Below, piece after piece: positions 1-64,000 of a stretch of 64,000 nucleotides of DNA. Numbering within the stretch: position 1 is the first letter of the stretch; every line of letters starts with the position of its first letter. The notes under the pieces are model-generated. The model saw only the letters and a list, made by a program, of their open reading frames with translations, was not told where the DNA came from and searched no databases. The stretch comes from Kalaharituber pfeilii (taxonomy: Eukaryota; Ascomycota; Pezizomycetes; Pezizales; Pezizaceae). The stretch is taken from assembly GCA_015179045.1 (NCBI GenBank), contig WHUZ01000038.1:62001-126000 (forward strand), in the 5' to 3' direction. Position numbers and translations under genes: made by a program.

Positions 1-211
1 TGACCGCCTATCAACCAGGTGAAGGAGCAGCAGAAGCGTCCGAACCGTTAGCATGGCCACGTAGATTCTGCCAGAAGTGGAAGACAAAGAGGGAAGGAGG
101 AAAGGAGGAAAGGGGAGGGGGTAGGTTTTGACGGGGCACGCTGGAATTGGGTAGATTCTCCAACACAGTGTACGTCAACAAGCAGAAGCATTGCCAACGT
201 GTGAAAGATAT

Positions 212-2917
212 TCAGAGTGCCCAGATGTAAAAATAATCGCAGGAAGAGAAAAAAAAAATTACCCCATGACTTGCATCCCCCACAAGATGCACGTATTTGG
301 CCAACGTTCCTCGATTGACCTTCCCCCTCGGAGCTTTCCATTTCTTCAGCCTGGATGCAATCTCTTCGTCACTGACATCCATGTTGATTTGGTTTAACTC
401 GGCGTCGATGGTCACCGTATCACCGTCTGTTCAGAACCGCAGTTTATAGCGCATCGAATTGTCAGTCAAAACCAGAAAAGCCATCAATGTAAGTTGCGTT
501 ATCGTGGCAGCATTTAATGAAATCTGACGGAATTATGTAGGTGAAATGCCGTACCTTGAAGGATGGCAATTGGCCCGCCAACCTGCGCTTCTGGTACTAC
601 ATGTCCAACAATAAAGCCATGGGAGGCTAGTGGCAGATAAACAAGTTAGCTTCGCAGGTCCTTGGTGTTAGAAACACGAACCTCCACTATATCTGCCGTC
701 TGTTATCAGAGCCACGTTCGTGAGACCTGCACCCATCAACGCTGCACTAGTTTTAAGTTGCTCCGGCTATTTGCACATGATTTGTTAGCGTTTCTGTTAA
801 TTACTTCAACGTAGCGTTGATAATTCCCATTGGCTCTCGACCCAGAGCGCCCACCATCACCCCCTGTTTGCTCTTTGTTTTTTCATTATCCAGTCCGTAA
901 AACAACTCTAAGCACAAGAGCCAATCCTGTTTTTCCTTGCTCAGTAGACCACAAACTAGTTGTCACCCATGGCCAGCAGCATCCGCATTTTCCTTTAGGT
1001 AATGCAAGAAAGTGTGAGTGTGTGAAAATTTACCATTCCAGGCCCTCCCTTAGGCCCTTCATACCGCACCACCAAGACTGTGTTTTCACTTGGTTTGATC
1101 TCTCCCTTCTCCAAGCATTTTATCAATTGCTCCTCTTCGTCAAATACCCTCGCGTTTCCAACGAATCTCTTCCCTTCTTTGCCCGTGATTTTAGCAACAG
1201 CTCCACCTGGCGCGAGGTTTCCTTTGAGAATACGAATGTGGCCAGTAGCCTTAAGTGGGTTCGAAATGGGTCTGATGATATCCTGCTTCAAGCCCATAAG
1301 GTCTGGAGCATTAGCCACATTGGCTGCAAGGGTTTTGCCCGTAACTGTGGGAATATTGCCGTTTATGAGGTTCTCCTGAATAAGGTATTTCAAAACAGCC
1401 GGCGTGCCACCGAGTTTGTATAAATCGTACATCATATACTTGCCTGAGGGTTTTAGATCCGCCAGTACAGGGATCTTATCCGCAACACGCTGAAAGTCGT
1501 CGATTGACAGATCTAAATCTGCAGAATGAGATATAGCGAGGAAATGGAGCACGGAATTGGTGCTTCCACCGAGAACCATGGTGAGGACAAGTGCATTTTC
1601 CAGGGACTCCTTGGTGATGAGATCGCGTGGCTTAATGTCTTTCTCCAAGCAAACTTTGATAGCAGCTGCCGCTGCAAGGCACTCACGGCGTTTTGCAGGA
1701 TCCTCGGCGGGGGTAGATGAACTTCCAGGAAGCGTCAAGCCCATTGCCTCTATTGCAGTTGCCATAGTGTTGGCAGTGTACATGCCACCACAACCCCCAG
1801 GGCCAGGACATGCATGGCGGATAACATCATCTAAATCTTCCGTGGTGAGTTTTCCGTACATCAAAGCACCATGCGCTTCAAAGCAGCTTGAGATGTTGAC
1901 CGGTTGTTTCAAGCGTTCAGAGAATCCACCCTTGATAGAGCCACCATAGATCATGCTACATGCCCAAAACGTTAGACTGGCGACAACCGGTACGGCAGAA
2001 ATATCTCAACTGGAGTTTTTCTTTTCTTCGTTTCCTTACATTGATGGTCGGTTATGACGAGCCATTGCCATGATACCTTACAAAATTAGTCACGTGACAG
2101 GTATGGGGGAGTTTCACATATCGCTTACATCCAGGCATGTTTTTGTCACATCCGGGGATGGAGATATTTGCATCGTGGTGCTGGGCGCAGGTTGTTGTCT
2201 CGATGCTGTCGGCAATGATATCCCGGCTCTGGAGGGAGAATCTCATGCCTTAAGCAATGTGAATTCAGCCATTCGGAGGACAATAAGCGGTGAAGTGCAC
2301 CACAAAAGGTGGGTGTTAGGTACCTTGGTTACTCATTGTAATAGCATCACTAACTCCAATTGTATTGAACTGCCAACCAATCATCCCATTCTTTTCGAGG
2401 CCTTCCTTTACGGTCTTGCCCAAATCCAGTACTGTTGGCAGAAAAAATAGTAAGCCAACGAGAGCCGTCTAATGGTCATAGCGTGATTGGTAACTGACAG
2501 TGCATACTATTGGAGCAGAACAGCACCAAATTAGATACATCTTCTCGACAGCAGAAACGGATAGCCCGAGAGGGTGAGAGTTACTTGCAAGGATTCCCTT
2601 CCCACCACACAGAGGCAACTCCTGTAATGAAGAACACATCAGTCAACATCAGGGTCGAGGTGCTCTACAGCAGGAGACTTGATCGGTTGTGGGGGGAAGG
2701 GGAAGGATGCCAGCGTACCAACTTGGGGCTTTGTTCTCATATCGGTCTCGTCCTTGATTCCTGCGGCGTAGAGCATCGCCTGGGCGCCTGGGAACTCGTA
2801 GCCATTGGTGAGGATAGACGAATATCTGTTGAGCATGAGACTGCCATCTGCGTTTTTGGTGCCGTATGGATGGTGCCTGAACTCCAGAAATTTGGAGGTT
2901 TCTTTCTGCTGAGACAT
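212..2917 (-). CDS. ILV3: Dihydroxy-acid dehydratase (ILV3-type), ten exons
   Basis: This enzyme dehydrates 2,3-dihydroxy-isovalerate and 2,3-dihydroxy-3-methylvalerate to the 2-keto acids in valine and isoleucine synthesis, using an Fe-S cluster. I read exons (complement) 2719-2917, 2585-2621, 2499-2506, 2324-2431, 2129-2248, 2040-2076, 1034-1955, 682-766, 555-626 and 212-426, all with GT-AG borders. They sum to 1803 nt, or 600 residues. The three cluster cysteines are in GNPCNMH, CDKNMPG and CPGPGGCGG, and the C-terminal half has [13 protein letters not shown] and VGHVVPEA. Exon 3 is only 8 nt. The frame stays open upstream of the chosen ATG, into a Pro-rich C-run region, but has no earlier ATG, so a transit-peptide exon may be missed. 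After the conserved DASHG the C-terminus runs through a T9 tract into a 14-residue unusual tail. Fungi often carry several DHAD paralogues, and which one this is cannot be told here. Confidence 0.93.
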
Positions 2918-5900
2918 TTGGGGAGGAGCTGTGGTTCGGGGTTGGTGCGTGGCTTGCTTCTGGCGGGAAGGCGGAGACGGGAGGAGTAGCTGGTTTTGGG
3001 GGGTTTGGGGGGGGGTTTGGGGGGGTGTAGGGCAGCTGAGGCGGGCGGAGGGTGAGGGGAGGGGGGTGGGGGGGGGGGGGGGGGGTGGCTGCTACAGATA
3101 TACTGGGTGGCTCGTCTGGCGGCGCCACAGTGGGCAGGTGGGGGAGGGGCAAGGAGGGGCACGCAGGCGAGCGCGAGCGGCCACAGGCTGCCGGGCGCAG
3201 GAGGAGGCCACGCGGAGGATCGGCCCTGCGACCCCACTTCCCAGCTGCCGCACAGCGCGCCCGCGCGCCCCTCCCCGCCGCCGCCCCTCCTCTGCCCTAC
3301 CCTCCTCCCCACTTCCCCGCCCCCGTCGCGCATTCCGACCTGCCCGGCTAAGCTGGCCTTGTCTTGCTTGTAGATGAGGCCAGTACCCCAGAAAAAGGCC
3401 GTTGCAGCTCCGGGATAGCGCCTGCCCCCCCCCCACCCCCCCCAAACCTCCAGCTCCCAATGCGCTTTCGCATCAGCCAGGTGCTTATCCGACCGCTTTA
3501 GCCGCCCGGCACCGTGCCTGGTCTCCCTGGGCTGATCCCCTCCCGGTGCCGCGCGTGATGTACAGCACAGACATGTTCATTTGCATTTGTATGTGAGAGC
3601 TATTTTGCTTGCTTGTATACGTACCGCTCGCCGGCACTGCAGCAGTCGTCCCGCGTCCTGCATCCTCCGCCAACGCCCCCCCAATTGCCCACACAAGTGA
3701 TCATAATTGTGGTGAGGGAAAAAAAAATACGGTGCGGCTGCTGCGGGCTGGGTGCAAATGAGGGCCCCGCTCTGGCCTTACTATAATTATACTTACTCAC
3801 AATGGGCAGTTAAGTAGAGAAGTATGTAATAATAAAGTACTTAATGTACTCACCAGCGGTGCTTCACAGATACAGCACCAAGACTCACTTCAAACCTCAC
3901 CACTTTGTGATGCAGCAAACTGTCAGGACCAGTATCTGAGCAATAATGTCCGTTCCCATTACTCTCACCAACTGGCCAACTGCGCCAATTCGCTCCTATT
4001 AAATACTTGAACCCCCCCCCCCCCCCCCCCCAACGATCGACGAGGCTCGGGTTCAACTATTTTCAACAACATACCTTGCCCAGCTAGTTAAAATTGAAAT
4101 CGGGCGTTATCGATAAGGCATGGACCACCATATACCAATGGAATTCCTCTTAGGCCCTCCCGGGTAATTCCCCCCCGCTTTCAATTCATCCGTAGTCTGT
4201 CTTCATGATCACAATTGTGATAGAAAATCAACTAGAAAACATTACAGAATTGAAAAGCATGCACATTATATCCTTTACTACGCCGATGTGGCTTGCCCGA
4301 TTGAGTCGGTCCCGCTATGCTCTAATTTTTGAGATGCAGTGATGGCAGAATGCTCGCATTAGAAACCTGGCCACAGAGATGACCAGATTATCTGAAGTAG
4401 CTCCGCTCAGAAAAAGCAATGACTGAGGTACTAGTGACAAGATGGCCCTTCCATACTTCAGAGAGCTCATGTAAGCATCGCTCACGATTACGAATCTCTG
4501 TAAAATCTCCGTTCGGGAAGACGGCTGTCGCTCCTTCTCCTCTTTTCAGATGTTAAGGTTACCTCCGGTATGGCATTGCGTGAGTTTACCGAGTACATAA
4601 TGTTATAGTGTCTCTTGATCGTATCAAGGTGCCCCAATAACCGACATGCGCTTGCGGAATTAATGTCTCATATGCCATCTCATTGGAGGCGGGCACCGGC
4701 CGGGATGAATTGAGGTGCATGTCGATGGTATGATGGGAGCAAGGATTCCTGATGGGAGGTGGGGATGTGAATTCTTTGAAAAAGCCCGCTTCTTACTCGC
4801 CAGAGCATCTCACCGAGCCGGGGTGCCTTGGAGCTTCCCTGCGGGCCATGTTGCAATTCGTCAGGGCCCCGGCCTGCGGAGGGCATCACTAATGGGCATT
4901 GCTCTAGCAGATGCACTTAAGCTTGCATACAGGTTGTGATGCTCTGCATGGAATTTTGTGATCACCACCACCATAACTTTACGTGCGTGATGCCGTACAT
5001 CCTACAGCTCGGGAAATGCATCACCGAGTGCAGTCACGGGATCAGCATAATCACGATTGGCTCTTGCCTGTGGTACCGCAGAAGTACAAGGACAAGACCC
5101 CAGTCCCCGCTCACTCCTGATTGACATCCTAACTGCACCATCGAACGTACTAGGCCCGCACTGGCCAAATATCTGTGGGGTATGCTAACCTCATGGGCTT
5201 ACCGGTTGGTCTAGCCGCTCTTGGGAGCCGATATCCTAAAAGGGAAGTACTTTTACCGCATGAAACAGGATCTCCACAGTGGATGAAGTTCGATTTCTTG
5301 CATGCTGATCTAGCAAAACTCGCTACACTCTCTGTGCCTGCGTCGATATATGTAATCACCCGGAGGCCCTCATTTTGCATATCTTGGCTTTCTGTGGCGC
5401 TGTCAACGACATTCTAAATGAGTGAAGTCCCCTGCCAAGATGAATAACCAGGTATCCGGAACTCTTGTGGGATACCATACTCCCTGTGCATGGAGGTCCC
5501 GAGGATATGGGGCAGGTGTATATGAATGCACGCATGTATGTGAGTTACTGTGCATAGATTCACGCTGATCTCTGTACTGACACACTCGATACAGAATAGC
5601 CTCTGTCTAGAGCCGCAGAGAAAAAAAATAAATAAAAAACAGAGAGTTATATATAAAGCCTACCAATGGGGCCGATGCCGTTGCTCAAATATAGAGGAAC
5701 GTCACCTTGCAGGAAGTCACGTTGGAGTTACAATTCTTGTGCTGAAACCGTGTCAAGTTCAACATTCATATATTTCCTGCTCCGTCGGATAGCAACGGGT
5801 GGTATTACGGTAATATTCTGAACAAAGACCCCATATAATGGTAGACTGTTTCGTCTCTCTGACGGCATGAATTCTCTGATAAATCTATTGAAGGTTTCCT

Positions 5901-8900
5901 GAAGGTGAGTTTCCGGCATTATCCGTGCTTGGGGTCCCATCTTCTCACATATCACTAACTGTTTAGTATTCAGGTGACCAGCCCATCTCCCATTGGGCCA
6001 TGATTAAGACTACTTGCGGAATTTGATTGATGCCTTCACTGGAAGCTTCCTGCACTAGTGAAATGATCGAGGGGATAGTTGCCCGTACACCATCACCTAT
6101 TCCTACAGAAACGACCATTATTCGTATCATAGCCTATTTGTGATTGCTATGTAGCTTTGAGGGCTACTGAACTCCAATATCGATACCTGAAGGAGGATTC
6201 TGTCATCTCATGATCAGTAAATCATGGCTTGGGGCATACACGAGTGGTGTAAACCTTGTCAATAGACCTCATTAAGTGAAGACTGGGAGATTTGGGTATG
6301 AGCTACCATGGACAATAGTGAAGGCATGTGTATAAAGGACTATGTTAAGATACTGCTCAGCTGATCCTATCACGAAATAGATGTTGTTGCAACATTACAT
6401 TACATATTCGAAGACATTTTTGGTCGGTTCAGGGTAATGCTTGCAAATCCTGCGAACTTGGGTCCCTATGAATTCTTCTTTGCAAAATATCCTACGTGAT
6501 CAAATGGCCACTCAACCAGATGATGATCTATAGCATCTGCATCTGTTCGGCTGCTATTCATTATGAAGAGCTTGTAAATGGGTCGCATTCTAGGTTCTGA
6601 TGGGAACAGCTGCAAATCCTACTATGTTTCAGTAATCAAGGAAACCAGCTACCAGGCATTTTCAGACCAATACCAGCAGCTCCAGGTGACTTGGCGAAAG
6701 TTTAAATCAATCGCTACATTAGAGGTTTCAATTACACTGGCCTACATTCGCACGCTGATAATGCGAATACAGTATTTACTAATGACTCAACGGATTGTTC
6801 ACATGAGACTAGCCCACTTTTTATGGAAAGGTTAATTCTTTATTCAGTGTAGTAGCTTAGACTGAGCGATCTTGGACGGCCTGTGGCCGAGTTAGGCATA
6901 ATAACAAGCCGATAAGGCATGGCTATTAGTCTATTTATATGCTCATTAGTATTCTCACTACAAAAACTTATTCACTGCCAGAAGCTTTCAATTGAAAATA
7001 CTAAACCTGGACTTCTGAAGCACACTGGTGAGCAAAAATGCATACTAGACTTTAGCCGGTTCAGATGAGTGACGAATTGCTCAAAAGTGCATCTCGAAGT
7101 CCCAAGCATGCCAATACAAAATTGCCTTAAATATGGATGAAGATGGGCATGGCTACGCTGGAAAATTCGTCCTTGTTGTTATTACGAACACTACGATATG
7201 GGTATATGGCTGTACCTGAAAAGGTACTTCTCCACTCCTGTAATGTGCATGTGCTTACATATCTATGCAAAGAAATTCTTTCAGTACCCTCCAGTATGTG
7301 TGGCAGGCCAGGCCTCGAAAGAAGCTCACACGCTATCTGAAGGATGGCATTCGCTGGCCTTACATTGCATTGTTTACAACTACAAAGTACATGGCGGTTT
7401 CGAGATGTACATGGTTAGGTCATCGCAAGTGCCACTTGGACGCAGTGTGATGAATTCGAGCATGCTTGTGTAAAAAGCACATACTAGTACAGTCACTTGT
7501 ACGAGATTAAGTTAATGTATGGAACATGTCAGACTAATTCAAGATTGTATACATGCATATAGTCTGGTTGATGTGTTTACGCATGTGGTTGCATACTTTT
7601 AATTACCGCTACATCTAAATAGGTACTTAAACATGCTCGTTACGTTTACGATCTCCGCTTCTGATCGGTAATCACATCTAGATTCCTACTCTGATCTGGG
7701 AAGCAGTGGATGTTTGCCTGCGGTAGTCTGGTTGGTGCCTGATGGGCTAACCGCTTCGATGCAGAGCTGCTTAGCCTCCAGTCTCCACTTGGCCTCACAC
7801 TTCGGGTCTGGCAGCCTCAATTTTGACAACCACCCAACCATCACATCCTAGTGCCATTACTCTCATGCCATATTGTCATTCAACCCTGGCCCTTGTCTGC
7901 TCGCTTAGTCAATCCCGCAGACCAGAAACCTAAAGCACCGGTTATGCGTAGGGAGCGTCGGCAAGGCTTGTGAGCCAATTGTAACGCAACGTGGGGCACC
8001 GATAAAGTTTTGTGGATTGTTGTGTGACATGAAGCAACGTTCTTCTCGAAACAAGCTGCAGCTTCGGTCCAACTGGCTTGTAACCCAAGCCATCCGTCTT
8101 CACCGTTTGTTTGAATTTCCGATCACATAAAATCGCAGCTCACCTACCCAATCAGGAAATCACTGTTGCAATACTCACGAGAAGATTTCTGCACACCAGC
8201 CGCGCTGCGCCTGTCCACACTGAGCTGTATTCAGTTTCCTGCAATCCTCCCCCTCTCCTCCCCTCACGGACTTCCTACTGTTTCCCTTCTGCCTTTTTGA
8301 GCAAGTACCTGTATCAATACCCTAGCTAGCATCATGTCCTCTTGATACCCCGGGTACCTTTCTCTCATATATTTCCTCTCATCTCACCCACATTCTCAGA
8401 TTGTGTGAACCCCCTGAGCTCTAGCCTTTTCACCTTGGATGATGTAATGGTAAGAAATAGATTACTCAATTGATTATTTTATATTAATGAGGGGATAATT
8501 GAAAAAGACACCTTCACGCCCTTTCACCTGCTTGGAGAAGGACAGCCCTCCTCGAGCAAGCTGCAAATTTAACGTCAATCTCCCCCTTCCATGCAGTCTT
8601 TCGACGATTGCTCTTGTTGTCCTTCCTTGCTGGTATCATTTCCACCATCAGTGGGAGAATGCGCTCGATGATACCGGTTTTCACAGGATATTGTGATTGC
8701 TTGTGATAGCTCGGAGATAGCTATTGATACGCAACCCGGCCTAGTGGGAATTGAGTTTATCTGCCCAGACTTTGAATATAGTTCTCCCCGTGTTTTTGGC
8801 GACTGGTAAAATAAGGTTAATTTGACATCAAGAACTTTGACGGAATACTCACAAGAGCACTAGTATTTCGTTGTATTTGATATATATGGGGGGTGTTGAG

Positions 8901-9932
8901 TTAGCTTTCGTGAGTGCATGCCATGTTGTCGGCCTATCTTCGAAGCGGGATTACTCATGCGGATGTCTGCGAATTATGATATTCTCCGCCCTGGCTGTGT
9001 CGGCCTGTTCCAGCGCGCTCCAGTGTGGCGTAGATTACTTGACTGCCTGCACGCGCTGCGTCGAATGATGGAGCACGCTCATAGGAGATCTCGCGAGCAG
9101 GACGGCAGGGCGACATTACGACATCACATGACGCTGCGCTGCTTCCAAATGGCATGGCAGGGCATGGCATGGCACTTGGTATGCGATGCTGCCCAGAGCA
9201 CCACCGCCAGGCCGCCCGCTTCCTCGCAGCAGCCGCAGGCCTCAGCTTCGATTCTCCCGCGTCTCCGCTCGCGCTCGTTGGTGGACGCCTGGTATCGCAG
9301 GCGCCGCACTCCCATTGCCAGACACATACTTGCATATCACTTGCGTGCGCACCTTGCACGCACGCACATTGCTGCATTCGCACAACCCGCCCGCATACCT
9401 CATAGGCACGCCTGGTGCGAGTGGGCACTTCCCCTCCCCCTCCGCACGCCATCAGCCACGCAGAGCCAGACGCAGCGCTCAATCGCTCCCACGCAGCACC
9501 GACGCCTGCGCCCCTCAGCTGCCCGCCGCAACATCTGGTGCTGGGCGAAGCTCTGTCTACGCCCGCCCGAGCCTCGAGGGGCCGGCACTTACCCGCGCGG
9601 TGCCCGCTGCCGCGGACTCTCGTATTCTGCTACTGTCAGCCCTTTGTTTGCCCGCTCAGAGACACGTTTTGTCCAGCCACTCGCCCGATCCTCTACGGCT
9701 TCGCTGTTCCAAGAAAAGAACATTTGTCCGTCCCCCTCCCCCATTCGATAATCGTACTTATATTGACTGGCACACTAGTACTTGCTCTAACTCTTGCATA
9801 CCCAGGAAACATATAATTTAAATAAGGATTTCCAAAAAAAAAAAAAGAAAAAAAGAAAAAAAAAAAAGCAGGAAAAGAAAAGCGGAGCGTAGTATCCGCG
9901 CAAGGTCCAATCCAACCCTTGTCTCGCCCTGC
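2918..9932. other. Gene-poor region with GC-rich low-complexity blocks
   Basis: No convincing conserved gene was found in this 7-kb stretch. At 3000-3460 a G/C-rich block with long G and C runs lies upstream of the dehydratase gene and probably holds its promoter and 5' UTR. A C17 run lies near 4013-4031. The segment 4680-5420 is GC-richer with short open frames in both directions, but none is recognisable. The segment 5728-6118 has coding-like sequence on the minus strand (separate entry). From 6200 to 8900 the DNA is AT-rich with no ORF above about 90 codons. From 9100 to 9780 it is GC-rich, with a short ATGGC tandem repeat at 9150-9176. Confidence 0.6.
5728..6118 (-). pseudogene. Unrecognised coding-like remnant
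   Basis: On the minus strand an ATG at 6118 opens a frame of about 47 sensible codons ending near 5975. The neighbouring frame 5728-5955 then gives 75 more codons of non-repetitive, protein-like sequence. The two parts would need an intron or a frame shift to join, and a CTAAAC-AG acceptor-like string sits between them near 5965. I do not recognise a family. It may be the remains of a fungal gene or a small species-specific gene. Confidence is low because no conserved motif supports it. Confidence 0.22.
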
Positions 9933-9995
9933 GTGCTCTCTTGGTTTGTTGGTCGCCCTGTCGCCCCAGCTCCAGCGCCCGTCTTCCTGTTAAAT

Positions 9996-12147
9996 ATGGA
10001 AGTGCCGACCACCTCAAATGCGCAAATTGTCCCCTTCGTTCCGTTCCCTCTCACGGCGATAGTAATAGTGTCAGCCGCAGTAGCCTTACTGGCATTCCCA
10101 CTTGTTTCAACAACTACGGGAGTATTTGTGGATCTTGTCCACAGGCATAAAGTCATGGCTGCCACTATCTGCAGTGCTATCCCGTTGATTGCGGCATACT
10201 TCAAGTCCTCGAAGTCAAATACACCAAATATGCTCGCTGGATCTGGAGGAAGCTCGCGAGAGTCAATGACTGGTGAGAGGAAGCCGGAGTCGGAAAAGAA
10301 GCGTACCTCGGTAGGCTCCAGTACTAGCGGTATGTAACTGTTTTGAGGTATTTCATCTTTTTGGGCGCAATACTAATTGGACATGCTCTATCAGACACTT
10401 TGGCTACGAATACTTCTCTGGTGCGGAAGCATAGCTTCACCATTCCTGTCACTACAGATGACTTCTCATATCCCTCAATTCGAGTTTTCCACCGGGAACA
10501 TTCTAAAGCACAGAAACTTGGCCGGAGCCTACCTCTACTAGTTTTCATCCACGGTTAGTTGTCTTACCACTTTATTTAGCTTGGTGTTCCCTTGAATTGT
10601 GCGTCATGAATTTATTAGGTTACTTGTTTATTGCTAATTGGAGTGAGTTTCAGGTCTTGGTGGTCAACTTGCGCAATATCAATTTATGCTTGAATATTTT
10701 GTTCACATATCTCATACCCTTGCCATTGACCTGCCGGGATGTGGTGGATCTGAATTTGGTCCAAGCGATTGGAAAGCCTATACGACGGAATCCCTTTGCA
10801 AGCTCATCTCTGTCATTGTACAGCAACATCTTCAAGAAGGGCAAAAGATTGTTCTCATCGGTCATTCGATGGGCTGTGGCCTTGCAGCTACTTTAGCAAC
10901 AAGGGGTGGACTCCTGCATGATGCATGCGTAGGCCTTGTGGCAATCTGCCCCAAGGCAGACATGTCAGACCGGGAAAGGAGCAAGCTTTCAACGGCATTA
11001 AAATTGGGCAATATCGGGTTCGATATTTTCCGTTTGATCGACCGTTGGGGCGGGATTGACTCCAAGTCTGTCACGAGATTTGTTGGAAAACAAGCGTCTT
11101 TAAATGTCAAAGAAATGCAATTAACCTTCAACAAGCAGAGCAGGACGCCGGTCTGGAGGCGAATGGCAAAAGGGTTGACTCTACCCACCCGGGCACAGTG
11201 GGCAGATATTGATTGTCCGGTTTACCTTCTAGCAGGGTCAGAAGATGCAGTGACTCCACCATCAGAGCTGGAGAAAATCTACCATTGGCTCACAGAGAGA
11301 CACTCCGAAGGGCAGCGCATTGAAGAGGGAATGGCACCCAAACAAGCAGTGATCAAACGTTGTGTCATTCCAGGCGCCGGGCATAGCGTCATCTATGAAT
11401 CTCAACATGTCGTGAACGGACTCGTTAATGACTTTTTGTCACATCATGTCGACGAAGTACTTAACCTCGCGTGGCAGCTAAACGTCTTGAAAGAAGATAA
11501 ATGGATGTTGAAAAATATGGAGAAGTGGATGAAAATCCAATCCGTAAGCCCTAGGGTTGGGAAAAGTCAACTCCGAGCCATGAAGGTAAAAATCTGTCTG
11601 TAGTCCTGCATTAATGTAACTTTGCGACTGACTAGGCAACAGACTTTAAGACAGAATGATGAAGAGCATAGCCCGACATTCTTCTCCGAGAAGTATCCTG
11701 ATATTGCTCATGTGATTGATATTTCTCATGAGCAACCTCCATACGATCCTGAGACATTTGGTCCAAATGTTGAGTATCACAAGTGTAAGTGATGTCTATG
11801 CAAGCTAAGTAAGTGTCAGACACTGACGAACAGTAGTTGCAACCGTGAGCAAGATACCACCGACAGCTGACGAGGTTGCTCGATTCATTGCACTTGTTGA
11901 TGAACTTCATACCAAGCTTCCAGAACCAAAGGGACAATATAGCATTGCTTGCCATTGCCATTACGGTTTCAACCGCACAGGCTTTTTCTTGTGCTGCTAC
12001 TTGATTGAGAGGTTGGGGTATGATGTTGCAGACGCGCTTGATGAATTCAAAAAGGCCAGAGCGCCTGGTATCAGACATCCGCACTTCATCACCGAACTGT
12101 TTGAGCGTTATGCTTGCCCGGGCCTTAGAAGGCCATCTATTAGCTGA
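9996..12147 (+). CDS. Alpha/beta hydrolase fused to a dual-specificity-type phosphatase
   Basis: Two enzymes are fused in one protein. Exons are 9996-10329, 10395-10553, 10654-11585, 11643-11784 and 11834-12147 (1881 nt, 626 residues). An in-frame ATG-less extension back to 9933 is possible through an alternative start. The N-terminal 110 residues carry two hydrophobic stretches, so membrane anchoring is likely. Residues about 130-440 form an alpha/beta hydrolase with the oxyanion-side FIHGLGG, the nucleophile elbow GHSMG, an acid in GSEDAVTP and a histidine in GAGHS. The C-terminal 150 residues hold HCHYGFNRTG, the Cys-x5-Arg signature of dual-specificity and RNA-triphosphatase-type phosphatases. 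The last acceptor is ambiguous (CAG or CAGTAG, 3 nt apart). Substrates are unknown. The single continuous splice model makes a true fusion likely. Confidence 0.82.
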
Positions 12148-13066
12148 TTCTAACTGTGAATCTTTTTGATCTTTCTCTTCTCCATTTCAATATCTTCTAA
12201 TTTAACTTTCCGTATGTAATGGGTTATTAGATGGTCCTATTTTTGGTTTGCTTCCGTGGAACTGTTTCTCTATCTATCCACTGTTTTCATCTCTGGTTGC
12301 CGGCGGTTTTGGGTTCTTGGTTTTCATAGCGTCGTCGTTACTCATTTCGCCATTGCACTTTTTTTACCCTCACTCGGCAACGGTTTGCTATATGATTATT
12401 TGGTTTTGGGCTGGGTCTAGGTTCGAAGGGCGAGGCGGCGTTCCGCACACATACGGTACTTTTTGCATTGCTCCGGGATCAAATATTGCATGGTTTTTTT
12501 CACAAGTTGATTCGTTTTTAATTGATTCAATTTATTTTCATGGCACTCTGTAATATAGGAAAGCATACCCAGGGATAATCCATTCTGCCTACAACTTTTC
12601 ATGAGCAAGATAGTTGATATTTAACTGGACGAGATATTTGGCATCTGACAGGGGTATGTGACTACCGGATTAGATGTATTTGGAAGTTTGATGAGGTTTA
12701 AGAGGCTAGTCTTTAACCACACGCTAGTTCTCTGAACTACTTAGTCTCATACCAAATGGAGTTGTAGCATTGCAGTCTAAATGCACTCAGGATGTGGCGT
12801 GAAAATGTGGCTGAGTCAGGGTTAGCCCTGATATGCTGAGCTACAACGCGCACAACCCTTACAACATCCTACTGTTCGCAGAGGGAAATTTACGATTGAC
12901 GACGAAGACGATTATCTACGCCAAAGCCAGCTAACGCATCCAGCACCGCCTCTCGCCAATTTTCCCCATCATCTCTACACAAGTACGCTCGGTATCTCCG
13001 AAATTGCTTAAACTTACGAATTCCAAATAATCGAAAGCTAATTGCTGCAAAAATAGACAACCCAAC
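12148..13066. other. Intergenic region between the hydrolase-phosphatase and eS19
   Basis: This is AT-rich non-coding sequence containing the 3' end of the upstream gene and the promoter of the eS19 gene. A moderately hydrophobic open frame at 12248-12553 has no recognisable motif and is probably chance. Confidence 0.55.
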
Positions 13067-13921
13067 ATGCCTGGAGTTTCGGTCCGCGATGTATGTTAAC
13101 TTCGAGTCAATCAGATTCCGGCAAGGAAAAAAAAAGAAAGTCACTGGGCAGCGTGCTGATTGGAAGTCGGTTTTGGTTTGAACAGGTTGATGCACAAAAG
13201 TTCATTGAGGCTTACTCTGCCTTCTTGAAGAGGCAGGGAAAGCTCCCAATTCCCGGTATGTGACAATAGCTCGGAACTAAAGCGGAGGTTGTGGGGGGAA
13301 CATAGAGGAAAAGAGGGGATGGTGGCTAGTACAGAATAATGCCAGTGTTGGTTTATGTGAGGGGCCGAATGCTGATGGTTAAATTGTGGTGTTACTAGGC
13401 TGGGTTGATACCGTGAAGACCGGTCACTACAAGGAGCTTCCTCCTCAGTCCATGGACTGGTACGTCTTTCCTGTCTCCAATAGGCTGCGCTTGCCATATG
13501 TCTAGGATTGATACCCGAACTGCACCCAGGAGATTTAGGTTAACTTTACAACCAACAGGTTTTACGTGAGGGCCGCTGCTGTTGCCAGACACATCTACCT
13601 CCGCAAATCCGTTGGCGTCGGTGCTCTACGGAAAGTTCACGGTGGGCAGAAGAACCGAGGATCCAGGCCATCGCACCACGTTGATGCTTCCGGCTCCGTC
13701 GACCGAAAGATCCTTCAAGCTCTCGAGAAGATTGGCATTGTTGAGAAACTTGAAAGTGGTGGACGAAAAATTTCTCAAGCCGGCCAGCGAGATTTGGATC
13801 GTACGTCTGGCGATGATCTATATATGGTTGCATGGAATTTTGAGGCTAACAAGTATATGTGCATGCAGGTATCGCTCAGACTACGATGGAGGCTGAGGGA
13901 GAGGAAGAGGATGAAGAATAA
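13067..13921 (+). CDS. RPS19: 40S ribosomal protein eS19 (S19)
   Basis: This is a small-subunit ribosomal protein needed for 18S rRNA maturation and the 40S head. Exons are 13067-13090, 13186-13255, 13399-13459, 13559-13800 and 13869-13921 (450 nt, 149 residues, the usual family length). The first exon encodes only MPGVSVRD. The second continues with VDAQKFIEAYSAFLKRQGK, and later exons hold VGVGALRKVHGG, ASGSVDRKILQALE and GGRKISQAGQRDLDRIA. All borders are GT-AG. The protein ends in an acidic Glu/Asp tail. An AATAAA lies at 13987-13992, about 65 nt past the stop, and is a plausible polyadenylation signal. A first intron directly after a very short coding exon is typical of fungal ribosomal protein genes. 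Confidence 0.96.
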
Positions 13922-15712
13922 ATACAATTCCATTGCATTGCTTTTTTTTCTTACTTTCTACTTTGAGTCCTCATGCCAATTCCCGCAATAAAGTTATGAA
14001 CCTCAAAAGTGTTTCTGAATTGATGGGAGTCGGATTTACGGCACTATGGGCACGTGGATCAGGGAATTCATCATTCAGCAGCACGATTTGTTGAAGGTGT
14101 GCTTAATGTGGGGGGGTGGGATGTGAGGATTCGGTGACAGTTTGGTGCGTGGGGGTCCTATGTAGAAAAATTTCCGAGCTCCAATTTAGGGCGTCCTTGC
14201 TGGGTTGGTTGGTTTTTCCTGTCTGGTAATCTATCTCTTGTTATTCTGTTTTCGGTTGTTTTTATTCCGTTTTTTCTATTTCTCTTTTTTTCAGTCTGGA
14301 TATGGGCATCAAAAAGAAACGATTGTTCTGCCATGATTATAGTGGTGCGTACGAGGATGTGCGGTGAAAGCAGCTATATTTGTATGATGGAGGCTTAAGC
14401 AGGGAAAGATGGGCAATACATGGGGACAGCTCGTGAGACTTCACATGAATGCGTCTGGATCCTCTCTGCTACCAGCTGCACTTATCAGGATGGGGCCGTG
14501 GGTTTGAGTGTGATTGAGAGTTTTCCCTCTTTCGGAGGTTCATGCAGTAGTCTTGGTAGACACAGTAAAAGGCTAGTTCAGCGCCGGGCGCGAAAACGCA
14601 GATGATACGGTACATGGTCGAGGGAGTTTCGTTTGTTTATGTTAATCCCACGGCAGTTGATATCAGATCTCCCTCTGGTGTTTTTGATTTCTGGACCAAT
14701 CAGGGGCATGGAGATTTTACTTTAAAGTAAGTTACTAAGTGGGCAGGGTGTGTGTGGGGGAAGAGGGGGAATCCACGGCAATTTTCTCCGGGCTTGCGCT
14801 AAAGGTGCGTGGGGTGCGGGCGTGGATAGGCGATTTTAATTGACAAAAAGGGTTACGGGATATGTACTTCACATCGAAAACTGCGAGTTATCAGCTGGGG
14901 GCTTGGGCTTGGGCTTGGGCTTGGGCTTGGGCTTGGGCTTGGGCTTATCGGCGGGAGCGGCATGCACATGCAGCCAGTAGCATAGCGGGGGATGGATGAA
15001 GGGGGGGTGGGGGTGGGGGTGGGGTTGCAGTCGCGTGCACGCAATGTCGGGTGGGTGGCCATGGGTGGGGCGGAGGTTGGGGTTGCGGTTGCGATTGCGA
15101 TTGCGATTGCGATTGCGATTGCGGTTGTGTAGTAACGGGGCAATCTCTTTCGCTTGCGGGATGCGCCTTCTGTAAGTACTCGACAGTACTCGTACAGTAC
15201 TACAGTACTCTACATTCTGGACGCTGTGCTTGTGCTTGTGCTTGTGCTTGTGCTTGTGCTTGTGCTTGTGCTTGTGCTTGTGCTTGTGCGCATTACGGAG
15301 TGCTGCATAGCTGCATAGCTGCATAGCTGCATCCTCTAGGCCATGCAATAGCAATGCAAGGTACCGCTGTGGCTGCCTCCCTCCTGCCCCTCCTCCCTCC
15401 TCCTGCCCCTCCTCCTGCCCTGCCCCTCCTCCTCCACTCCCTCCTCCTCCTGTCCCCCCCCCATCACCAACCCCCTCCTCCCGCGCGCCACTCATCTCCT
15501 CCCCCACCCCCCACCCCCCGTTAGCAAGCGAAGCCGTCTCGCCACTACAGGGGCGGGCCCAGCAGAGCAGCTTACTACATATCCCTCCAATCCTCCCCCC
15601 CACCTCTTACAATGGACCACTACCACTCTCACCAACCGCCACCCCCTCCGCCCCCTCCGCCCCGCCGCCGCCGCCGCCGCCCTCCCAGCAGACCCGCAGC
15701 GGAAAAGCCGCC
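13922..15712. other. Intergenic region rich in simple repeats
   Basis: No gene was found. The first kilobase is unremarkable. From 14.89 to 15.30 kb three different hexanucleotide arrays follow one another (separate entry), and 15.36-15.71 kb is a strongly pyrimidine-biased, C-rich stretch immediately before the RTC1 start codon, probably its promoter and 5' leader. Open frames crossing the arrays are artefacts of repeats whose unit is a multiple of three. Confidence 0.6.
14896..15290. repeat. Cluster of three hexanucleotide microsatellites
   Basis: Three arrays lie within 400 bp. GGGCTT is repeated about eight times at 14896-14947, GATTGC about five times with GGTTGC variants at 15078-15126, and CTTGTG about ten times at 15226-15290. 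They are followed by a short CTGCATAG array at 15301-15332. The units resemble each other (a TTG or CTT core with G-rich flanks), and the strand is G/T-rich across all three arrays. Confidence 0.9.
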
Positions 15713-18700
15713 ATGGCCCTCGCACGCTTTACGCAGCCATTCGGCATTGGCACCAGCCGCCCCCCGAGCTCCTCAGGAACCGGTCCGCCCACAAGCGCTC
15801 CGTAAGCTCTCTTTCTCGCCCCCACTTCCTTCTAACCTCCCCCACTTCATTCCCTCCCGTCCCATGCATGTTCCTTTTTCCCAACAAAAACAGCACCGCT
15901 CATTGCTTTTTCCTCCGGCTTCGTGGAAGCATTGGATCATGCTGACCCAGGGTGCCTGGCGGGCGACTAACTAAACACCCAGACGCACCACACGCATGAC
16001 ATCACGCACCACCGAGCTCGTCCTCGATTCCCCCATCCACGCGCTCTCCGCAAACCAAGAAGGCGACCGTGTTATTGTTGCAGGCCGGGACTTTCTCAAG
16101 ATTATTACCGTGGGCAACGACTCGCTACAGGAATCTCACGGCTTGCGTATCCCCGGTGGGAATCGCCGAAATTACATACAGAACGAAGTCAAGTGGGGCA
16201 ATGCGCCCGCAAAAGATTTGATTGCGACCGCCGCCACAAACGGAGCGATTTGTATCTACAAAGATGGAAAGCAGGATAGGATCCTCCACGAACATCATCG
16301 TCAGGTTAATCGGCTTGCGTTCAATCCCGCCGACGGGCGCTTATTGCTCAGCGCCTCGCAGGACGGCAACGTCAGGCTGTGGGACCTGAGAGATAAGAAG
16401 TCGCGGTTCACTTTTCAGGGTAAATCTGAGGCCGTGCGCGACGTGCAGTTCAACGCGGGCAATGCGGTAGAGTTTGCGGCGGCCTTCGAGAATGGATCGA
16501 TACAAAGATGGGATTACAGGAATCCGAATACGTGCGAGAGGAAGATTAACAATGCACATCAGGGAGCGGCGTACTCGGTTGCATGGCACCCGGACGGGAA
16601 ACACTGTGCGAGTGGAGGAAGAGATAAGACAGTCAAGGTGTGGGATTTTTATGCGGACCCGAGACGAAAGTCCAAGCATACAATTTATACCCAAATGTCA
16701 GTGGGTAAGGTGATTTGGAGACCATTGGGGTACAAGACGACTGAGTTGGCAACATGCTCGATAAATATTGACTATAGAATACATTTGTGGGACTTGAAGA
16801 GGCCATACATGCCTAGTTACGTACTTAGTGAACACAGCAACACCATTACTGGATTACAATTCAAGGACGAGGATATTTTGTTTTCGGCATCAAAGGATAT
16901 GGCGCTGATGCAGCACGACATCGTCTTTGGGCATCAGCCGATATCGGATCTACCCCAGGTTGCAATTGCATGGAATTCAGACAACGAGATCACGTTTGCA
17001 GCGCAGCGGAGGAAGAGGGTAACGAAGTTTGGGCAGCCGGGATTGCATCTCGAGGACGATTTCACTCTACGAGCTGAGGACAGGAAGAAGCAGAGTCGGT
17101 CGTCGTCATTCAAGGCATCGACAAAGGCAGCACCGCAGAGCAGTGTGTTGGATAATGTACTGGAAAAGTTCCAACCCTCTCAAGCAACCGCAAGGGTGCA
17201 CCTGCCGGTTTTCAACTTTGACAAGTTTGAATTCCTGGCACGGCATTATGTGACGACGCTACTGGACGAGAGGAAGCTGAACATTGCAAAGGCATGTGAA
17301 CGGAACGCGAGGGCGGCAATGCACGTGGGTGAATTCAGGGCCGCGAAATCGTGGGAGATGTTAGGGTACCTTTTGCAGCGCGAGGACGACGTGAAAGCAG
17401 AGCGGGAGGAGCGCGAGCGGCAGAGAAGAGCGGTGGAGGCTGCGGCAGCTGTAGCTGGGCAGTCTGGGCCCGGCGGAGGCGCAATTGTTGCACGGAGATT
17501 GCTGGGTCTGGGTGGAGGACAGTTCATCAACCCTGGTGGCACGCCACTGGCGAGACCTGTACCAGATACGCCAAAGCCAACTCCGATGCCAACCCCGGTG
17601 CAGCTCGATAATATGATTAGTATTGACGAGACACTGCTGTTGCCACCGGCGGCGTTCGGGACATCTGTGTCGTCGTCGGCGGCGTCAACGGATGGTGACT
17701 CGTCGCCGAGGTTACTGCCAGATGAGGATGAGGATGTGGGTGGGGATGGTGGGTATGAAGCAGAAGCTGAGGGTGAAGCTGGAGATGGGGCAAGCCAGCA
17801 CGCGACGTCGCCGAGGCCGATCTTGCAGATTGACACGTCGGGGCAGAGGTACCATCAACATAACAAACACGGGTACCAGGGTACAGCGGGCGCAGGAGGG
17901 ACACCCTCAATTGATTCTACGTCCGGGCCATTCTTTTCCACCTCCGCGGAAGGCTTCTCATTGCCGACGTCCAACAGCACAAACGACCGTCGTGGATCGC
18001 AGCAAAGTAGTGATGCGCGAGAAAAGGAACGGGAGCGCGAAAGGGATGAGAATAGTGCGGTGGTCATGGAAAACGGCCCCCATCCTTTTCGTCATATGAG
18101 GTACCCCGGACCCGGCCGAGACAATACTCAATTGGACTGGTATCCGAACAGACCTCGAGCTCGTACGAGGATCGTGTGGTGGGAGAGTTGGCGGCTGCGG
18201 AGCGGGAGAGGGAGGAGGAAGCTAGGGGGCGGTATTTGCAGGCGATTACGGAGGAGAGGGAGAGGGAGAAGGAGTTGGGAAATGGTGGAACGGGGGCTCA
18301 GGTTAACGTGATAGAGAGGTCGTGGTACGGTGGGAGAGCGATCCCGAAGGTGGAAGTGAACGGACAGGTTCCTATGGCGTCAGTCAGACCGCCGCATCAT
18401 CTCCTGCCCCATGAACACCACTACCGGCGACCGGAGTCGGCGGCGAGCGGGGCGTATCCTGCTCAGGGATCTCTGTATCCGCACTTCCAACACCATCCCC
18501 AGCACCATCTCCAGCACAATAGCAATCTGAACAACAACTCACCCTCGCACACGCCCGCCCGTCGCCCTCGCACCCGTCTCAGCCAGACAGCCTCGACACC
18601 AGCAACCCCGCCACTAAGCCCTGGGCTCCCGGCAAGCTCGTCCCGCTCCTGCTCGATTACTACTGCGCCAAGGGCGACGTCCAGTTTTGCGCGACACTCG

Positions 18701-19215
18701 TCAACCTCCTGAATTCGCGGTACGTGCTTCCTAAGCACCAAGTGGACGAGTGGGTAGAGGGGTACGTGGAATTGTTGCATCGAAAGGGCATGCTCAAAGT
18801 GGCGGCGGAGGTAGTCAAGTGGACGCCGGCTGGGGTGGTTAAGGCTAGGGGGCAGACGGAGACGTTTGTGCATGCGGCGTGCGGGTGGTGCGGGAGGGCC
18901 ATCTTGGTAAATAGCAGGGGTGCCAGAGTACAGGGGCAGAAAGGGCGGAGGGGGTTCTGGTGGTGTGAGGGGTGCAAGAGGACGCAGGACGGATGCGTAT
19001 TGTGTCGGAGGGTGGTGAGGGGGCGGTGGGTCATGTGTGTGTTGTGTGGGCATGGGGGACATGATGAGTGTCTGAGGGGGTGGTTCTTTGGGGGTGCGGG
19101 CGGGGGTGGTGTGGCGGGTGGGGCAGAAGAGAGGGACGAGGGGGATGCGGAGCCTATGGAGATGTGTCCGGCAGTAGGGTGCATGCATGAGTGTTTGCCG
19201 AGGTGCGTTGCATGA
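15713..19215 (+). CDS. RTC1: Rtc1/Sea2, WDR24-type subunit of the SEA (GATOR2) complex
   Basis: This is a WD-repeat protein of the vacuolar SEA complex that relieves inhibition of TORC1 in amino-acid signalling. Exon 1 is 15713-15801 (starts MALARFTQPFG, donor GTAAGC). Exon 2 starts at 15983 after a CTAAC branch site. Residues about 45-370 contain WD repeats (SASQDGNVRLWDLRD, SGGRDKTVKVWDF). The middle is a charged low-complexity linker. The C-terminus (from about 18850) has paired CxxC motifs (CGWCGR, CEGCKR, CVLCRR, CVLCGHGGHDEC) forming the zinc finger plus RING expected of WDR24. The linker changes frame near 18.07 kb and near 18.55 kb. Adding one base in each of two C runs makes 3324 nt, exactly 1107 codons plus stop, so deletions in the sequence are likelier than pseudogenisation. 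A short intron at 18101-18159 would also explain the first shift. Confidence 0.87.
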
Positions 19216-19505
19216 GGGCTTGAGTGGCGTGTTGATTTGTTTTGTGTGGAGTGTTTATGTTTAATTTGATGTTGTTATGACGTTTGGGTATGTATACAAG
19301 TCGTGTAGGATACATGGTATATTTGCTTACTTCGGGGAAACGGTGGGCGTTAAAGGAACGGTATTACAGGTATATCTTAGTATTATTGATTGATTTTTGT
19401 GTATTTGCGTTAATTTGTCAAATACTCTATGATAATATTACCACTTTTGCAACAATTACTTGAACCATTACCGGATATCTCCATACCACGCTTACACTGA
19501 TACCA
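19216..19505. other. Convergent intergenic spacer
   Basis: This is an AT-rich 290-bp spacer between the 3' ends of the RTC1 gene and the small acidic-protein gene. It must hold both polyadenylation regions, and nothing else is seen. Confidence 0.55.
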
Positions 19506-20206
19506 CTACTCCTCCTCTTCCATCTCCTCATCTTCATCCTCCTCCCCCCTCGGAAACTCCACCATAAATCCCTTATCCACTCCAGCCACATAGAATGCTA
19601 CTACTCCGCCATCTTTCAGGCCGACCTTCTCCACCGTCCACTCTTCAATTTTCCCTCCCTTCCCTCCTTTCCTCCCTTTCGCTTTCCCCTTACCTTTCCT
19701 CCTCATCCCCTTATTATCATTCACCACCACCTCTCTATTGCCATCCAACACCACGTAGTCCTCCTCTTCATTACCCGCTTCCTCCCTCCTCCCCTCCCAC
19801 TCCTCTTCCGCCGCATCCTCCTGCTCACCATCGGAGGAGCCGGCTAGCGCGTCATCACCAATTGGATAGAAGCCCTTACGGAGATCGGTGGGGTCCTGGG
19901 GCATTCCGAGAACGAGCGAAGAGGGTGAGGGGGGCAGAGGGCAGGTGATGTGGTGCGGGGTTTCGGTGAGGGCTGTGTAGAGGTGGCGTTTGAGCGCTGT
20001 TAGGGGGGTGGTGGGGAGTGGGGAGAGGAGGACGGTGGTGTAGTGGGATTTGAGGAGGAGGGTGGGGGATTGTGGGGTGGGCGCGGGGGCAGGGGCGGGG
20101 GTGGTCTGTTATATTGGCGGAGGGGAACGTTAGGTTAGTGGGGGTGTATGTGGAGAGAGAGCTAGCGAGGGGGAGAGGAGAAGAGATGAAGGGGGACAGC
20201 TACCAT
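19506..20206 (-). CDS. Small acidic fungal protein, function unknown
   Basis: Exons (complement) are 20204-20206, containing only the ATG, and 19506-20105. Together they give 603 nt, or 200 residues. The intron has donor GTAGCT directly after ATG and acceptor AACAG. After a Pro/Ala-rich start, the region LLLKSHYTTVLLSPLPTTPL followed by a predicted helix looks like the beginning of a ubiquitin-like beta-grasp fold. The middle and C-terminus alternate acidic runs with a Lys/Gly-rich basic patch, then GLKDGGVVAFYVAG and a terminal Glu/Asp tail. I know proteins of this pattern as conserved but uncharacterised in filamentous ascomycetes; the beta-grasp idea is inference. The gene is convergent with RTC1 and divergent from the membrane-protein gene at 20820. 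Confidence 0.68.
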
Positions 20207-20819
20207 TTTTAATGTACGACCGAAGGTGGATTGATGCAAAGAATGTGGGATGGGCACGGGCGTGGAAGCCCTGTGCGTGGGGGGGGGGAGCTAGGAATGC
20301 TGTGGTTTGGGGAAGTTTGAAGTTGCTTGGATGCAAATGTACACAGGAGGCAGTGAGTGTGCGTGCGCGGGGGCCTGTGTTTGCAACGAAGTACGTTCGG
20401 CTGATCTCTAATTGCAGTGTGTGATAGTCTGATGTTATTTATCGCTTTGTGGAACTTGAGATTGGGTGGGGGCGAGGGGCGTGATGCCGTGGGGAGGGCG
20501 GGAAGACGTGTGCTTGCGTGTTGTGTTTGCGGGAAGCGAAGATCAGATTAGATAAGATTAGAGCTACTTAGCACTATTTGGCAACGTTCCGAATTGGGGC
20601 TGTTACCCTCAGCGTCCACAACTTCCGCGCAGGCGCAGGGCCAAGCGGTACTCGGGGAATTGTCATTTCGAGATTGGGGGGTGAAGGCACAGAGAAAGAG
20701 AGAACCTCCAAACTTTCCAACAACTCTTGAATGCGCTCCTGAGCGCCCCTCCCTCTCCCCCGCCCGCCGCCACTCACCACCCACCATCACCACCACTACC
20801 GCTACCACCACAATCGCAA
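20207..20819. promoter_or_regulatory. Divergent promoter region, about 610 bp
   Basis: This spacer separates two divergent start codons, at 20206 (-) and 20820 (+). It has a G-rich left half and a C-rich right half, as is usual around fungal promoters. No specific binding motif was identified. Confidence 0.45.
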
Positions 20820-21625
20820 ATGTCCGCCCCATCAACCGCCGTCCACGCCCCCACCACACCCACTCCGCCCTCCCCACCGCCCCGCCTCTCCCTCCCTCTC
20901 CCCGCCCGCCTAATCTTCTCCACCCTCCTCACCTTCCCCCCGTCCTTCCTCCTCGGCCTCCACCAGGGCTACACAACACACTCACTACGCTTCCGCGCCG
21001 AAAACGCGCACCGCCTCCCGCCGCCAGGGTCCCCTCAGGCGCAATGGTACCTGTACCACAAGTCACGGACGTATGCGGGGTTCTTGGGGGGCATCAAAGA
21101 GGGGGTGAGGAACGGGTTCAGGGTCAGTTTCTGGGTCGGGGTTTTTTTGGGCGCGGAGGAGGTCGTGGATAGGGGGAGGGCGGTGGGGGTCGGGGTGTGG
21201 GGGGTAGAGGCCGGGGGGACAATAGGGAGAGGAAGGGTACGGCAGGAGGAATCGACGCGGGAGGGACAGTCGTCGCGAGCTTGGCGACCGCGGGGGCGTT
21301 TTGTTTATACAGTGAGTTTTGTCTTTCATATTCCCGGCAGCATCTGGGGGGGGGGGGGAGTCGGGCCTGTGTGATGCACAACACTAACAAAAAAAAAAAA
21401 AAAAAAAAAAAAAAACGCACGATACTTTCTACAGACGGATTCAACTACTCCACCACAGTCCGTACAGCCAAGAAGGGGCTCCTATTCGGTCTCCTCTATG
21501 GCGTCGCGCAGGACCTGATTCGTGCAGCGAAGGGCGACGGGACGGCCGGGTGGATGAGGTTTGCGGGGAGGATGGCAGGGTGGCCGGTGAGTAGGAGGGA
21601 GGAGGATAAGAGGGGAGGAGGATAA
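20820..21625 (+). CDS. Glycine-rich multi-helix membrane protein, Tim17/22/23-like pattern
   Basis: Exon 1 is 20820-21311 and exon 2 is 21435-21625. The intron (donor GTGAGT, acceptor CTACAG) contains a G12 run and an A30 run. The protein has a Pro-rich start, then SFLLGLHQGYTTHSLRFRAE, ENAHRLP, QAQWYLYHKSRTY and GFLGGIKEGVRNGFRVSFW. After the frame break come GGTVVASLATAGAFCLY and GLLFGLLYGVAQDL. Repeated small-residue helices (GxxxG) resemble the Tim17/Tim22/Tim23 fold and suggest a mitochondrial or peroxisomal membrane location, which is inference. The frame changes near 21.2 kb within G runs. One added G makes 684 nt, or 227 residues, so a deletion in the sequence is likely. The exact C-terminus after MAGWP is uncertain because a possible donor follows. 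Confidence 0.58.
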
Positions 21626-21763
21626 GTGGGGTGGGAGGATAAGAGGGGTGGAGGATAAGAGGGTGGGTGTGTGCGGTGTGTGCGGTGATAATGAATTTAT
21701 CAATGAAGATTTTAGAATTTGAAAGATTGGAAAAAAAAAAAAAAAGAACGGAGTTCGTCGAGT

Positions 21764-21797
<34 letters not shown>

Positions 21798-22021
21798 GCA
21801 CGAACATAATATCACAGCTATGGCATTGTTCGCGCAATGTGCTGGGCCTATAGGCGAGAAACCGGGGAATACAATCGCAAGGTAAGAAACAAAAAAAAAA
21901 AAAAGCTTCACGTATCTGTACAGTAAACTAATCATACCGCCGGGGGAGGGGGAGGAGGGCGGACATGGGATTCATATGGTATTTCACATTACGAAAAAAA
22001 AAAAAAAAAAAAAAGAGTCAG

Positions 22022-22059
<38 letters not shown>

Positions 22060-22394
22060 TATATTTCCCCCCCCCCACTTTTCGAAACAATCCATAGGTG
22101 CTTTGTCATATATATTTTCTATAGGAAAAAACAAAATATACATAAAAAAAATACACTGCATTAACTCCATTGCATGCCCTGCATGCACAACGAAAATAGG
22201 AACTTCTCAAATTTTGTTTTTGCTGTCCCCCCTCTCTCGGAATATATATAGTCATGAGAATAAAAAACACAAAACAATTTTTTTTTAAAAAAGATGAACG
22301 CCCCAGATTCATAAACTCATAAAACCGTGACCTTAAACTCAATAAACACAAAAATCTCCGCCGTCGTTCCCCTGTAAATACTTTTACCCTTCTA
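21626..22394. other. Intergenic region with homopolymers and an ATC array
   Basis: No gene was found. The region has GAGGATAAG-type imperfect repeats at 21600-21660, a T31 run near 21766, several A13-A20 runs, an (ATC)n array at 22022-22056 and a C9 run at 22069. It lies between the membrane-protein gene and the 3' end of DOM34. Such homopolymers are frequent between genes across this window. Confidence 0.65.
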
Positions 22395-23671
22395 TCATGA
22401 CGACCCCGTCTCCTTATTCCTCTCCCCCTCTCCCCCTCCCTCCGCCTCCCCGTTCTCCTCCTCCTCTGGCTCTGACTCATCCAAATCCATCACTGGATAA
22501 CTTAATATCGCAGCCACCCCCCCCAAACCGTCCAGCCTCCTCCCACTTTCATGAATACTACTCAACACCAGCGACTCCCCCCCGCTATGCCCAACCTCCT
22601 CCACCATCCTCACGTATTTCCTCCTCTCCGCCACACTATCGCTCCTCAGCAAAGTATTCGACAGCAGTAGCGTCGACACGGCGCCCTTGTCCACTGCACG
22701 CGCAACCTCCTTCGGTCCGTACCACGCCCGATTCTCATCTGCTGTCATCATTTCAAAGAAGCGGTCGATAGCCTTGCTTTCTTTGATGAATCTCGTGTTT
22801 GCGAGCTTGGCCTGTAGGCTGGGAGACTTTAGTAGCTCATTCAGCGCATGCACATGTCCCGTCGAGCAGTGCTCCGTGATAAATTTCCGCCTCGCCGTGA
22901 TTACCGCTTTGTTCTCGGCCTTTGTCGCATTTTCCATAATGTAGTCGAGTAATCCCTCCGCTAGGAAGCCAGGAGAGGCAAGTAATATCACCTTTAGGCT
23001 TTCGATCGGAAAGTGTCGCAGTATCGACTGGTACACCGTATCGAAGAACTTCTCCATGCCCTTGTCGAATGCGGCCGTATTCCCTCTCCGTTTCCTTGGA
23101 ATAGGAACCTCGATCCGCTGGCGCAGCACCGTCATGTATTCGGTCACTAGGCACACATTCGCGAGCCCTTCATGCATCACAACCGCACCAATCTCGGCCT
23201 TGGACGCGGTGTTGCATGCGTCAGCTACGACTTGTAGCGAGACAGAGTCCCACCCGTGCGCCTTGGTGATGGAGAAGTTCCGGTTAAGTTCCAGGTCGAG
23301 CGTGTGGTAAGAGCCAATCTTGACATGCTTATTCTCGGCGGCGACCCGGCCATTGATATGTAACGTGGACGAAGGGGGGTCGAAGTCGATTTTCTCGACC
23401 GAAATGGTCAGGAAGGTGTGCACGCGGGAAGTAGAGGTGCTGCCAGTGGCGGACTCGGTGACGACTTTGCGCACGGCGGCCGCGTGCAGGAGGTCTTGGG
23501 GGTGAATTAGGTTGTAGGCATGCCACTGTGAAGGCAAGTCAGCGTTTGCGAGAGCTCAAGCGAGGGATGTGGGGACGGGGGGGAGGGGCATACCATGTCT
23601 TCGGGCTCCTCAGGGAACAGGGTAATCGCGCCCATGCCGTCCCTGTCGATGGCGTTCTTGATGAGCCGCAT
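22395..23671 (-). CDS. DOM34: Dom34/Pelota, no-go decay ribosome rescue factor
   Basis: Dom34 resembles eRF1. With the GTPase Hbs1 it enters the A site of stalled ribosomes and splits them in no-go and non-stop decay. Exon 1 (complement 23594-23671) encodes MRLIKNAIDRDGMGAITLFP, the start expected of the Sm-like N domain. Exon 2 (22395-23525) resumes with WHAYNLIHPQDLLHAAAVRKV. The total is 1209 nt, or 402 residues, close to the family length. The central domain has IGAVVMHEGLANVCLVTEY and VPIPRKRRG, and the C-terminal domain has KEVARAVDKGAVSTLLLSN. No GGQ loop is present, as expected for Dom34 as opposed to eRF1. The protein ends with a Glu-rich acidic tail. Its start is 513 bp from the divergent Nudix gene. 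Confidence 0.95.
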
Positions 23672-24184
23672 TTTGCGATGCGAAGCGCTTCGAGGGCTCC
23701 AGATGGCGGTTTCGATTCAAGCGCAGAGGGGCAGAGTAGAGCGGTGACTCGTAGTGTCTATGTGTGTGCTGAACTGCGCGGCTGGTTGAGCGATATATAT
23801 ATACGGGGGACTGCAGCGTGGATGGCGGGGGAAGCTTTAGACTTTTCTGCTGAGTCTAAAGGTGGGATATGGGATATTATGCGGGATGCGGGATGTGGGA
23901 CGGCGGGTGGAGGGGGCTATGCAGGCTGCATGCGCCAAGCTGCATCGCGGCTGAATAATGCCAGGGTCGGAACCAGACTACTAGTACCGCTTAGCGACTG
24001 ACTAAGCTACTCCACGCTACGCCGGACCTCGGCAAGAGGCTCAGGGTAACGCCGCACGGCCCGGGCCAGCCGAGCTCCATTCGCCCAGCTCCTAAACTCT
24101 ACAAGCACGCTGCGGACATCAAACTTTCCCCCCACACACCATATAAAACTGGAGGCATTTCCCACCCCCCTCCACCGCCGGAGA
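23672..24184. promoter_or_regulatory. Divergent promoter region between DOM34 and the Nudix gene
   Basis: This 513-bp spacer separates opposite start codons at 23671 (-) and 24185 (+). A short TATATATATA string lies at 23793-23801. No other motif was recognised. Confidence 0.45.
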
Positions 24185-25315
24185 ATGCTTCCTGGCCTTA
24201 CCCCGCGCGTCCTCCGAGCTTGCACCCGCACAGCAAAACCATTCCGTCCCCGGATCCGAACCTACTCGGCCCATCCGGCGCCAGGCGCAATGTCTCCCCC
24301 CCGCCCCACAGCTTCAGCCCGCGACCCCCCAGCCTCCATCCGTCTCTCCTCCTGCCTGCTCCTCCTTGACCACCAAGACCGCATCCTGCTCGTTCAACGC
24401 TCCAGCGCCAAATCCATGTCTTTCTCTTCTGCCATCGTATTTCCCGGCGGCAACCTCGACGACTCCCAAGATCACTTCCTGTCACCTTACCCGCCCGCAA
24501 TCCCACCACCAGAGAGCTTAGGCAACACTCTCGACCTTCCGCCAGACTTACTCACTTCGCTTAAAACCTGCGCCATCCGAGAAACATTCGAAGAAACCGG
24601 TGTACTCCTAGCGGATCCCTCCTCCTTTACCGATGCTAAATCCGTTGCTCCGCCGCCGCTCCCAACCCGCGACACTCTCACTCCTGGCACCACCTTCCAA
24701 CAATTCCTCACTGCCCACAATCTCACTCTCCCTACGGCCTCCCTCCACCCATTCACATGTTGGATTACCCCACTGACCTTCAAGCGCCGCTACCGCACCA
24801 CTATGTTCCTGGCCTTCCTCCCGCCGCACATCTCCACTCATGCGTGCATACCCTCCCCCGCATCCACCGGCGACGAGATCCTGCAAGCGCAGTGGATACA
24901 CCCCCGCGATATCCTCTCCGCGTACTACGCCCACTCACTATGCAAGCAGTCCAAATCCACCCTTCCTTCCGCCTCCGCGAAACAGGAACCCAAACTTATT
25001 CTCTTCCCTCCCCAGTTGTACCTCCTCACCATTCTCTCTCAGTGTCTCACACTCCCATTCCCGCGCAAAGTCCTCCTGCGCATGGCCGACGAAACGCTTT
25101 TTGGGCAATACGTGATCCAGCCGTATGTCAAGAAGATGGTAGTAGTGGGGGAGGAACAGAGGAAGGCGACGGTGTTAGGCGTGGATAGACCGAGAGGGGA
25201 TGCGGAACGGTGGTTGTTGGTGGAGAATGGGAAGGAGGGGCCGGAGAGGGTGGAGGTAATGGAGAGGGAGGCGTTGAATGGGGTGCTGGAACAGGTAGAG
25301 AAGGCGAAGTTGTAG
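24185..25315 (+). CDS. Nudix hydrolase with split Nudix box (NUDT19/NUDT7-like)
   Basis: This is a single-exon gene of 376 residues. The first 35 residues are Arg-rich with no acidic residues (MLPGLTPRVLRACTRTAK), typical of a mitochondrial presequence. A later ATG (MSPPRPT) could give a non-imported form. The Nudix fold begins around residue 52 (SSCLLLLDHQDRILLVQRSS). The Nudix box is interrupted: FPGGNLDD is followed by about 45 residues before CAIRETFEETGVLL, which carries the metal-binding RExxEE. A long insertion inside the box is characteristic of the NUDT19 and NUDT7 coenzyme-A diphosphatase group, so acyl-CoA or CoA hydrolysis in mitochondria or peroxisomes is likely but inferred. The C-terminal part is less conserved. 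Confidence 0.85.
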   Translation: MLPGLTPRVLRACTRTAKPFRPRIRTYSAHPAPGAMSPPRPTASARDPPASIRLSSCLLLLDHQDRILLVQRSSAKSMSFSSAIVFPGGNLDDSQDHFLSPYPPAIPPPESLGNTLDLPPDLLTSLKTCAIRETFEETGVLLADPSSFTDAKSVAPPPLPTRDTLTPGTTFQQFLTAHNLTLPTASLHPFTCWITPLTFKRRYRTTMFLAFLPPHISTHACIPSPASTGDEILQAQWIHPRDILSAYYAHSLCKQSKSTLPSASAKQEPKLILFPPQLYLLTILSQCLTLPFPRKVLLRMADETLFGQYVIQPYVKKMVVVGEEQRKATVLGVDRPRGDAERWLLVENGKEGPERVEVMEREALNGVLEQVEKAKL

Positions 25316-28300
25316 GCTCCGCATTTCCAGTCGAAACTCTTTGCCCCCGAGAAAATTATCATTATCAACAGGATTAAACAATCTAAACCATGCCAGGGAA
25401 TAGTAACCCAATGGACATATTCATCCATCTCCGTAGACTCCCACTGCCCGACGAATATATTATTAGGATCAATTAAAGAGTTGATCTTAATGTTCATTGA
25501 ACAAAGCATACTGTGCCGTACTTGCCCCTCGTAATCCTCCTCGGTTGACATCTCTCTTGAAATACAAGTATCAGTTAACGGATGTACCCCAGGTGGCCTT
25601 TCCCCTCTTTATAGGTCCAGCTACTATTAACTCATCAATCGCTGCAGTGCTTGTCTTGAAAGAAATATAAGGCTACAACGGGAGAACCCCTACCTGTAAG
25701 TACCTTACTGTGAATACTCGTGGTATGATAAGGGCGGCAAGAAGTTAGCTAGTCTTGGCAAACGGAGCCACCAGTTTCCCTAATCGGGAGTGCCGCTATC
25801 GTGGGTCCTATGATAGGTTCTCAGACATAATTTAAACCTCTATTCTTCGCACAGCCATCAGTGAACGCAACGGAGTACGCATACGCATAGACAAATTGTC
25901 TCTCACACACTAACACGACCGTTTTCAGGCGCAAATAATGGCACGGGAGCGGATGTATCGTTTCACGAAGTGGTTGTTTGAGTGGAATGAGTTTGCGCGT
26001 GGCGAGTTGGCCGAAGGGCTGTGGCACTTAGTGGTGGTTCCTGGAACCTACTCCAAGCCATGGCACCACAGCTAAAATCTGCCAAGTGTACCTCTCTCTG
26101 GATACAACGCCACACGGCGTTGTATGGGGATTCCGTCTGGTTCTGGTATCTTTATTCTGGTGCTGCCGAGCAGAACCAGTTTGTCAAATTGATCGCACTT
26201 CCGGAATGTACATCTTTATGATGCCAACAAGCCTGATACTCTGGGTGGACTCATCCAGAACGGCTCGGTAACGGAAGCAAATTTCCTTGACACGCTGGGG
26301 ATTCTGCTAGTCACAGAGGGTGGGATACGTGAGCCGCATTAACATCAGGGCCACACAGTAACGAGGTTAAACAACGGTCTAGAGCTCGGAGAGTGTTTGC
26401 GAAAGTAGGTGGCTACTTGTAGAGGGATATCCAATAGCTAACTTGCGATAGGTCCCATTCAGATGACTAACGAGTCATGGGTGCATCGACTTATTTCATT
26501 CGATATATCGGGCCGAGAGGACAGCTTTCGTGAAGGGATACGTAGTTGAGATAGGCGATGTGACATCAGCGGAATGATAAACAGGATGGCTCCGTATGAT
26601 TGGACTATATTTGAGGCAGCACACATCTTTCCATAGGAGAAGGAAAGTCTTTGAATTGAGTCGGATTTTGGGCGGTGGGTTAAAGACATAAACGACACTA
26701 TTAGCGTCTTGAAGATCAACTCATTGCAGAGCGGTTTCTTCTCAAATCAGACGTTCAGGGCTTATTTGACCAGTAGTTGGTATCAGCCAATCCAGATGTG
26801 AGTCTTATTTCCATTAGACGGTTTATTAGCATAATCAACTAGGTATAGGATGGCTACAAGATCGTGGTATTTAAAAGTTATCAAAGAGACAGGAAAGAGA
26901 CAAATTAGACGTTAGTTATTATTGAGAGGAGCGCTCGGGTAGAGGTCCGTAATGAAGTATAGAAAAGAAGTAGTGAAGCCTAAGTGCTTGTTACTTTGTT
27001 TTCTTTACTTAGATAAGGTTAAGGAACTCGACAACAAGATGGACGGAAAATTGGGAGAATCTCGGCAATACGATGGATAGGAAATTCGATTGGGCCGATA
27101 CCAAATGTGATCATTTGATCTACATTTTCTTCGGTGGTCCGGTGTTAAAAGGAGGGTTCAATTTTTATATGAATGAAACAAAACCAGAAAGATGCTTAGT
27201 CTGGTTGCTAAAGGATGCTGTTGCGCAATGCCAGAGAAAAAAAAGCCTCTATAATAACCACTTATAGCCCCCATTATTGTACCGCATTCTTTGCTGCACT
27301 TTCTGCTCCGGTCGCCTTCGTAGACTGCATACTTGTATGAATGATGTCGTCCTTGACTGCCAACAAGATACAATATTTCTCTCCACCTTGGACACAGAAC
27401 CGCTGAAAGAACTTTGAATTTTTATTTTTGTCACCATAGGGCCTGGAATATCATCTGATGAACACATTAAAACAAAAGATAGAGAAAATATCCGTTGAAA
27501 CCTGCAAACGTCCTGCGCCCATGCTCAGACCGAATGTTCCGACTCCGAAACCAATGATCCATTTGATCCAGCTTTCGAACTTGTTAAATCTATTGTCACA
27601 CCTCTTTTCCATGCTGTCAAATCTTTTTATCTATTGCTGTTTTTCATTCCCTGATTTCAACATTCAGAGAAGCAAAGTCCTACTGGTCAGTTCGCACCTG
27701 TTGCAGTGCATAGAGAAACACTTTTCCTGCAGTGCTACTTCGAAACTTAAAACTGGCATCCGTTATCTCAGCTTTGTAGGCCCAGGTTTCTCTTCTCAAA
27801 TCCATCAGTCCCGGACAATGCTGCCAGTCTTCTGTTCTCTTCACCCCAGTCTCCGTGGTTGGGGTCTTGGTTGACCACCGACCAAAGGCGAGCTCGCAGC
27901 AACATCATCTCCATATTATCCACCCAGGTTGTGTAATTAGTCTTGTTAAGCTTCTCAATAAACTTTTGAGAGCTGGATTTCTTTTGACATTTTGGCGGAT
28001 TGGGGTAAAGAGGAGTATTGTAGAGGAGGGAGTAAATGAGGGGGTTGAGGGAGTTGGGGTAAAGAGATTTGTACGGCGGGGGTTAACTGAGGGGGTTGAA
28101 GAAGATGCTCAAGTGTGGGAGGGGGAATAGGAGTTCTGGAAAGAGAGGGTATAGGGGAGGATGAATTGGCTCGACGGCGGTGTTTAGGAAGTTGTCCGTG
28201 TGTTGGAGGAAGTGAAGCCAGCCTTCTAGTAAAGATGAAGCCTTTTAGATGCAGGAGTAAACCTCTTCTTCAGATGCAGTAATGCAGTGCGGGCTCATAA

Positions 28301-28556
28301 CCTGTAGGCCCAGATTTCTCTTCTTTTCATTGATGATCAAAATCAAGTCCATCAGTCCTGTGTCCAAATCCTATTACCTACATATCCTCCAAGCCTTATA
28401 CATGTGACATGAACCTGAGCCCATATAATGCCATCACCAAGTATGCACCTCTCCTACAAGTTTGCTCCCTTCTAGTAGATAGTTAGTATATCTACACTAG
28501 TAGCCGCGCTCAAACTCAAAGCTCACCTGAATGGTGGTGAAATTCCGACGCTGGGG
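25316..28556. other. Gene-poor region left of the TIR element
   Basis: About 3.2 kb without a convincing intact gene. It contains a possible coiled-coil/membrane-protein remnant at 27461-27860 (separate entry). At 28000-28130 there are imperfect direct repeats of a GGGGTAAAGAG...GAGGGGGTTGA unit. A partial second copy of the sequence around 27778-27815 (GTAGGCCCAGGTTTCTCTTC) occurs near 28303-28365. The rest is AT-rich and unremarkable. Confidence 0.55.
27461..27860 (-). pseudogene. Possible coiled-coil, single-membrane-span protein remnant
   Basis: On the minus strand a short frame from an ATG near 27617 reads MEKRCDNRFNKFESWIKW and continues into a hydrophobic IIGFGVGTFGLSMGAG stretch before a stop at 27461. 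Upstream (27680-27860), in other frames, is Glu/Lys/Arg-rich coiled-coil-like sequence interrupted by stops. The pattern, a coiled coil followed by one membrane span, is visible but no family is recognised. A partial second copy of the upstream part lies near 28.3 kb, so this is probably repeated, decayed sequence. Confidence 0.28.
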
Positions 28557-28659
28557 GTAGTCTGGTTGCACTACCCCTCGTAGAGGGTCTGGTCCAAAAC
28601 ATTGATTTTTAGTATGGCGCTCGGTTCAGGATGGTGTCTTGGCGGACGACACCAATAGT
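28557..28659 (+). repeat. Left 103-bp terminal inverted repeat
   Basis: It begins GTAGTCTGGTTGCACTACCC and ends ACGACACCAATAGT. Read against the reverse complement of 33954-34056 it matches without a visible mismatch. An inner imperfect palindrome (ACCCCTCGTAGAGGGT) lies about 15 bp from the tip and could be a recognition site. Confidence 0.93.
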
Positions 28660-28778
28660 AGCAACGTGTAATCACAGATATAGACCTAAACACCACACTA
28701 AACAATATCCTTGAAAATTGTGACCTATCCACTCATTGCAAAGAGAACCTCTGCTCAATCCTGAGAATATTTCCTAAT

Positions 28779-30200
28779 ATGGAGAATACAAATAGAAGAG
28801 GCCAACCACCCAAACCCGTTGAGGCAGCCCCCCATTGGAGAACTCTAGCTGCACGTGAGGAAGCTGCACCTAAGCTGGTGGAAATAATGGAGAAAATCAA
28901 TCAATATTTCGGAGGTATTCGCGGGTTTCTGAATGCATGGACTGAGAATGATCAAACTAAAGTCTCACGAAATAATTTTATACGCTCTGGGGCATATGAA
29001 ATTGTATCATTATGGCTACCATTAATGGATAAAGTGCTGGAGGAGATGCTCTTGGACAACGTGATTAGTCTATGTAACAAAGAGATCAAAAATGTACTGG
29101 ATGACCAAAGCTCAATATTGCGTTATGTTCGCAAGGGCATTGAGAAGGACTTGGAAGGGGCTATAACTAAATCATTAGATGATATGGAGGAAGTGGCAAG
29201 GATGTCATTACCTACTCTGTGGAAAATACTGGAAAGAGTAACACTTATAAGAGGATCATCTGAGGAAGCCCAAATAGGGAGAAGGTCAGGAATTAAGAAA
29301 GTTATTACATGCTCAATCATATGTATATTGAATGTACGGAACCAAAAGGTGAATGCATTCTAGACTTTAATAGGAGTCTTCTTGCATACCAGTCATCTTC
29401 AAAAATCTGGAATTGAGGTTTTACATGGCTTGGGTATGACCTGCTCCTACAACCATTTAATAGGAGCCATACGGAAGTTAGCAAGTGACCTCCGAAAAGA
29501 TCTAAAATTAATAAGTGCGGTGTACCTAATGAAGATTAATATTAACAACATCAATCAAAAGGTTGGGGTACGTAATGGTAGCAGTACAAGGATGTCCATG
29601 ATAGATAATAGTACTGGAGGGTTTGCCACGAAGGTAGCACGTGTACCACCGGGAACTCGACGAATTCCTAGAGAATGGTTATCAGCAACAAAAAGAGTGA
29701 GTTTAGATCCCAGGGATTTGGCGCCATCCGATGTGGCGTTGGACTTCATGTGCCATTATAGGAAGTACTATATGGAGGAGCTGTTAGAAAGAATGGTAGT
29801 TAGGGGGATAGCAATAGGACAGAAAACAGAGAAGTTGTTCGAGAAACTATGAGTAGAGGTCCTATATATGGAGAGCGCAAAAATATACCCACTGGACTTG
29901 ATGGCTATTGAGCAAGCAAGTACAACTGGGAATCTGGAAAGTATAAAACGTTGCTTGTCAAAGGACTTGGGATATACAAACCAGGACTTGATGAAAGGAA
30001 TATATGTAGTAGGAGGCGATCATCTCTTAGTCTCAAGAGTGAAAAGTATCCAACGGTTAAGAGAAAGTGATGTTTTGGGAGAGGACTTTAAGTTCGTTCT
30101 GCCATTAATAGGTTCTTTGCATACTGCAATGAATTTTATGAAGATGATTATGAAAAAGCATTTGGAGCCCAGGGATGGGAGTGTGCCAGGGTCAAATTGA
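28779..30200 (+). pseudogene. DUF6589-type protein, broken by in-frame stops
   Basis: One continuous reading frame of about 470 codons is interrupted by TAG at 29361-29363 and TGA at 29850-29852. The frame is the same before and after both stops. The sequence follows the DUF6589 pattern of fungal proteins: a helical N-terminus, then TLIGVFLHTSHLQKSGIEVL with a Ser-Tyr motif (TCSYNHL), then KININNINQKV, then STTGNLESI, and GGDHLLVSRVKSIQRLRES followed by LPLIGSLHTAMNFM. In related sequences, from memory, the ININNINQ segment usually carries an Asp (DNINF/DNFD), which is Asn here. Both stops can be explained by C-to-T changes (CAG to TAG, CGA to TGA). The function of DUF6589 is not established. 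Its place between TIRs suggests a transposase or transposition factor, which is inference. Confidence 0.7.
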
Positions 30201-30202
30201 TG

Positions 30203-31640
30203 CTATAAGAGCTGTCTGAACTTTAGCTGCAATACTGAGTGGTTGAGAAGGCTGGCTGGTATTTGTTTGAGACAGTGGGGGTTGCGACTCGTGCACCGCA
30301 TAATAGCTCTGGATATGAAGATTTGTGTAAAGATATGTGAAGCTTGGTAAGAGTTAGTGATATTGCCATTACAGATGTATGAGGAGTAATTACCATATTT
30401 CCTGAACATTCTCTCAAATGTGAGGCCTGGGATTTTGAAGAGATCTGCGGGTGAATGAATTCCACGACATTTGGTGGCGAGGATATGAATCTGTTCTGTA
30501 CTCATAATCCATGAATTTACATGTAATCTTGACTTTGGGTATTCTTTGTGCAGGATCTCTTTGCACAAACTAGAAAGTATAGAACGAAGAGACAATTGTA
30601 ACTCATTAGGAGTGGTGGGATATTTTGAGGTACTTCGTGAATTTGGGGGCTGGAATAAGACCACCGTATCAAAGACCTCGAGTGCTAACCTATCGATATG
30701 ATCTGTATCATAAAGATCACAATAGATGCCATTATACAAAGTCTCATCATTGTATTGTTGGTCTGTATAGTAACCTATGGCTATATTTAATAGTCCCTGG
30801 GGTGTTTATGAAACGGTAAAGCCCCATTTCCATTATACCGCGAATTTCGGCCGGTGTTCTGCGCTCTTTTAGGTTCCTCGTCTGCAGTTCATTTCCTTGG
30901 TGTAGGTGAGATTAAATAATCTCCGAAACAATCCTTCTCACAGAATAAGAGACAAAACCCTTGGATAGTAGAATCTCTAGCACATCATCCAAACCTTTGG
31001 ATCAATGTATCCAAGTTATTCATGTCCTTGGCCTTCCATTGGATAACTCTATGGACATGTTTATTGTTAATTCCCATCCCCCATACAGAAGTTGCAACCA
31101 ATATACGAGTGACGCCTGCCCTCCAATCAGCTTGAGTATATTCCTTCATGACAGCAGATAATGTAGCATGATACACTGTTACAATTTTCTCAGCCCTAGA
31201 TCTTGGATCAAAAACCCAACGATTTTCAGGTTCTGGGCGATTATTTATAATAGGAGGTAGAAGTGATTGCAGATGCTGCACAATTTTGTGAGCCAATAAT
31301 TTATCATCCACGTAGATAATAGTAAGAGGAATCTCTCTTTGGTCATACTCTCTCCCCTGATCTTTACATGGGGGAATCAAGGAATCAAGATCTCCAGCTC
31401 CTTCAATGTCACCTCCCTCACGGATCTCACGAGCTGCGAAGAATAGATTAGTCCTGTTGATCGGTTCCATGATACTGATTGCTGTCTTCTGAATCCCAAG
31501 ACCCTTCCTAATTCGTTTGAGTTTCTCTGGTGTAGCTGTTGCTGTGTACATTCCAAAGGGTACTCCAGGGATTTTGTAGCGGAAAGTGTCTAATTTTGAG
31601 AAATCTGTTCGGAAATCATTTCCCCTAATCTCAAATCAGT
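30203..31640 (-). pseudogene. RecQ-like DNA helicase, 5'-truncated and broken
   Basis: On the minus strand the frame from about 31640 reads FGMYTATATPEKLKRIRK (helicase motif III), then a RecA-like second lobe with VYHATLSAVMKEY, RILVATSVWGMGIN (motifs IV-V) and LIQRFG (motif VI start). There a TGA replaces an expected Arg codon. After it, FCLLFCEKD and a shifted frame with TPAEIRGIMEMG lead to a Cys-poor version of the zinc-binding CCDxC region (GIYCDLYD) and a C-terminal tail to 30203. Motifs I and II are absent. The homology stops close to the minisatellite, so the 5' half was deleted. The gene ends 2 bp from the end of the DUF6589 frame. It resembles the RecQ-like helicases that are multicopy in many fungi. 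Confidence 0.72.
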
Positions 31641-31756
31641 ATTAGCAATATTGAACAGTAAATTCGTTAATATTTTGTGGGTATCAAGGGTAGAAGGATA
31701 GTACAATGCGGGTGTCAAGCTAGGTGACCGCAGGCGACGGCACCAAATGTACCCCC

Positions 31757-31905
31757 AAGACACCAGGTACAAGTGCGACGGCACCCGGGTACAAGTGCGA
31801 CGACACCCACAGAACCCCCCAAGACACCAGGTACAAGTGCGACGACACCCACACAACCCCCCAAGACACCAGGTACAAGTGCGACGACACCCACATAAAT
31901 TGCGA
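31757..31905. repeat. 42-bp minisatellite, about 3.5 copies
   Basis: The unit starts GTACAAGTGCGACGACACCC and ends CCAAGACACCAG. Two full 42-bp copies differ at a single base, and partial copies lie on both sides. Because 42 is a multiple of three, open frames cross it on both strands, but these are not supported as genes. It sits where the helicase remnant loses its 5' half. Confidence 0.9.
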
Positions 31906-32548
31906 CACCCAACAATTTGGAACTCACCAATCCTCTACCAAGTGACATTCATCCACAACAACAAATGCATCAGCAAAAAAAAATTTCCGCTGAGCGGAAA
32001 CCCTACGCCCAGGGCGTGGCAGGTTCGCCCTCAATGCCTACAGCCCCCGGCATTTTTACAAACTCGTATTGCATACTCAACATGTAATGTAACCACTTAT
32101 CGCACTGTATTGCGCCCAGTGGAACTAAAATCACTTGCTTCACCTACGGCATAATTGATGATACCTCTCAGTTAGACGTGCCTACTCTCGTAGCCCAGGT
32201 GTGCAGTCGGTATAAGGACCTATATGCTGGTAATGCCATCCACAATGTAGATGCCATAGCACATTGAATAACTAATTATTCATTTCCAGCATGCGATCAA
32301 TAGAATAAAAAAAACAAAAAAAACAAGGTTATTTATTTCTAGCTATTATGATCTATATACAGGTGCCATTTTCACCATTCCTCCATGCCATGCCATCGTA
32401 TATCGCCCTACCGATCTAGCTCTTTCATGTAAATATAGCCCATATTGCCACAGCTCGCTATGGTGCATCTCGAGCCATCAAGAAAAGGCTGAAGAGCTGC
32501 CGTAGCTGTTATATTCTGGCTCATCTCTCGCTAGCATGGAGCCCTGCC

Positions 32549-33100
32549 ATACCTGTCAATAGAGCTCATTCTGCAGTACATGTCGCGCCATCGAGAGGCT
32601 GCCATACCTGTTCAGTTGAGCTCATGTTGCCATATCTCGCGCCGTCGAGAGGGCACTGCCATACCTGTTAAGTTGAGCTCATGTTGCCATATCTCGAGCT
32701 GTCGAGAGGGAACTGCCGTACCTGTAAATTGAGCTCATTCTACTACATCTTGCGCTGTCATGTAGGACCTTCCGTACTTCTCAAATTCAGCTCATTCTAC
32801 TACATCTCGCGCGGTGGAAATAGACCTGAATAACCTGTTAAATTGAGGTAATTCTGCTACATCTCACGCCGTCATATAGGACCTGTGATACCTACTAAAT
32901 TTGGCTCATTTTGCCACATCTCATGCCATCGTATAGGGCCTATTGTATCTGCCAAATTCGGCTCATGCTGCCTCATCTCGCACCATTGTATAGGACCTGC
33001 CATACCTGTTAAGTTCAGCTCATTATACTAGTGCATCTTCCACTATAGAAGGGGGCTTGCCATACCTGTTAAATTCAGCACTGTCGTACTTGTAAAGTTG
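32549..33100. repeat. Satellite array of about 57-bp units inside the element
   Basis: About ten diverged head-to-tail copies follow the pattern GCCATACCTGTTAAATTGAGC, then TCATTCTGCTACATCTC, then a GCGCCGTCGAGAGG-like end. Many units contain the palindrome GAGCTC. Copies differ from each other by roughly a quarter of their bases by eye, so the array is old. More diverged versions extend to about 32.38 kb on the left and 33.13 kb on the right. Confidence 0.85.
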
Positions 33101-33619
33101 AGCTCACTCTGCTACAGCTTGCAGCATAGACAGGAGTCTATTGATAGGATTCCGTAGTACTTCTCAGGCCATTTACTTCTGCTACACCTGTTGCATTTTT
33201 CACATTGACGAATACTGTTATTTTCAGCGCATAGGTACATTGGGCAATTTCCTACCACTGAGGTTTCAGCTCATGCCTCAGCAACCCGGAAGTATACTGA
33301 TCAATAGCTCATTATGCTCAGTCTGTACCCACGCATCAGGACACTATTTTCATTATTGCTGATGTAGTATAGACCATAAAGATACCATTACAAAGTATGA
33401 AGAACTATTGTAGAGTACAAAGATACTTTAATGGAGATAGTAAATGCAGAGAGTTACTATCTGCTAGGCCAAAAAGATACTTAACTAGCGATGCTCACTA
33501 GTCATCTGCATAGCTTATATAGCACTCATTTCATGACTGCGATGCCTTTGCTATCATATATTACCTGAATTGCATATGCGTGCGTACATCCACCGACTGC
33601 CCACCCTACAGTTTGGTAA

Positions 33620-33850
33620 GCTGTAACATTGAGCATATTGAGTATACTGAGTATGCATATGATATATTGGAAATATAGAGTATATTGAGCATGTTAAGCA
33701 TATTGAGTGCATGCACATATAAGATACTAGGAATGCTAAGCATATTGAACACACCTATGAGATATTAAGTACATTGAGTATACTAAGCATGTGCATAAGG
33801 TATCGAGCATAATGAGTATGCTGAATGCATACATGAGATATTAAGTATAT
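33620..33850. repeat. Degenerate short-period repeat (GCATATTGAGTA type)
   Basis: About 230 bp is built of loosely repeated AGCATATTGAGTAT-like words with a period near 10-12 bp. It lies just inside the right TIR. It is AT-rich and probably bent or easily melted DNA, but no function can be read from sequence alone. Confidence 0.7.
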
Positions 33851-33953
33851 CGAATGTTAGTACAAGATGTAATCTGGTTGAATAGGAAATAGGTGTGTTG
33901 TCGTACTCAGAGAACAGGTGTAGAGTACCAGCATAAGTGTACTAAACTAATAG

Positions 33954-34056
33954 ACTATTGGTGTCGTCCGCCAAGACACCATCCTGAACCGAGCGCCATA
34001 CTAAAAATCAATGTTTTGGACCAGACCCTCTACGAGGGGTAGTGCAACCAGACTAC
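33954..34056 (-). repeat. Right 103-bp terminal inverted repeat
   Basis: This is the inverted partner of 28557-28659, ending at the outer tip with CAACCAGACTAC. The flanking GCTGAGG may be the right target-site copy. Confidence 0.93.
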
Positions 34057-36985
34057 GCTGAGGGCAAGTGGGACTGCCACAGACACGTAATGACGGACTA
34101 CAACAGCATGACGACCAGTATTGAAAGCTGTGCGGAACACGATGTTTGCCTGAGGATTGTGTTTGAAAAGCACTATTGGTGATGTTGGTTCGTGTCTTCC
34201 GGCACGAGACTATAAACGCACCATTCCTTTTTCCCTAAGCAAAATAAAAGCAACAACCTTTAGCCCAACTCCCCGCAGGACTGCTCAACTCCAACCGTTG
34301 TATACTTCAATATTCAATCTACTATTTATGCATTCAGTTAGCTTGCGCACAATTGTCCCCGTAAACCAAATCGTTTCACTTACTGCTTCATGGCTTGGTG
34401 CACCTTTATCTTTCTCCTTTTTCATTACCATGTTCATGACCTCATACATAGTGTGCTGACAAAGGGAAAGTTGTATAGAGGAAGGTACAGGAGCAAGTCC
34501 CGAAGTTATATTGTCTATTGAACTGTGTAGCAATGATGATGGCTATCCTCCTCGAGTTGAGGAAGACCCTCTTCCTTCTATCCCATTTCCAGATTCCGCT
34601 TCTTTCGGCCCGTGGCCCACCAATGGCTGCCGCTCCTGCCATTTCCCGAACTTTCCACCATGGGGGTTTGCGACAGTGCTCAACTACGTCAACTTTTCCA
34701 CTGATAGCCCCGATCATCTCAAGCATCCCTTTACATCACCATCAACTCTAACAGCCCTGTCCGTGCCTTCTTTTATCGTACTTCTCAAAACACCTTTCAG
34801 CTCTTTCTTCGACTTACGGATTTCCTCCTTATAATCACTTTGATAAAAGATTTTGTATATAACCTAGAGATGTCAGTAACGACAGCACTTACAACAGATC
34901 CAAAAAGAAAACATACCCACCAAGTCCGAGTAACACTGTTCCGAGACTAAACATAAACATCAACTTTACATAGCCATACATTTCAGTTTTTGTAAGTTCA
35001 TTCAGTTTAAGAGCAAGAGCCACATCCTAAATTTACTTCGTTAGTGTTGAATAGATTCAAACTCGGAGTCGAAACACTTACAGTTTCAAGCTGAGAATGT
35101 TCCACACCATTTGCCACTTTGGAATGCTGCACTTGCTCAGAACACCCCAGACTCTGACCTCCTTAAATCACTAAAAGAAAATACACATAGATAGTCCGAA
35201 TGACTTCACGAGTAAAAGAGAAGGCACGATTGTCCACGCAAACGAGACTCGGCCGGACCTAACAAGTCTGACGAAAGACCTTACGATAGTACCTGCTGTT
35301 AGCACTGGGTCTTTGCACCTCTTGGCAGCATCCAGTACCCGTCTGGATACGAGAGAGAGAAGTTCCATGTATTTGTTTATGGTACAAAAACGCGGCATGC
35401 AGGCCTCCCGGCCTATGGCCTACGAGAAATTGTAGGTGCAGTGCGTAGGCAATAGCCTTCGGGACTATGCAGTATAAGGAAAGGTGCCTTGGAGTCGCGA
35501 GACATGTACCCGAGAGGGTCCACTTGCGAAAACACAACTCAACCAAAGGTACTCCTTCTGACACGAGAACATCCTTTGGAGATTCCGAGAAAAAACCTAG
35601 ATTCTCTGATGCTCATTCGAGTGGTCCATAATTTTTTTGTACTTTTTAATCTACTTTATTGTTTTTTGCTATTTTTTGTTATTTTTTGAACAGTACTGAA
35701 AAGAGGTGCAAGGAGGGTCTGCTTGAAAGCACGTCTCATTTTTCCTTATGATGCATACTCCCGAAGACTTTTGAATGTGCCAGTTCGCCGAGAGTGTGCG
35801 GAGTCTAAGGTTGTTCGTAGTGATGGAACGATGGCAGCACCATTACCTGCCTTGCCAAGAGAAGTTTATTAATGAATACCTCTTCCACAAACGGTACACA
35901 CTTCCCTATTTATCCTTGTCACCAAGTAAAAAATCATATTGGTGTAGCGATAAGATCGATTGATAACTAGTGGTGCTCTGATAAGATAAGATGGGGAGCA
36001 GCGCCGTTGCTGCCTATGCTACGCCGTTTCCAGCATCGTGTTCACCGCCGTATGCGCCAAGCCCCGACCGCAGGCAAAGTACAGCGCTGCAATTTCGCAC
36101 GCCTCAGCTCAGAGTGGCTCCGAGTTCGCCCAGCCATCCGCGCAGCCAGCTGAGCTGCCGAAGTATGTCGAGTATCGTATCGTGCGCCTCCAACCGCACG
36201 CTGCTTCCAGTAGCCCACCCAAGCTGTTGTCTCTGCTGGCCCTCTGGTGCACGCAGTTCAGCCCAGCAGCCCAGCAGCCCAGCAGCCCACAGCCATCGCG
36301 CTACCTCACCCGTCCCTCGTTCCTCCGTGCAAAGTTGGAACATCCGAAGGAAAACACAGCCAAACGGATCCAGCCCATACTATACTAGAGAAAGTGCTGC
36401 GCAGCTTGGAGGCCAAGAGCCTTGCCTGTTGGGACATACCTACATCATACTGCGGCGCTCGTCTGACTAGCACATCGTTTTTTTCGCTCCCTCCAAACTA
36501 CATTAATCCCGCCCAATTTCTTGTTTGTTTATGACCTGTACTGCCTGTACTGCCTGTACTGCGTACGCCCTCCTGCTGCCATCAGCCCGTCAGCAAATTC
36601 TCCATTCTCCTTCATTCTTTACTCAAGTAGCCAGCGCCGGTGCCTCTGGTATCACTGTCTGCGAGCAGGCTGTGTTGTTTGTTTACCTTGTACTCAACAG
36701 GTCGCGGCACTGTTCCAGTTGTGCTGTTTCTTTCTTTCCCTCCACAGTAAACCCCCCTCAACCCCGCCAGCGACGGTGTCACGATTGCAACGGCCTACCA
36801 TTTGCCTTTCGAACCACCACAAACTCCTGCCAACTGGGTACCACGCTCGTAGCATAGCACTAACGAGCGGCAAATCTTACATTAATAAGAAGGAGCCGCA
36901 AACACCTGATCAAACTGCTCGAGCCGGTCAATTATTACACGCACACTGTCCCTTACTTCGGCTCCTCTAAGTAGCCTCCTCCTAC
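34057..36985. other. Intergenic region between the TIR element and the IQGAP gene
   Basis: It contains a possible small membrane-protein gene at 34555-35160 (separate entry). A frame at 35171-35398 (-) is unrecognised. The stretch 36000-36985 is C-rich with CAG-type and CTGTACTGC tandem repeats (36537-36562) and is probably the promoter and 5' leader of the IQGAP gene. Confidence 0.5.
34555..35160 (-). CDS. Possible small coiled-coil membrane protein
   Basis: Minus-strand segments joined by plausible GT-AG introns give protein-like sequence. A polar part reads SKVANGVEHSQLET, with donor GTAAGTG. It continues with DVALALKLNELTKTEM, then one membrane span (LMFMFSLGTVLLGLG). A second intron is followed by a Lys/Glu-rich coiled coil (YKEEIRKSKKELKGVLRS) and GMLEMIGAISGKVDVVEH. 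The last parts need one or two frame changes, ending either in a Gly/Ser-rich tail or in a basic tail. No family is recognised. Its coil-plus-span pattern recalls the remnant near 27.5 kb on the other side of the TIR element, but the order of parts is reversed. Confidence 0.33.
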
Positions 36986-39900
36986 ATGTACCCGCCGTCG
37001 GCCCAAAGACGGCAGCCTTCGAATGCCTCGTCGATAGCTTCTTCCTATGTCTCCAATTACTTTACGGAATCTCGATCGACAACCGTGACATCGGCATTGT
37101 CTACCAGCTCTCGCTTCAGCAGCAGCCCAAGCAAGGATAGCAACAATAATAGTAATACCCGGAGCTTGCCAGACGGAATGTCACCGGCGGGGTCAACATA
37201 CCGAAATGTCTTAGACTCAGCCCCTTCGCTGAGACCGTCATTGTCAGGTTCCACGGGACAAACATCCTCGCATCGACACTCATATTCTGAGCATGATGTG
37301 AAGAGAGAGAGAAGCATCTGCTTTAAGTTTCCTCCCGCACCATCTTCTGCACAAACTCCCTCCCCACTATCCTCGTCGCCCACAAAGTCACCTCCAGGTT
37401 CACCAGTGAGGAGAGTGCAAGCAGGAAAAGAAATCAACCGAAGGTCAATCAATATTGCGGATACCACCATTCCGGATGACCTTGCGGCAATGCGGCACAG
37501 CAGCGTCAGTCACCTCCGAACTCTTTCTCTGATATCCAATGGAGCAGCGGGGGAATTTAACGAAGCGGTGTCACAAGAGGTCGCTGGAATGCACGGGCGG
37601 AGGAAGTTGCAACGGGCCCAAACGGAGCAGCTTTCGTCATGGGATCGTATGCATTGGATGGATAAACGAAGGCAGTACATCCAAGCATATGAGTATCTGT
37701 GTCACATTGGTGAAGCCAAGGAGTGAGTATTGGGAAAAACAATGCATTTTTAACATTGTTCAGTCAGTACTGATTATTCTGCGTGTACTTGTAGATGGAT
37801 GGAAGATTGTATTGGCGAGCCTATACCCGCAATCGTCGAGCTCGAGGAGGCGCTTCGGGATGGCGTGACGCTGGCAAAACTGGTCCGAGTGTTTGCCCCC
37901 GATTTAGTGCCACGCATATTCGAAGCAAAGAAGTTGCAATATAGGCACTCGGACAACATCAGCAGGTTTTTCCAGTTTGTGAAACGGGTTGAACTGCCAG
38001 AGGTATGACCCTATTGGAGCAATTTGTGGCAAATGACTGATTTTTCCACTCCAGATATTCTTGTTTGAACTCACAGATCTGTACAACAAAAAGAATATTC
38101 CAAAGGTCATCTACTGCATCCATGCCTTGTCATTTCTGCTGTATAGACTTGGGATGACAAGCATCGTTATTGGCAATTTGGTTGGCAAGCTTGAGTTCAC
38201 AGATGACGAAATCCAGAAAACACAGCACGGTCTGGACCAGGCTGGTGTAACATTACCCAGCTTTCGAGGGGTCAACAAGCATTTCGAGCCCGAGCCCGAG
38301 CCAGAGGAGACCGAGGAGGAAAGGATCGAGCGTGAGCTCGGAGAATGCGAGTATTCGATCAAGCGGATGCAGCGCGCGGCGCGCGGGGCTCTTGTTCGTT
38401 TGCGGCTTGGCGACTTGGTCGAGGAGTTGTGGAGTTACGAGGAGGACGTGATACTGCTGCAGGCGGCCATCAGGGGGATGTTTGCCCGCGTCAGTTTTGC
38501 TTATAATGCGGATCGGGCCGCCTGGGCGCGCCAGGTATGTCGCCTGCTCCAACACTTTCTTGGGACACAGATACTGACCTGCCTTTTTTAGGTCCAAAGT
38601 GCTGCCCGAGGATATCTCATCAGGAAGGCCATCCGAGACAAGCTCCGCAACTATACGGCCAACGAGAGGCTCATCCTCCGACTCCAAGCACGTTTCCGCG
38701 GAAACCAGGCGCGAAAAGAGATCAGGGAGCAGAGACTGCAGTTGGACAGGAGTACAAGGAAGCTCGTGGGCCTCCAGGCGGCCATTCGTGGGGCGCTGGT
38801 GCGTCGCTCTATGCAGGTGCGAGTTGAGCAAGCCCACGAGAGCGAGGACGGTGTTACTCGTCTGCAGGCACTTGCAAGAGGTGCCCTCCTCAGAAGGGCA
38901 ATCAAGCAGGATAACGTTCAGCTCCAGAGCGTGAAGACTAGCCAGGGAATTGAACAACTGCAGGCACGGGCGAGGGGCATGCTTCTCCGAATGTCGCTGC
39001 GGAAAGATGAGGAAGCTTTGAAGTCGGACGAGGCCAATGTTGCAATTGAAGACCTACAGGCAGCAGCCAGGGGTATGCTAGTCAGGCTTGTGATGAAGCA
39101 AAAGAAGGAGGAATTGAAAATGGCAGACGATAAGCGGTTACATCAACTACAAGCATCCATCAGAGGCTTCCTTGTCAGAGCAGCATTGAATGCAGACCAA
39201 CAAGCTCTGGACAGAGATATAGATACTTGCGCTGATCTACAGGCTGCCATTAGAGGCATGATTGTCCGCAGGGATATTCAGCAAAAACAGGCGAAGTTGA
39301 AAGCCTTGACTCCAATCATTATCAAAATGCAGTCTGTTGCTAGGGGATGGTTAGCCAGAGACGAGTACGAGGATACGCAGGAGCTGTTGGAAGATGCTGA
39401 GGAAGACATCATAGATTTGCAAGGGCTGGCAAGAGGATACCTACTCAGACAGGAATTCAACTCGAAATTGGCGAATGTGAAGAGCGAGATTGAGATGATT
39501 ACCAGAATGCAAGGAGTTTGCCGAGGATTCCTTACTCGTCAACGCAATGCAACGTTCCTTGCGGAATTACAGGAATCGGCTGCGGCTATCACCTTGATGC
39601 AGGCTCATTTCCGTGGAGCTACTATTCGGGGACAAGTTGCGGATACTCTTGCCTATCTTGAGGAAGAGGAGCTAGCAATCATTGAGTTGCAGGCATTCGC
39701 CAGAGGATGGGTGCAAAGGAAGAAATATAATGATAAGCTGAGATATTTTAACGAGAATATGCAAAAAGTCATCAAAATTCAAAGTTTTGTTCGCGCTAAA
39801 CAGCAGGGAGAAGCTTATAGATCCTTGAGTAAGTATCATGTGTCTGTCATGTGATTTAATATTGACAACTTTATAGCTAGCGGGGAAAATCCACCTGTTG

Positions 39901-42539
39901 GAACTATTAAGAACTTCGTGCATCTGTTGAATGATAGCGATTTTGATTTTGATGAAGAAATTGGTAGGACCAAACTGGATAATTTCGTAATGAACTTTCC
40001 TAACTTTGGAAAACAGAATTCGAGCGTCTTCGCAAGAATGTTGTTCAACATGTTGCTGCGAATGAGATGGCAGAAAATTACATTGACCAGCTTGATATCA
40101 AAATTGCCTTGTTGGTTAAGAATAAAATTACTCTTGATGAAGTCATCAAGCATCAAAAGAGATTTACTGGTCATGTTGGCAGTCTTCTGAACAATGTCGA
40201 CCTTGCCTCTTCCGACCCATTCGATTTGAAGGCACTCAATAAGAATTCTCGAAGAAAATTAGAGCTCTACCAGATGCTATTTTTTGCTCTCCAGACTCAG
40301 CCACTGTACCTGGCTAGGCTATTCACTGAAATCCGGGAGCAAGGAACTGCTGAAAAGGAGATGAAAAAGACGGAGAACATGGTTATGGGAATCTTTGGTT
40401 ATGCTCAGAAGCGGCGCGAGGAGTATTACTTGTTGAAGCTGGTAACTCGCAGCATCAAAGAGGAGATAGAGAGGTGTGGGACATTACAGGATTTCATAAG
40501 AGGAAACTTTTTCTGGGTGAAGCTGCTCCAAAATTATACTCGGTAAGAACCTTTTCCAGCCAAGATAGCAACAGCATTTCTCATATTGATTGTTTATAGA
40601 AATCCCAAGGACAGGAGATACCTCAAAGAAACGTTTGGTCCAATTATTAAGGAGCGCATTGTTGATGACAATAACCTGAACCTAGAAAGTGACCCATTGC
40701 GCATCTATCATTCTTCCATCGGTGATGAAGAGCTTCGAACAGGAAAGAAGAGCTCTCGCAGACATAGCATCGGCCGCGAGGAGGCTATCCGCGATCCAGA
40801 AACAAGGAACACATTCATTGCACGATTGCAAGAACTACGTGACCTTTCTACTGCGCTGCTTGATGCTATGGAGGACCATATCAACAAGATGCCATATGGC
40901 ATCCGATACATCGCCAAGGAAACCTTTGAACTCTTGTGTGGAAGGTTTCCAAATGACTCTCCTGATGCAGTTTTGCAAGTTGTTGAGCATTTCCTCTATC
41001 AAAAGTACTTTAAACCTGCAATAGTAGGTCCTGATGCATTCGGAATTGTGGAGAAATCTTTGGATGAGAAGCAAAAGAAGAATTTGGGAGAACTTTCCAA
41101 GATAATGCAACAACTTAGTTTGGGCAAACTTTTCTCACATGAGAACATTTACCTCTTGCCATTAAACGAGTATGTTGCAGAGGCAATTAAAAGGATGCAT
41201 GAAATTTTCGTCGATGGTAAGTGTGACTCTGAATCATATCTGGGCCAAAGCTGACCTGTGCCCATAGTTATCAAGGTCAAAGATGCAGAAACACATTTTG
41301 ATATTGACGAATTTGATGATTTGACTTCAACACAGCGACCTACGCTGTATATGAAAATGTCAGAAATCCTGGCAGTTCATAGGCTTGTGGCACAAAATAT
41401 CAACGTGATGTCTCCAGCGAAAGAAGACCAGCTTAGGGATATAGTTAAGGAACTTGGCTCCGTAAAGGCTAATGAAACTGAATTGAGGACAGTCGCTAAC
41501 TCAGAAATCACCCTGTATCTGAATCCTCGATTTCAGAAGGTTGAAGGTATGTAGTTGTTTGATGATGTTCAAATGGCGTGACTAACCGCAGGTATAGATC
41601 CAGACAGTGAGCTCAAGGCCTTGCTGGTCGAGACTAAGCGATGTATCCTATATATCATTAGGATTCAGACTGGAAAAGACTTGATGGAGATTTTGGTCAA
41701 GCCAGTGCGACAAGAAGATGAAGATCGCTGGAAGCAGCTTCTCGAGGAGGAGCATTCCGGGAAGAAACGTGGTGCCTATGCAGATGCTACCACATTGTCT
41801 GATGTATCTTCCATGACCTATACCGATATCAAACGCACTGCGCTCGAGAATATTGTGCGCTTAGAGCAAGCCAGAAAAATCACTCGTGCCAATCATTATC
41901 AAGATCTCCTAAATGCCATTGCTGTGGACATTCGAACGAAGCATCGCCGCAGAGTTCAACGCCAAAAAGAACTTGAAAACGTCAGAGGCACACTAGCACA
42001 TTTGAGCGAGAAGGCAGTATACCTCGATGGTCAACTCCAGTCCTATAACGACTATATCGAGCAGGCAATGCAGACTTTACAGAATAAGAAAGGGAAAAAG
42101 CGACTTCTATTGCCATTTACAAGGCAGTATTTCCACATGCGAGAGCTACAGAGGAGTGGGAAGGTACCAAAGTTTGGAAGCTTCAAGTACACAGCACGTG
42201 GGTTAGCAGACAAGGGGGTGTTAGTGTGGCTGAAGGATTACCCTGAACGACAATGGAGTCAGATAAACATTACAATTAGCAGTGACGAGGTTGGAGTATT
42301 TAGTATAGAGATGAGCATTGGAAGCATGATGATTCTTGGTGGAAGTATGGAAATACCTTTGGATGATTTGCTACAGGTAAGCTTCTCAAGGTCTGCCCAC
42401 TTATGCAAGCCGTGTTGCTAATGATAAATAGGCTCAATTCAATAATAACCAATTCATGTTACTGTTTGATGGGTTGGCAAAGGTTAATGTCAATTTGTTC
42501 CTTCATCTATTGTTTAGGAAGTTTTACCGGGACGAGTAG
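36986..42539 (+). CDS. IQG1: IQGAP (Iqg1/Rng2-type) cytokinesis scaffold
   Basis: This is an actomyosin-ring scaffold that binds actin, calmodulin and myosin light chain, and formins at the division site. Exons: 36986-37722, 37795-38002, 38055-38534, 38592-39828, 39877-39963, 40017-40542, 40600-41216, 41268-41546, 41592-42376, 42432-42539. They total 5064 nt, or 1687 residues, with all borders GT-AG. Domain order: a Ser-rich N-terminus (1-210); a calponin-homology domain (about 215-350, LRDGVTLAKLVRVFAP); sixteen IQ-like motifs (about 417-887, of the LQAAIRGxxVR type); a RasGAP-related domain (about 900-1300, from EEIEFERLRK through LARLFTEIRE); and the RasGAP C-terminal domain (about 1480-1600). 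In this family the GAP domain binds GTPases without activating hydrolysis. The symbol follows yeast usage. Sixteen IQ motifs is many for the family. Confidence 0.95.
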
Positions 42540-43581
42540 TATGGGTAGCGAAGGAATGATATGAGTCAATGAGGTTATGCAACGGTTCCTAATTTAGTGT
42601 AATGATCTTGATATTTTTCAATAGCGGGGAGAGATCTGGATTGGGACGCATTCGGTAGCTTACAGCACGGATCAAGGGATTATACCGGTCATGGCGAAAT
42701 TGGCTTTTTTTTTATTGGTTTCTTCGGTTTGGTTTGGGTTTTCTTGGATACCAGAGCTTGTCAGGTGACAGTGGAGGAGGTGTGGAAATGGGAGGATGGA
42801 GGATGGCAGTCTAACTTCGTGTATTATCTTTTACTATTCTTTCCTGTTCAAGTTTGTGCTTCGGGAAGTGTTTTGAGTAGGACTTTTCTAACTCTTTTTT
42901 TTTTTCCCCATTCGTACCTTGTCTTTTCTTGCAGCATATTTTCGGAATTCTCCTGTTCAACTTATTCTTGCTTGAGGCTGGAGTTTGAAAAACTTGGCAC
43001 GCTGCATTTGGCACCTAGCTTTGTTTTCTGGAATACACCAGTGGAAGTCACAGTCCGTCCCAGTCCCGTGTTTCAGTTGATCGTTTTAGTGTTATTTGTT
43101 TGCGCTCCCCTTGCAGGGCTGAGGTCGGCACCTTTGAGTCAAGGACCAGGGCCATGCTGGTTGCTACGGCAACGTGATCCCTGTGAACATGCCTGCTAGT
43201 GCGTGCGCTTGGCACATATTTGCAAACAACAAACACTAAGCTGTGGCCAGTGAGCACACGGCAGGGTCAGGAGTGCTTGGGTCCCCCCCTCCGCGCCCGA
43301 GTGCACCGTCCCTTCTCCTCCCGCATTCTGTTGACATCTCCAGAACCTGCACCCTTCCACCAGCCCAAGACAGCAGCTGGCATTTCTGCACTCCTCACTC
43401 CTCACTCTTTTTACAGTTTCCTTACATTCATTCCCCCCAGTTCCACGGGCATTTTCGATTGCGCATACTACGTGGTCAAATAATCAAAATAAGCACGGAC
43501 CCTCAGGAAAAAATACAGGAAAAAAAAAAAAACGGGCGGCCTGAAACGCACGGATTTGGAGGATTCTGATTACATAGGAGC
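42540..43581. other. Intergenic region between IQGAP and kinesin-8
   Basis: A tandem spacer of about 1.04 kb with T runs and, from 43.26 to 43.45 kb, C/T-rich sequence expected of a fungal promoter and leader. No gene was recognised; open frames here lack motifs. Confidence 0.5.
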
Positions 43582-46500
43582 ATGTCATCCGACTCGTCAA
43601 TTCATGTTACCGGTAGAAATCTACGATTGTTTGGCTTGGAATGAAGCTGTTGAATGGTGCTAACAAATGAACCGGAATTGCAGTCCGAGTACGGCCGTTT
43701 AGTATAAGAGAAGCTGCCCAAATGTCGGTTATCTCAACACTGAAGTCATCCCGAATGCGTAGTGGCTAAGCTAATGGAATTGGTAAATGTAGAACAAAAA
43801 TCGATGATAATCCGACATTCTTTGGAGATGGATCGTTTGCAGGTGCATCGACACCAAAGATCACAGGGAAGGGGATACGGCGGATAGTGAAAGTCATTGA
43901 CGAACAGATGCTGTTGGTGCCCATTCTCTTCTGCCCCCATGCATCACTTCTGGAAAGTGGGACTGACGGACAAACAGAGTTTTTGATCCACCGGAGGACA
44001 ACCCCATGGCGCGATTTCAGAAGACCTTGCTTCCCCAAGGAAAACGGGTGAAGGATATGCGTTTTGGATTCGATAGGGTTTTTGACGAAAATACAACACA
44101 GCAAGAAGTATATGAAGCTACAACCCGCGGTCTCCTCAATAGTGTTCTGGATGGATTCAATGCTACAGTATTTGCGTATGGTGCAACTGGATGTGGAAAG
44201 ACACATACTATTAGCGGAAATCCTCAACAACCCGGAATTATCTTCTTGACCTGTCAGGAGCTATTTGAGAGGATTGAGGGGCTGAAGAGTGAGAAAGAGA
44301 TTGAACTATCATTGAGCTACTTAGAGATATATAACGAGACGATCCGGGACTTACTGGTGGAGGGCGGAAGTAACAAGACATTGGCTCTTCGGGAAGACTC
44401 GAATCAGGCAATTTCGGTAGCTGGGCTGAGCACACATACTCCAAAGAACGTGAGTTTGGGAAATTGTGCGGTTTTATGGTATCGGTGGAGCTAAAAGTGA
44501 CGGATATATAGGTCCATGAGGTTATGGATATGATCATGATGGGGAACGGCAACCGCACAATGTCGCCAACGGAAGCCAACGCAACATCCTCCCGGTCTCA
44601 TGCCGTATTACAGATCAATGTCACACAAAAGGCGCGAGCATCCGGGATATCAGAAAATCATACTTGTGCAACTTTATCTATTATAGATCTTGCAGGGAGT
44701 GAGCGTGCGTCTGTAACAAAAAATCGAGGAGACAGATTGCTCGAGGGTGCAAACATCAACAGATCACTGCTAGGTGAGTATCCGTAACAAGCAGTTTGTT
44801 TCTGTGATCTTCCCTCCATTTTTGTTGACGAACGCATACAGCTCTGGGGAACTGTATCAACGCTCTCTGCGATCCTAGTAGAAGGAACCATGTGCCCTAT
44901 CGAGACTCGAAGCTCACACGACTGCTTAAATTCTCCTTGGGCGGCAATTGCAAGACCGTCATGATTGTTTGCGTGAGCCCGTCAAGTCAACACTACGACG
45001 AGACCCACAATACGCTGAAATATGCAAATCGAGCAAAGAACATCAAGACCAAGGTATCCAGAAATATGATTAACGTGAACAGGCATGTCAGCCAGTATGT
45101 GAAGGCTATCTACGACCTTACCCAGGAAGTCGAGGAGCTCAAGAAACGGCTTGGAGACTCTACCAAGGAGGCAATGGACAAATTGGTAAAGCAGCAGAGC
45201 CAGCGGGATCTCCAGATCAAGGACGGCGCCAAGAGAATAAAACTGGCCTACGAGAACTCCGAGGGCATGCGCAAGAGCCGGATACAGGACTACAAGAATC
45301 TGAAGCTGGTTGAGCGACGGATAACCTTGGTGAACGCATGGATGGCAGCCTTCGACGGAGTGTTCTCTCACGGGGATACCCCGCCGAAAGCGCTGTTTAC
45401 CGTGCGGGCGGAGGCAGAAAAGGTGCTTCAGGAGCTGGAAAATAACCGTTTTGGACTGCAGCACAGGATACAGGGACCGAACGCGGAGCGCGAGATCGAC
45501 CGGGCGCTGGACTACTCGCTAAAGAACCTGAGGCAGATTGAGGGCGTGACGGAGGCGGACATCGCCGCGGTGACCTGCGAGGCGAGCCTGTACAAGGCGA
45601 TGGCGGAGCGCGAGTTCTACCAGAGCTTAGCAGAAGCCGACCGCGACGTGGACGTCTCCGCGTCCATCAGCGTGCTCTCGAAGGCGCACTTCGCGACCGT
45701 GGCGTCGCTCAACCAGCTCAACCTGCAGGACGAGTCCGCCTCCGACGCCGTCCGCGAGACGCTGCAGGCGCTCATGAAGGCCTGCGCAGACGCGACGTCG
45801 CAGGTGGTCAAGCCCAACGGCGAGCTGGTGTCCGCGCCCGAGAGCTTCTCGATCCCGCGCGTCAACTTCGACTCGCCCCGCAAGATCAAGCCGACCAGAA
45901 CCGTGATGATGGATCTGGCCTCGCCGCTGCGAGGCCCCTTCGCCCAGGCCGCCCCAGCGCGGCGCCGCCCGCGGCAGCAGCGGCAGCAGCAGCAGCAGCT
46001 GCTGCATCTCCATTGATACGGCCGTCTCCACGTGCCTTCAAAGTAGGCACCCCCAAGAAGGCGGTTTTGTTCGCGAAGAAGTCCCCCAAGAAGAAGAGGG
46101 TAAGATGGCAAGACGAGACTGAGGCTGAGGATGTGAATTTGGTCGTGTTAGAGGAAAATAAGCGCTTCAGACCTGAAGCCATGCGCCAACTGAACGGATC
46201 CGCGGGCAGCAATGCCACCGCCAGCGCCGCCAGCAGCAGCAGCAGCAGCATCAGCAACGCCAGCAGTAATAGTAATGCCCCTTCTTCGAGCCACGCCCGC
46301 GCCGCAGCAGCCGACACTTCGTTCGCAGACACTTCGATCCTAGGCCCAGCGAGAGCCGCAGACGAAACGACACAGCACAGCAGCAGCAGTTATGCCATGG
46401 ACCATCCACCAGTACGCCCACGGAACAGCAAGATGGAGATGGGCTTCCTGAGCAAAAAACGAGAGACCTCGCCTACCAACAGCACAAGCAACGCCAACGG

Positions 46501-47292
46501 CACATACACCAGCTCTGCCAGCAGACAAACAGCACCATCATTTTCATCGTTATCTTCATCAGCTCCCCCCATCCGCCCTAGCAGCAGCTCCAGCAACCGC
46601 ATCCTCAGCCACAACCCCAGCCTGCCCCCGCTCATGGAAGCCGATACCAGCATCTTGAATATCCGGACTCGTTCACGGCCCAGCACCATCTTCGAGTCCT
46701 CTGCAGAAAACACCACGCCCCTTATGGACGACTCTAACTCAAATTCCAAGCCATGGAAAGTTACACTCCCGCCTCCCACACCTAACAGGAAATCCTCCTC
46801 CAATAATTCCAACAATTACAACAGCATCCACAATCCCACCCTCTTCCCCCACACAATGCCAAGCGCCGTGTCTCCTCCGGCTCCGTGGCCGGCGTCCAGC
46901 GCATGACTGCTGCTGCCGCACGGCGCCGCTCAATCATTCATGGTCACCACAACAGCCACCACGGCCATCACTCATCGCCTGAAACCAAGTCTAGCACGTC
47001 TGTGACGTTCAAAGCTGGGCATGCCAGACGAATGTCCAAAGTTGGCGTGGTCCCCCCGCTCGGTCGGGAGAATAGTGGTGGAGGTGCAATTGGGCATGGC
47101 CATGGGGGAGCCAGCGGAGGTGGGATCTTAAGCCCGCCCAAATCGACGCTTTTTAAAAGTAGTGCGAGAAGGGTGACAATTTCAGGGCGAGGGGAGCTCG
47201 GACTGAGGGTGAGTGGGGCGGCAGTGCTGGCGAGGATGCAGGGGGTGGTGGCAGTGGGAGGAGCAGGAAGTAAGCCGATGCCATGGAGATGA
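43582..47292 (+). CDS. Kinesin-8 (Kip3/Klp5/Klp6-type) motor
   Basis: This is a plus-end-directed microtubule motor and depolymerase that controls spindle and cytoplasmic microtubule length. Exons are 43582-43612, 43684-43723, 43793-43912, 43978-44449, 44512-44773 and 44842-47292. The motor has [13 protein letters not shown], the P-loop [10 protein letters not shown] near residue 131, switch I SSRSH, switch II DLAGSE and RDSKLTRLL. The kinesin-8 insertion before the motor core ([29 protein letters not shown]) identifies the family. A neck and coiled coil follow ([14 protein letters not shown]), then a Ser-rich basic tail with [11 protein letters not shown]. The frame changes twice, near 45.96 kb and 46.85 kb. 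Adding one C to each of two C runs gives 3378 nt, or 1125 residues, so sequence error is likely. The intron after exon 3 has an unusual GTTGGT donor. Confidence 0.9.
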
Positions 47293-47672
47293 TGTATAGC
47301 GGTGGATGAAATTATAATGTTTTAATGTTTTGATGTAAATCTTCTCCCCAGCGTGGATGCTGATTTGTTTCGAACCTGATGATGTCGATGATGTTTAAGT
47401 TGATGTTGGGAGGCGGTGCTTGGTTGTGTTTTAGGTTGGGTTAGGTTAGGTTTGGTTGGTTTAGTCTCTTACGCTTGAATGTGTCAATTCCTGGGTTTAT
47501 GGTTTTTTGTTTTTTTCCCTTATTTCCTTACAATCAATGGATTCCATGTTGTTGGCTTGTACCCCCTTTTGCTGCTCTGCCCTGGCCCGTGGCATGTTAC
47601 CCTGCACGTTGTGTGAATTTTACCTTGCTTTGTTCCTTGCTGGGCTGATGATATCTGGCTGGTGTCACGTTA

Positions 47673-47705
<33 letters not shown>

Positions 47706-49721
47706 CTCCCTCAAAATGTTTGTTTATGTCGTTGTTGACTGTTGCTGGCTGGCTCTTCTTTTTCATCGTTTTCACCTTTTTTTTTTTTTTTTATTATTAT
47801 ATATACCTATGAGTATCATCCATATTTATTTTTCTTCACAATAGGTAGTACATTTCACTCTTTCACATATATGAATCATACAGAGATACACATTACTTTT
47901 CGTAGTTATGTTCAGTCTTTCCACCGCTGCTGGTCCTCCTCCGTTACCCTGATCTTCATTAGTGCAGGGGGAGCACACGCACAAACCCACAACCCAACTT
48001 TGAACTATCAACGCCCCCCTCCCCTCCCCATTAATTTGCTTCCGGAAAATTTTTGAATATATACTGTTTGACGTGCTGTTCCGCTATTGAGCAAGGTGGT
48101 TGACAGTAGCCATATTTCCAAATTGGCGGACAAGAAGGCATATTAGCAATATCGGCACTTAGCCTTCCGCACCCTAGACAACAGTACATGGCAGGTGTAA
48201 TAAAAGAACATGTCATTAGGAAAACTAGTAGGAGCTTCCGGACATGAATAATGAACGGACTCCCCGGGCAAGGTGTCCATCGCCACACGGTGAGGCACCC
48301 CAAATTTTTCTTTCTTTCCAGAAAATTGCCAAAAGCAGGAAATAACATCAAGAAAGCTAAAAAAAAAGATTATGATCCAAAATTCAGTAATTTTCTCAAG
48401 TACGACAGCGGCCTTTGCCGAGAAACAGTATTAAATGTGATAGAACTACATGATGGGGTGAGGATGGGGATGGGGATGGATGATAAATTTGCTGTTGGGG
48501 AGTACCCGCTGGAGGAAACAAGCAGTGCAAGAGCCATTGAATTACGCAAGAGGAATAGTATTGCACTGGCGGTCAACAAGAAGCCTCATTCTTGTGGATC
48601 CAGCATCAGAAAAAAAAAAAAAAAAAACCCCAGCAAGTCCGCACGAATCCAGACGACAATGAAATCATATCTCACTGCCTCATCCAACGGATAAATATAT
48701 CCAACTCATGGCAAGTATGGATTTAGGCGGTGAGCAATTTCCTCCCGCAATCCATCATCGAGATAAAGGAGAAAGTGGCTCAGCATGCTAAGCAAGTGAT
48801 TGGGGAGGCTTCTGGCCGCCCAATTTGGATTTGCCATCTTCCAGTCTTGATGTGCGGAGCCTAAATGATCGGAAGTGCGAGAGTCAGGAGGATGGTAGCA
48901 GGGACTTTTCTATCCTGAGTAAAAACAAGCGTGCAAAGCGGGTTGTGATGTAATAGGATGTTATAAAATTTTTATGTGTGAGTAAGCAATGTTTACCTTT
49001 TTTTTTTGGGCAACGTATGTGTATTCTTTCTCAACTATGGTAGAGTAAGTATATATGTATGTGATGTTATCTGCCCCCCGGCATAGAACGTTGTTGGACG
49101 CTCGTGCTTGTATGTTCGGGGCAATGCTGTCCTATGAGTTGTTCAGGGTAACGTGAGCCCTTTCAGCTCCCACCCCACGCGGCTAGAAAATACCATCATC
49201 CAAGGTCCCCCATACTTTTGTGTGGAAACATATCAAGCCTTACTAAAAACCAAAGTCTCACACACTCTTTATGCACTTCAAAATGCTTCCAGATCAAGAA
49301 GTGAAACGCAAAAAATAAAATATCCATCTCATCAAAAATTGCTTCATTGTCACCCCGTAAAAAAAAAGAGAAAAAAAAATAAAAGGCCTTTTTTAGGGGG
49401 AAAAAAAGCCAACCGCCGTAAAATCAGCCAAACCCAGCCTAGTGAAGCGAAGCGAATTGAGAGGAGGTGTAGCCAGGATATCCACCTGTTTTAACAAAAG
49501 ATTTGCAACGCTTCCAATATCGCAAAGGGCAGCAAATAGAAACTCAAACAAATGACCCTAACTCACCACCCTCCATAATCACGCCACTCTCCCCGTCCTT
49601 TCCTCCACCGTCCTTTCCCTCCTCACTTCCATCGCTTCCATCACCTCCTCCAAATTGCCATTTGTGCAAACCCACCAAAACCCCTTCAGATCTTTTGTTC
49701 CCATACTATCCTAACACTGCA
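47293..49721. other. Intergenic region with poly-T runs and one coding-like patch
   Basis: T27 (47679-47705) and T18 tracts follow the kinesin gene. A coding-like patch lies at 48251-48953 (separate entry). Several A runs lie at 48609-48627 and 49360-49410. The stretch 49560-49700 is C-rich low complexity. No other gene was seen. Confidence 0.5.
48251..48953 (+). CDS. Possible small basic protein, unrecognised
   Basis: A frame from about 48296 to 48694 reads as a polar, Lys-rich protein (LKYDSGLCRETVLNVIELHD, GEYPLEETSSARAIELRKRN). It is followed, in other frames, by SIIEIKEKVAQHAKQVIGEA and a C-terminal segment with DVRSLNDRKCESQEDGSRD ending KRAKRVVM before the stop at 48951-48953. Joining them would need one or two introns or indels. 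An A17 run inside the first part is a possible error site. The amino-acid composition looks like a real nuclear-type protein, but no family is recognised. Confidence 0.33.
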
Positions 49722-51114
49722 CTATATCCCCATCCCCCTCTCCCACGCCAACAAGTCCTCCAATGGCTCCTTCGGTAACGTTTCTCTCGGCACAGACGCC
49801 TTGAACGGCACCTCGGTGATCGGGTTCACCAGCTTGCCCGTACTCAACAAATTCTGTAATATATAATGCGTACCCGCCGGATTCAAGAACGTTCCCAGCA
49901 CAAACGACCTTCGGAAGCCGGATCGCGTGAGCGCGGGCTCGGAGGGCGTTGTGTCAAGGTTGTCAATTTGCCACGGGAATGTGCGATCGGAGAGGGAAGC
50001 ACGCAGGGAGGGAGACGGGATCAAAATATATTCGAGACCGAGGCGAGAGTAGAGGCTTGACAATTGGGCGGACCCGATGAGATCTATAAGTGAATTCCGC
50101 TATTAGCCAAACAATTCTTTACATCCCGCATTCGATAGAAATCCACAGACTTACAAGAATTATCCTGATCATTCATCCCCATCGCTCTATAAAACCTCGC
50201 CAATTTACTCGCCTCCAATACCTCAAACTCCACCCTATGCTCCCTCGGCACTGGTCCCGACTCAGATAGTACTCCTGCCCCTGCCACTCCTGCTCCAGAA
50301 CCCCCTGCACTCCGGTCCCTCACAGGTGTCCCCGGTGCGCTACGAGTGCTCGGACTATTTACCAAATTCGGATTATATGCACTCTCGCCCAATCCCCACC
50401 AATTGGCGGATTATACTGCTTATGTATAAAATTGAAGATGGCATCAATCATGTCGAGATACAAGTTACTTGGGTAGTAGTCGTCATTAACGAGCTTCTCC
50501 GTTGTCTCTGGTGTCCAATCGACAATGACATTCATCTTGTGTGTCGGAATGTGTCCTTGCCCTGGGGGTCCCTCTACCTGCATGACATGACAGTCACCAC
50601 AAATATCAAAGTTTATACACTCCAGACACCGGGCGCGGGGTGCGGCAGAGCAATCGGCATAGCAAACATTGCAAGAAAATGCTGCACCTGAATTATGCTG
50701 GTACCGCGCCTGGACAGGCGGTAGCACAGTTTGCATCTGGTGCCAAGTTTCATGGGGATGCTTCGTTCGCCGCGTCAAGTAACATGTCGTGCAAAGGTCA
50801 AAATTTGCGCAATTTACACAGTGAATGCGCGGTCGCATACTCAAACTGCAGTTGCAGATATCACATGCGAAACGTACTTGTGGTGGCGGCGGTGCGGTGT
50901 GTGCATAGCGTGCATAAGGCTGTGGTGGCGGTTTGTGGGCGAAATGCGTAGTCGGTGGGGTCGGCGCCGTAGGAAATGCACCCGGAAAAACGGGCTCAAG
51001 CATAGGCCCATCGTAGCCAGGCCTGTGCGCAGGGCTGTGGTGGTATGGCTTTTGAGCTGGCAATCGGCTGAAGAAGTTGAAGCGCCCGGAGCCAGTGCTA
51101 CGCTCCTGATCCAT
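49722..51114 (-). CDS. Protein with two ZZ-type zinc fingers
   Basis: Exons (complement) are 50155-51114 and 49722-50083. The N-terminus is Pro-rich. The first ZZ-like finger starts FACDICNCSLSMRPRIHCVNC and continues FDLCTTC. The second is FSCNVCYADCSAAPRARCLEC with FDICGDCH. ZZ fingers bind two zinc ions and usually dock short peptides such as histone H3 tails or N-degrons. The region after them (DDYYPSNLYLDMIDAIFNF) leads to a conserved C-terminal domain of unknown function (GLEYILIPSP, PWQIDNLDTTPSEPALTRSG, GTHYILQNLLSTGKL). The frame changes at the G4 run near 50381. One added G gives 1323 nt, or 440 residues, so a deletion in the sequence is likely. The partner or process is unknown. 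Confidence 0.8.
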
Positions 51115-53185
51115 GGCGGGCGGCGTTTGCTCAAAGTGTCACGGCCGGACAACTCCGGAGGCTTAGTTGGTGCTAGTTTGAATTGTCGATTCTCTTATCT
51201 TGAGGGCTTTCTTTTGGCTCTTAAGGGCAGTTAAACTGGACGAAGCTCTGTTGTATATATAACGTGGCTGTCCCACAAATCCGCCTGAAGAAAGTGAAGC
51301 GAAGATGAGAAAGTGGAGGATGTGATGGTTTGGAAAGATTGATATAGGACCACACAGCTAGCTGGTGAGTCTGGGGATGTGTTGCAACACTGCAGTCAGA
51401 ACAAATGTACGTCCTACGGGCTGCTGCGCAAAATAAAGTTGACTACAAGTAGTTTTCGAGGGAGGAGACGAGGGATGTGGCTAGGATCCTAAGAAACAAT
51501 TGTCAGCATGCTGAAAAGCTACACTCTTGCGGCTGGAATTGTGACGCAAACCTTGTAAGCTCAACCGGCTGTTCAAGCAGAGTACAGGGCTCGCGTGCTC
51601 AGAGGGCAACAGGGTTTTTGACGGGGATATCATAATGAAATGGAAGAGGGGAGGGGTGCATGCACGTGCGGTGTGGGAAGATAAAGGGAAGAGATTAGGT
51701 ACCTACGGTGCAGGCCTGAATCGAGTTTCATGTGCGCTGTGTAACAAAACCGGTTGTGTGAGGATATGTCTATGTAACTTGCAGCGTGAACGTTGTATGC
51801 ATCAAGTATCGTATGTATGGCGGTGCGAGAAAGAAGCTTGTCGTGAAGCGGGAATAGTAGCATGGGGCAGAGTATCGATACATAACGAATTCAAGATACT
51901 TATCCGTCATCACCTGACTTGCGCCAGTTCATGAGCAACGGAACGCCAAGAAGCCAAGCTGAGTAAGCTTTGGTGCACCGTTGCGTTGTCATTCCTTTAG
52001 GTTTTCATTTCTTGCTCACCACTGTGTCCTCTGTGCTTCAAATAGGGATATATTAGAATATAAGCACAAATATCGACATCATGCGGCTCAAATTCCGCAT
52101 GTAATACTAATCACCATCTTCTCCACAATTCGTTTCCAGCTTAGCTTGATGCCACCCTGAAGATGGTGTGATATATAGTGGGATGCACAACATACCTGGA
52201 TATACCTAGTATTCCCCTGCACTCAACTGCAGCACATTAATACAAGCAGTTCAGAGATGCATCAATATCCTGATCAATTGGCATCTTTTTATGCTCGGCC
52301 CAAGTAAAATGAAATAAGATACGATAAGAAAAGAAAAGAAAGGAAAGGAATACGTATGACTGTTACACACATAGGCACTTACCAAGTGCCTCCTTCTTCA
52401 TGACCAGCTAGTCTCGTGACTACAATACATGGAGCCTTCTCTAGTTACCCGACACGAGTTTGCGCGCAAGCTCTAATGGAGGGTTTCAGGAAATTCAAAT
52501 GACAAATCTTAATGAAAATACATTTAACCACAGCAGCGGAATGTGATCTATCAACGATACGTCTGAAAACTTCATACCTATCAGCATAGACCCCTTCCAT
52601 TACTATCAAAGTAACCTACAAGTAGGCCGCAACTCCAATATAGCACAAGAAAATTTCACAACTTACTTTTACTAACAACATGGCATAGGAACATCACAGA
52701 AAACACACATAAACGCAATTCTTTACACCCTAACATCTTTCTCAAGCTCTCGACTGCCCTCCACCAGCCTAGAGTTTTCATAAGCCAAGCAAACAAGCGC
52801 GCTGATGTATAGCATAAGCATAATAGAGGCCCTATAAAATGCCCCCGAACGATGCCCACACTTACTTCCCATCATACCGTGTCTGTCCCCGCCCCCCTCT
52901 CCACCTCTCCCCTCCCCCTCACCCACATACCCTAACTTAGCTCTACGCACTAGTTATCTCCCGCACCGGTTCTAGGATTAATCTACTCCTCCTTATGCCT
53001 TAATAGGTGTATCTAATACGGTGGGATAGTTTCGGACAAAGTGGGAAGGGCCTAGCGGTTTGAGTCATGTCAGCAATTCGAGAACACTGCCATGTAAGGA
53101 ATTCCAGGGAGTTGGTGAGGGGAGAGGAGAGGCGCATGAGGATATAGTGAGACACGGGGACAGGTAGGGGTATAAGCTACGGGAA
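51115..53185. other. Intergenic region, no gene seen
   Basis: About 2 kb with no supported gene. Short frames at 51630-51930 and 52656-52950 have no motifs. A purine-rich GAAAA/GGAAA repeat lies at 52327-52350. The left end should contain the ZZ-protein promoter. Confidence 0.55.
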
Positions 53186-54059
53186 CTAGCAACAGCAGGG
53201 AAGACCGATCTTTGAGGATGACTCGCATAGATGCGCAATCAAGCCACTGGCCAACCCGTTTGCTTGGATTGCATTTAAGGTATTTCTATGGCGTAAGGGG
53301 TATATTGATAATATCAGGCAGAATAATGGATGCAAGGCAATATTCTCACATTCATAACCATTCGGATTCTGCGAACGAAATGTTCCCCACGTTAGCACCA
53401 TATTACCCTGCTTCTGCACTTCCAAGACCTGTGCAAAAGCACCAATGGACAAACACACCTTATCCAGATACAGCTGATGATACTCCTCCGCATTCCACCA
53501 CGGCCCTCTCCTAACTATCTCCGTAACTACCGTCTTATTTGCAAACCACCTCTCCTGCACTCTCTTCTTCACCTCATTCGCAACCTTCTCCTCCCGCTCG
53601 TCCTCCACGAATATAGCACTCCGATACTGGCTCCCTCTGTCCGGTCCCTGCCCGCCAGCATCGCACGGGTCATGCATGCGGAAAAAAAAACTCCACCAGC
53701 TCCTCGTACTTTAGCTTCTCTGGGTCGTAGAGCACCTCCAGCGCCTCTGCATGGCCTGTGGTCCCGCTGCCCACGGTGAGGTACGTAGGCGACGCCGTAG
53801 CTCCGCCTATATACCCCACACGAGTGTCGATAAGCCCGCTGTTGGATGATGTCAAAGGAAACCGCCGGCGAAAGGCAGACTCGGTGCCCCAGAAACAGCC
53901 AGCTGCGAAGTAGGCATGCTTTGCGCTTGCGGGTGGCGGGTTGGGTAGGCTACTTCCGATTGGCGCAGCGACGGCAGAACTCTGCGACACAGAGGAGCCC
54001 ATGAGGAGAGTCGTAATGGGCCTGAATGCACGCTTGAGATATGTGGGGATGCGCGGCAT
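53186..54059 (-). CDS. Peptide methionine sulfoxide reductase A (MsrA)
   Basis: MsrA reduces methionine-S-sulfoxide in proteins, using thioredoxin. Exons (complement) are 53459-54059 and 53368-53186. The catalytic GCFWG is at about residue 55 ([16 protein letters not shown]), followed by [20 protein letters not shown] and, after the frame break, [20 protein letters not shown] and [14 protein letters not shown]. The intron begins GTGTGT and ends CGCAG, and NPNGYEC follows. The frame breaks in a T9 run near 53683. With T8 the total is 783 nt, or 260 residues. The N-terminal 45 residues may be a mitochondrial signal. After NPNGYEC the frame runs on for about 54 residues, longer than usual for MsrA, so another intron or a divergent tail is possible. 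Confidence 0.88.
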
Positions 54060-57000
54060 GTAGGTACTTTGAATTAATGTGTTGAAGTTTGCAGTGTCAA
54101 CCGACAGTAAGTGTTAGGGGCCTCCTAGATCTAGAAGATAATTGATATGTTAGCCGCTGCAACAACTGTGAAAACCGGATTTACGATGGCTTAAAGATGC
54201 CTCCCCACGAGACGAAGCTCCCCCTCCCATCTGGACTAGACTAAGTATAGCTATAGCTTATCCCGGACAATTTGGGAATATCATAATAGTGGTATCGACA
54301 GTGGTAAGCAGTTATGCACGCGCCATGCATCATGACAATTACTTATGGTTGCGGACGGCTTTAATCAACACTATGTAACACTTCATTTCGCTTACTAATA
54401 CAGCCTTTTTTTTTTTTTTTTTTTTTTTTTTTCGCTCTTTGATTCCCCCTCCGGAATACCTCTACTGTGCAGAATACACGCCTCTTGCACTTCGCTTCTA
54501 GTATACAGAATTAGAAGCAGCAAACCAGTTTATAATATTTTATCCAAAGTTTCATTGTGAGTTGAATTTTATTGATTTTGGTGTGCAGCAAAATACTATG
54601 CTCGTGAGAACAGTCCATATAACTTTGAAGATTTACGAGGTACTGTACCTGCTGCTTTACATTCTGTAAAGGTACTGCTTCTATTTTTCACTATTATGAG
54701 CACTGCATGCGACTTCTTAATGCATACTTTAATGGATATACCTATGAAATTAAACAATTTCAGGAATGTATATATAAAAGTCAGTGGCAAGTGGTGAATA
54801 AAAAGCACATGATAATTATCCGTACATGTGCTTTGTTCTCATGCCTCATGTACTTTAAACTTAGCCCTTTTAAGAAAAGTTCCTGCTTACTAATACATAA
54901 TCTTACCTAATTTGTACTAGTAGTATGTAACTCAGTTAGGGGTCTCCCACCAAAATTTGCTTTTCTTTAACTTTCGATAACTTCTTTACAAAAATTTGCA
55001 AAATTAAAAACGCAATATAGATTGATTCTTTACTCAATCCTGTTCATATCTATATGCAGTTTGACATTTTTAGGATTTTTTGTTGTGTTTTTATCGGGTT
55101 TTGAAATTTCGGATCAAAATGTGTTGATTAAAGGCGTCCGCAACCATACTTCATACAGACTAAGTATCTTACCGAACAGTAATCAAGCTATCATAGAAGG
55201 GCTGTTCACAGCATGGCATCGATGGACGCCCGCAATACAGCCTACTAGTATAAGTCCGGTTAGTTGTGTATGTAATATGCATATACCAAGACCAAAAGCA
55301 TATGGCCAGTAAAATTTAAGCGTTTGCAGAATGCTAGCGCTGTCAGGCAGTCTCGAACCACATACACCCCACTCAAGGCAACCGGCCCCTCATGACACTG
55401 CACTGCTCTCTCACCAAGGATAACCATTCCCAACTCCATCAACTGCAACTTGCTCCCACACAGAGCCCAACAATCGCAACCTATTTTCTGTAAATTGCAT
55501 AGACACTAGCAGCATGTATATCAATCTCTACTCCATCCAGCATCTACTAGTTATGTCGAGCTTTAAGCTTAAGCGGTTTTGGAGGATGTGTGCACACCTT
55601 AATGAGACACATACTCACGTTGTGAATTAGAACATGTCAAGTAAGTCTCTGCAGTTGAGTTGCTACTCATATTCATTGCTGAGACATAATTCCCCCAAGC
55701 ATCTGAATGTTGGTCAGATCTATATCCGCAGTGAACAGCCTCGTTGTAGGAAGCCTGCCTCATATGAACAGGATGCTGACAAACTGCCAATCAATTGCGA
55801 TTACAAGTAGCCCCGGAGCCATCGTAAAGCTTTCCTCCTAAGCCTTCCTTACGCTCTTATTCTCCCATATCGGGCAGAGTACCGTCCGCTACTCGGTGGT
55901 ATTCTCGCGCCCAACTCGGCGGATCACTGGCTATATAGAAGTACTTAGGCGACCCACTTCTCCAGAGAAGTCCAAGACGACCCCCCGAGCCTCCTATAAT
56001 GTCACTGCGACAGTCCTTATATATAACCTCCCAATCTTCACCTCCACCCACCTGAACCATTCTTCGTTATGCCCTCAACCATACCTGTATTCTCCACATT
56101 GGCTATTCTCAGCCAGCTCCTTCTGTACTTTGCTTTGAACCATGTACTCATCCGCTATACTCACATGTGTACCAATATGTAGCGACTCGTCCCACATGCA
56201 CCTCAGGAATTTTCCTGACTTTGGTTTCCAGAACCAAATCCATACGGTCAGGCATCTCTATCGTATTTACACGCAACATCACAGCAAAATGAGAGAAGGC
56301 GCCATGATTAAGTGACACATATACGTTGTAACACCAGATCAAGAGTGATACAAATGCGCGAAGAAGATCGCTCCAGCACCCAATCAGATAAAGTATGATG
56401 CGTGTATACACGAGACTATCCAATAACATAACATCTTACATTACCTTGCAAAACAGCGCATGCCCAAAAACGGTAGTCGCAACAATGCCAAGTATCCTTT
56501 TCAGGTAAGTCTTAAGCAGATTATTTGGTACCCATAGGAGTAGTCCAGCAAGTGACTTACATGTTCGATTGCATAAAGATTGTCTGCGCATGATGTTCTA
56601 CTTCATGCGTTGCTTGAAGCTTCGAGGGATAAGATCTAAGTTGCCATTTACTCCCTCTGCAGGTGTATATATATAGGCTCTAGACTCCCTAATGTTCTCT
56701 TCATATTTATTTCCCTTACCAGACTGCACCAAGTTAGGTACATAATCTGTACACTATTGGTGAGTTTTGTATACGCCGTCATTCTATGGTTGACGGAATG
56801 GTGTACTGGAGAGGAGTGATGGCAAGTAAAATGTTAATCCGCTGACCGCATGAAACCAAAGAATATAAACAAATACGTCTCACGACTGCGAGCTTATGAC
56901 CTGATCGACCCTGTTTCCACAGCTGGAGGCTGCATACGCGAAGAATTATCTAATTTTAATAGTATTGTTAGATTAAGAGGACTGGCAATGAACTATGTTG

Positions 57001-57209
57001 TAAAATTCATACACAAGGAGTAGCCGCAAGTTCATGCTTTTGTTTATGCACCACATATATCACCCCTATGCAAGATTCCCTAGTATCCGGTCAAACAGAA
57101 TAGCACAAACAAACACAGGAATTAATCCTCAAAAGTAAGCACTCAATAAGCTAACGCCGGAGCAAAACATGCTGTGTAGTCAAACAAGTATCCCACCCCT
57201 TCCCATGTG
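54060..57209. other. Gene-poor AT-rich region
   Basis: About 3.1 kb with no supported gene. It has a T29 run at 54404-54432 and AT-rich sequence to 55.3 kb. A few short frames (for example 56148-56429 on the minus strand, hydrophobic at its start) lack recognisable motifs. Confidence 0.55.
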
Positions 57210-58380
57210 CTAACTTTTGTTAACTTTCTCAACAGCAACCAACCCGCACCAGATGCAACATCGAACACTTCTTCTGGTCCTCAAGTCCTCTTCGTGGACC
57301 ACTTTCCCGCACCCAGTTTGATCAATCCCATCACATTTCTGTGGCTGCAAAACTTCACATGGTATTGGCTTCTCAAACATGTGTTCAAATTTGAGCCCTG
57401 CCTTCCACAATGAATATTGTTCATCTTCCCTGCAACCATTACATAGCGGTCGGGCATTTGAAGTGTTGCAAAGACAGCGTCCATGGAATGAGAACGCCGG
57501 AAGTTTCAGAGAACAATCCGGGCAAAGTGTTGCAAGTCGGTGTTGTGGAATATGAACTCGCGGACGTTTTGCCAGTACAGACTGTTGATGTTTCATGATT
57601 AGCCGACGCTGCATACGTCAACAAGTCTACAAGAATTAGACTCACATAATCGGTATGTTCCCATATCTTGCACTTTGCACACTCACACCCTTTCTGGCTA
57701 CACCAATCACACTTGACCCCAATTTTCGGTGGTGACCTTTGTTCGACCAGATGCTCTGCAATCAACCTTTTCAACGCCTTATCGCTACCCAGTATTTCGT
57801 ACATTGCCTTGCTTAAAAGCATTAAATTAAACACATCTCGTGTTCCCAGGTGCATAAATATTTCCTGACAGATTGGATAACATGACAACATTTGGTTCAG
57901 GTAACTGTAGAGATCCTTTGGGCTTGGAAGTGGAGGGTGTTGAAATGGAGGCGGGCCTTCTGGCTCTCTTTGACGATATGTGTCCGCTCCATTCACCGGA
58001 TCCAATGCGAGAAGAATTCGTGGACCCATTAGGTTGTTTAGGGTGTCTTGGATAAGACAAAGATAATCGCGTCGATGGATCCGTAATATGCTGGAATCGC
58101 TAGTAGCAGTGCTCTGAGGAACACTTTGATTGTTTGGATCGAAGTTCATCACAGCAATACAGCTGTTGGAATGATTGTTGGTAATTCCGTTGTTTGAAGC
58201 AAAACTCTGATCGTTGGCTGCTGCTCCAGCTTCCAGCCACCCTTGCTTTGAATTGCAGGCAGCACGGCTGGTGATCAAGGCTTGATGGATCTTAGCAAGG
58301 GCCTGTCTCTCAGAAAGGGGCGGCGTTGTCTTCTCGGTGCCCCAATTCTTGTATGACAGTGCAATTTGGTGCTGCTCCAT
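57210..58380 (-). CDS. F-box-like protein with a Cys-rich C-terminus
   Basis: Exons (complement) are 57646-58380 and 57210-57608, with donor GTGAGT and acceptor TGCAG. They total 1134 nt, or 377 residues. The N-terminal third is Asn/Ser-rich and polar. Around residue 190, ICQEIFMHLGTRDVFNLMLL followed by SKAMYEIL and a helix is F-box-like (a short motif that links a protein to Skp1 in SCF ubiquitin ligases). After it come cysteine pairs, including VKCDWCSQKGCECAKC, then in exon 2 LCPDC, PLCNGC, QTGCGK and RCCIWCG. These could bind zinc. The combination suggests a substrate adaptor with a metal-binding substrate part. That is inference, and the F-box match is weak. Confidence 0.62.
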
Positions 58381-59227
58381 TTTATATAGTAGACTGTTGA
58401 TTAGGCCTGTCTAGTGGTACTAGGGTTTCGCGTTCTGTAGAACTTGGTATGTAGATTCAGATGCAACCCCAGGGAGAACTCAGTGGCAGTTTATATAGCA
58501 AGAGATTGTGGATAGCATTATATTCTTTATAATTTCCTTTATATCAACAATCTTAATACTTCTATAGAATGCTACTGAAAACGTAAGATTGGAGCTTAAT
58601 ACGATAAGGTTGTTCAACTGAACGTTCTGTAATATCATCCCCTATATGAGAATCTTAGGTATCAGATTCTGGCTCTTCTGTTTTATCTAGGTTATCCTGA
58701 CATATACTATCCTCATTTGTATCCTATGCATCTAGGATTACCTGTCCAATCTCTCAGCTTTAGTATTCAGGAAAAGCTAGAGCTTTTCGAATTATACTTT
58801 TCCTACTACTTTAGATAGGTAAGGATATTTTTCGGATCCTATATTGGATATTTCACCGTATAGAGTAAATCTATTTTTGCTTCAGCTCCTCCTCCTTATT
58901 GATAGACCACTGATAGGCAAATCGTGAAGGATAGCAATAAGCACCCCACGCTTGGTGCAAAGATCCGTTGTCAGTACTAAACCGACCCCGAGCGAAGCGA
59001 GCTATGGAGCTCCCTAGACTGGAGCATAAACTCTGAATGTGCATTCAGCCCTCGCAGCCGCGAGGTGGCAATGTGCGACTACCATAGAAAGCTCTAAGCA
59101 ATCATCAGCCCCACCAAACCGTTCTCATACGTTCCCAACCATCTCAACTCCCTTTACCACGCAACAGCTGCCCCAACTATAACCTCTCCATTATAACCGT
59201 TCCAATATCACACTTCCATACGGTTCT
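58381..59227. other. Spacer between the F-box-like gene and the nuclease-kinase relic
   Basis: AT-rich sequence with the F-box-like gene promoter on the left. At 58981-59090 there is a GC-rich island with short inverted words (GAGCGAAGCGAGC, CTCGCAGCCGCGAGG) of unknown meaning. No gene was seen. Confidence 0.5.
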
Positions 59228-61622
59228 TCACATGAGCCAAGGGTGACTTAGTGCTGATTCAACTGTGATAACTTCCTCTAGTTTGGCTATAAACCGTCCG
59301 CCATTTCCCTGGTCAGGATCTTCATTAAGCAAGTAAGCAAATTCTTCCATCATAGCAATAGATCCATAGTCTCGTGGGTATGCATAGAAGCCGTCGTCCA
59401 GCTTGGGCCAGTAGGCTAACTGAAAAGCAACTGGGCCTTCCTTGGCAGCATGTTCTCAGTCAATGACCCGGATACGCCCATCAGCATCCTCCACAACATT
59501 TGTCCATCTGAGATCATGGTACACGAAATTATGGCGGTATAGCCAACTTAGGCCGTGCAAATAACTCGGATTGCTTTCCGGAGATCTGAAATGCTCCTAG
59601 GCAGGAAGGGGAATCCAACAGAAATGAGATAAAGACGAATCATGGACCTTCAAAATCTGGCCTGGCTTTCGAGGTTCACCATGTTCGCAGGCTTCTCATG
59701 AAAAATAAGGCAGTACAACTCTTTCAGATCATCCACAACCGAATACTCGCAATCCGCAGGGGCTTCTTTTAGTACAACTGAGGGGTAAACGACTTTATAA
59801 GAAACCATAGTATGAGGCACTCCACGTTCCAAGCTTCTCAGAATTGGCTGGTACCAGATTCTGGTGTGAGCTCTTCTCTTCCTCCCTAAACACCACCGTA
59901 CCCACCTGCTTCATTTTCCGAACTGTTATTATGCAGTCATAGCTTTCTGGTCGAAGAGACCTATGACGAGACGGCGTAGCAGCATCCACTCCTTGCACGC
60001 TGCCGGAAATCTTAAGCTAGCAAAATATAGGAGGCGCGGTCCGGCGGCGCAGATGGAGAAGCAGAAGCCCAAATAGAAAGGAGTGTCATGAGAAAGAAAT
60101 GTCTATTCTCCATGATTGCTTGATTGACGCTATCCATCCAATCCTACATACATGAGGGGAACTTTTCCATTATGTTATCCTCAAGCCCCATCCCAAGTCA
60201 ACAAGCCATATACAGCAGTCACGAACCATAGAATATGCCAGGCCAACTTCCTAAACAAAATGTTAAACTTTATTTTTGACCGAGGTGCCACAATATATTA
60301 GACAGGTTTTATACAAACCCTGAAATTTGCGGATAACTTAATTAGTAATCATGCTAAAACCCTGAGAGTGCGTCAGGTTTTGTAAGTTAGCCTGAAAACT
60401 CAGGAATTAACTACCGGTACACTACAAACGTTGTGATGTACGGTAGGTTGCGGCGTACTAGTCGCTGAATTAACAGCTGGAGATTGAGTAGTCCGTAGAG
60501 GGTGCCCACAACATCGTACTGGGATAGATTTTCTTGAGTAGATAGAGGAGTGCATTGGCTAATTTATCGTGTTTATTGGATGTAAATATCTTTAGAATTG
60601 AGTGTTGTGGGAATTTTATAGTCTTAAGGGTCAGTTTTCCGGATTTCGGAAGGGAAATTTTCAGGACTTGTTATAAATAAACACGTTGTTGCTAAGGTAA
60701 CGTATTTTTTTCCCAAACCCTGAAAAAGTTCGGGTTTTATAAAACCTCTCTAATGGTCACTACACTTGACGATTTTCATTGCTCAAGCTAACCATAGATG
60801 TTGGTTCCACTCGCTTTGGCTCCCTAGCATCTTCAACTTCTTGCAATATTGCTAGGATATAGCCAAATAGGGTACTGATATCCTGTCTAGGTTCTGCCGT
60901 AACTCTGACTTTAACCCCAGATGAGTTGATTTAGAATGGTGCCCCGTCGGCGTCAAGGATATAAACATTGTCGTTAACACGAAGGAACACCCGTTAGTCT
61001 CCCGTACTCACAATCCCGTAGAGTTGCTGTTGCTCGTAGGCTGGGTTCAAGTTCCCTTCACGTTTTTGATTCCTATTACCTTTCCTGCCTTGTAGTATGA
61101 GTACTTCTGCATCGTATTCATCTTGAGAAAGTTCCTTACTGCCGAGTCCAACAGAATCGAACATTGTGACACCCCCTGGTCAAAATCTCTCTGCTTGACT
61201 TCAGTAATCACAATTAGGGTACCTTTATATTCGACAGCATAATCTACTGGACCACTGTCCAGACTTCCAGAGATATACTTTTGCATTCCCGGTTTGAACT
61301 TCCCATCATACAAATAAATTACTTGCTTCAGAATTTCATAGACAAGCGCAAAACGGCCGCTTTCCTTCCCAGTCACTGTGCCCGGGGAGCTGGTTACGAG
61401 ACTACCCGAGGAGATCCTAAATAGCTTGCTGACTTCGTTCACTATGCGCGCTTGAATATTTCTTATATCTATATCCCTCCCACCTACATTCTCCCTACCA
61501 GCACATATAAATCCACTTACAGCTACTGGAGACCGTTTGAATTTAGGAAGATCGTCGCAGGACTCTGCCTCTATATGAAAGTGTGGTCTGAAGTCATTGA
61601 AAGTCCAGCTAGAAATGGCCTC
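59228..61622 (-). pseudogene. Crinkler-type nuclease plus protein-kinase-like gene, broken
   Basis: Minus-strand pieces in family order. Near 61.6-61.5 kb is an N-terminal segment ending at a GTAAGT donor. At 61047-61442 is a PD-(D/E)XK nuclease-like domain with GPVDY and VITEVKQ. At 60.76-61.02 kb is a middle region with two in-frame stops. A 450-bp MITE-like insertion occupies 60301-60750. At 59650-59998 are kinase-like N-terminal parts. At 59228-59560 is a kinase catalytic loop resembling HRD (YHDLRWTNVV), then RVID with a TGA directly after it, and a C-lobe ending at TGA 59228. REase plus kinase is an architecture known from Crinkler-type effector and conflict proteins, which are multicopy in some fungi. 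This copy has several stops, at least one frame shift and an insertion, so it is not functional. Confidence 0.68.
60301..60750. mobile_element. 450-bp MITE-like insertion
   Basis: The ends are imperfect inverted repeats. The left is GACAGGTTTTATACAAACCC and the right, read inverted, is GAGAGGTTTTATAAAACCCG. TA flanks both ends (60299-60300 and 60751-60752), giving a plausible TA target duplication. The interior is AT-rich and non-coding, with an internal word TCAGGTTTTGTAAG resembling the ends. It splits the nuclease-kinase relic. Confidence 0.62.
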
Positions 61623-63357
61623 TAAATTTAAATTAGAAGTAAATCAGTAGTAGATTGAGATCCGTGATCAGGACTCTAATAGTCAAGATGTCTACTAGCA
61701 AGCGGCAAGCATCCATACCAGCAACATACCCAGAAACAACAGACAACTTGGTTCAAACCAACCTCTAGCATTTAGTGACATAGCTGCTATTTGCTGAGCT
61801 GCTCAAGAAGTACTAGTGCGCAGGAGGCAAGGCCGTAGCAGGGGGGGTTGTATGGATTTCATTAGCCTCTTTTCATTAGGGCAAGAACATTTTGTATGTA
61901 GTTAAAAATAACTTCCTCTATTTTTGTTTTTGTTTTTTTTTTTTTTGTTTTTTTTCATTATGTACACTATTTGGTGCCATTTCATTATAGCGAGGCGAAA
62001 TTGCGTGGAGAGGGAAATCCGAGAGCGGTGTGTTTTTCACGATAGCCAGGTTCATTATAGCAAGGTCGGACTGTAGTGATACGGGCTACGGCTGGGTACC
62101 ACTAAAAGCGTAGTGGTACTTTCTGGTAGCCATTCCCAGTTAGTCGGCGACAACCCCTAGTGACAACCACTACTGCTACCAAATGGGGTAATGGTGTGGC
62201 CAACCAGGCTATGGTGTGAATGATGTGCCCTCTTGGTGACAGTGCTCTACTCCCTCTCCCTCATAATACTTACTACAGGCCTATGACAACTATTAAAATT
62301 ATCTATATGCTATTAGGTTAATTTGATATCACTAAATCAGAATCTACAGATGAAATTACAAAAAGTCAAAATCAAAAGATTCATGATCAAATTTGTTTTC
62401 CTCCGTGCCAAGCAAGACCTTATTATACCCTATTCTGACCACCATTCCGAAAAAATTGCGTCGGTTTTTTTTTTTTTTTTTTTTTATGTCCCTTTGTTTT
62501 ATCTCTTTTTTTGTGGAGAACGGATTATATATGGGAAAGTCCATATACGAACAAAGTAAGCCTATTCGAATGCGGTGGGGAAATTGTGATTTTGTGCAAA
62601 CAAATCTAAACTATCTATATGGATTTTTATTCGTTTCTTTTTCCTTTTTTCTGTACACATTTTGTTTGTTATTTTTTTTTCACCTCCCTATAGGTATAGA
62701 TCATATTCCGCATCGTACATGCACTGTCTTGTCTTCTTTCCTCTGTTTGTGGCCTTGCGAGGTATGGAAACCCCCGACAGGAACAATCAATCTCCCACTT
62801 ATATATGCATGACCCTGCGGACAATCTTTCAATATTTGTATATAAACAACTTCTGCACTTATCGTCGCTCTATTCGGATTTTTAGAGAGTCTATATCGGA
62901 ATTCCTGAGCCTTTTAAGGGGAGATCGAGTGTGTTCCTGTCAATCGCCACAGCCACTTGCCACATTCCACTGTTTTCCCCGCCACCTAGGCCTTCGAATA
63001 AATGAGCGTGCACAATGACTCCGACACCGCAAGGCTTTGTACCGTCCAAAGTGCATCGTTAAGGACGATTCCTTTAAGGTTGACTGCCTACAGCTTCAAA
63101 GCATTTCAAATCGGTCCAGGGAGCTTGTCAACTGACAGGTACAATATTGAAATTGTTTGGGTGGAGGTCCATTGGGCATGTTCTTACGGTACGCTGCATT
63201 GCGGTAGTCTGGTTGGTGATCTCAGGTTACTTCGTGAGGCTCTAATTCTCAAGCATTAAGATTCAAGTAGAAGAAACGCAATACCGTCGCCTTGGAAGAC
63301 AGAGATAAGAAAAGCAATTAACTTTCGAAAGACTGCAGACTATTATGATATTAAGTA
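61623..63357. other. Gene-poor region with decayed transposon sequence
   Basis: No gene was seen. It contains a solo Pogo-type terminus (separate entry), T-rich runs at 61918-61955 and 62466-62485, and otherwise AT-rich sequence. A 62-85 codon frame near 63002-63259 lacks motifs. Confidence 0.5.
61968..62075 (-). repeat. Solo Pogo/Fot1-type transposon terminus
   Basis: Read on the minus strand, the end is TACAGTCCGACCTTGCTATA followed by ATGAACCTGGCTATCGTG, then a second inner word CGCTATAATGAAATGGC. TACAGT-CGACCT-GCTATAATGAA ends with sub-repeats are typical of Pogo/Fot1-type elements inserting at TA. The opposite end was not found in the window, so this is a fragment. Confidence 0.6.
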
Positions 63358-63529
63358 CAGGTGACCCTGGCTATAATGAACCTCTTTCTAGTGAAGACCT
63401 GGCTATAGTGAAGGGATGGGCCAGATTCTCTGTGTACACAGGTAAAGAAAGTGCTCTTGCTATAGTGAAAACTGGTTAGTGAAGAAAAACGGTCGAATTT
63501 CTGGCCTTGATTATAGCCAGGGTCACCTG
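63358..63529. mobile_element. 172-bp Pogo-type MITE with TA duplication
   Basis: Perfect 19-bp inverted ends (CAGGTGACCCTGGCTATAA on the left; its reverse complement on the right) are flanked by TA on both sides (63356-63357 and 63530-63531). The inside repeats the word CTATAGTGAA/CTATAATGAA several times, which is also seen in the solo terminus at 62.05 kb, so the two belong to one family. It is too short for a transposase and must depend on one in trans. Confidence 0.88.
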
Positions 63530-64000
63530 TATTGTAAAAGACAAGCTTTGGCTATTCAATCGCTAGCTCCCTTTGAGCCAAGCATTATTGATATACTTCG
63601 TTCCTGTCAAAAACGAACTGCCAGTAGTATGAGAACAATGCTCATGCATAGGTACAGTAGTACTTAACTCTAAAGCTTTCAAATACTATACCGACGAATA
63701 AATAATTGCCTGGAATATATACGCTCCAACTGGGCCACTACATACGTAATTATGTCTCCTTAGCTTGAGCATATTGTTAGTTCTGGACCTTAAGGTTGAA
63801 TATTTCCGGTCGGCAATGGCCTGCTCATTGTTAGCGTAGGCGTCGCTGGGCTCGCGAGAGTGGCACTGAGGCGACTACGGTTTCGCGAAGGCAGCGAAGC
63901 GGACGGCAAAAGGTTACGCGAGAGCGTTAAGTGAGAGTTCAACTTAGAACACCGCTAGTGTCTTGATATCTTCTAGCTATCTATGATATCTTCTAGCTAT
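63530..64000. other. Right end of the window
   Basis: No gene was seen. The stretch 63838-63960 is GC-rich with repeated CGCGAGAG/GCGAAG words. The last 40 bp contain two copies of GATATCTTCTAGCTAT in tandem (63965-64000). Confidence 0.5.

What the first reader, a model, noticed from the sequence alone, without database searches (positions are those of the whole stretch)
28557..34056. TIR element pairing a DUF6589 protein with a RecQ-like helicase
A 5.5-kb segment with perfect 103-bp TIRs contains two converging genes, one of DUF6589 type and one RecQ-like helicase. I know of no described DNA transposon defined by this pair. DUF6589 has no assigned function. Its Asp-containing motif near ININN and its GGDHL motif are spaced like catalytic acids of RNase-H-fold transposases. 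If the pair recurs between TIRs elsewhere, DUF6589 would be a new transposase family and the helicase an accessory factor.
Basis: partly seen in the sequence, partly recalled or inferred. Interest (0 to 1): 0.88.

Follow-up and report, generated by a model that had tools for sequence, protein, structure and literature searches.

The report
Dead copy of a helicase-carrying fungal transposon
The segment is a broken copy of a jumping DNA element that carries a transposase-like protein (DUF6589) and a RecQ-type helicase; such elements appear to be already known as Academ or AcademH transposons, but the link to the unnamed protein family DUF6589 is useful to have on record.

Summary
A 5.5-kb element with perfect terminal inverted repeats (TIRs) lies at 28558-34055 and contains converging remnants of a DUF6589 gene and a RecQ-like helicase gene. 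The pair recurs in this genome (Kalaharituber pfeilii, a desert truffle): 13 of 23 DUF6589 loci have a RecQ hit within 3 kb, all 13 convergent. In six other elements (6.7-10.1 kb) I found both ends, each with a perfect 9-bp target-site duplication (TSD); seven paired loci have no ends found. Two elements, 97-99% identical, sit at different sites, so the unit moved as a whole. AlphaFold models of DUF6589 align best to DDE transposases (Hermes, P element, RAG1), with conserved acidic residues. DUF6589 as transposase is therefore well supported. The novelty claim is not: 'RecQ Helicase in Academ' is in print (PMC3627910), and AcademH, the helicase-carrying Academ lineage, makes 9-10-bp TSDs (PMC10045372). 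The AcademH paper is not held, so identity of DUF6589 with the Academ transposase is inferred. The window copy is dead: N for the first conserved D, in-frame stops, a deletion through both genes, no recognisable third gene, RIP-like mutation. A third gene is shared by 6 of 7 elements compared.

The parts
28549..28557 (.). left target-site duplication CGCTGGGGG
   Evidence: 8 of 9 match with the right flank; 9 of 9 in the six other elements with both ends found
28558..28659 (+). left terminal inverted repeat, 102 bp
   Evidence: 100% complementary to the right arm; ends fixed by comparison with other copies
28662..30194 (+). remnant of the DUF6589 (transposase-like) gene, N-terminal and middle part only, three open pieces in one frame separated by two stops
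   Evidence: PF20231 E 1.1e-20 in 29853-30197; open frames; 96.5% identical to C335 by BLASTN, 97.1% with gaps left out
29541..29558 (+). first conserved motif, Asp replaced by Asn (INNINQ; sister copy IDNVNQ)
   Evidence: D in 14 of the 15 (of 18) rows with a residue there
30012..30026 (+). second conserved motif GGDHL
   Evidence: D in 17 of the 17 (of 18) rows with a residue there
30194..30195 (.). deletion junction: C335 bases 115047-116689 are absent, removing the C-terminal ends of both genes
30195..31969 (-). remnant of the RecQ-like helicase gene
   Evidence: Helicase_C E 2e-8; 96.0% identical to C335 over 30195-31898; VVDECH motif II at 31942-31959
31759..31895. tandem repeat of 21/42-bp units inside the helicase remnant; C335 has a longer array at this place (by eye from its frames)
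31970..33914 (.). about 1.9 kb with no BLASTN match (E 1e-5) in the C335 copy; it stands where C335 has a further gene; contains a 57-bp tandem array (32543-33024)
33954..34055 (-). right terminal inverted repeat, 102 bp
34056..34064 (.). right target-site duplication CGCTGAGGG

Best explanation
The segment is an inactivated, internally deleted copy of a cut-and-paste DNA transposon of the Academ superfamily, most likely its helicase-carrying lineage AcademH. DUF6589 is the transposase: an RNase-H-fold DDE enzyme with a large helical insertion, as in hAT and P elements. It would bind the TIRs (TAGTCTSGT...), cut the element out and join it to target DNA at staggered positions, giving 9-bp duplications. 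The RecQ-like helicase is carried by the element as an accessory, probably to unwind ends, gaps or the donor site during excision or repair. A third gene of unknown role follows the helicase. Shown here: TIRs, TSDs, movement of the whole unit, linkage and conserved acids. Supported by predicted models only: the DDE catalytic domain. Inferred: which protein cuts, what the helicase does, and identity with AcademH.
Against: No Academ or AcademH sequence could be compared; the primary paper is not held. Foldseek gave no PDB hit at E <= 0.001 for either model, and both models rest on the same 18 sequences. The last catalytic acid is not fixed. Nine of 23 DUF6589 loci have no RecQ hit within 9 kb. 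Of the 14 paired loci (13 plus C304), seven have no ends found (C35, C2, C57, C223, C181, C352, C314:162k). C2 and C57 have other inverted repeats 12-14 kb apart that do not start like the TIRs and lack a TSD. Three TIR copies (C23, C360, C79) have no TSD. C298 and C327 also share a 134-bp, 77% repeat outside the element.
Confidence: 0.85

Rival explanations
1. A DUF6589 transposon lineage that is separate from Academ/AcademH and acquired a RecQ helicase independently.
For: No held paper links DUF6589 or PF20231 to Academ; no Academ sequence could be compared; a third gene is shared by 6 of 7 elements compared.
Against: Helicase type, 9-bp TSD and fungal range agree with what is in print for Academ/AcademH (passages).
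Confidence: 0.1
2. A MULE, hAT or P-type transposon in which DUF6589 and the helicase are passengers and the true transposase is another protein, such as the third gene.
For: MuDR-type elements with 9-bp TSDs are in print (PMC3627910, passage); the models resemble hAT and P transposases; the third gene recurs in 6 of 7 elements.
Against: Pfam gives only DUF6589 for the whole 978-aa protein at E <= 1, no MULE, hAT or P-element domain; TSDs are 9 bp, while hAT and P make 8 bp (recalled); five third-gene pieces have no Pfam hit; DUF6589 itself has the DDE-like model.
Confidence: 0.04
3. A chance inverted duplication around two unrelated host genes.
For: None of substance; the window copy alone has an imperfect TSD.
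Against: Multiple copies, TSDs, and movement of the unit.
Confidence: 0.01

Closest known systems
AcademH (helicase-encoding Academ DNA transposons)
   Same: TIR element, 9-10-bp TSD, encodes transposase plus helicase, reported as low-copy in Basidiomycota, Ascomycota and Mucoromycota (passages in PMC10045372 and PMC10799480)
   Different: Homology of the transposases not tested (no sequence held); a third gene is seen here that I could not compare with the AcademH description
Academ with RecQ helicase (Kapitonov et al., cited in PMC3627910)
   Same: RecQ helicase listed as carried by Academ transposons (one sentence)
   Different: Architecture not given in the passage seen
AcademX (Academ with nuclease)
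   Same: Same superfamily by name
   Different: 3-4-bp TSD and a nuclease in print (passage); here 9-bp TSD and a helicase
hAT (Hermes) and P-element transposases
   Same: Predicted DUF6589 models align best to these, over ranges that include a large insertion before the last helix
   Different: No Pfam hAT or P domain; 9-bp rather than 8-bp TSD (8 bp recalled); carries a helicase
KDZ and Plavaka transposons of fungi
   Same: Fungal DNA transposons with accessory genes (PMC12730594, passages)
   Different: The accessory gene there is TET/JBP; TSDs of 8 bp (Zisupton, Dileera) or 2-3 bp (Plavaka)

Membership tests
AcademH | encodes a helicase beside the transposase | tested here: met
   RecQ-like helicase by NCBIfam and Pfam; WRN, RecQ1, RecQ and BLM among the nearest solved proteins
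AcademH | target-site duplication of 9 or 10 bp (PMC10045372, passage) | tested here: met
   9 bp, perfect in the six other elements whose two ends were found; 8 of 9 in the window copy; seven paired loci have no ends found; three TIR-only copies have none
AcademH | terminal inverted repeats | tested here: met
AcademH | transposase homologous to Academ transposases | not testable with these tools
   no Academ sequence or profile available; primary paper not held
DDE transposases (RNase-H fold) | RNase-H-like catalytic core with acidic triad | tested here: inconclusive
   best VIA-align matches are DDE transposases and two Asp are conserved, but Foldseek E-values are weak and the third acid is not fixed
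AcademX | 3-4-bp TSD (PMC10045372, passage) | tested here: not met
   9-bp TSD
hAT | 8-bp TSD and hAT transposase domain (recalled) | tested here: not met
   9-bp TSD; only DUF6589 in Pfam at E <= 1
MULE | MULE transposase domain | tested here: not met
   only DUF6589 in Pfam at E <= 1
Helitron | no TIR and no TSD; Rep/helicase protein (recalled) | tested here: not met
   TIRs and TSDs present; helicase is RecQ type

The most novel reading that the evidence does not exclude
DUF6589 is a DDE transposase lineage distinct from the described AcademH transposase, and the element moves by a three-component machine (transposase, RecQ helicase and the conserved third protein) that has not been described.
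Probability: 0.13. Interest if true: 0.65.

Novelty: new member of a known kind. Interest (0 to 1): 0.36.

Why it matters
It gives a likely function to a Pfam family of unknown function (DUF6589): the transposase of a helicase-carrying transposon group. Fungal proteins annotated as DUF6589, and RecQ-like genes beside them, should then be read as probable transposon genes, not host genes. Six elements with both ends known, including a near-identical recent pair, make the role of a transposon-borne RecQ helicase open to test.

Tried and rejected
Held papers naming DUF6589: none; PF20231: one unrelated physics paper (listing). The AcademH paper was sought by DOI, PMC id and PubMed id and is not held. 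The third gene was not searched for in the literature by itself; my paper searches were for DUF6589, PF20231, Academ/AcademH, RecQ transposons and the species. Two scans of viral contigs, with P0006 and P0009, found no relative. Rfam: no family at gathering score in the window. The YbeY hit (helicase-side ORF 30206-30805) and the OGG hit (helicase remnant) are below cut-off and rejected as chance. The PDB sequence search with DUF6589 gave only two weak hits to polymerase acidic protein (E 0.8), rejected. No matching TIR pair was found for C35, C2, C57 or C223, although one TIR-like end was seen for C35. C2 (36 bp) and C57 (64 of 73 bp) have other inverted repeats 12.1 and 13.8 kb apart that do not start like the TIRs and lack a TSD; not pursued. 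For C181 and C352 the search of the held DNA gave only arms that lie in short repeats. For C314:162k only the short held stretch was searched, without a result. Whether C339 has a RecQ gene beyond the held stretch was left open; searches list none on that contig.
Full report
OBSERVATION. The inverted repeats at 28557-28659 and 33954-34056 are 103 nt and 100% complementary. Other copies show that the element proper is 28558-34055 (5498 bp) and starts TAGTCTGGTTGC. The 9 bases on each side, CGCTGGGGG and CGCTGAGGG, match at 8 of 9. Pfam finds DUF6589 (PF20231, E 1.1e-20) in the plus-strand ORF 29853-30197 and Helicase_C (E 2e-8) in the minus-strand ORF 30988-31635.

THE GENOME. Proteins returned for contigs whose lengths equal those of C314, C296 and C35 are named as Kalaharituber pfeilii, a desert truffle of the Pezizaceae (PMC7550596, passage). 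The assembly has 78.0 Mb in 360 contigs.

RECURRENCE. The 103-bp TIR has 33 BLAST matches in this genome, the window's own two included. The DUF6589 profile has 34 matches, which I group into 23 loci; two of these (C235, C24) are below the family's cut-off. RecQ hits, from the window's helicase (34 matches) and from the recQ_fam profile (39 matches, 35 of 144 candidates scored), lie within 3 kb of 13 of these 23: C314:261k, C314:162k, C35, C296, C2, C57, C181, C335, C298, C327, C352, C223:2.006M and the window. All 13 are convergent. A fourteenth, C304, keeps a RecQ C-terminal tail, recognised by 98.8% DNA identity over 1039 bp with C352. For the other nine (C339, C146, C314:148k, C68, C313, C344, C329, C235, C24) searches list no RecQ hit within 9 kb; the nearest to C314:148k is 9.1 kb off, divergent, and belongs to C314:162k. 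Several of the nine are partial or carry stops, and both searches give lower bounds.

ENDS AND TARGET-SITE DUPLICATIONS. Both ends were found for six elements besides the window copy, each with a perfect 9-bp TSD: C335 (9613 bp, GGTATTTAC), C296 (9616, GCGGAATAA), C314 (10128, CTCGCTACG), C298 (10118, GTCATAGCC), C327 (9685, GTGTGGTAA), C304 (6747, TAGATCAGG). Two placements used the TSD itself. For C304, of two inverted repeats (39 and 25 nt) I took the outer one. For C298 I set the outermost two bases, which differ between the arms, by the TSD and by C327. The ends resemble TAGTCTSGT, with variants TGTTCTCG and CAGTCTCG. The other seven of the 14 paired loci have no ends found: C35, C2, C57 and C223 after fetching flanks, C181, C352 and C314:162k in the held DNA only. 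Of five further pairs of window-type TIRs, C58 and C312 have 8 of 9 TSD bases but their flanks are alike, so they count once; C23, C360 and C79 show no TSD. C79 has inverted arms of 564 bp, 550 matching. C360, C58, C312 and C23 contain RecQ fragments with stops and no DUF6589 hit, so they look like deletion derivatives.

MOVEMENT OF THE UNIT. C298 and C327 are 98.9% identical over 6329 bp and 97.2% over 3748 bp, and these alignments end at the TIRs. A separate 134-bp, 77% match lies outside both elements at different distances, as a dispersed repeat would. Their flanking 9-bp repeats differ. The DUF6589-RecQ unit has thus moved as a whole, fairly recently.

ARCHITECTURE. In C314 and C296 the order is TIR, DUF6589, converging RecQ helicase, third gene, TIR; C335 has an open frame in the third place too. 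Third-gene products of six elements (C314, C296, C298, C2, C35, C304) match one another by BLASTP in a database of seven: best values 2.7e-60 (C296/C314), 6.4e-28 (C314/C35), 2.2e-17 (C2/C298) and, for C304, 6.5e-11 (with C2); C304 with C314, C296 or C35 is weak (0.009 to 0.055). The C335 product has no significant match (best 0.48), so 6 of 7. Five third-gene pieces have no Pfam hit; two of these were also scanned against NCBIfam, without a hit. The C335 helicase has a SAP domain (E 7e-9). I could not check whether AcademH is described with a third gene.

HELICASE. Three ORFs (two of C296, one of C335) match recQ_fam at E 1.3e-22, 2.1e-22 and 3.3e-25, all far below its curated cut-off. The closest solved relatives of the C296 protein by sequence are WRN, RecQ1, bacterial RecQ and BLM. 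Of the matches listed only C112:1873845-1875254 passes the cut-off; it is presumably the host gene.

STATE OF THE WINDOW COPY. Against C335, two blocks (28558-30194 and 30195-31740) are 97.1% and 96.8% identical with gaps left out. C335 bases 115047-116689 are missing at 30194/30195, which removes the C-terminal parts of both proteins, including the E825 motif. The first conserved Asp reads Asn. Two in-frame stops split the DUF6589 frame. Bases 31970-33914 have no BLASTN match in C335, and I recognised no third gene there. Of 97 substitutions, 72 are C to T or G to A in the window relative to C335, against 10 in the reverse direction; the 72 fall mostly at CpA (31) and CpG (29) rather than CpC (7) and CpT (5). 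This resembles repeat-induced point mutation or methylcytosine decay; which one was not tested.

COMPARISON WITH WHAT IS KNOWN. PMC3627910 (two passages seen) lists 'RecQ Helicase in Academ' among transposon-borne proteins. PMC10045372 (passages) states that AcademH generates 9 or 10 bp TSDs and AcademX 3 or 4 bp, and relates this to helicase and nuclease. PMC10799480 (passages) states that AcademH is low-copy in Basidiomycota, Ascomycota and Mucoromycota. The AcademH paper itself (Kojima 2020, Mob DNA 11:15) is not held; I know its title from reference lists and by recall. The element agrees with AcademH in the features I could test; homology of the transposases I could not test. No held paper names DUF6589, and the only PF20231 hit is unrelated.

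VERDICT. The element is most likely a dead AcademH copy, so the kind is known. What may be new is the naming of DUF6589, the conserved third gene, and the description in this fungus.

Noticed in passing
window 23970-24022: About 53 bp matching the terminal repeats of the C304 element (81-83% identity), so another terminal remnant of this transposon group may lie there.
   Followed up: no
window 27197-27208 and 61393-61404: Two further exact TAGTCTSGTWRC motifs outside the element; 4 matches in the window, the two TIR ends included, against 0.04 expected. The sequence beyond showed no BLASTN match to five whole elements.
   Followed up: partly
window 31970-33914: Stretch without a BLASTN match in the sister copy, with a 57-bp tandem array (8.5 copies); origin not determined.
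   Followed up: no
C79:559973-562803 (L003, L006): Foldback-like derivative with 564-bp inverted arms (550 matching) that begin with the same TIR, without a TSD.
   Followed up: partly
C314:263915-265594 and C298:304567-306711 (L058, L056): Very similar helicase ORFs (by eye) with a short repetitive coding stretch (KPTCGFGFxHGGMRSGFGI type) of differing copy number; the C298:304k copy has no DUF6589 hit beside it.
   Followed up: no
C352:87674-88327 (L062): An open frame that looks like a Ty1/copia-type polyprotein piece (my reading, no search run) lies beside the RecQ gene.
   Followed up: no
C223:619853-620362 (L041): Open frame resembling the N-terminal part of the C335 DUF6589 protein (by eye), convergent with a RecQ hit, not listed by the DUF6589 profile search.
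   Followed up: no
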